Part shown: positions 1-25,853 of the stretch, piece after piece
How positions within the stretch are numbered: the stretch's first letter is position 1
Layout of the letters: each line of letters begins with the position of its first letter
Source: a virus
Virus record (IMG/VR): IMGVR_UViG_3300007735_000537
Span: 1 to 25,853 of that record
Length of the DNA: 25,853 nucleotides
Reading direction: 5' to 3' (one strand)
Notes under the pieces: model-generated
What the model saw: only the letters and a program-made list of their open reading frames with translations
What the model was told of the DNA's origin: nothing
Database searches by the model: none
Position numbers and translations under genes: made by a program

Positions 1-59
1 ACCTATCCCCCCTTTTTCTTTTAATTGACATCCCTTAATAACTAGAAATCCTAGTCTAA
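1..59 (+). promoter_or_regulatory. Leader before the glycosyltransferase gene, with TTGACA box and small inverted repeat
   Basis: This non-coding leader has C and T runs at 7-20, a TTGACA hexamer at 25-30 and an inverted repeat ACTAG/CTAGT at 41-45 and 51-55. The repeat encloses part of the GAAATCC motif (45-51), which recurs before several other starts. No convincing -10 hexamer lies 16-18 bases after TTGACA, so promoter activity is only a possibility. There is no Shine-Dalgarno sequence before the ATG at 60. Confidence 0.3.
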
Positions 60-1718
60 ATGAAAATCCCTATATCCCTTTACCTAATCGCTGGAAATGA
101 AGAAGCACACATCAAGCGAGTCATTGAGTCTTTTAAGCCCATCGCAGAAGAAATTATTGTTTGTATGGCTAGGGGGTCAGCTACGCCAGACAAGACAGAG
201 GAGATCGCCCTTTCGCTTGGAGCTAAAGTCATTCATTACAAAAACAAGAAAACTGATTGGCCTCACATAGACGATTTTGCTTCTGCTAGAAATACAGCCC
301 TCGATGCTTGCAAGAACGAGTGGTCTATTTGGGTAGATGCCGATGATGTGATGGCAGAGGATGGGGAGAAGGTTTTGCAAGAAGGACTGGAACAAGCCGA
401 GAAAGTTGGGTCTGAAATTGTTTGCTTTCGATATCTAGTTGAGAATGCCGGACTCAATCCCATTCGAGAGATGGCCTTGCGGAAGGGGTGCGGTAGGTGG
501 AGGAATCGAGTTCACGAAGCCCTTGAGCCAAACGATAGGAACAAACTACTAGCCATTGATAAAGTATTTAGGATTCATCGCCCGATTACCAGCAAGGCAG
601 ATTCGGCAGACAGAAACCATCGCATCCTAGCAGACGAACTAACCTCTACCCCATTCCACCTTTATTATCAGCACCAAGAGTTTTTCTTGAGGGGGCAAGT
701 GGATAAAGCGATTGAAGTGGGAGAAAGGGCGTTGGCATTCCCAGACCTAGACGAAACTCTTAAATACGAACTTCTATGCAACCTTGGGAGATGTTCGCCC
801 AATGAAAAGCGATTCAGATATTTAGGGGAAGCGATTGGGGTTAATCCTATTCGCAGAGAGGCTTATTTTTATTTGATGGCAGAGTATTCTGCTAGGGGAG
901 AATGGCCAAAGGCTTGGCACTCTGGAAGGGCTTGTATGGCTATGCCAAAGCCGAATCTTCACTACTGGAATCAAGTTCACGCAATCTATGATTGGCAAGC
1001 CCTCGATGGATATCGGATGGCCTCTATCTGCTACGGACAAAAAGAGGAAGCACAGAAACTTTCCAATATGTATCCAAAGCCAAAGATCAGCGTTATCCAC
1101 GCCACAAGAGGCCGCCCCCAGTTGGCATTCCAGCGGAAAATGCAATGGTTGGCTTTAGCCAAAGAACCCCTAGCAATCGAGTGGTTGTTTATGGTCGATG
1201 AGGATGAGAAGGTGGATTATACCCCACACGAGGGGAAAAGAGTTAATCCGGGTGGAATCATCAATGCTTGGAATGCGGGGGCGAAAATAGCCAAGGGCGA
1301 GGTTCTTATTCAAATGAGCGATGATTGGAGTCCACCTAGGTACTGGGATGCCCTAATTTGCTCCAAGATCGACAATGTAGAGGCCGAAAGGGTGGTGGCA
1401 GTATCAGATGGCCTCCGAACTGATAAACTCCTTTGTATGGCTATCCTAACGCAAAAGAGGCTACGGAAGCAGGGGGGCTATATGTTCCACCCAGACTACC
1501 AAGATAGTGATGGCATCTATTCAGACAACGAGTTCACGGATAGAGCCTATGCTGATGATTGCGTAATTGAGGCTAGGGACTTGGTATTTAAGCACGAGAA
1601 CCCTATGTTTGCAGGGGGCAACCCAGACGAACAATTAAAGAACCACAACAAGCCAGAGTTTTATGAGAAAGGGAAGGCGATCTATGAAAAACGCAAAAGC
1701 CAAAACTGGCAATCGTAA
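60..1718 (+). CDS. Two-domain glycosyltransferase (GT2-like N-terminal and C-terminal domains)
   Basis: A 552-residue protein that probably transfers sugars from nucleotide-sugar donors. The N-terminal part (about 1-180) begins with the GT-A pattern ISLYLIAGNEE and carries a DAD metal/nucleotide motif at residues 93-95. A helical middle (about 190-340) with alternating amphipathic segments resembles TPR-like spacers in GT2 proteins of the SunS/TPR type. A second glycosyltransferase-like domain starts near 341 (KISVIHATRGRP) and has SDDW at 420-423 in the DxD position. It is followed by small genes and then a methyltransferase and two more transferases on the same strand, suggesting one glycan-modification cassette. 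The target (virion protein, DNA or host surface) cannot be read from the sequence. The start ATG has no clear ribosome binding site. Confidence 0.8.
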   Translation: MKIPISLYLIAGNEEAHIKRVIESFKPIAEEIIVCMARGSATPDKTEEIALSLGAKVIHYKNKKTDWPHIDDFASARNTALDACKNEWSIWVDADDVMAEDGEKVLQEGLEQAEKVGSEIVCFRYLVENAGLNPIREMALRKGCGRWRNRVHEALEPNDRNKLLAIDKVFRIHRPITSKADSADRNHRILADELTSTPFHLYYQHQEFFLRGQVDKAIEVGERALAFPDLDETLKYELLCNLGRCSPNEKRFRYLGEAIGVNPIRREAYFYLMAEYSARGEWPKAWHSGRACMAMPKPNLHYWNQVHAIYDWQALDGYRMASICYGQKEEAQKLSNMYPKPKISVIHATRGRPQLAFQRKMQWLALAKEPLAIEWLFMVDEDEKVDYTPHEGKRVNPGGIINAWNAGAKIAKGEVLIQMSDDWSPPRYWDALICSKIDNVEAERVVAVSDGLRTDKLLCMAILTQKRLRKQGGYMFHPDYQDSDGIYSDNEFTDRAYADDCVIEARDLVFKHENPMFAGGNPDEQLKNHNKPEFYEKGKAIYEKRKSQNWQS

Positions 1719-1908
1719 GGCTGGAATAATTCGCTTCGGAAAGGTTCGATCAGTCCCGCCGATGGTTGAGGTGGATGTGATCTGTGACGAGAAAGCAAAA
1801 AGGGATTTATACAAAGCTGGGATGATTGCATTAAAGCACGATAAAGAGGCAGTAATTGCCTATGTGATTAGCAAGGCTTTAGAGGAGAAATTAAAATGCA
1901 AGAAGTAA
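1684..1908 (+). CDS. Small basic hypothetical protein
   Basis: A 74-residue lysine-rich protein of unknown function. The start at 1684 is preferred over the upstream TTG-type start at 1663 because GGGAAGG lies at a suitable distance before it. The gene overlaps the end of the glycosyltransferase by 35 bases in another frame. The C-terminal half (AVIAYVISKALEEKLK) is predicted helical. It overlaps the next gene by 13 bases, so it is probably translated as part of the same message. No domain is recognised. Confidence 0.65.
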   Translation: MKNAKAKTGNRKAGIIRFGKVRSVPPMVEVDVICDEKAKRDLYKAGMIALKHDKEAVIAYVISKALEEKLKCKK

Positions 1909-2504
1909 CCATTCACGATTCATTTGGAAAAGCCCTTGCAAAGTATAGCGAGGGTCTAGATGTTGGCCTAGAGATCGGGGGAGGAACTGGCGATGGCTCA
2001 ACTCAATGTATTAGAACAAAAAGGCTATTCAGCATAGAGAACCATCCCGACCGCATAGGCCGCCACTCAATGAACCTATCTGCAAGGGGAGGCGTTGCCA
2101 TCAACGGAACTGCAACCTTGTCGAAATTCTGGATGAACAAGAACGACATCGAGGAGTTCTACCGAATCACAAAAACCAATCTCAACCAATACCCCATCGA
2201 AACAATCCTAGGCTGGCACAATGTTTGCCTAGAGACCGCCTACCCATACTCGACGAACGCAATCGAGGACATCCACTTTGAACATAATGTGGATTTTAAC
2301 TTCGTGCTGATTGATGGCTCTCCATTTTCTGGTGAGTCCGAACTTCGTTGCGTAAGGCCATTCCTAGCAGAGAAGGCAATTATCGCCTTGGACGATGTGA
2401 ACGATATTAAGAACTGGGCGAACTACCACAAGCTCAAGGGATTTGCAAAACTGCTCTGGGAAGATTGGTCGGTTCGTAATGGGGCGGCAATCTTTCAGCT
2501 ATGA
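1896..2504 (+). CDS. Class I SAM-dependent methyltransferase-like protein
   Basis: A 202-residue protein with a Rossmann-type glycine motif LEIGGGTGDGS at residues 25-35, matching motif I of class I methyltransferases. An acidic residue at the end of the next strand (FSIENH, about 45-50) fits ribose binding. FVLIDGSPFSGE at 136-147 and AIIALDD at 161-167 fit the later beta strands of the fold, as in FkbM- and CmcI-type small-molecule methyltransferases. It has a GGAG ribosome binding site and overlaps the preceding small gene. Placed between glycosyltransferases, it most plausibly methylates a sugar or nucleotide sugar, but DNA or protein substrates are not excluded. Confidence 0.65.
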   Translation: MQEVTIHDSFGKALAKYSEGLDVGLEIGGGTGDGSTQCIRTKRLFSIENHPDRIGRHSMNLSARGGVAINGTATLSKFWMNKNDIEEFYRITKTNLNQYPIETILGWHNVCLETAYPYSTNAIEDIHFEHNVDFNFVLIDGSPFSGESELRCVRPFLAEKAIIALDDVNDIKNWANYHKLKGFAKLLWEDWSVRNGAAIFQL

Positions 2505-2548
2505 CCATTGTTCAAATTGGATGCAATTCCCAGAGGCTCAAAAAATAG
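2501..2548 (+). pseudogene. Fifteen-codon fragment resembling the start of the GT9-like gene
   Basis: An ATG at 2501 overlaps the methyltransferase stop as ATGA and reads MTIVQIGCNSQRLKK before TAG. The coupled start and the 11-base match TCCCAGAGGCT (2528-2538) to the beginning of the GT9-like gene (3349-3359, also encoding SQRL) suggest a leftover gene start. It could equally be a leader peptide or chance. The following glycosyltransferase lies in the +1 frame relative to it, across an A6 run. Confidence 0.25.
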
Positions 2549-2567
2549 ACTATTGCTGGCTAAAACA

Positions 2568-3335
2568 ATGCTAACCATATTTACCATCGTTCTTAATGGG
2601 ATGCCCTTTGTCGACAAGCATCTTGCAGAATTTCAAAAGCTAAAGATTCCTTGGAGGTGGAGGATTGTCGAGGGAGTTAGCGAGCCTCTGGGATGCACTC
2701 GATGGTGTAAGCAAGTTCCCGACAAATGGCACAAGGATTTCAAGAGCATAGATGGAACACACGAATATCTCAATAGCATCCAAGGGGGGAATGTGATTGT
2801 TCATTCTCAAGGCAAGCCCTTTAACGGAAAGCTAGAGATGATTCAGCAAGCCCTATTCGGCGTAGATGATGGGGTTGTAATGGAGGTGGACGCTGACGAG
2901 ATGTGGAGAGCAGAACAGATTGAGGGGATTTACGAATGTCTCAAGGGTGCAGAGGAAGGGGCAACGATGCAGTTCCATTGTAACTTCTTTGTCGGCGAAA
3001 ATAAACGAGTAGTTACCAGAGAAGGTTATGGCTCGAACTGGTATGAGTGGATGAGGGCGTGGAAGTGGGGCAAGAATGTATGCTTCACAAGCCACGAACC
3101 CCCCCGCCTAAACATCCAGTCTCGCCTAGTTCCAAGGGGAGTGACTGAAACTTGGGGGCTAGTATTCAATCACTATGCCTACGCAATCCAGAAGCAAGTC
3201 GAGTTTAAGGAAGATTTTTATGGATACAAGGGATTGGTGGAGGGATGGAAAGAATTACAAAAGACAATCGGCCCGGTTCGATTGAGCGAATACTTCCCTC
3301 ACCTACACGATAAGAGCGTAGCCGATGACTGCTAA
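2568..3335 (+). CDS. Glycosyltransferase-like protein
   Basis: A 255-residue protein when started at ATG 2568. A TTG at 2508 would add 20 residues with no family-like sequence. The N-terminus MLTIFTIVLNGMPFVDKH fits the first strand of a GT-A fold, and EVDADEMW carries DAD at 108-110 in the expected metal-binding place. Many aromatic and Trp residues in the C-terminal half (GSNWYEWMRAWKWG) fit a sugar-acceptor region. The start has no good ribosome binding site. It overlaps the next gene by 11 bases. It is probably part of the same glycan cassette as the two-domain transferase; donor and acceptor are unknown. Confidence 0.6.
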   Translation: MLTIFTIVLNGMPFVDKHLAEFQKLKIPWRWRIVEGVSEPLGCTRWCKQVPDKWHKDFKSIDGTHEYLNSIQGGNVIVHSQGKPFNGKLEMIQQALFGVDDGVVMEVDADEMWRAEQIEGIYECLKGAEEGATMQFHCNFFVGENKRVVTREGYGSNWYEWMRAWKWGKNVCFTSHEPPRLNIQSRLVPRGVTETWGLVFNHYAYAIQKQVEFKEDFYGYKGLVEGWKELQKTIGPVRLSEYFPHLHDKSVADDC

Positions 3336-3993
3336 AACAATCAAATACTCCCAGAGGCTAGGAGACATCATTCGTTGCCTCCCAGCTTGCAAATATCTAG
3401 CCGACCAAGGCTACGAGGTGTTCTTTGATTGCTTGCCCCAATACCACGGCATCTTCGAGATGGTTTCGTATGTGAAGGTTGGGAGCAAGGGCGATGTTAT
3501 AGACCTTGAAATTTGGCCTAACAAATACCAAGAATATCGTTTCTCTGGCAAGACTTGGACAGAGTTCGTATATGCCCACCCAGAGATTAACAAGGCAGAC
3601 CCAAAGGATATTCTGTTTGATAAGCTGGACGATACCCCAGCCAAAGGATTACCAGAAACCTATAATATGGTTGCCCCCTTTGGAATAAGCCAAGGGCATA
3701 AGAGAGACCCCCTGCAAATCATCGTTGAAGCAAGGAAGAAGTGCGGTGGGGATAACTTCTTTGTCCTATGCCAAGGCACAGAAATTAAGGGATTGCAAAC
3801 CTACACAGCCCCAAGCATTCCAGAGTTGGCTAGGGCAATCCGAGGGGCTGAAGAGTTCTGGTCAATAGATAGTGGGCAAATGGCAATAGCGGCTGGTGTG
3901 AGAAAAGATAAGAAGGTTGTTTATTTTCCGCAAACCATAGAGCCATTCGCCAAGGATAATATCTTTATTTGGGATAGCGTAGAGATAAATTGA
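3325..3993 (+). CDS. Glycosyltransferase family 9 (heptosyltransferase)-like protein
   Basis: A 222-residue protein, shorter than the usual 320-350 residues of GT9 enzymes. RLGDIIRCLPACKYL at 11-25 matches the N-terminal pattern of the family (R-x-GD with a following helix). EFWSIDSGQMAIAAGV at 177-192 matches the family's C-terminal D-S/T-G-x-x-H-x-A-A loop for nucleotide-sugar binding, although Met-Ala replaces the usual His. The short middle suggests a compact or partly degenerate form. It ends the sugar cassette, and its stop codon forms part of a TTGACA hexamer before the next gene. It may add a sugar to the same acceptor as its neighbours. Confidence 0.6.
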   Translation: MTAKTIKYSQRLGDIIRCLPACKYLADQGYEVFFDCLPQYHGIFEMVSYVKVGSKGDVIDLEIWPNKYQEYRFSGKTWTEFVYAHPEINKADPKDILFDKLDDTPAKGLPETYNMVAPFGISQGHKRDPLQIIVEARKKCGGDNFFVLCQGTEIKGLQTYTAPSIPELARAIRGAEEFWSIDSGQMAIAAGVRKDKKVVYFPQTIEPFAKDNIFIWDSVEIN

Positions 3994-4009
3994 CATAAGG
4001 GGTGGGTTT

Positions 4010-4330
4010 ATGGCTGGGAACATCAGCACCTCCTACTTTGCTACTGACCTTCAGAATATGATTGGAGACCTATATACAGTAGTGACTGGACTAGGCTCAT
4101 CTACTGTGTCTGCTTCGATTACAGACCTAACCATAGCTCAAGAACTAGATGTCGGTGGAGAGATTTTAAGAGTTACTCAAAGTATGGTTGTTCCAGCATC
4201 GGCTATTTCATCCCCTATAACGATTGGAGCTTATGTAACAGTAGGGACGGCAGAGAGGATGATAGCCGGGTATCAACAAAGTGCAGATGGTGTTAGCTAC
4301 ACAATAGATATAGCTGACCCAACGACCTAA
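4010..4330 (+). CDS. Small structural-type protein, unknown role
   Basis: A 106-residue Ser/Thr/Ala-rich protein with alternating hydrophobic residues, typical of beta-rich virion components. The stretch VGGEILRVTQSMVVPASAI suggests a compact beta fold. AAGGGG lies before the ATG, and a TTGACA hexamer sits 20 bases upstream. It opens the connector and tail block and overlaps the next gene by one base. A head decoration or head-tail joining role is possible from position alone. Confidence 0.55.
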   Translation: MAGNISTSYFATDLQNMIGDLYTVVTGLGSSTVSASITDLTIAQELDVGGEILRVTQSMVVPASAISSPITIGAYVTVGTAERMIAGYQQSADGVSYTIDIADPTT

Positions 4331-4740
4331 TGATCTCAATCGAGCGTCAGATTGAGAATGGGCTGGCAACAGCCTTGGCGGGTATTTCTGGTGTTAATAT
4401 CTACAAAAGCGATACAGAAGGCCAGCGGCTACTTCCAAACCTAGTAGTTCAAGCCTCTATAAGCTCGGAGGAAGTCATCCCATACTCTGGGGTATTTCGT
4501 TGCCCTTCCACAATAACCTATGCAACAAGGGCAGACACAACTACAAGAACAGATTTTGATGCCAAGTTTCAAGAGGTTTTACAAGTGATGTATCAAGAGC
4601 CTAATCTGGCTAGTGTTCTAACCACGGCAACGCTCAAGGTGTTTTTGGCTAATGTGACATCAGAGTCACCAGACATTAGGGCAGAGAATAGGACTTGGGC
4701 AAAAACCATCTCCATAGACATTTCTTGCACAAGCATATGA
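4330..4740 (+). CDS. Tail terminator/connector-like protein, copy 1 of a tandem pair
   Basis: A 136-residue protein beginning ISIERQIENGLATALAGISGVNIY, typical of small phage neck or tail-completion proteins with an N-terminal helix and mixed alpha/beta body. It is paralogous to the next gene: both share an ISG(V/L)N segment, L-x-P then A-S-I, IPYSGVF, a late V-F-x-x-x-x-T-S-x-SP-x-IRA stretch and a following W. Position before the tube-like genes fits a tail terminator or head-tail joining role, which is inferred. The start lacks a ribosome binding site and is coupled to the upstream stop. Confidence 0.6.
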   Translation: MISIERQIENGLATALAGISGVNIYKSDTEGQRLLPNLVVQASISSEEVIPYSGVFRCPSTITYATRADTTTRTDFDAKFQEVLQVMYQEPNLASVLTTATLKVFLANVTSESPDIRAENRTWAKTISIDISCTSI

Positions 4741-5225
4741 TTGGCCCCCAGTTTAAGATAGAGGATGCCTTGGCGAGCCTATTAACGCCAATTTCGGGGC
4801 TTAATGTATGTATAGCGAATAGGAGGGGATTAAGATTATTCCCATACGCAACGATTAAAGCCTCTATCGGAAGCCAGCAAATCATCCCTTACTCTGGCGT
4901 GTTTGAGATTAGCGTGGAACTAAACTATTCAGATTCAGCCACACGAACTACTCAAGCCATATTTGATGACAATTATTACAATATCTTTTCAACCCTATAT
5001 AGCAATAACAACACATTAAAGTCAAAAGTTCAAGATAAACTGACTGATTTGAAGGTATTTATGGGCAGAATTACAAGCCAATCCCCCACCATCCGAGCCG
5101 ACAAAAGGGCTTGGCAGAGGGGGCTTACTCTTTCATTTATAGTAACCCCAGACCCAACTGCTGACGGAACGAGAAATTACGACTTCTCGGACTTCTTAAA
5201 CAGCTTCTATCTCGGCACGATTTAA
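4737..5225 (+). CDS. Tail terminator/connector-like protein, copy 2 of a tandem pair
   Basis: A 162-residue protein. The start at 4737 is chosen because it forms an ATGA overlap with the preceding stop and lines up with its paralogue's N-terminus; an upstream in-frame start at 4695 would add unrelated residues. It keeps IPYSGVF and SPTIRADKRAW from copy 1. It has an extra C-terminal tail of about 25 residues (ending SFYLGTI) that copy 1 lacks. Divergence between copies is high, so the duplication is old or the copies have different jobs, for example one on the head side and one on the tail side. Confidence 0.6.
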   Translation: MIGPQFKIEDALASLLTPISGLNVCIANRRGLRLFPYATIKASIGSQQIIPYSGVFEISVELNYSDSATRTTQAIFDDNYYNIFSTLYSNNNTLKSKVQDKLTDLKVFMGRITSQSPTIRADKRAWQRGLTLSFIVTPDPTADGTRNYDFSDFLNSFYLGTI

Positions 5226-5241
5226 CAAGGAGGATGAGAAT

Positions 5242-6261
5242 ATGGCACTATCAGTATTAGACGGAAATCAGTCAGCGACCACCCTCTCTTCAGTAGTTAC
5301 TGGGGGAGAGCATATCGTAGCCCATAGCGTTGTAAGCCTTGGGAGCAACGCAATCTCTAATATCACAACCGCAGTTAGCGGAAGTATTGTCACAATCCCC
5401 AATCTCAATGTTTTAGCTAGGAGCGTAGCGACAGATGGAATTACTGATGGCACATTAAACTTCGTTAAGATTGGAGGCCATCAAGACGGCTCAAACCAAA
5501 CAGCCCATATCGTTCACGTTTCTAGTGGCGGTGCGATGAAGGTAGATGCAAGTGATTCAACCGTGACTTTTGGGGCAATTAGGGGAACAGTCACAATCGG
5601 AAACACAGTTACAATCGCTGGAACAGTCACAGCCAACCCAAATGGGACACAGACGATTGCTGGCACGGTGACGGCGAATGTTGGAAATTCAATAGTTATT
5701 CAAGTTGTTAGTGCTGTTCAAGATGGCGATGGCACTACATTTGGAATTGATCGTGACTTCCCCATCGCTGGCACGGTGACGGCAAATGCTGGAATTAGTT
5801 TTACAACTGCGGTAGAAAACGGAATTTTTGATTTCATAAATAACGAAGGTGTTATGCCCATCTCTGGCACAGTCACCATCGGCTCTGCCTTACCTACTGG
5901 CACAAACCGAATTGGCGTGGTCACGATTGGCGGTGGCACAGTAACAATCGGAGCAGGGACGGCACAGATTGGAAGCGTCACGGCATCTCTCGCAATCTCT
6001 TCCTCGGCCATAACATCAGGCAGTTTTACCTCACTAACTTCAGCCACACTCGTCCCCGCCAATACCGCCCGCAAGATGGCTACCGTCTACAATCTTGGAG
6101 CAGGGCAGTTATTTGTGAACGCAGGGGCAACTGCGACAACACTCGGAGGCGGATTTATGGTAGCTCTATCGAGCGGTGATTTCTACGAGTGCGACTATAC
6201 TACGACAACTCTTTCGGCTATTTTTGCAACAGCAGGCACCGCAAGCTGGATGAGTCACTAG
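5242..6261 (+). CDS. Repeat-rich virion protein with GTVTI/GTVTAN repeats
   Basis: A 339-residue structural-type protein. A strong AAGGAGG lies before the ATG. The middle (about residues 110-250) is built of repeated G-T-V-T-I and G-T-V-T-A-N units, mirrored in DNA as near-identical copies of GGCACGGTGACGG around 5660 and 5768. Such repeats usually form beta-helical or fibrous shafts. The C-terminal 75 residues (from about LVPANTARKMATVYN) resemble a small beta domain common at the ends of phage structural proteins: N-x-x-R-x-x-x-x-x-x-N, then GATAT and a late G-x-Y/F-Y-E. It may be a head or neck fibre or decoration; that role is inferred. Confidence 0.6.
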   Translation: MALSVLDGNQSATTLSSVVTGGEHIVAHSVVSLGSNAISNITTAVSGSIVTIPNLNVLARSVATDGITDGTLNFVKIGGHQDGSNQTAHIVHVSSGGAMKVDASDSTVTFGAIRGTVTIGNTVTIAGTVTANPNGTQTIAGTVTANVGNSIVIQVVSAVQDGDGTTFGIDRDFPIAGTVTANAGISFTTAVENGIFDFINNEGVMPISGTVTIGSALPTGTNRIGVVTIGGGTVTIGAGTAQIGSVTASLAISSSAITSGSFTSLTSATLVPANTARKMATVYNLGAGQLFVNAGATATTLGGGFMVALSSGDFYECDYTTTTLSAIFATAGTASWMSH

Positions 6262-6273
6262 AGGGAGTGGGCG

Positions 6274-6750
6274 ATGGCACTTTTTCGTTCGACTCCGCAA
6301 ATCTTCACTCTTTACGATACGACTTTAACTCAAGCCGTATCGACATCATTCGTTTCATCTGCAACTCAAATTACTCTTCTTACTGGAACATATCAATATG
6401 ATGGATGGGTTGGTGGAAGTACGGCATCTGGAACTGCTGGTGTTCAAACACAATTATCTTCTATTACTGGATCGGGTTGTTTTATTGTCCGATCACTTCG
6501 AGGTACTGGATATTTTAGCTTAACGATTGACCAAGGAGCGTCAAGAAGGGCAGATACAAATGCAAATTTACTGGCGGCTATAAATACTGGGGCGGCGGCG
6601 GCGGCTTGTGTTGGATTTTTGAATGGGACACTTGTATTGACTTCATCACAAACATTTGGATTTCAAATTGCACAAAGGAACGCAACGGATGCCGCAAATG
6701 CAACAATCCTTTCAACTGGTTCATATATTAGATTTGCAAAGATAGCCTAA
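6274..6750 (+). CDS. Beta-rich virion protein, unknown role
   Basis: A 158-residue protein rich in Ser, Thr, Gly and Ala, with GAGGGAG before the start. The pattern of short beta-like strands ending in GSYIRFAKIA resembles small jelly-roll or TNF/C1q-like knob domains found on phage fibres and decoration proteins, but this is a weak visual match. A run of alternating GGC/GCG codons gives GAAAAACVG near residue 107. It directly follows the GTVT-repeat protein and may be its partner. Confidence 0.5.
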   Translation: MALFRSTPQIFTLYDTTLTQAVSTSFVSSATQITLLTGTYQYDGWVGGSTASGTAGVQTQLSSITGSGCFIVRSLRGTGYFSLTIDQGASRRADTNANLLAAINTGAAAAACVGFLNGTLVLTSSQTFGFQIAQRNATDAANATILSTGSYIRFAKIA

Positions 6751-6881
6751 TGCCCATCCTCCTACTAACCCTCTTCCTCTGCTCCTGCTCGCCAAGGCAC
6801 ACGGAAACCGACACACAACTCCCAAGATATTCTGATATGTCAGCGGCAGAGGACGCTATGAACGCTGGGAAGGCAAAATGA
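6750..6881 (+). CDS. Tiny predicted lipoprotein
   Basis: A 43-residue protein whose ATG overlaps the preceding TAA by one base. The N-terminus is a short hydrophobic stretch (MPILLLTLFLCSCS) ending in a lipobox-like L-C-S-C, with Cys13 as the likely lipidated residue. The signal lacks the usual N-terminal Lys or Arg, which weakens the call. The mature part would be about 30 polar residues. It is followed at once by a small acidic gene and an XhlA-like membrane gene, so the three may act at the envelope, for example in lysis or superinfection exclusion. Confidence 0.5.
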   Translation: MPILLLTLFLCSCSPRHTETDTQLPRYSDMSAAEDAMNAGKAK

Positions 6882-7037
6882 ATGAGTGCCACGGATGATA
6901 AGGATACCCCTAGCTGGCGTGACTTTATGGCAAGCCTCAAGTTCCTAGAGGCCGAGGGCTACATAGAGATATTCTATAACGACAAGGGAGAGCAGATGGT
7001 TCGGATTGCCCCCGGTGCAGAGAAAGCAAGGTTATGA
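6882..7037 (+). CDS. Small acidic hypothetical protein
   Basis: A 51-residue protein that starts directly after the lipoprotein stop, with GGAAGG before it, and overlaps the next gene by ATGA. The sequence SWRDFMASLKFLEAEGYIEIFYNDKGEQMVRI looks like a small winged or beta-hairpin fold in which a helix is followed by two strands. No family is recognised. The tight packing with both neighbours supports it as a real gene. Confidence 0.5.
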   Translation: MSATDDKDTPSWRDFMASLKFLEAEGYIEIFYNDKGEQMVRIAPGAEKARL

Positions 7038-7288
7038 GTGCAGACCAAGTTGCCGACTTGCGGGAGAGACTCGCCCGAATAGAAGAGAGGCAGGTTAATC
7101 TGATTGCGGTTTTAGAGCGTCACACTAGCGAAATAGCCGAATGGACTGGTAGGATGAACGGAAAAGTCGATACCCTAGAGAGGGACGCTCACACCATCAA
7201 AACAAAGCTCTGGCTGGTTGCCCTAGTGTCGGGTGCTGTATTCTCTACAATCTGGGAGCTAATCAAGGTTCGAGTGTTTCCTAGATAA
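7034..7288 (+). CDS. XhlA-like coiled-coil membrane protein (holin-associated candidate)
   Basis: An 84-residue protein with an N-terminal coiled coil (about 5-55, heptads in VADLRERLARIEERQVNLI) and one C-terminal membrane span (about 59-77, LWLVALVSGAVFSTIW) followed by a basic tail. This matches the layout of XhlA/haemolysin-type phage proteins that assist holins. Its position inside the tail block, 9 kb from the main lysis cassette, is unusual. An alternative is a membrane-anchored exclusion or tail-associated protein. Confidence 0.55.
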   Translation: MSADQVADLRERLARIEERQVNLIAVLERHTSEIAEWTGRMNGKVDTLERDAHTIKTKLWLVALVSGAVFSTIWELIKVRVFPR

Positions 7289-7309
7289 TTTGACACAAAG
7301 GAATATCAA

Positions 7310-7666
7310 ATGGCCGCTACAAGTATAGGACTTTCTTCCGTTGCCTTTGGACTCGCCGCTGAAACTGGCGTTGTTATTCAGAGCTTCTCACTTACAAGCA
7401 CAGCCGAGACAACCGAAGTATCAAAGCACAATGGCACTCACTCTGCCGTTGCGTTTTCTGCTTATAAAAGGAATGTTAGTCTTTCTGGTAATTGTAGCGG
7501 TGCAGTTGCCTCCTCTGGAATTGGTGGGACTCTTGCCCTAACTGGCAACACAGCCGCAGTATCTAGCGGAACTTACTATGTGACCGATGTTTCTTTCTCA
7601 CAAGCCGCCGATGGCTTTAACAGCTTTGACCTATCCGCAACCGCATACGATGGATTAAATACATAA
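7310..7666 (+). CDS. Tail tube-like protein, copy 1 of a tandem pair
   Basis: A 118-residue protein with a beta-rich pattern and the sequence VVIQSFSLTSTAETTEVSKH typical of the first strands of small tail tube or tube-like proteins. It shares the MAAT N-terminus, F-G-(L/I)-A, (V/M)VIQS, AVAF/AVVF and a final A-x-x-YDG with the next gene. It is one or two genes upstream of the tail assembly chaperone, the usual place for a major tail protein. AAAGGA precedes the start and TTGACA lies 20 bases upstream. Confidence 0.6.
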   Translation: MAATSIGLSSVAFGLAAETGVVIQSFSLTSTAETTEVSKHNGTHSAVAFSAYKRNVSLSGNCSGAVASSGIGGTLALTGNTAAVSSGTYYVTDVSFSQAADGFNSFDLSATAYDGLNT

Positions 7667-7667
7667 T

Positions 7668-8021
7668 ATGGCCGCTACAATCATTGGAAATAGCACAGAC
7701 CTCGCCTTCGGGATTGCCTCTGCACAGACCGGGATGGTGATTCAATCCATTTCATCCTCTGCCTCGGCTGACGCAGTTGAGTTAAAGAATAAGGGCGGGG
7801 ATGTTACTGCGGTAGTGTTCCGCAATAAGAAAGTCACCTACTCTGTAGAGGGTGCATATACGACCTTTAGCGGTAGCGTTGGGGCAACTATCACAGTATC
7901 TAACGGAAGCAACTACGATTTATCTGGTGCGGCCTATATTACCGAAACAGCTAGAAATCGTAGTGCAGATAACTTTGAGACGGTATCCTTCACGGCAGTT
8001 CGATACGATGGTATAAGTTAG
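7668..8021 (+). CDS. Tail tube-like protein, copy 2 of a tandem pair
   Basis: A 117-residue paralogue of the previous gene, beginning one base after its stop. It keeps MAAT, FGIA, MVIQSIS, AVVF, a central Gly/Ser strand region and the ending AVRYDGIS. No ribosome binding site is visible, so translation is probably coupled. One copy may build the tube while the other forms a specialised ring, or the two may alternate; the sequence cannot tell them apart. Confidence 0.6.
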   Translation: MAATIIGNSTDLAFGIASAQTGMVIQSISSSASADAVELKNKGGDVTAVVFRNKKVTYSVEGAYTTFSGSVGATITVSNGSNYDLSGAAYITETARNRSADNFETVSFTAVRYDGIS

Positions 8022-8040
8022 TTTTAGCCTAGAAATCCTT

Positions 8041-8427
8041 ATGCAAGAAAAAATCCTTTATACTCGCAACATCAAACTCGCCTCAACCCTTGCCACTTTT
8101 GGCATCCCATTCAGAGAGAAAGAGCCAATGGCCGTCATTGAGGACGCAGACGATAACAACCGCAGAAGCGTTACATTCTTCTTTAGCGACCTTCCTAGTG
8201 GCCTTGGGGGAAAGATCGTGGATATGTGGGAAAAGGGCTGGTCAGCAATCACAAACTACGATGACCCAATAGCCTATTGCAGAGCCGTACTAGAGAACCG
8301 AGAGCGTCTATTGGACGCTATGAACAATGCAACTCCCCTAATCAAAAAGCAGTTTGGGAAAGCAACCCTGCTAGTTAGCAAGAACGCATCCCCAGAACTA
8401 CGAAAGAAATTGAGTAAATACCTATGA
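8041..8427 (+). CDS. Hypothetical protein upstream of the tail assembly chaperone
   Basis: A 128-residue mixed alpha/beta protein of unknown function. It begins with strands containing LASTLATFGIPF, has a central VTFFFSDLP segment, and ends in a basic helix (SPELRKKLSKYL). The start follows GAAATCCTT directly with no Shine-Dalgarno sequence. It overlaps the chaperone gene by ATGA and lies between tube-like and chaperone genes, so a tail-assembly role is inferred from position only. Confidence 0.55.
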   Translation: MQEKILYTRNIKLASTLATFGIPFREKEPMAVIEDADDNNRRSVTFFFSDLPSGLGGKIVDMWEKGWSAITNYDDPIAYCRAVLENRERLLDAMNNATPLIKKQFGKATLLVSKNASPELRKKLSKYL

Positions 8428-8804
8428 ACCTAGACCTACAAAAAGATGAGGAGATTCTGAACAAATCCCTAGATAAATCATTCGTCATAAACGAAAGAAT
8501 GTTTAAGGGAAGCAAGGTAGGTAAGTTCACCCTTGGGACAAGAATCGTGATGAACCAGATTCGTGAGGAAGCAGATACCACAGAGTTCTTTATCTGGTCT
8601 AGCCTATACTGCCTAACCCACCCAAGATCGGAGCTAGTAAAGTTAGCTTGGGACAAGGCCAAATTTAGAGAGGCAGTTCTGAATTGGTCTGATGAGTTCA
8701 ATGAGGCCGATTTTGTCGAAGGGGTAAAGATTGTAGACGAAATCTTCTCTGAAATTTCAGAAGCTCGTGTGCAGACAAATGGGGGTAGCGACTCCCCAAA
8801 ATAG
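8424..8804 (+). CDS. Tail assembly chaperone, short (G-like) product
   Basis: A 126-residue protein ending at TAG 8802-8804. In long-tailed phages a chaperone gene just upstream of the tape measure makes two products: a short form and a -1 frameshift form. This gene fits by position, size and the downstream frame. The body is helical (TRIVMNQIREEADTTEFFIW; then LAWDKAKFREAVLNW) and acidic overall. The product would coat the tape measure during tail assembly and not stay in the virion. Its last codons (TCC CCA AAA) carry the slippery heptamer. Confidence 0.75.
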   Translation: MNLDLQKDEEILNKSLDKSFVINERMFKGSKVGKFTLGTRIVMNQIREEADTTEFFIWSSLYCLTHPRSELVKLAWDKAKFREAVLNWSDEFNEADFVEGVKIVDEIFSEISEARVQTNGGSDSPK

Positions 8805-9004
8805 TACAGCCAGCCGGTATTGCTTCGTCCGTCTGGCTATTCGCAAAGGAGTTCGGTTGGACAGCGGAGCAAGTGCTGTGGGAGATGGCAGAGGTGCAAC
8901 TCGTTCAGCTAGAACACGCTATAATGATTAACAGAGGGATTGATGTTAGAAGGCATAATAAAAATGCAACGCACATATTAGACTCACTTCTTGACGATAG
9001 ATAA
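8424..9004 (+). CDS. Tail assembly chaperone, frameshifted long (GT-like) product
   Basis: The predicted product joins 8424-8801 with 8801-9004 by a -1 slip and has 193 residues. The added 67 residues begin IVQPAGIASSVWLFAKEFG and continue with a coherent helical sequence containing EQVLWEMAEVQLVQLEHA, ending at TAA 9002-9004. The -1 frame has a stop at 8786-8788 and no ATG until 8885, so it is not an independent gene with a full N-terminus. The T-like extension is expected to contact tail tube subunits, which is family knowledge rather than something seen here. Confidence 0.75.
8795..8838 (+). promoter_or_regulatory. Programmed -1 ribosomal frameshift signal
   Basis: The slippery heptamer C CCA AAA lies at 8795-8801 in the zero frame, just before the TAG stop. 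After a six-base spacer a stem forms between AGCCAG (8808-8813) and CTGGCT (8833-8838), continued after one mismatch by CGG (8815-8817) with CCG (8829-8831). The allowed overlap of the two frames is only 8789-8804, and this heptamer is the only slip site in it. Spacer and stem match known -1 frameshift signals. Confidence 0.75.
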
Positions 9005-9011
9005 TAAATTT

Positions 9012-9710
9012 ATGGCTAATGTATTTCGGCTAGATACCAAGGATTTCAATAGAACTATTGATAAGTATATTGAATTGCGTAATGCCGATTTTCTAACTGA
9101 AGTAAATAGACGAGCCGCCAACATTATTATGAAGGCGATGCAATACACAAAAAGAACAAGCCCAGAAAGAGTAGTTAGAGAACTTGGTGCAATTCAACAA
9201 GTGAGAAGGCTAAGGGGTGGTACCGGTAGGGAGACAAAAGCCAAAAGAAATCGTGACTTTTATAAGGGAACACCAGCAGGGTTTAAGATATTTAATTGGA
9301 GAAGGAAATTTAGGCCACAAAGCTTGCCCCCTAAATTGCGTGGCGGCGGATTGGGCGGGAAAGAGATGGGACAAAAGTATGATAGTTTTGTAAAATCAGC
9401 AAGGCGGTCTTGTGCTTATATTGTCGCCGGTTGGTTGCCAGCCTTGAATAGATACAAACAACAAGGCATAAAAAATACAAAGTCTGATATTAAAAAAGTT
9501 CCAAGCCCAAGGACAACCGCTGGGAAAGGATACGCTATGCCAGCACAAAGAGCAGGGAACTTTATTAAAACTATATTTGCAAACACGACTAATGCAGTCG
9601 ATAAGATCGGGGTTGCCCCACTTCGACTTGCCTTTCGATTAGAAGAGCAAGATATGAAAACATATATAGAACGCAAGGAACAAGAGAGGCTTAACAAGCT
9701 CAAGAGATAA
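9012..9710 (+). CDS. Basic hypothetical protein between chaperone and tape measure
   Basis: A 232-residue, Arg/Lys-rich protein. ATG 9012 is chosen over TTG 8991 because the latter lies inside the frameshifted chaperone frame and adds no family-like residues. The centre (FKIFNWRRKFRPQSLPPKLRGGG) is strongly basic; the C-terminus is a charged helix (KTYIERKEQERLNKLKR). No domain is recognised. The chaperone is usually followed directly by the tape measure, so this insertion is odd. A minor tail or tape-measure-binding role is possible. Confidence 0.6.
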   Translation: MANVFRLDTKDFNRTIDKYIELRNADFLTEVNRRAANIIMKAMQYTKRTSPERVVRELGAIQQVRRLRGGTGRETKAKRNRDFYKGTPAGFKIFNWRRKFRPQSLPPKLRGGGLGGKEMGQKYDSFVKSARRSCAYIVAGWLPALNRYKQQGIKNTKSDIKKVPSPRTTAGKGYAMPAQRAGNFIKTIFANTTNAVDKIGVAPLRLAFRLEEQDMKTYIERKEQERLNKLKR

Positions 9711-9711
9711 T

Positions 9712-11004
9712 ATGGCCTTTAAGCTAGAGGGAGAGGTAGTAATTGACGGACGCAAGGGAACAACTGCGTTAAAAGACCTTCAGAGGGAGGCCAACAAGAC
9801 ATCCGACACATTCAAGAGGGCTGGTGGAAATACCGAGCGACTGGGGAAAAGCCTTCTCTCGCTTGGGCTTAATGCCGGAAAGGCTGGCTCGTCTCTTGGC
9901 TCATTAGCTCGCTTGGGTGCTGGCGGGTTGTTTGGGGCGGCTGTTCTCGGTTCAATTAACAAGTTCGGAGAGACCGTCAAGCAAGCCTCAACAGACTACT
10001 ACCAATCCCAGAAAGCCTTGTCAGATGCCTTCGAGATGTCGTTTAAGAGTACAAGCGTTGAGCAAGCACAAGCTGGCCTAGAAAAGACCGAGGACACGAT
10101 TGAATCTTTGCGAGGAAAGATTACCCAGCTTGGTGCATTTGGTGGGATATTGAAAGGCATTGAGAAGTTCACAGGAATAAACCTTGGAGTTGGAGACACA
10201 GAAAGAGCATTGAAACAAGCTCAAGACCAGCTTCTAGTCCAAGAAGAAATTGTTAAACTCAAACAAAAAGAAGTAGATGAAATTAAAAACATTGAAAAGC
10301 AAAGCAGATCGGCAATAAACCTCTCAAAGCAGACTCAAGAAACTCTAAAATTTGTCAATGAGACAGAGGGTGGGAGGCAGATACTTGTAGACTTGGCTAA
10401 AGAGGAACTGAAACAAGCGGTTGCTTTAAGAGATGAAAATATAAAGATTCTCGACACGCTTATTGCATCCAATCGTGAGGGCAACAATAAAGAGCAAATC
10501 AATGCACGAAACATAAAATCTGCCGAACTGGAACTTCAAATATACAAATCACAAAACAATGTGATTAGGGCACAGAAAGCAGAGAGGGCGGCTGATGCGA
10601 AGCGATCACAAGAAGCTGGTGGTGGTCTATTGGGTGCAAGCAGAGCAGGGCAACAAGCCCTAGATGTTGCTAGGAAGGTAAGAGCTAGAGAGGTCAAGAA
10701 AGAAGATTTTAGAACACAAGACCAAGTGTTTGAGAGAATGAAAACAGAGGAAAATATTAAGCGTAAAGCCAAGGGACTGCCCCCAGTAACATCCCAACAA
10801 ATGAGAGAACAAGTGGCCTCACAACAAGCCGCTGGGGAGATGCCCCTGCTATCTGAAAAGCTGGGAGCGATGCAGGGCGGGACACCAGCAAGTCAAGTTG
10901 CCGCAGAAAAAGCAAAGGGTGGGGGTGGAGCAGATATGCAAAAATCATTATTAGATGCAATCAAGGCATTGTCTGACAAGCTTCCAGCCGCAGTAGCAAC
11001 ATAA
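9712..11004 (+). CDS. Tape measure protein, short
   Basis: A 430-residue protein in the expected place after the chaperone. The N-terminus (FKLEGEVVIDGRKGTTALKD, then NTERLGKSLLSLG) looks like the start of many tape measure proteins. A glycine-rich hydrophobic patch at about 60-85 (LGAGGLFGAAVLG) is followed by long charged coiled-coil helices (about 100-370) and a Gly-rich C-terminal region. At roughly 0.15 nm per residue it would give a tail near 65 nm, which is an estimate from family knowledge. Only one short hydrophobic stretch is seen. No peptidase or lytic domain is visible. Confidence 0.7.
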   Translation: MAFKLEGEVVIDGRKGTTALKDLQREANKTSDTFKRAGGNTERLGKSLLSLGLNAGKAGSSLGSLARLGAGGLFGAAVLGSINKFGETVKQASTDYYQSQKALSDAFEMSFKSTSVEQAQAGLEKTEDTIESLRGKITQLGAFGGILKGIEKFTGINLGVGDTERALKQAQDQLLVQEEIVKLKQKEVDEIKNIEKQSRSAINLSKQTQETLKFVNETEGGRQILVDLAKEELKQAVALRDENIKILDTLIASNREGNNKEQINARNIKSAELELQIYKSQNNVIRAQKAERAADAKRSQEAGGGLLGASRAGQQALDVARKVRAREVKKEDFRTQDQVFERMKTEENIKRKAKGLPPVTSQQMREQVASQQAAGEMPLLSEKLGAMQGGTPASQVAAEKAKGGGGADMQKSLLDAIKALSDKLPAAVAT

Positions 11005-11011
11005 TAAATAT

Positions 11012-11674
11012 ATGGCAACAACAATTCTTTCAAACATATCATCGTTCGATTACGAGCCAGACATCATAACAGACAATGGCCGTGATGGGATTACAACCTT
11101 CCAATTCTCTGTTGTTGGCTCGTTCTCTGCACTCAATTCAAACTTCTCTTTAGATGAGGTATTGGTTGGAGTTCCAGACCAGCCCCCCGGAAACTTCCGT
11201 GTGGTTCGCCGGAATATGAGTCATATTGCTGGCAATACTTCTGATGGTCTTTATAGGCTACAAGTATCAGCAGAGGGAGGGACTGGCGATAATTCTCTTT
11301 ATATCCTAGAAACAAGCTACCAATACCAGAGGGAGATTGTGAGTGGGTTTGTTCAAACAATACAGCTAGATATTTCTGTTAATTATATTTGTGAATGGTT
11401 GTCCCCGACAGCTACAATCACAACCAACAGCCAAACCGAAGATGTCACGGCAGTTCAAGACAGAGTGAGGAGTATTGTCGCAAGCCAAGAAGTGCAGATC
11501 ATTAGAAATAAGCCAGATAGGTCTGCGGTAATCGGAACTGTCCAATATCCAGTATTCGGGCCGGGAATAGATGTGAACTCAATCAACATTGTAGGCTCTT
11601 CGGTTGAGACTGCCGGTGGGTTGTTTAGGGTTAGGGCATCGGCCACAAAAGGCCAAATGCAATTAGTTCTATGA
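11012..11674 (+). CDS. Distal tail-region protein, unknown fold
   Basis: A 220-residue beta-rich protein just after the tape measure, where distal tail or baseplate hub proteins usually lie. The N-terminus contains SSFDYEPDIITDNGRDGITTF; the middle has repeated hydrophobic strands around YLQREIVSG-like and ISVNYICEW segments; the end (GGLFRVRASATKGQMQLVL) looks like a final beta sheet. No family motif is certain. It overlaps the next gene by ATGA. Confidence 0.55.
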   Translation: MATTILSNISSFDYEPDIITDNGRDGITTFQFSVVGSFSALNSNFSLDEVLVGVPDQPPGNFRVVRRNMSHIAGNTSDGLYRLQVSAEGGTGDNSLYILETSYQYQREIVSGFVQTIQLDISVNYICEWLSPTATITTNSQTEDVTAVQDRVRSIVASQEVQIIRNKPDRSAVIGTVQYPVFGPGIDVNSINIVGSSVETAGGLFRVRASATKGQMQLVL

Positions 11675-11958
11675 GATCTGGGACTGGAAGCTCCTTTTCT
11701 AAAGTTCCAGTATTGGCCGATACTGGGTTAATCACAAAGACCTACCTTCACGACCTAGAGGCCGCAGTAAGGCAACGAACCCCAGTAGCAGGGGCAAATA
11801 TCGACATTAAGGTAACTGATGGAAGCTATGTTATATCTGCAACAGCAGGGGTTAATATTGCCGTAGCAGGAGGGCAAGTTGCCGACAACTTTACATCCGT
11901 TACGCTCACAGTTTGTTCAAATGGAACTCCCGCCGAGATAGTTGTTTTGAGCCGGTAA
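11671..11958 (+). CDS. Small distal tail-region hypothetical protein
   Basis: A 95-residue protein overlapping the preceding stop by ATGA. The N-terminus (GSSFSKVPVLADTGLITKTYL) and the following helix (HDLEAAVRQR) precede a beta-rich C-terminal half. No family is recognised. Its position between the distal tail protein and the large repeat protein suggests a connector or fibre-attachment subunit, by context only. Confidence 0.5.
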   Translation: MRSGTGSSFSKVPVLADTGLITKTYLHDLEAAVRQRTPVAGANIDIKVTDGSYVISATAGVNIAVAGGQVADNFTSVTLTVCSNGTPAEIVVLSR

Positions 11959-11979
11959 TTGACAAGGGCATAGACTAAA

Positions 11980-14900
11980 GTGAACTCTCAAGAGCTATTT
12001 CTCGATGTGTCTAGTGGGAGATTTTTGGATGGTCAAAGCACCATCCCAATTAGCAAGCCAACAATATTTTCTGATGAGCAGAGGAATCTAAAAATTAATG
12101 TTCTTCAAGTAAGTAAAAATGTTGTTAGCTCCAAACAGCCAGCCAATGATAGTTCTTTTAAGGCCAGACTTGGAACTGCGGCATTAAAATTGGCAGATGG
12201 TCAAGCCGTCAGCACACAGCCAATCAACACAACTAGAGCCACCGCAACCATAGTAACATCGCCAGCGGCAAGAACAGTTGGTTCAGCCAGAATATTTACA
12301 TATACACCAGTAACCGCTAACATCATTTCTTCGATAGCAACCTTCCCAATCGTTACTGGCGTATTTAGATTAAATGTCGATTATATTGCACCAGTCACAG
12401 CAAGCATAACAGCGGGGTTTGGAATACCCACACCAACCACCATAACCCGACCTCTTCAATATGTAGATTCTGGGATTGCGGCTAGTTATGAATTATCAGA
12501 TAATTCAGTAAGAGTTAATCCAGACCTAGCACAATCATTAAACACGACAACAACAGCAACCTTTGTTTCCTCTATTTTAGCTGGCGAGGTTGTTGGAATA
12601 AGTATTGCAAATAGGGGTAGCGGATATCCAAATGGAACTTACAGCTTAAATGTTTCTCCATCTATAACAACTGGTGCAAGCTTCACCGCAACAATATCTG
12701 CTGGGGTAGTGACAACAATATCGATTGTTACTGGTGGATTTGGTTATTCAAACGGCCCATTTGATTTAGTATTTAGTGCAACTACTGGAACTATTGCGGC
12801 GGCAACTGCGTCAGCCGTAAGCGGCTCAATCAATAAAATAACTATCACCAATGGTGGAACTGGCTATTCGACTGCTCCAAGCGTAACACTTGCCGCACCA
12901 ACAGCCGGAACAGCGGTTGCAACAGTTGTTGCAAGTGGTGGTTTTATTCAGTCACTAACAATAACAAGCGGGGGCTTTGGATATACAAATGCCCCGACTG
13001 TAACGCTTTTCCAGCCCACTAAATCATTGGCTAGTCTTACTAATCAAATTGTAGACTTGGGTTGCAAGGGAGTTAATACAAACACGATTTCGCTTGAATT
13101 TAGCGACCCAGACGGAGGGCAGACACCCCCCACATCTAAAAGACCAATCGCATCAATACAATATACTGGGGATGGTACGCTATGGAGAATTATTGTTAGC
13201 GATGTTGGATACGGATATTCTGCAACTCCAACAGTATCACACGGAGATATTTTAGCATATTTGCCAGTATTAAAAACTGGTTTTACAACGAATTTAGAAG
13301 GGCTATCACAAAATAGAAATCAAGCAATAGTCGGAGGTGGGGCTTTTGGTGGTGTCGCATTAAATACTGTTGCAACCTTTTCTGAAACTGCAACAAAGAT
13401 CAATCTTGGGGGTCTTAAAATTGGGTTTAATACCAGAACATTTTTTACTCAAAATCACAAATGGCTTACTGGTGGCTATTCACTTGATAACGAGTTTCGC
13501 TATGTGTTTGCAGACTATAATGGCGGTGCGTATAGTTCTGACCCAAGAATTGCTTTGGCACAACAAACACCGGCAGTTGTAAGGGGGGCTCAATTACTAA
13601 ACTCTATTGGAGTTGTTGTAACTGGTTCTATTTATGACCCTCAACAAACTAGGGTATTTAGGCCAGCAGAATATGGAAGAAGCTCGCTCTTAACTAGCGG
13701 AGCTATCACTTCAGAGGAATACAGAAAATATTTCCCTCAAGGAACACCAGTAGATATCAAGGGTGTTACTGTAGTTGGCAGAAGAAATCTTACAAATGCT
13801 AATGCAAATGCTGTTTCTAATCTTCCAAACCCACAGCACGATAAATTTGCTGGGAAAAGTGCCTTGGTTGCGATTGTTCCAAAAGATAGAAGTATTGTCC
13901 CAACCAGATATGCGGTTATGGAGATTGTTATTCCTTCAAGAGACACATCCTATCAAGTTTCTTCTCTAGATTTGGGAAACAATGGTAGCTATCAAGATTT
14001 TGGAGGAGGCAGATATACGCCAGAGTTTAGGGTCTTGGATGCTGGTGCTGGATATCCATCAACATATACAAAATCTTATGACCTAGTTGAGCTTGGGGCA
14101 TTATCTAGTGACCCAGTTATTTTTGAATTTAGTGGCACTACTGTTTATACTATGCCAGCGACCCTTGCTGACGGCTTTATTGATACGGCCTTCTCTACCC
14201 CCGCAAGCATCGCAACCCGACCCGGCCCTTCCGCCGTACAATATCTATTGGGTAGTGGGGGCGTTGGATATACCAGAAGCACAAATATTGCATTCCAAAG
14301 CGTTCAAACCTTGGGGCTAGTTCGATCTGCCAGCTTGAGCAATACGCCAGCATCGTATTCAGATGGAACATATAGCTGTTCCGTGCAAGCCCCTGCGTCT
14401 GGAACACCAGCACAAATAAATTTAGTTGTGGATAGAAATGGAAGCAGATCACAAGTTGTAGTTGTAAATGGTGGTAGTGGATATACTTCTGCACCTATTG
14501 TTACCGCCCCAGCACCAAACTTTATTAGTGGACAAGTGAAAAGTGTTTCTGTTTTGACCCAGCCTCAAGGATATTCAATAGATCAACAATTCTCACTTTC
14601 AGTTCCAACCAGCCCTATTGATGGTGGACAAGCCTCAATATTATTTACGCAATCTAGCTCTGGCTCTGTAAATGTAGTTATTGAAAATCCCGGCTTCGGT
14701 TATCAATCTACGCAAGTTGCAACTGCACCAGACCCAGACAGAAGATTCCAATCTGGATTTTTAAGAACACTCGAATTGCAAAATAGTCCTAACGGCTACA
14801 TAGTTGGGCAATCTTATTCCTTGCAAATTGGGCAAAGCCCACAATCGGGGGGAAATGCAGTTGTAAATCTTATTAAAGAATCAGAATCTAAATATACATT

Positions 14901-15579
14901 CCAGATAGTTAATGCTGGTGCTGGTTATTCCTCTGCTCCTATTGTAACAGCACCAAGTCCAGACGCACCTAATGGATTGCTTTCGTCAGTAGCAGTAACA
15001 ACTTTGGGTGCTGGATACGCACCCGGAACATACGAGGCCACAGTAGGTACAGCCCCCTCTGGGGGGCAGACAGCAAAAGTTAATTATGTTGTTGATGAGA
15101 ATTTAAGTGGTGAATATGTTATTGTCGAGAGCGGCAAGGGATATACTTCAGCCCCATCTATTTCTGTTCCAACGCCGGCGGGTGCTGTTATTTCCTCTAT
15201 TTCCATCACTTGTGCTGGCTCTTATTATACTAGTGATAACTATAGCGTGACAATCCAAGATGCGACTGGTTCTGGTGCTAGGCTAGATGTCCCAACAATA
15301 CAGAATGGTCAGTTACAAAATATCAATGTTTTGGATAAGGGCTATGGCTTTACGGATAACCCAACAATTATTTTCCCCAAGCCTCCTATCCCACAAACTC
15401 TACAATTACAAAGAAATCAGTTAGACTTAATCTTTAACATCACAACTGCTTCGGCCAATGCCATCCTATCCACAGCCACCCAAAGAGACATCCTTATGGA
15501 AGTCTACGAGACGGACGGAACGAACGAGCAGGTTGTGGCACAAGCTACTGTAAGTCTGGCCAAGCGAGTTTTAGAATAG
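11980..15579 (+). CDS. Large repeat-containing tail fibre/adhesion-like protein
   Basis: A 1199-residue protein starting at GTG 11980, with AAGGG about 12 bases upstream and TTGACA at 11959-11964. It holds two blocks of modules marked by G-G-x-G-Y-(T/S)-x-x-P-x-V-T: one at about residues 200-420 and one at about 780-1135. The second block is five tandem units of about 68 residues, each with a G-Y-x-x-G-x-Y half and a GYTSAPxVTAPxP half. Between the blocks lies a unique region (about 430-775) with GYSLDNEFRYVFADYNGG that could be an enzymatic or receptor-binding part. The C-terminal 80 residues (QRDILMEVYETDG) look like a separate beta domain. Similar GxGY repeats are widespread in aquatic phage virion proteins. 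A receptor-binding or tail-fibre role is likely but not proven. Confidence 0.65.
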   Translation: MNSQELFLDVSSGRFLDGQSTIPISKPTIFSDEQRNLKINVLQVSKNVVSSKQPANDSSFKARLGTAALKLADGQAVSTQPINTTRATATIVTSPAARTVGSARIFTYTPVTANIISSIATFPIVTGVFRLNVDYIAPVTASITAGFGIPTPTTITRPLQYVDSGIAASYELSDNSVRVNPDLAQSLNTTTTATFVSSILAGEVVGISIANRGSGYPNGTYSLNVSPSITTGASFTATISAGVVTTISIVTGGFGYSNGPFDLVFSATTGTIAAATASAVSGSINKITITNGGTGYSTAPSVTLAAPTAGTAVATVVASGGFIQSLTITSGGFGYTNAPTVTLFQPTKSLASLTNQIVDLGCKGVNTNTISLEFSDPDGGQTPPTSKRPIASIQYTGDGTLWRIIVSDVGYGYSATPTVSHGDILAYLPVLKTGFTTNLEGLSQNRNQAIVGGGAFGGVALNTVATFSETATKINLGGLKIGFNTRTFFTQNHKWLTGGYSLDNEFRYVFADYNGGAYSSDPRIALAQQTPAVVRGAQLLNSIGVVVTGSIYDPQQTRVFRPAEYGRSSLLTSGAITSEEYRKYFPQGTPVDIKGVTVVGRRNLTNANANAVSNLPNPQHDKFAGKSALVAIVPKDRSIVPTRYAVMEIVIPSRDTSYQVSSLDLGNNGSYQDFGGGRYTPEFRVLDAGAGYPSTYTKSYDLVELGALSSDPVIFEFSGTTVYTMPATLADGFIDTAFSTPASIATRPGPSAVQYLLGSGGVGYTRSTNIAFQSVQTLGLVRSASLSNTPASYSDGTYSCSVQAPASGTPAQINLVVDRNGSRSQVVVVNGGSGYTSAPIVTAPAPNFISGQVKSVSVLTQPQGYSIDQQFSLSVPTSPIDGGQASILFTQSSSGSVNVVIENPGFGYQSTQVATAPDPDRRFQSGFLRTLELQNSPNGYIVGQSYSLQIGQSPQSGGNAVVNLIKESESKYTFQIVNAGAGYSSAPIVTAPSPDAPNGLLSSVAVTTLGAGYAPGTYEATVGTAPSGGQTAKVNYVVDENLSGEYVIVESGKGYTSAPSISVPTPAGAVISSISITCAGSYYTSDNYSVTIQDATGSGARLDVPTIQNGQLQNINVLDKGYGFTDNPTIIFPKPPIPQTLQLQRNQLDLIFNITTASANAILSTATQRDILMEVYETDGTNEQVVAQATVSLAKRVLE
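14312..15390 (+). repeat. Five tandem ~68-residue GxGY protein repeats
   Basis: Five units follow each other inside the large fibre-like gene, marked by GGSGYTSAP (near 14470), PGFGYQSTQ (near 14690), AGAGYSSAP (near 14915), SGKGYTSAP (near 15130) and DKGYGFTDN (near 15335). Most units close with a proline-rich APxPD/N-type linker. The first, third and fourth are most alike. The array could change copy number by recombination. Confidence 0.65.
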
Positions 15580-15582
15580 CCC

Positions 15583-15598
15583 TTGGGCTGATGCCCAA
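15583..15598 (+). other. Small hairpin after the fibre-like gene
   Basis: TTGGGC (15583-15588) pairs with GCCCAA (15593-15598) across a TGAT loop, three bases after the stop codon. No T-run follows, so it is not a standard intrinsic terminator. It could stabilise the transcript end or separate expression of the two genes. Confidence 0.35.
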
Positions 15599-15609
15599 AC
15601 GAAATCCTT

Positions 15610-16254
15610 ATGGGTAAAGTTCTTCACGCTAGTTACAGCGGGTACTTCCCCTTTTGCATTACAAAAAGAGTCTCTGTTCCAACTGACGATCAAGGGGGAA
15701 CTTATTACCCTATTGGACTAACTCTTGAGCAAGCAATTTCCCTTTTTTGGAGAGTTAAAAAATGGACATTTCAAGACACTCTAACCCCAACCTCTCAACC
15801 CTTTTCGTTGAATAGAGGCAACTCATCTCCTCTTCCAGAAAGCGAGGATGGGTTGGTATGCGTTGATGGATACAGATACGAAAATGTTTTTTATAACGAC
15901 GATGGGTTTGATAGCTTTAGTCAGATTATTGATTTTAACTTATTTTCTGGACAGTTCATTTCAACACCTTTGAGATTATTGCAAATAGGAAGTTTGTATT
16001 ATCCAGTCCTATTTTTCAATGGTCAGTTTAGTGATTATTCAACTGGAGAATTTGGGGCTGGAGTAACGCTTTATTCTTCTTCTACTACCTACGAGGCGGG
16101 TAACTTTGTAATTAACTTTTTGGGATATTCCATATCAATGAAACTGTATTCTGGATTTGATGGAATACCATATTCTGCATCTCTAAACGCCAATGAGTAT
16201 TGGTCTTATGGAGGCACTTACAATACATCTACTGGTCAGCCAATAACCCTTTGA
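15610..16254 (+). CDS. Aromatic-rich virion-type protein, unknown role
   Basis: A 214-residue protein rich in Tyr, Phe, Ser and Gly, beginning MGKVLHASYSGYFPFCITKR. The middle has repeated FSGQF/FNGQF-like strands (FNLFSGQFISTP; YPVLFFNGQFSDYS), and the end is Gly/Tyr/Ser-rich. The pattern suggests a beta-structured tail tip or fibre subunit. The start follows GAAATCCTT with no Shine-Dalgarno sequence, as at 8041. It is the last structural-type gene before lysis genes. No family is recognised. Confidence 0.55.
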   Translation: MGKVLHASYSGYFPFCITKRVSVPTDDQGGTYYPIGLTLEQAISLFWRVKKWTFQDTLTPTSQPFSLNRGNSSPLPESEDGLVCVDGYRYENVFYNDDGFDSFSQIIDFNLFSGQFISTPLRLLQIGSLYYPVLFFNGQFSDYSTGEFGAGVTLYSSSTTYEAGNFVINFLGYSISMKLYSGFDGIPYSASLNANEYWSYGGTYNTSTGQPITL

Positions 16255-16269
16255 CACCCCCCCCTTCTT

Positions 16270-16440
16270 ATGAACCAACTACTAGCCTTCGTTCAGTCTC
16301 AAGATGTATTTGCTTGGTTGGGGGCGTTGGTTGCCCTCCTCTCTGCCGTGATTGCCGTTGCTTCTTTGATTCCCGGTGACGAGCCAGAGGCAACGCTGAC
16401 CAAGATCGTTTCGTTCCTCTCGAAGTTCTCACGGAAATAA
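16270..16440 (+). CDS. Small one-span membrane protein, holin candidate
   Basis: A 56-residue protein with a single hydrophobic span at about 13-35 (FAWLGALVALLSAVIAVASLI), an N-terminal polar lead and a short charged C-terminus (FLSKFSRK). Size, topology and place at the head of a cassette with spanin-like and peptidase genes fit a small class III holin, which would open the inner membrane to release the endolysin. A C8 run (16257-16264) and CTT precede its ATG, with no Shine-Dalgarno sequence. Confidence 0.55.
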   Translation: MNQLLAFVQSQDVFAWLGALVALLSAVIAVASLIPGDEPEATLTKIVSFLSKFSRK

Positions 16441-16442
16441 CA

Positions 16443-16604
16443 ATGTGGGAGGCCATTCTTGCCTCGATTGCTGGATTGATTGGGATTGTAGCTTGGTGGA
16501 CAAAGAACAGAGCCAAGACAAGAAAAGAACGAGACGATGAAGAAATTGCTTACAACCGCCGTCTCCGTGATTCGGAAGTCGATTCTTGGATTCATCGCCG
16601 CTAG
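16443..16604 (+). CDS. Small membrane protein with charged tail, i-spanin-like
   Basis: A 53-residue protein with an N-terminal membrane span (about 4-19, AILASIAGLIGIVAWW) followed by a highly charged helix (TKNRAKTRKERDDEEIAY). This is the layout of a short inner-membrane spanin. The start of the lipoprotein gene at 16537 lies inside it in another frame, as in overlapping Rz/Rz1 pairs. It is shorter than typical i-spanins, so a second holin-like component is the main alternative. Confidence 0.5.
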   Translation: MWEAILASIAGLIGIVAWWTKNRAKTRKERDDEEIAYNRRLRDSEVDSWIHRR

Positions 16605-16815
16605 TTTAATTTGTGGGTGTGCAACCACCCGCCCCTACGACATTGGCGAAGTCCCGAACCAAGATTCGATTAGCGATTTCATTATGCGGTGGGACAAGCT
16701 CGACAGAACGAAAGCAACCCCAGACGAATACCGCCAGCTTTTTGGGCAAGCACTCAAAACGATTTCTCGACTCGTGGAGGAAAATGAAAAACTCCGAAAG
16801 AGGCTTGACCAGTAA
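16537..16815 (+). CDS. Predicted lipoprotein, o-spanin-like
   Basis: A 92-residue protein with a basic N-terminus (MKKLL), hydrophobic segment and lipobox I-C-G-C, giving Cys28 as the likely lipidated residue. The mature part is mainly helical and ends in a coiled coil (ISRLVEENEKLRKRLD). It overlaps the upstream membrane gene by 68 bases in another frame and abuts the endolysin. Those features match an outer-membrane spanin that would bind an inner-membrane partner to fuse the membranes. It is longer than lambda Rz1 and not proline-rich, so another envelope lipoprotein remains possible. Confidence 0.6.
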   Translation: MKKLLTTAVSVIRKSILGFIAASLICGCATTRPYDIGEVPNQDSISDFIMRWDKLDRTKATPDEYRQLFGQALKTISRLVEENEKLRKRLDQ

Positions 16816-17321
16816 TGACGATTCGGGAGGCGGTGGAAAGGTCAAGAGGCCACATAGAAAAGTGCGAGCCTAGTTTTGGGAAGAGGGTAGGGGCTTGGTA
16901 CTCCGAGTTGATGAGCAAAAAGATTCCAGTTCTGATCTACTGTTCGGTGCGTACTCCCCAAGAACAAGAAGAACTTTACGCTCAAGGCCGAACAAAGGCA
17001 GGGAGGAAAGTAACAAACGCTCGTGGAATACCCCCGCAATCGCTCCACATTGACCAAGGTAAAGGCTCTCACGCAATAGACTATGTACCCCTAGCCCGCA
17101 CTCCTAGTGGCAATCTATTGGCATCGTGGGATGATGACCAGACCTACTCGATCTGCCAGAAGATCGCAGAGAAGCACCAGCTTCGACACCTCGACTGGGA
17201 GCAACCCCATTTAGAGGACGCAACAATTTCTGGATGGAGGGAACTTGTATCTCCACAAAAGCAACAAGTGAATAATCAAAAGGTTTCTCTAGTCAGCAAA
17301 CGCCCTTGGTCTAGCAGATAA
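16815..17321 (+). CDS. M15 family peptidase endolysin (D,D- or L,D-peptidase)
   Basis: A 168-residue peptidase that should cut peptide cross-links or stems of peptidoglycan. YCSVRTPQEQEELYAQGRTKAGRKVTNA (about 42-69) matches the substrate-binding part of VanY-type phage endolysins. The zinc site is seen as SLHIDQGKGSHAIDY and a later PHLE. The usual S-x-H-x-x-G-x-A-x-D motif has about four extra residues between the His and the A-x-D part. No signal peptide is seen, so release needs a holin. The start overlaps the preceding stop by one base. Confidence 0.75.
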   Translation: MTIREAVERSRGHIEKCEPSFGKRVGAWYSELMSKKIPVLIYCSVRTPQEQEELYAQGRTKAGRKVTNARGIPPQSLHIDQGKGSHAIDYVPLARTPSGNLLASWDDDQTYSICQKIAEKHQLRHLDWEQPHLEDATISGWRELVSPQKQQVNNQKVSLVSKRPWSSR

Positions 17322-17325
17322 AAGG

Positions 17326-17688
17326 ATGACATCCGAACAAGGCGTGGAGAAAGCAACTCAAAAACATTTCACAAAAAAACACGAACTCCATTTAACGACT
17401 TTGCAAGTTGCGGCAGTCGAATCGATGGAGAAGAAGTACAAGCGTGGGGTTGAGGAAAACCAAGGAACGAAGTTATGGGAAATGCCCACGGCTCGATTGG
17501 TTGAGGAGGCAATAGCGGAGGCAACCGATCAAATGGTTTATCTTCTTTCCCTTCGCCAACAAATGCACATCGTGATGGAATTAGCTAGGGACGGATGCAC
17601 CGATGAGACATTGACAAACCCAAGAGCAAGAGAGTGTTGTCACCTTATTTACACAACTCTAACTGGACAATCTAAACCTCAAATATGA
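17326..17688 (+). CDS. Small helical hypothetical protein, possibly MazG/DUF5664-like
   Basis: A 120-residue mostly helical protein. KKYKRGVEENQGTKLWEM and then RLVEEAIAEATDQMVYLLSL resemble phage proteins with a conserved E-x-x-x-E-x-x-D pattern and a KY-x-x-G-x-x-E lead, reminiscent of small MazG-like nucleotide pyrophosphohydrolases. The match is from memory and the catalytic set is not complete. AAGG lies directly before the ATG. Its stop overlaps the metallophosphoesterase start by ATGA. Confidence 0.5.
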   Translation: MTSEQGVEKATQKHFTKKHELHLTTLQVAAVESMEKKYKRGVEENQGTKLWEMPTARLVEEAIAEATDQMVYLLSLRQQMHIVMELARDGCTDETLTNPRARECCHLIYTTLTGQSKPQI

Positions 17689-18425
17689 AGCCAATAAAGT
17701 TTGTCGCTTGTGGCGATATCCACGGTGACGAACAAGATGCCCCTTCGGTAAAAGCTCTATTGGCCTTCACAAAAGAATACCAGCCCGATCTAGTGGTTTG
17801 CATCGGTGATCTTTGGGACTTCCGAGCAATCCGCAAGGGAGCAGGGGATGAGGAGCAAGCATCGAGCCTTCAGAAAGATTGGGATTGTGGAGAGGAGTTC
17901 ATTCGAGAGTTCTTTAAGTTCGGCGATGAGAGGGTGTATATGAGGGGGAATCACGATGAAAGGATTTTCGATATGGCTAGGAACAGCCGAAGTGGATTAG
18001 CAAGGGACTACGCCAACGATGGCATCGAAAACATCGAGCAGATAATGAAGGATACCAAGGCAAGGATGTTCCCTTATGATTCAGTCGGTGGGATTTACAA
18101 GTGCGGCAACCTCTCCTTCGTCCACGGATACGGACACGCAATGCACTCTGGCAAGCAACACGCCGATGCTTATGGGGATGTTATCTTTGGGCATACTCAC
18201 GCCATTGATTATTTTAGAAGCGTATCGATTGACCCCCGCACCGGGTACAACATCGGGTGCTTGTGCAACAAGACTCCCGAATATAATAGAGGCCAACTGC
18301 GGAGACTCCGCTGGCAACACGGCTGGGCTTATGGGGCAATCTACCCCGACAAAACCCACGATGTATTCCAAGCACGGCAGAGAGGCAACAAGTTCCATCT
18401 CCCCACAAACATAAAATCATTCTAA
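17685..18425 (+). CDS. Calcineurin-like metallophosphoesterase
   Basis: A 246-residue protein of the binuclear metallophosphoesterase family. The five signature blocks are visible: GDIHGD at 10-15, GDLWD at 41-45, GNHDE at 88-92, VHGYGH at 146-151 and FGHTH at 168-172. The family hydrolyses phosphomonoesters, phosphodiesters or cyclic nucleotides with two metal ions; the substrate here is unknown. It could process RNA or DNA ends or signalling nucleotides. Translation is coupled to the gene before and after. The C-terminal 70 residues, with many Arg and Trp residues, lie outside the core fold. Confidence 0.8.
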   Translation: MKPIKFVACGDIHGDEQDAPSVKALLAFTKEYQPDLVVCIGDLWDFRAIRKGAGDEEQASSLQKDWDCGEEFIREFFKFGDERVYMRGNHDERIFDMARNSRSGLARDYANDGIENIEQIMKDTKARMFPYDSVGGIYKCGNLSFVHGYGHAMHSGKQHADAYGDVIFGHTHAIDYFRSVSIDPRTGYNIGCLCNKTPEYNRGQLRRLRWQHGWAYGAIYPDKTHDVFQARQRGNKFHLPTNIKSF

Positions 18426-18700
18426 TGAAAACACCTAGAAATCCTTGGCAGAAACTTCTGCAACAACACATCTATAATCGCTACGCACCGCCACGGCCAG
18501 AGGGCTTTTACACTCGGCCAGAGATTGCGAAGCTATGGGGATTGAAGATGAACACCACCGCAAGGCTCATCAAAGATATGATGAAAAACAAAAAGCTAGA
18601 GATGCGGAAACATCCATTCATCATCACGACAAAATCAAAACCAGCCCTGCGACAACTGCAAATTTACAAGATTCTGCCCTTTAAGCACCCTCACAAGTAG
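18425..18700 (+). CDS. Small winged-helix-like DNA-binding protein
   Basis: A 91-residue basic protein overlapping the preceding stop by one base. FYTRPEIAKLWGLKMNTTAR followed by LIKDMMKNKKLEMRKH reads as a helix-turn-helix with a recognition helix (TTARLIKDMMK) and a small wing. The family is not certain. It could regulate the early region that begins after the gap that follows. A GAAATCCTT copy lies within its first codons (18438-18446). Confidence 0.5.
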   Translation: MKTPRNPWQKLLQQHIYNRYAPPRPEGFYTRPEIAKLWGLKMNTTARLIKDMMKNKKLEMRKHPFIITTKSKPALRQLQIYKILPFKHPHK

Positions 18701-18784
18701 CCTATTTATAGGGACTTGCAAACAATCGTTAAGATAAGATAAAAAAAGAGTAGACAACTTGGGGAGGTGTGGTAGGGTTGGGGT
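18701..18784 (+). promoter_or_regulatory. Intergenic region, possible promoter
   Basis: At 84 bases this is the longest gap between genes in the interior of the window. It holds an inverted repeat CCTAT/ATAGG (18701-18712), a TTGCAA (18716-18721) with TAAAAA 18 bases later (18740-18745), and two overlapping TAAGAT copies (18730-18740). GGGGAGG (about 18761-18767) lies 18 or more bases before the next start, with more G-rich sequence nearer. An early promoter is plausible, but the hexamers are weak. Confidence 0.3.
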
Positions 18785-18952
18785 ATGCAAATCAAAAGCT
18801 GGAATGAAATGAGCCACGAAGAACAACAAGAAGAATTGGTGCGAGTTCAGAAAGCAGATTGCTTGTTTAACAACCAAGCCAAAACGCCAACGACTCCATA
18901 CAAAGAAGACCCAGACGCGGAATTCTTTGCCCCACCGACCCATATTCTTTAA
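18785..18952 (+). CDS. Small hypothetical protein
   Basis: A 55-residue acidic protein with N-terminal helix (WNEMSHEEQQEELVRVQKAD) and a Pro-rich end (DAEFFAPPTHIL). No family is recognised. It is supported by G-rich sequence before the ATG, coherent composition and its place filling an otherwise empty interval. Confidence 0.45.
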   Translation: MQIKSWNEMSHEEQQEELVRVQKADCLFNNQAKTPTTPYKEDPDAEFFAPPTHIL

Positions 18953-18972
18953 CTAAAGAAAGGAATCATAAT

Positions 18973-19059
18973 ATGACTAAAATCCTAATCGCATATATCA
19001 TCGGCCTAATCGTAGGGGCTGGCTCAACCCTTTTCATCGTTGAGCAACTGCTGAAATAA
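18973..19059 (+). CDS. Tiny single-span membrane peptide
   Basis: A 28-residue peptide that is nearly all membrane span (ILIAYIIGLIVGAGSTLFIV) with a Gly-x-x-x-Gly pattern and a short polar end. AAAGGA sits at good distance before the ATG. Such small early-region membrane peptides may interfere with host functions or superinfection; nothing more can be said. Confidence 0.45.
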   Translation: MTKILIAYIIGLIVGAGSTLFIVEQLLK

Positions 19060-19098
19060 GTCTTTACATAACCCCACGAAATCCTCTACAAAAGAACA

Positions 19099-19668
19099 AT
19101 GACATCCTTCCCACTCCCAGCACGGCCAGTAGGTTCAGCCGTACCCGCTAACCACGATGAGTTCTCCGATGGGTTCTCCATCGAAGGCAAGCTCAACGGA
19201 TGGCGGGGCTGGTTCGACCAAGAAACCAAGCAGGGCTACAATCGTCACGGCAAGTTCGCCTCAAACCATAATCTAATGGCAGATATGATTCTCGGTGCTG
19301 GTATCAAATCCCGCTTTGTAGATTGCGAGATTATGGGACAACGGACAAAGACTGGAAAGGGCACAATCGTAGTGATGGACGCATTCGACCCCGCCAATCC
19401 CAAGCCTTACGCCGAGAGGATGAAAGAGATCGAACACCTCGAAGCCGTGACCTTCGATGTGCCACAGAACAAGCTCCTTCGCTTTGTTCGCCTTGCTCAC
19501 CATAAAATCAATTCGATATGGGAAGAGATGAACTTTCAGAACAACAAGGCTGGCGAGGTGGTGTGGGAAGGCTTTGTTATGAAGGCTCTTGATGATGGTA
19601 AGTATCCCTTCATAACTAACCCCAACTACTGCTCACCAGCTTGGCAGAAACAAAGGATTAGGTGGTGA
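19099..19668 (+). CDS. Minimal ATP-dependent DNA ligase (nucleotidyltransferase domain only)
   Basis: A 189-residue protein with the nucleotidyltransferase motifs in order: motif I E-G-KLNGWRG at 29-37 with Lys31 as the likely adenylated residue, a following GYNRHGK segment, motif III-like DCEIMG at 75-80, motif IV-like WEGFVMK at 156-162, and a final lysine region (WQKQRIRW) in the place of motif V. It would seal nicks in DNA or RNA. It lacks a separate OB-fold domain and is far smaller than T4 or T7 ligase. The next gene starts within its last codons. Confidence 0.7.
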   Translation: MTSFPLPARPVGSAVPANHDEFSDGFSIEGKLNGWRGWFDQETKQGYNRHGKFASNHNLMADMILGAGIKSRFVDCEIMGQRTKTGKGTIVVMDAFDPANPKPYAERMKEIEHLEAVTFDVPQNKLLRFVRLAHHKINSIWEEMNFQNNKAGEVVWEGFVMKALDDGKYPFITNPNYCSPAWQKQRIRW

Positions 19669-19880
19669 TCTTTGGCCTCATTATCTTTGTTGGGTTGGTA
19701 ATAGTCCGAGGGCTTTACCTAATAGCCCAACACATCGACCAACAAAACTACGAGAGACGCAGATTCTATTTGTCAGTTGCCGCTGACCTCGACCGCTTGG
19801 ATAAGATAGTGGCCGAGGGCAACCAGCCCAAAGAGCCAGAGCTAGTCCTGCCAACAAAGAACTGGGTGGGGCGTAACTAA
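19662..19880 (+). CDS. Small membrane-anchored protein
   Basis: A 72-residue protein starting at GTG 19662 or GTG 19665. The N-terminus is a membrane span (about 1-23, VIFGLIIFVGLVIVRGLYLIA), followed by a charged, probably coiled-coil tail (LSVAADLDRLDKIVAEG). It overlaps the ligase stop. No family is recognised. It is the third small membrane protein of the early region. Confidence 0.5.
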   Translation: MVIFGLIIFVGLVIVRGLYLIAQHIDQQNYERRRFYLSVAADLDRLDKIVAEGNQPKEPELVLPTKNWVGRN

Positions 19881-19881
19881 A

Positions 19882-20208
19882 ATGAAGGTAACCCCCTCAA
19901 CCAAGTTTGAGATTCTTTGGAGAATCCTTGGGGGTGGCGAGCTAAAGAAGGAGCATAAGTTTGCCGATGGCAGAAGGTTTAGGTTTGATTACTACCACTC
20001 AATCGGAGTATCCATCGAACTAGAGGGCGGGGTTTGGAGCAGGGGCAGACACACTAGGCCAACCGGTTTCTTGAACGATATGGAGAAATACAATCTCGCC
20101 GCCTCGATGGGCATCCTAGTTTTCCGCATACCTTCCCACGATATCAGCACCAAGTGGCTTTCCCCGATAATCAAAACCATTAACGAAAGGACAAAACAAA
20201 ATGAATGA
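19882..20208 (+). CDS. PD-(D/E)XK-type nuclease-like protein
   Basis: A 108-residue protein. FRFDYYHSIGVSIELEGGVW (about 33-52) has the D and the E-x-E pair of the nuclease signature, followed by a G-R-H segment and FLNDMEKYNLAASMGILVFRI. That pattern is known in small phage nucleases sometimes annotated as resolvases or VRR-NUC/Vsr-like endonucleases. It would cut DNA, perhaps branched replication or recombination intermediates. It sits between a ligase and an annealing-protein candidate. The call rests on motif reading and is not a search result. Confidence 0.6.
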   Translation: MKVTPSTKFEILWRILGGGELKKEHKFADGRRFRFDYYHSIGVSIELEGGVWSRGRHTRPTGFLNDMEKYNLAASMGILVFRIPSHDISTKWLSPIIKTINERTKQNE

Positions 20209-20425
20209 CGATAGTGGTCGGTACAGCGACTATATGACTAAAGTTCCAATGAAGCCACGCCTTCCCAACGAAAGCCTAGACGATTGGATTGTGCGGAGTC
20301 ACGGAGCGTTCCCAGACACCGAGTTCGACCAGCGGAATGACTTTAGATGTTTGAACTTACCCCGAACCGCAAAAGAAAATGCCGAAGGTTTTGGCATATT
20401 CGATTACGGACAAGACAAGCAATAA
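20201..20425 (+). CDS. Small hypothetical protein
   Basis: A 74-residue polar protein overlapping the nuclease stop by 8 bases. It contains a Pro-rich stretch (VPMKPRLPNESLDDW) and ends in acidic and aromatic residues (GFGIFDYGQDKQ). No domain is recognised. The close packing supports it as a real gene. Confidence 0.5.
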   Translation: MNDDSGRYSDYMTKVPMKPRLPNESLDDWIVRSHGAFPDTEFDQRNDFRCLNLPRTAKENAEGFGIFDYGQDKQ

Positions 20426-20448
20426 TAACCAACAAGGAGAAACAACCA

Positions 20449-21303
20449 ATGAATGAACAGATAGTATTAAAGAATGACCACGGACTAGGACACTCCAACG
20501 GAGTGCAAAACTATATGCGACAAGCTACGGATGTAGCTGGCGTGTGTAGGGCAATCGTAATGGAGACAGCCCAGCAGATAGGCAAGGGCGATAAGAAGTA
20601 TGTGCGAGTCGAAGGCTGGCAATCCATCGCAGTGGCTCACGGATGTGTAGCAAGTGCCAGAGATGTTGAGCGTCTCGAAGATGGCTATCGGTGCATCGGT
20701 GAAGTGAAGCGAATGGACAACGGCCAAGTAATCTCAAGTGCCGAGGGGTTCTTGGGTGATGACGAACCGATGTGGGCTAACCGCCCGACCTACGCCAAAC
20801 GAGCGATGTGCCAGACCAGAGCAATCAGTCGGGCTTGTCGCTCTGCCTTCGCCCATATCGTTGTCCTAATCGATAAGAGCCTATCGACCACCCCAGCCGA
20901 GGAAGTTCCTCACGGCGGGTTCGAGGACATCAACACCCACAAATATGAGGAAGCACCCAAGGCAGTAAAGCTCGACACAGTTAAGTCAGACTCCATCAGT
21001 AAGGCCGACCTAGCAGACATTACAAACAAGCTCAATGGCGTTGCGGTAAAGACGAATGGTGGAGAGCCGAGGGATATGGAACTTAAGTTCGGCAAACATA
21101 AGGGCTCAACCCTACGGCAGATTGCCGCATTCGGAAATAAGGGCTTGGACTACTTGGAGTGGTTGTCGAAGCAAGACCTTAAACCCGGAGCAGATGGCAA
21201 GCCCTACAAGAACGACATCATTCGTAACGAAATCATAGCGGAGATTCTTTTGGAAGCAGAGGCGATAGCGAAAGGAAATCCCAATGACGAAATCCCATTC
21301 TGA
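20449..21303 (+). CDS. Single-strand annealing protein-like with FGKHKG domain and SSB-type C-terminal tip
   Basis: A 284-residue protein. ATG 20449 has AAGGAG and is preferred over a longer start at 20347 that lies inside the previous gene. Residues 20-145 (KYVRVEGWQSIAVAHG, then an ERLEDGYRC strand and TYAKRAMCQTRAISRAC) match a phage protein family placed near RecT/ERF-type annealing or recombination proteins. Residues 208-240 (ELKFGKHKGSTLRQIAAFGN, then DYLEWL) match the DUF3820/ExoX C-terminal-type segment. The protein ends NPNDEIPF, close to the DDDIPF tip of bacterial SSB. A ssDNA-binding recombination mediator is the best reading. Its last codons overlap the next gene start. Confidence 0.6.
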   Translation: MNEQIVLKNDHGLGHSNGVQNYMRQATDVAGVCRAIVMETAQQIGKGDKKYVRVEGWQSIAVAHGCVASARDVERLEDGYRCIGEVKRMDNGQVISSAEGFLGDDEPMWANRPTYAKRAMCQTRAISRACRSAFAHIVVLIDKSLSTTPAEEVPHGGFEDINTHKYEEAPKAVKLDTVKSDSISKADLADITNKLNGVAVKTNGGEPRDMELKFGKHKGSTLRQIAAFGNKGLDYLEWLSKQDLKPGADGKPYKNDIIRNEIIAEILLEAEAIAKGNPNDEIPF

Positions 21304-21472
21304 CCAAGTGCAAGACATCATCAACGATGCGATGAGAAAGGCCGCCTCTCTCGAAAGGGAGCGGTGTGCCGAACTCGTCCAGAAACTAGCCGATGGTACT
21401 GAAGATCAAGTCATCCAAGACATTCTCAATGAGGTTGTCGTAGCCCTGCGGAGGCTTTCAGATGAGCGTTGA
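21284..21472 (+). CDS. Small helical hypothetical protein
   Basis: A 62-residue protein predicted almost wholly helical (DQVQDIINDAMRKAASLERE). It overlaps the annealing-protein gene by 20 bases, and its own end overlaps the next gene by 11. GAAATCC and AAAGGA sit just before the ATG. No family is recognised. Confidence 0.5.
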   Translation: MTKSHSDQVQDIINDAMRKAASLERERCAELVQKLADGTEDQVIQDILNEVVVALRRLSDER

Positions 21473-21680
21473 TGTTGAAGTTCCAAGGGTCAAGTGGTCG
21501 ATGCTTGAATGGAAAACCATAGAGGAGAAACCCAAGAACGATGAAAAAGTGCTTATGGATATTGGCGGTGAGGTTGTTGTCGGGCGTTTCGTTGATGGCT
21601 CGTTTGTGTCTCGAAGCTGGGGGCATTCTGAAAATGATGTTCGGCTTTGGGCATCGTGGCCGAAAGCACCCAAATGGTAG
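21462..21680 (+). CDS. DUF551-like small protein
   Basis: A 72-residue protein. WKTIEEKPKNDEKVLMDIGG followed by VVGRFVDGSFVSRSWG and a final Trp-Pro-rich end (LWASWPKAPKW) resembles the DUF551 family. That family is small and beta-rich, common in phages and of unknown function. It lies in a run of overlapping early genes. Confidence 0.6.
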   Translation: MSVDVEVPRVKWSMLEWKTIEEKPKNDEKVLMDIGGEVVVGRFVDGSFVSRSWGHSENDVRLWASWPKAPKW

Positions 21681-21826
21681 CTTTCCTTTCATCCATAGGG
21701 AGAGTTTTGTGGGACTTGTTCCTAATAGGTTTAGGGTGCTTGTCTCTCTATCTAACCATTCTGTATGTGAGCGGCCTATTGTGGGATTTGGGAAAAGATA
21801 TTCTGGAAAGGATTAAAAAGAAATGA
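21674..21826 (+). CDS. Small one- or two-span membrane protein
   Basis: A 50-residue hydrophobic protein (VLWDLFLIGLGCLSLYLTIL in the core, ending in a basic helix ERIKKK). It begins 7 bases before the DUF551-like stop and ends with an ATGA overlap to the next gene, filling an otherwise empty 142-base gap. The tight fit is the main evidence. Function is unknown; early phage membrane peptides often alter host envelope functions. Confidence 0.55.
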   Translation: MVAFLSSIGRVLWDLFLIGLGCLSLYLTILYVSGLLWDLGKDILERIKKK

Positions 21827-22032
21827 GCGTTAAAAGACTTAAACTTGTGGACGAATTCCACGGAATTGTATCGAGGCGGTTGAAGGAACTATTCAAGGAC
21901 TTCGACCACGCCAAGCGTGAGAATTATAAAGACATCATCAGTCACCTAGACTACTCGCATCGTATTACCAAAGAGCTATTGGATAGGGCAAAGAAATACC
22001 AGAAGAGGGATATGGAGGACAAAAAGAAATGA
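21823..22032 (+). CDS. Small charged hypothetical protein
   Basis: A 69-residue, highly charged helical protein (LKLVDEFHGIVSRRLKELFK and a Lys/Asp-rich end). It overlaps the small membrane gene and the replication gene by ATGA at both ends, so it is very likely co-translated. No family is recognised. Confidence 0.5.
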   Translation: MSVKRLKLVDEFHGIVSRRLKELFKDFDHAKRENYKDIISHLDYSHRITKELLDRAKKYQKRDMEDKKK

Positions 22033-22802
22033 GGCGAGATTCTTTCTGGTTTCCCTTTGAGCCGAACCGCTGGCTTTCAAACGAAAAGCTGGCTCTGGTA
22101 AGCCTTGCCTCAAGGGGGCTATGGATTCACCTTGTCTGCCTAATCTATAAGGCCAACGCCGGCGGGAAGTTAGTCATCAACGGCAACCCACCAACCCCAG
22201 AACAGATAAGCAGAATGGTCGGTCAAGACTCAAAGCCTTTACTGCAAGAGCTTGAGGTTGCTGGGGTTTATGAGATTAAAGATGGGGCAATCTATCACGG
22301 CGGCACGGCTGAAACCTTGGCAGATATGAACAAAAGATCAGCTGGTTATGCCTCAAGATCGACCAAAGATAGACCATCTATGACCCATAGATGCACCATA
22401 GATGAGCCATCTATGAACCATCTATCGTCCATAGATGAGCAAAAGATGGTACACAATAACAATAACAATAACAATAACAATAACACAAAGAAAGAGAGAG
22501 AGGGTTTACGCCCCACGCTCGCTGAATGGATTGCCTTCGCTAAAGAGATTGGATGGAGGCAGACGGACGCAGAGTCAGCTTTTGATTATTATGAGAGCAA
22601 TGGATGGAAGGTGGGAGGAAAAGCGGCGGTCAAGGATTGGCGGGCGTGTGCCAGAAATTGTCAGCGGAGAAGCAACCAACAACCAACCAAAGGAAACCAA
22701 CCAATGAAGAAACCAATCAAATCGGGGTGCGAATCCCCTCCAAGATATAAATTGTGGGGATACACCACCTATCAAGAGTGGATGAATGCGGGGTGTCCGT
22801 GA
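22029..22802 (+). CDS. Replication initiator-like protein (phage replisome organizer type)
   Basis: A 257-residue protein. The N-terminal half (WFPFEPNRWLSNEKLALVSL, about 7-90) matches the winged-helix start of DUF1376/YdaU-type and lambda O-like replication proteins. The region 100-152 is a low-complexity linker encoded by the iteron array and an AATAAC run, including ten consecutive Asn (143-152). A C-terminal domain (about 160-215: RPTLAEWIAFAKEIGW; then ESNGW, KAAVKDWRACARNC) is common in phage replication proteins and may bind the helicase loader or helicase. A short tail ends WMNAGCP. It likely binds the iterons within its own gene and loads host replication machinery. Confidence 0.7.
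   Translation: MRRDSFWFPFEPNRWLSNEKLALVSLASRGLWIHLVCLIYKANAGGKLVINGNPPTPEQISRMVGQDSKPLLQELEVAGVYEIKDGAIYHGGTAETLADMNKRSAGYASRSTKDRPSMTHRCTIDEPSMNHLSSIDEQKMVHNNNNNNNNNNTKKEREGLRPTLAEWIAFAKEIGWRQTDAESAFDYYESNGWKVGGKAAVKDWRACARNCQRRSNQQPTKGNQPMKKPIKSGCESPPRYKLWGYTTYQEWMNAGCP
22363..22450 (+). repeat. Iteron array with 11-bp period, candidate replication origin
   Basis: Six clear units begin at 22374, 22385, 22396, 22407, 22418 and 22429, each starting CCAT(CT/AG)AT, with weaker copies at 22363 and 22440. The 8-base core CATAGATG occurs in both orientations in the order minus, plus, plus, minus, minus (one mismatch), plus. Three periods equal 33 bases, giving two 11-residue protein repeats (PSMTHRCTIDE and PSMNHLSSIDE). 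An AT-rich tract follows at once. Confidence 0.7.
22455..22484 (+). repeat. AATAAC tandem repeat, AT-rich candidate unwinding element
   Basis: Five copies of AATAAC encode ten consecutive Asn of the initiator-like protein. The tract starts 5 bases after the last weak iteron and has a strong A bias on the + strand. In lambdoid origins an AT-rich element lies beside the iterons, so this may be where strands open. It is also a likely site of slippage. Confidence 0.55.
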
Positions 22803-23203
22803 TTGCCCACCATCAAGAGCTAGTCCTAGCGGCAACCATCCACCGGGTGAAGATGTGCGAGGACAAATTGCGGGAGTTTGAGCAAATGGTGACCACACTC
22901 ACTTCTACAATGGCACAAAATCGAGCAGAATTGGCCTCTAAAGGGCTTGAAAAGTTCGTTTTAGGGGTAACTACCCCACTAGACATCCCAAAAGAGCTTG
23001 TTCCGACCTATGGAAAGGCTGGGGCGAGGCGAAATCGTGAATACTCCACAGTTAAGAAGCGATGGACGCTCTGGAAGCATCAATTAGAGAGCGGAATGTC
23101 GATGAGCGAGCTTGCAAAGGCTTGGGGAGTTCATAGAACCACAATTATGTTCGCCAAGAGCCGTAACTTCATTGTTAGGAAAGCGAAAGGAGGCTCAAGA
23201 TGA
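22799..23203 (+). CDS. Helix-turn-helix protein with coiled coil
   Basis: A 134-residue protein. The GTG at 22799 forms a GTGA overlap with the preceding stop and has GGGG at a fair distance; upstream GTG codons at 22754 and 22793 are alternatives. The N-terminal half is a coiled coil (VKMCEDKLREFEQMVTTLTS). The C-terminal half has a helix-turn-helix (MSMSELAKAWGVHRTTIMFA) like those of resolvase-type or Trp-repressor-type recognition helices. It may bind DNA in replication or regulation. Confidence 0.5.
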   Translation: MIAHHQELVLAATIHRVKMCEDKLREFEQMVTTLTSTMAQNRAELASKGLEKFVLGVTTPLDIPKELVPTYGKAGARRNREYSTVKKRWTLWKHQLESGMSMSELAKAWGVHRTTIMFAKSRNFIVRKAKGGSR

Positions 23204-23469
23204 TTGCGATGGTTGAAGCGGAGCAGTTCGAGTTGCCTTTTATGCGAACAACCCACCCACAAAAGACGGAAGGCCACGACCAGAACGCCAGAATCCTAGC
23301 ACACTTGCAATCCGGGCGAACACTCACGGCTCTGGAAGCTCTGGAATGGTTCAAGTGCTTCCGACTAGCAAGCCGAGTGTGCGACTTGCGGAAGGCTGGG
23401 CATCTAGTCGAGAAGCGAACAGTCAAAACCAACAGCGGCAAAAACATCGCTCAATACTATTTGGCATAA
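23200..23469 (+). CDS. Small winged helix-turn-helix protein
   Basis: An 89-residue protein with the pattern of a small phage winged-helix family: ILAHLQSGRTLTALEALEWF, then FRLASRVCDLRKAGHLV, and a final GKNIAQYYLA strand. The helix spacing and the wing match DNA-binding domains often found near replication genes. It overlaps the preceding gene by ATGA and is coupled by TAATG to the 21-residue gene that follows. Confidence 0.65.
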   Translation: MIAMVEAEQFELPFMRTTHPQKTEGHDQNARILAHLQSGRTLTALEALEWFKCFRLASRVCDLRKAGHLVEKRTVKTNSGKNIAQYYLA

Positions 23470-23534
23470 TGTCGAATAACCCAAAACCACCCCTTGCATC
23501 AACCAAGACTCAAAGTAAGTTGCAAATTCGATGA
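23469..23534 (+). CDS. Putative 21-residue protein
   Basis: ATG 23469 overlaps the preceding TAA and the TGA at 23532-23534 overlaps the next ATG. The reading frame MSNNPKPPLASTKTQSKLQIR fills the whole gap between two real genes with overlaps at both ends, which is unlikely by chance. It could also act only as a translational bridge. No function can be assigned. Confidence 0.4.
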   Translation: MSNNPKPPLASTKTQSKLQIR

Positions 23535-23827
23535 ACGAATCCTATGTAACCCCAGAGTCCAAGGCACAAGGCATCCTTTCCGACCGCTACCCCGGCAAGG
23601 AACTGGAAAAACTTTACGCCACGACTCGCAACCAAGCGACCATTGATATGCTTCGTGATGCCGTGTTCACTTTGATTACTAATGAGATTCCAACTTGCAC
23701 GATTGCGGAGGTGCTGAAGAAAACCCACGGAGCAATCCAGTACCACCTACGATATTTGGAGGGCAGGGGAAAAATCAAAAGGCCGAACAAGCGATGTCAT
23801 TGGACGGAGGTGAAGCGTGAAGATTAA
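23531..23827 (+). CDS. Small winged helix-turn-helix-like protein
   Basis: A 98-residue protein. IPTCTIAEVLKKTHGAIQYH followed by LRYLEGRGKIKRPN reads as a winged helix with a recognition helix (HGAIQYHLRYL) and a wing ending in CHWTEV. The fold suggests DNA binding. It is the third small HTH protein in a row after the replication gene. The 3D-domain gene starts in its last codons. Confidence 0.55.
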   Translation: MNESYVTPESKAQGILSDRYPGKELEKLYATTRNQATIDMLRDAVFTLITNEIPTCTIAEVLKKTHGAIQYHLRYLEGRGKIKRPNKRCHWTEVKRED

Positions 23828-24371
23828 CAAGATGGAACGGAAAGAAATCGAGGCTCTAATCGACAAGCTCAAGACCCCGATTGACAACGCAGAAGGCAAA
23901 AGAACCAAGGGAGACGAATCCCCATCGAGACGCTACCGCCACTTGTGCGAGCGACTCCACTTCTTAACGATGAAAAAAGCACTTATCATCCTAGCCATCA
24001 CGCTCTTAACCTCGGTGCAGGGGGCGAACATCCTCATTGAAACCCCAAAGCCACCAGCCAAGAAAACCATTAGAGCCAGAATCACGGCGTATTGGCTAGG
24101 AGAGGATGAGTTTGGCTATAAAAGCTCAACTGGAAAACGGTTGGTTTCTGGCAAATCTTGTGCAGTAGACCCCAAAATTATTCCTTACGGAACGACCCTA
24201 ATAGTTGGAGGAAAAGCATATCACGCTCACGATACTGGAACGGCGGTTATCTCACGGAAGGCATCGGGCAAAACCAAGCTACCGGTCGTTGACCTTTTCT
24301 ATGCCACGGAACGCCAAGCAAGGCTGGAATTGGCAAGGGTTGGACGGACAGCACTCGTAGAAATCCAATGA
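23817..24371 (+). CDS. 3D-domain (RlpA/MltA-like) protein, secreted or membrane-anchored
   Basis: A 184-residue protein starting at GTG 23817 with GGAGG at 23806-23810 and a 6-base spacer. Residues 52-70 (MKKALIILAITLLTSVQGA) form a textbook signal peptide, and its Met is a possible internal start at ATG 23970. The C-terminal region (about 85-184) is a 3D domain: AYWLGEDEFGYKSSTG, then the three Asp at 118, 139 (AHDTG) and 159 (VVDLF). The domain usually cleaves or binds peptidoglycan glycan strands. It may be a second cell-wall enzyme apart from the main lysis cassette. Confidence 0.65.
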   Translation: MKINKMERKEIEALIDKLKTPIDNAEGKRTKGDESPSRRYRHLCERLHFLTMKKALIILAITLLTSVQGANILIETPKPPAKKTIRARITAYWLGEDEFGYKSSTGKRLVSGKSCAVDPKIIPYGTTLIVGGKAYHAHDTGTAVISRKASGKTKLPVVDLFYATERQARLELARVGRTALVEIQ

Positions 24372-24904
24372 ACCACCATCAAGGCCAAGACCCCGCCGAC
24401 AGCATCTTGGCAAGCTACACGCCAAATATGGCAGACCATATCGACACGCTGGAAGATCGGGTGAAGGAACGGCTTGCTAAAATGAAGGCGATGAACCCAG
24501 CCATCGACCTAGACCAACTAGCCAAGCTCACGGCAGAGGTGGTGGAGCAGACGATTAAGCACGAAGGCGATTCGCAGATGTTAAGGCATAGGCGAGACGA
24601 CACCTTGGACGAAGCCCTACTAGCCCTAGCCAGCAACCGAAGCCCAGACAGCCTAACAGCCATAGCAAAACGGTACATCAACCCCAGCACCGGCAAGCCT
24701 TATACAAGGGCGGCTATTTCTGCACGGCTTACGGAGTTGAGCCAACGCACCGGGCTAGTTTTACGCATACAACGGAGCGAGCGAGTCAGGCAAATCTACA
24801 AGGAGCGAGCCTTACGAGTGCATAAAAAGAGGCGGGAAGAATGCCCCAAATGGAACAAGGAAGCGTGGGAAAAAGGCATAAAAAAGCGAGGGAAAAAACG
24901 GTGA
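24368..24904 (+). CDS. Basic HTH-like DNA-binding protein
   Basis: A 178-residue protein. The N-terminal third is helical (MADHIDTLEDRVKERLAKMK), the middle has a helix-turn-helix-like stretch (LTAIAKRYINPSTGKPYTRA, then AISARLTELSQRTGL), and the C-terminus is strongly basic (EKGIKKRGKKR). The sequence could fit a small terminase subunit or a regulator; the wide basic tail favours DNA binding. No large terminase is present in the window to support the first idea. The start follows GAAATCC directly. Confidence 0.45.
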   Translation: MNHHQGQDPADSILASYTPNMADHIDTLEDRVKERLAKMKAMNPAIDLDQLAKLTAEVVEQTIKHEGDSQMLRHRRDDTLDEALLALASNRSPDSLTAIAKRYINPSTGKPYTRAAISARLTELSQRTGLVLRIQRSERVRQIYKERALRVHKKRREECPKWNKEAWEKGIKKRGKKR

Positions 24905-25191
24905 CAACTGGGTCTAAAGTAGTGTGTGTGGACGATAGATTTCCACCCGACATCATCGCCTACTACAACGCCCTTCCAATCAAGGATAGGCAGTACACCA
25001 TAAGGGGCGTAGGCATAGGGGTAGGCTTGAACGGAGAGGCAGGGGAAGTGGTGGTTTATTTAGAGGGGCTAAATAACCCCTGCTCAACGACCCCACCGCA
25101 CCCGGAGCGAGGCTTTGCACAGCATAGATTTCGAGAGATCGAACCACCCGCAGAGGTCGAGGCCGAGGAGTTGGCCGAGGCTTACGCATAA
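24901..25191 (+). CDS. Conserved phage hypothetical protein (CVDDxFPP type)
   Basis: A 96-residue protein. The GTG at 24901 forms a GTGA overlap with the preceding stop and is preferred over the upstream ATG at 24841. KVVCVDDRFPPDIIAYYNAL, an LPIKDRQYTIRG strand and a later YLEGLNNP and RFREIEPP match a small protein seen in several bacterial and phage genomes. It is probably a compact beta barrel. Function is unknown. Confidence 0.6.
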   Translation: MTTGSKVVCVDDRFPPDIIAYYNALPIKDRQYTIRGVGIGVGLNGEAGEVVVYLEGLNNPCSTTPPHPERGFAQHRFREIEPPAEVEAEELAEAYA

Positions 25192-25210
25192 CCAAAAAGG
25201 ACATCCTAAA

Positions 25211-25684
25211 ATGAGCGAAAAACAGATCGGAATGGAGCTACAAAAAACGGTGAGGCAGTTAGAAAAGGCTAAAGAAAACGCCATCGAACAGATGGGGCAA
25301 GCGATAGGACTGGCCGCAGACGCCGGCGACATCCTCCTATCGGCAAGGGTGGAGGGGCTAGACCTCGACACCATCCAAGAGGTAGCAGGAATAAACGGCG
25401 AGCAAGCAAGGCGTTACGAGCGTGTGGCAAAGGCAAGACCAAGCCTCCAAGCCCCTACCCCCGGTGGCCTCAAGCAGTTAGCCCTATGGACTGGCTTGCT
25501 ACCCGACCCCATTGAAACCTCGAACCCCAAGGCCGAGCAAGCGTGGCATAGCTACATCATCAAGGCTAGGCAGTGGCTCGCCCGAAAGAGCGTAACCCAT
25601 TGGACACCAGCCCAAAAGACGCAGTTCCTTGAAGAAGCCCGCCCTATCGTGGAGGCTTACAAGGAGGCAGGGGGCGAGCTATGA
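25211..25684 (+). CDS. Helical hypothetical protein, DUF3102-like
   Basis: A 157-residue protein. ATG 25211 has AAGGA and is preferred over a longer frame from 25115 that overlaps the previous gene. An N-terminal helix (LQKTVRQLEKAKENAIEQMG) precedes AADAGDILLSARVEGLDLDT and INGEQARRYERVAK, which resembles the core of DUF3102-type proteins of plasmids and phages. Several Trp residues follow (ALWTGLL, HWTPAQ). It may bind DNA. Identification is tentative. Confidence 0.5.
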   Translation: MSEKQIGMELQKTVRQLEKAKENAIEQMGQAIGLAADAGDILLSARVEGLDLDTIQEVAGINGEQARRYERVAKARPSLQAPTPGGLKQLALWTGLLPDPIETSNPKAEQAWHSYIIKARQWLARKSVTHWTPAQKTQFLEEARPIVEAYKEAGGEL

Positions 25685-25699
25685 CAAAAGGTATATGCT

Positions 25700-25789
25700 A
25701 CTTACGCAAGTTTTTACACAAGGCACAAGTGCGACTTACGCAAGCAGGGTCGTTGATTATAGGGCACTTATGCATAAGTAGGCATAAGT
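25700..25789. repeat. Cluster of ACTTRYGC octamers in both orientations
   Basis: Six octamers fall within 90 bases: ACTTACGC at 25700-25707 and 25734-25741, rc GCACAAGT at 25723-25730, and the pair ACTTATGC/GCATAAGT that forms the palindrome at 25766-25779, followed by a further GCATAAGT at 25782-25789. A similar GCTTACGC lies at 25180-25187 in the coding region upstream. The layout fits a multi-site protein-binding region. Confidence 0.5.
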
Positions 25790-25801
25790 TGTTGATAGGG
25801 G

Positions 25802-25828
25802 GGTCTTTAAGGAGACTCCTACAAGACC
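25802..25828. other. Hairpin near the window end
   Basis: GGTCTT (25802-25807) pairs with AAGACC (25823-25828). Inside, across a small internal loop, AGGA (25810-25813) pairs with TCCT (25817-25820) over a GAC loop. No T-run follows, so it is not a standard terminator in either direction. It may belong to a packaging or control site. Confidence 0.4.
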
Positions 25829-25853
25829 AAACCCTCCCAAACAGGTTCCGAGG

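Follow-up and report, generated by a model that had tools for sequence, protein, structure and literature searches.

A conserved CCCAAAA heptamer points to programmed -1 frameshifting and a long form of a tail-chaperone-like phage protein

Does a small gene upstream of the likely tape measure gene of an uncultured phage encode one protein, or two by way of a ribosomal frameshift? The window analyzed here, 25,853 nucleotides in length, is the whole IMG/VR virus record, and the elements at issue are as follows.

8424-8804, + strand: short form, a 0-frame ORF of 126 aa, gpG-like probable tail assembly chaperone
8795-8801, + strand: slip heptamer C_CCA_AAA, the same in every relative covering the site
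8802-8804, + strand: 0-frame stop TAG, directly 3' of the heptamer and not strictly kept
8789-9004, + strand: open region in the -1 frame, with the extension IVQPAG...DDR of 67 residues, a T-like domain

The short ORF ends in TCC CCA AAA TAG. The -1 frame, bounded by TAG 8786-8788 before it and TAA 9002-9004 at its end, translates as RLPKIVQPAGIASSVWLFAKEFGWTAEQ...LLDDR. A ribosome slipping on the heptamer would read from codon 8801-8803 to codon 8999-9001, adding 67 residues after the two re-paired codons and giving a predicted long form of 193 aa (126 + 67). At the sequence level, therefore, a short and a -1 extended product are both available from one start. The first-pass annotation had ended the short frame at TAG 8802, opened the -1 frame from 8789 to 9004 with 67 residues, and named C CCA AAA as the sole X_XXY_YYZ site within the overlap; all of its coordinates are right, and no second site was found there.

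In the likely genes of the window, in-frame X_XXY_YYZ heptamers of any kind occupy 27 of 7178 codon positions, and the chance of finding one at the last two codons of an ORF is about 0.4%. To see whether this one is kept, we queried IMG/VR with the short form, the extension and profiles of both, which gave about 32 contigs. The short form is conserved in 31 of these (58-100% aa identity), and the extension shows the same range of identity among relatives (58-100%). No homologue was found among INPHARED phages with the short form or in GTDB genomes with the two profiles. Each of the 31 contigs from relatives that span the site has CCCAAAA exactly, even where protein identity falls to about 59%, while the flanks of the heptamer vary, from TCC CCA AAA TAG to GAC CCA AAA TAG or GAC CCA AAA CAA TAA; in two relatives (L052 and L053), CAA TAA takes the place of the 0-frame TAG. 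The comparison with relatives proposed in the first-pass annotation has thus been run, and both the heptamer and the open -1 frame are kept in every relative covering the site. Judged by this conservation, the site lies far beyond chance.

Is the heptamer conserved as nucleotides or merely as protein? Across 28 distinct sequences, the slip codons CCA and AAA are invariant. Each of the other five conserved Lys columns is a mixture of AAA and AAG, and the codon is invariant at only 6 of the 54 invariant residues. Synonymous variation is 0.00 at the two slip codons; elsewhere in the short ORF it averages 0.41. In these 28 sequences, the heptamer is kept at the nucleotide level beyond what the amino acids need. 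Conservation by itself makes programmed -1 frameshifting at CCCAAAA nearly certain.

The heptamer is of a kind well characterized in E. coli. C_CC.A_AA.A is on the list of motifs that shift at >0.10% in E. coli without stimulators, and is one of the efficient V_VV.A_AA.R motifs (Sharma et al. 2014, PMC4066793). The most efficient motifs in E. coli allow cognate re-pairing in the A site (Sharma et al., PMC4066793). Hence CCCAAAA is neither exotic nor weak mechanistically, its class C_CC.A_AA.R being efficient in E. coli; the heptamer class is the same, although it was measured in E. coli reporters and not in the host of this phage (PMC4066793). No relevant paper turned up when the literature was searched for CCCAAAA in tail genes of phages.

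We then considered how the extension itself evolves. Variable sites fall 37/21/56 at codon positions 1/2/3 of the -1 frame, and dN/dS in that frame is about 0.1-0.2 for most pairs (pairwise dN 0.05-0.34 versus dS 0.69-2.4 where computable, with dS often >1). Each of the other two frames contains about 4 stops across the extension. For the short ORF, dN/dS is well below 1. These substitution patterns indicate that selection acts on the extension as a protein read in the -1 frame. Taken together, the conserved heptamer, the open frame and selection on the extension support the programmed -1 frameshift proposed in the first-pass annotation.

The neighborhood of the gene is more variable. In the relative 3300009152_000253 (L049/L061), the extension is separated from the gene occupying the 9012 position by an additional ORF of roughly 0.7 kb, which looks like an insertion into the tail module. 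In another relative (L053:5217-7458), the frameshift gene is conserved and quite different proteins are encoded where the 9012 gene and the tape measure gene would lie, which suggests module exchange.

A 3' structure or a 5' Shine-Dalgarno (SD)-like stimulator is common, but not obligatory, in bacterial -1 frameshifting. Two candidates are present here.

8808-8838, + strand: downstream stem-loop, arms 8808-8817 / 8829-8838, with one mismatch and an 11-nt loop
8781-8786, + strand: SD-like purine run GGGGGT, 8-9 nt before the heptamer, a possible 5' stimulator

The stem is separated from the heptamer by a 6-nt spacer (8802-8807), and consists of 6 bp (8808-8813/8833-8838), the mismatch C8814.U8832, and 3 bp (8815-8817/8829-8831), exactly the geometry given in the first-pass annotation. 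Across relatives, 90% of cells are paired, compared to 19-47% in slid controls, and one pair is compensatory, with both of its bases altered in two sequences to turn CG into UA. Synonymous variation is 0.11 in stem-arm codons versus 0.33 elsewhere (permutation fraction 0.003, which is indicative, given that codons were permuted as if independent and that the sequences are related by descent), and codons 3-15 of the extension form its lowest 13-codon stretch of synonymous variation. Folding energy is unremarkable, with z about -1.2 versus shuffles, and likewise versus synonymous resamplings for most sequences. In one relative (L050), the region has a different best fold, and a search of Rfam gave no match. 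The proposed stem is therefore partly borne out, by pairing, covariation and reduced synonymous variation, but not by folding energy, which does not exceed that of controls; on this comparative evidence, the stem is probable.

The purine run, absent from the first-pass annotation, is present across the core clade, reads GGAGG in most relatives, and lies within the 6-17 nt range at which SD-like stimulators are used (PMC4066793). It does not rise above synonymous resampling (fraction at least as strong, 0.07-0.88), so any stimulatory role for it is unproven.

A comparison beyond this lineage is provided by Akkermansia phage Moulinsart, which A. muciniphila carries as an inducible prophage (PMC10197239). 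Two further genes of the window bear on this comparison.

8041-8427, + strand: upstream gene, 128 aa, overlapping the short ORF by ATGA
9712-11004, + strand: likely tape measure protein, 430 aa, two genes downstream, assigned by position and composition only

In Moulinsart (WAK79076/WAK79077; ON453896 10632-11332; L158:3063-3763), an ORF ends in TCA AAA AAC TAG and the -1 frame continues KKLAEPDGWAGLIMIMARATGWTEYY..., such that an A_AAA_AAC slip site would join WAK79076 to the frame of WAK79077. The annotation of that genome shows two hypothetical proteins and no frameshift. A_AAA_AAC followed by TAG is kept in all nine IMG/VR loci of the Moulinsart group. Aligned with the Moulinsart extension, that of the window gives an hhalign score of 31.4, compared to 19.7 for the best of 200 column-shuffled nulls, and phmmer finds the match from the window (E 5.5e-4) and from L050 (E 3.8e-5). 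By these profile and sequence comparisons, the two extensions are homologous. Their alignment begins at the landing codon and the heptamers differ, which implies that evolution has kept the point of entry but not the heptamer. The short forms align marginally (1 of 200 nulls is as good), are barely recognizable as alike, and are not clearly homologous. The two systems also share a slip site just before TAG and a homologous companion gene: in Moulinsart, the counterpart of 8041-8427 (hhalign P 9e-10) immediately precedes the gene annotated as tape measure, and the frameshift pair is located at another place in that module. Gene order is otherwise different, with one gene between the frameshift pair and the (likely) tape measure gene in the window and three in Moulinsart.

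Elsewhere in the window, the ORFs at 7310-7666 and 7668-8021 are neighbors, and each encodes a small protein that looks rich in beta structure; the pair may be tandem paralogues. Of the two, the latter has a match in Moulinsart 5893-6276 (E 1e-6), which lies between a Clp-like protease gene and a possible capsid gene, and for that reason a tail-tube label for it is uncertain. The 1199-aa product of 11980-15579 is rich in repeats, and these resemble structural and fibre proteins of cyanophages.

Could the -1 frame instead be a separate small gene with its own start, reached by internal initiation or by coupled re-initiation after TAG 8802? Upstream there is a purine run (8781-8786), coupling is frequent for short overlapping ORFs, and the submitters of Moulinsart annotated a separate CDS starting well inside the frame. 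However, no in-frame ATG, GTG or TTG precedes the conserved VWLFAKEFGW block, so that ATA or ATT would have to serve as start, and the conserved part of the extension begins at the slip codons (PKI), upstream of any such codon, which argues against a separate start. Independent initiation would also leave the synonymous freeze of CCA AAA unexplained, and we consider it very improbable. A -1 product would likewise be expected if transcriptional slippage at C4A4 made a shifted mRNA. Bacterial RNA polymerase is described as slipping efficiently on stretches of about nine A or T (PMC5009743), whereas the run here is only CCCC AAAA, and CCC AAAA in L050-L053, making this explanation extremely unlikely. 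Conservation from the slip codons onward and the shortness of the run lead us to reject these two alternatives. A 1-base sequencing error, or a gene decayed and split by a frameshift mutation, would resemble a split frame as well, but in 31 contigs, with identity falling as low as 59%, the frame is split at one and the same base and both halves are under purifying selection; the relatives already refute this idea, and we give it virtually no credence.

Granting a frameshift, what is the product? Known tail assembly chaperones share little sequence. Searches of Pfam, PHROGs, PDB and BFVD returned no significant match to a named tail assembly chaperone. The best PHROGs match, phrog_33493, is not significant (E 0.24-0.29), PDB sequence and fold searches gave no match, and the only significant Foldseek match is to an uncharacterised phage protein. 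The short form is predicted to fold as a beta-hairpin plus helices (pLDDT 77); the extension, for which the model is weak (pLDDT 63), gave no significant match in Foldseek. No family match was obtained for the tape measure candidate at 9712-11004. As no profile, sequence or fold search names a chaperone, the role is assigned by analogy. Genes of the gpG/gpGT type are recognized by just such a design, a -1 frameshift giving two products of about this size a short way ahead of the tape measure gene (PMC5009743; PMC2628397). Genes of this type are expected between those for the major tail protein and the tape measure; here the frameshift pair lies two genes before the likely tape measure gene, and no gene could be securely assigned as the major tail gene. 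As in lambda gpG/gpGT, there is a short 0-frame product with a -1 C-terminal extension, a heptamer right where the first frame ends, and a location a little upstream of the (here likely) tape measure gene. Lambda differs in its heptamer (G_GGA_AAG there, C_CCA_AAA here) and in gene order, which is not strictly followed here given the one intervening gene, and family searches detect no sequence similarity between the two. By analogy, the gene very likely works like a gpG/gpGT tail assembly chaperone, though homology placing it among them was not found. The tail-chaperone label of the first-pass annotation accordingly survives as the best reading of position, sizes and frameshift design, and lacks a profile or fold match. 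The missing family and fold match, together with the intervening genes before the likely tape measure gene, would also suit a real frameshift with another product, such as a minor structural protein with a low-copy extended form; against this stands the gpG/gpGT-type combination of size, two-product shift and position, and we regard such a product as improbable. Somewhat less improbable, though still unlikely, is that the gene belongs to a separate frameshifted phage protein family, common to the uncultured lineage and Akkermansia prophages, whose role might differ from that of gpG/gpGT. The extension and entry point would then be conserved, the heptamer (CCCAAAA/AAAAAAC) and short partner would have been replaced or have diverged beyond recognition, and the shift itself would be the oldest conserved part.

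We favor, with good confidence, -1 frameshifting that yields short and long tail-chaperone-like forms as the full explanation. In the proposed mechanism, a ribosome on C_CCA_AAA would hold tRNA-Pro in the P site and tRNA-Lys in the A site. A minority of ribosomes would slip by -1, re-pair on CCC and AAA (the Lys tRNA on an identical codon), bypass TAG and read the -1 frame to 9004, making the 193-aa product beside the 126-aa product. The stem six bases downstream, and perhaps the upstream SD-like run, would raise the slip rate. If the analogy to lambda gpG/gpGT holds, the portion present in both products would cover the tape measure protein, and the 67 added residues would bring in subunits of the tail tube. 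We infer the slippage itself, its rate, the effect of the stimulators and the chaperone role.

The frameshift is new and unannotated here, but of a well-known textbook phage kind, and general understanding of tail assembly or frameshifting is unchanged. What it adds is a frameshifted gene missed by profile libraries, in a phage lineage for which no cultured members were found. For annotation, the long form belongs in the gene lists of these genomes. The same unannotated frameshift is indicated in an inducible Akkermansia muciniphila prophage, which can be grown and tested.

Follow-up and report, generated by a model that had tools for sequence, protein, structure and literature searches.

The replication origin of bacteriophage lambda is composed of iterons and an AT-rich tract that occupy a central position within the initiator gene O, and the iterons are imperfect inverted repeats of approximately 19 bp that are bound by O dimers (PMC7466680, PMC5043065). 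Rep of plasmid pSK41, an initiator of the RepA_N type, uses a winged helix-turn-helix (wHTH) N-terminal domain to bind Rep boxes in the central part of its own gene; as protein, the linker that this origin specifies is dispensable, and in the chimera pPR9 the N-terminal domain and the origin were swapped against a constant C-terminal domain (PMC5703833). The replisome organizer gp38 of phage SPP1 binds direct repeats in its own gene 38 (oriL), which are accompanied by an AT-rich unwinding element, and this phage also encodes its own loader and DnaB-type helicase and has a second origin (PMC6316719). In the PLE satellites of Vibrio cholerae phages, the DNA-binding domain of RepA covaries with the origin over a constant C-terminal domain, the module having been swapped repeatedly, and the origin itself is intergenic and contains three semi-palindromic iterons of approximately 30 bp (PMC8263062). 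Tandem 11-bp repeats have been described at the bind locus of pGL2, a rolling-circle plasmid in which they lie 52 bp downstream of the nick locus, and in an Acinetobacter oriV, which additionally has 23-bp iterons (PMC3387028, PMC7031236); therefore, the pitch itself has precedent. In-gene origins, modular swaps of a binding domain with its origin and 11-bp repeats at plasmid origins are already known separately, and no description of an 11-bp iteron array within a phage initiator gene was recognized in searches of an open-licence library.

The locus described here is located in a 25,853-base virus record from IMG/VR, the whole of which is referred to as the window. What appears to be new is the combination of a fixed pitch of one helical turn with a free core and a free orientation, within an initiator gene. 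The comparisons below, together with analogy to the described systems, make it very probable that the linker DNA of this gene is the replication origin of the phage and is bound by the N-terminal domain of the encoded protein. The features of the locus are as follows.

22029–22802, plus strand: initiator (replisome-organizer-like) gene, 257 aa (ORF call; PHROG and relatives' profile matches)
22101–22325, plus strand: N-terminal winged-helix domain, residues 25–99, putatively iteron-binding (AlphaFold2 model and PDB alignments)
22363–22373, plus strand: weak 5′ unit CCAAAGATAGA, core in plus orientation with 2 mismatches
22368–22502, plus strand: disordered linker, residues 114–158, spanning the six strong units and the tract (pLDDT <50)
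22374–22439, no single strand: six strong 11-bp iterons, core CATAGATG, orientation − + + − − + (direct reading, TRF, shuffles)
22440–22450, plus strand: weak 3′ unit CAAAAGATGGT, core in plus orientation with 2 mismatches
22455–22484, plus strand: (AATAAC)x5 A-rich, strand-asymmetric tract, putative unwinding element (direct reading, TRF, instability rank)
22509–22680, plus strand: C-terminal domain, RPT..W...FDYYESNGW..G...VKDWRACARN, putatively replisome-recruiting and common across iteron types (alignment and swaps)

As in the lambda origin and its variants in Stx phages, repeats and an adjacent AT-rich, strand-asymmetric tract are positioned inside the initiator gene; the iterons of lambda, however, are inverted repeats of approximately 19 bp, whereas the present array repeats an 8-bp core at intervals of 11 bp and in changeable orientation. 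The initial annotation had proposed a lambda-like origin candidate within an initiator gene, which is supported by the layout, by the pitch in relatives and by the association with the N-terminal domain, all of which point to such an origin; its parallel with the direct repeats of lambda O holds for the layout and fails for the iteron design, since the lambda iterons are inverted rather than plain direct repeats. The excerpted reports on pGL2 and the Acinetobacter oriV describe their 11-bp repeats without placing them inside a rep gene, unlike the array in the window.

A search of IMG/VR returned 293 relatives of the gene, of which the best 80 were kept, and a second scan starting from a distant member added a further group, termed group B (L070–L072, L074–L080 and L082–L113). 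The resulting 110 complete genes were reduced at 92% identity to 35 representatives, 23 belonging to group A, which includes the window, and 12 to group B. No near DNA match to the window was found in phage records.

The ATG of the initiator gene overlaps the stop codon of the upstream ORF 21823–22032. In a PHROG profile search with the window protein, the C-terminal domain matched PHROG_15768, a family of unknown function (E 3.9e-15, residues 131–229) that is also matched by the relatives L082 and L107; DnaD-like phrog_186 gave only a weak match (E 0.006), and no O-like PHROG was matched. The protein has no Pfam match above the cut-off and no NCBIfam match, its best E value in a sequence search of solved structures was 0.02, and Foldseek found nothing in the PDB at E 0.001 or better. 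An AlphaFold2 model built on a 37-sequence alignment (mean pLDDT 72, pTM 0.40) comprises a winged-helix N-terminal domain at approximately residues 25–99, with a pLDDT of about 90 at residues 21–90, a helix extending to residue 113, a linker (residues 114–158) with a pLDDT below 50, and a small helical C-terminal domain. The best PDB alignments of the N-terminal domain are mostly with wHTH proteins (Z up to 7.5), and the top matches among viral structures include proteins named Lin1244/Lin1753-like, DUF1376 and replication initiator. The Rep–DNA complex 5kbj (Z 7.1, 84 residues, rmsd 4.4) and 4pta, titled MDR initiator (Z 6.7, 86 residues, rmsd 4.3), both align below the level that separates relatives, and because all Z values are below 8, support extends to the fold class only. 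The wHTH N-terminal domain, the low-pLDDT linker and a C-terminal domain shared with initiators agree with the initial placement of the array and the tract in the linker of an initiator-like protein. This protein resembles pSK41 Rep in its wHTH N-terminal domain, its in-gene sites, to which binding is putative here, and a cassette of N-terminal domain plus array over swapped C-terminal domains; it differs in belonging to a phage rather than a plasmid, in reaching no more than the above Z values with 5kbj and 4pta, and in having no RepA_N among its Pfam matches at E values up to 1.

No helicase or loader gene was recognized beside the window gene. Among distant relatives, a DnaB-type helicase gene adjoins the initiator gene in Pam1 (L160) and in a Vibrio phage (L161), and a DnaC-like loader gene adjoins it in the Bacteroides phage Versailles (L162). 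Replisome organizer profiles of PHROG are matched by L107, L145, L160 and L162, and O-like phrog_345 is matched by L161 (E 8.9e-11); L082, of group B, has no initiator profile match. DnaB_C (PF03796), the one helicase family searched in the IMG/VR records, is present in Pam1 and was found in none of 17 such records (the window and 16 relatives, 34.8–38.5 kb), which may be incomplete. This distribution sets the group apart from SPP1, with whose oriL the locus shares in-gene repeats and an AT-rich element, and recruitment of the host helicase is therefore probable.

The same surroundings bear on whether the array might be an operator for transcription control by the protein or by another regulator instead of an origin. 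Such a function would suit the wHTH domain in the N-terminal half of the protein and the HTH-like ORFs immediately downstream (22754–23203 and 23200–23469); however, the array lies approximately 330 nt inside the coding region and is followed by the A-rich tract rather than by a gene start, matches to replisome organizer profiles are seen in several distant relatives, and helicase or loader genes are neighbours of the initiator gene in three distant relatives. We consider an operator in place of an origin improbable, although the two roles are not mutually exclusive.

The preferred reading, an origin within the linker DNA, is based on an array of eight 11-bp units in register at 22363–22450, the six strong ones being CCATCTATGAC (22374), CCATAGATGCA (22385), CCATAGATGAG (22396 and again 22429), CCATCTATGAA (22407) and CCATCTATCGT (22418). 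These six starts and the weaker units at 22363 and 22440, as initially annotated, were confirmed by direct reading, which likewise reproduced the annotated orientation of the cores in this phage; TRF detected periods of 11, 22 and 33 at the array. The core is near-palindromic (CAT-AG-ATG), and for this reason two central base changes are enough to flip it. Window-wide, the core with at most one mismatch occurs at 25 places, and the sole cluster in that list is 22375–22430.

The periodicity exceeds what coding constraint would produce. Lag-11 self-identity in 22352–22451 is 0.65, vs. 0.49 ± 0.04 in synonymous shuffles that preserve the protein, 3 of 20,000 of which reach 0.65, and the five exact CATAGATG/CATCTATG copies were matched by none of the 20,000; a looser shuffle test with a sliding 66-nt window gave 8/400 for the window gene. 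The cores of the six strong units begin in frames 1, 0, 2, 1, 0 and 2, and the peptides encoded by the units differ, a single DNA word being spelled in three frames. The use of all three reading frames excludes a purely protein-level repeat.

The AATAAC x5 tract reported after the array was found again at 22455–22484. The 40 nt from 22452 to 22491 contain 26 A, 8 C, 5 T and 1 G, and the best 40-bp window at the tract ranks 35 of 25,814 positions for duplex instability, less stable stretches being present elsewhere in the window. In the group-A relatives listed, the corresponding position is mostly occupied by AAT/AAC/AGT/AAG tracts. In group B, the 11-bp array is followed by purine-rich 7-bp repeats of the AGAGGTT, AGAGTCC and AGAAGCC types, which replace the AATAAC/AATAGT of group A.

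L107:2375–2408, L111:2380–2407 and L102:2376–2403: group-B 7-bp purine-rich repeat tracts

These tracts may correspond in function to the putative unwinding element. The Pam1 gene contains an AGAAGCC run resembling them. Just past the C-terminal domain of the window gene lies another A/C-rich, strand-asymmetric tract (22664–22721) with 7-bp CAACCAA repeats (TRF 22673–22687 and 22681–22721), and a peptide like ..NQ....KGNQPMK, matching this tract, is present in most alignment rows of both groups.

Other origin signals were sought at the locus. Cumulative GC skew, which had been put forward as a check on the origin, has no turning point at 22.4 kb of the window and no extremes at the initiator gene in three relatives. 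No exact DnaA box is present near the gene, the sole exact match in the window being at 25712, and the region 21500–23500 contains one site with a single mismatch (22436, minus strand).

The 11-bp pitch is a family-wide property. Homologues that retain the protein but lack a repeat period in the linker DNA had been named initially as a refutation; instead, lag-11 pitch is above synonymous-shuffle expectation in 33 of the 35 representatives, down to approximately 42% protein identity, when a gene is scored as periodic if its observed lag-11 value is reached in no more than 10 of 400 synonymous shuffles. In 15 of the 35 no shuffle reaches that value, and the two failures are L031 (35/400) and L064 (94/400). 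Averaged over the 35 representatives, self-identity at lags 7–30 is highest at lag 11 (0.62), followed by lag 22 (0.61), with 0.33 at lag 10 and 0.35 at lag 13; lag 11 alone ranks first in only 13 of them, lag 22, codon-multiple lags or lags of the 7-bp tracts leading elsewhere. In the 23 group-A representatives, one 11-nt register, its phase set separately for each gene, accommodates 148 of 170 core matches (≤2 mismatches).

A search of related phages for the same array in the orthologous gene had been suggested; the pitch is kept, even with another type of N-terminal domain, and the core differs there. The group-B N-terminal domain is 36–39% identical to that of the window in five listed pairs. 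Direct repeats of GTAACGC in L107 and of GAAACGC in L111 are spaced by 11, 11 and 11 bp, the GTCACG core of L102 is spaced by 11 and 22 bp, and the core of L082 reads GTCCAG.

Orientation is also variable. The alternating inverted form had been singled out as the unusual trait, but strict alternation was rejected as a defining property: the 60 distinct group-A linkers show 15 orientation strings of between 2 and 8 units, and each of the three group-B arrays submitted to a repeat search consists of direct repeats. The group-A patterns are ++--+- (17 linkers), +---+- (9), ++--++ (6), ++-+-+ (5) and eleven others, and six-unit runs in register are present in 38 of the 60. In L032 and L047, one site has opposite orientations despite N-terminal domains that are 94% identical.

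The length of the array also varies. Between two flanking motifs, the array encodes 18 residues in 41 genes and 7 in 8, so that the two forms are 11 codons, or 33 bp, apart. These are 49 of the 70 group-A genes, counted with near-duplicates; a motif is missing from the remaining 21. The 33 bp equal three sites and are the smallest change that preserves both frame and pitch. As the sole change of array length, the 33-bp step was rejected: a difference of 7 codons at the 5′ side of the array separates the window, L001 and L031 from most of group A.

This variability also weighs on the idea that the selected feature is an RNA or single-strand DNA hairpin formed by inverted units, as in an attenuator, a cruciform or a packaging signal. 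The RNA fold of the window array is strong (−30 kcal/mol, z −5.1), and z is below −2 in 14 of the 23 group-A representatives; in group B, however, it is below −2 in only 1 of 12 (mean z 0.16) although the 11-bp pitch is kept, and in-place orientation changes alter the pairing. Hairpins arise passively from a near-palindromic core in mixed orientation, and their selection as such is very unlikely.

The origin reading gains further weight from the association of the array with the N-terminal domain across the two groups. Among the 35 representatives, iteron similarity correlates with identity of the N-terminal domain given the C-terminal domain (partial r 0.86, 0/2000 permutations) and weakly with the C-terminal domain given the N-terminal domain (partial r 0.18, 55/2000). 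The stretch compared in this test was the 110 nt beginning at codon 96, which took in some helix-coding DNA; a version with the array alone, which removes that DNA, gave 0.83 (0/2000) for the N-terminal and 0.17 (68/2000) for the C-terminal domain. With the array alone, the two domains are equal within group A (0.33 each; 25 and 12 of 2000; 23 representatives), and within group B the values are 0.50 for the N-terminal vs. 0.06 for the C-terminal domain (12 representatives). Because group A alone shows no contrast between the domains, the contrast rests on the difference between the groups and on group B.

Individual genes display the corresponding exchanges. L046/L107 and L033/L097 are among the pairs with C-terminal domains at 0.90–0.98 identity, their N-terminal domains being at only 0.35–0.43 and their iterons unrelated. 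Conversely, among the pairs with N-terminal domains at 0.98–0.99, L006/L053 and L032/L049 have C-terminal domains at 0.58, with an iteron cosine of 0.87 in the former and only 0.46 in the latter. L096–L098 combine group-B N-terminal domains with a C-terminal domain whose DNA is 82–86% identical to the corresponding part of the window, and group-B iterons are present in L096 and L097. These swaps, with iteron type tracking the N-terminal domain, indicate that the N-terminal domain and the array move as one cassette across the two types; physical adjacency adds to this co-inheritance, yet the break is located beyond the array. PLE RepA is alike in that its binding domain tracks the origin type, and unlike in its intergenic origin and its iterons of approximately 30 bp. 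From the association with N-terminal domain type, we infer that the sites of the array are the sites of the initiator.

A mechanism can be outlined on this basis. The winged-helix N-terminal domain would bind each 8-bp core, as suggested by co-inheritance across two N-domain types, and the spacing of 11 bp, one helical turn, would align neighbouring protomers along one face of the helix. By analogy with lambda, SPP1 and pSK41, the assembled complex may then stress and open the adjacent A-rich tract, and the C-terminal domain may recruit the replication machinery, probably including the host helicase; binding, melting, recruitment and origin activity are all putative steps of this scheme.

More distant relatives include 28 loci in genome contigs of many phyla (L163–L190), most of which cover the C-terminal domain only. 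The motif YYESNGW..G...KDW is present in contigs of Firmicutes, Bacteroidota, Proteobacteria, Actinomycetota and Planctomycetes, mostly without N-domain similarity, which suggests that this C-terminal domain is a widely shuffled, replisome-recruiting domain. For an analysis of distant linkers, 181 loci were reduced to 91 with the C-domain motif in a closed ORF and then to 64 that are non-redundant. Lag 11 lies beyond all 150 shuffles in 15 of these 64 linkers (13 on rerun), and lags 22 and 23 do so in 10 and 9 linkers, respectively; codon-length tracts make lag 12 equally frequent (12, and 14 on rerun), and lags 8 and 10 give 5–6. A stricter shuffle, in which codons are exchanged within the linker only, leaves 7/64 each for lag 11 and lag 22, and among the controls lag 11 stood out in 2 of 46 N-terminal parts and in 2 of 195 further ORFs from these loci. 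The linkers of the distant initiators L135, L181, L157 and L178 have a period of 23 bp, not 11, which is approximately two helical turns. These counts are suggestive of a one- or two-turn linker pitch being common among distant initiators, short of establishing a rule or universality.

Least probable of the alternatives is a repeat due to neutral tandem duplication or to an 11-residue period of the protein, for which the two repeats PSMTHRCTIDE and PSMNHLSSIDE and the disorder of the linker in the AlphaFold2 model could speak, but against which stand the use of one 11-mer in all three frames, the loss of the DNA period in most synonymous shuffles that keep the protein repeat, the persistence of the pitch through changes of the core sequence and the scarcity of lag 11 in the other ORFs of the distant loci.

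With the array read as an origin, a broader proposal can be made tentatively, and we regard it as possible rather than likely: phage initiators may commonly encode the origin as an array of 11 or 22–23 bp pitch within the part of their own gene that specifies the disordered linker; the pitch would be fixed, core and orientation free and size steps of 33 bp possible, and the initiator would assemble as single wHTH protomers lined up on one face instead of as a dimer per iteron. Initiator genes of other phages can be screened simply, by looking for a non-triplet period of 11 or 22 bp in their linker DNA. For a large group of phages that are uncultivated, the findings point, without experiment, to candidate origins and to the code by which these are recognized. 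Reader and sites are carried together by each gene, and two types of N-terminal domain and iteron are found over a common C-terminal domain; for this reason, the group would constitute a natural series for the co-evolution of winged-helix specificity and origin under coding constraint.

Several other ORFs of the window were also noted. Downstream of the initiator gene, the HTH-like ORF 22754–23203 has a GTG start within the last 49 nt of that gene and is followed by the winged-helix ORF 23200–23469 (HTH_39, E 1.2e-15). Upstream, ORF 20347–21303 matches phrog_19042, of unknown function (E 8e-63), with a weak ExoX-like C-terminal match below the cut-off, and perhaps encodes a recombination or DNA-end protein. 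ORF 11980–15579 (1199 aa) contains many GxGY(T/S)..P-like repeats and is tail- or fibre-like by appearance only.
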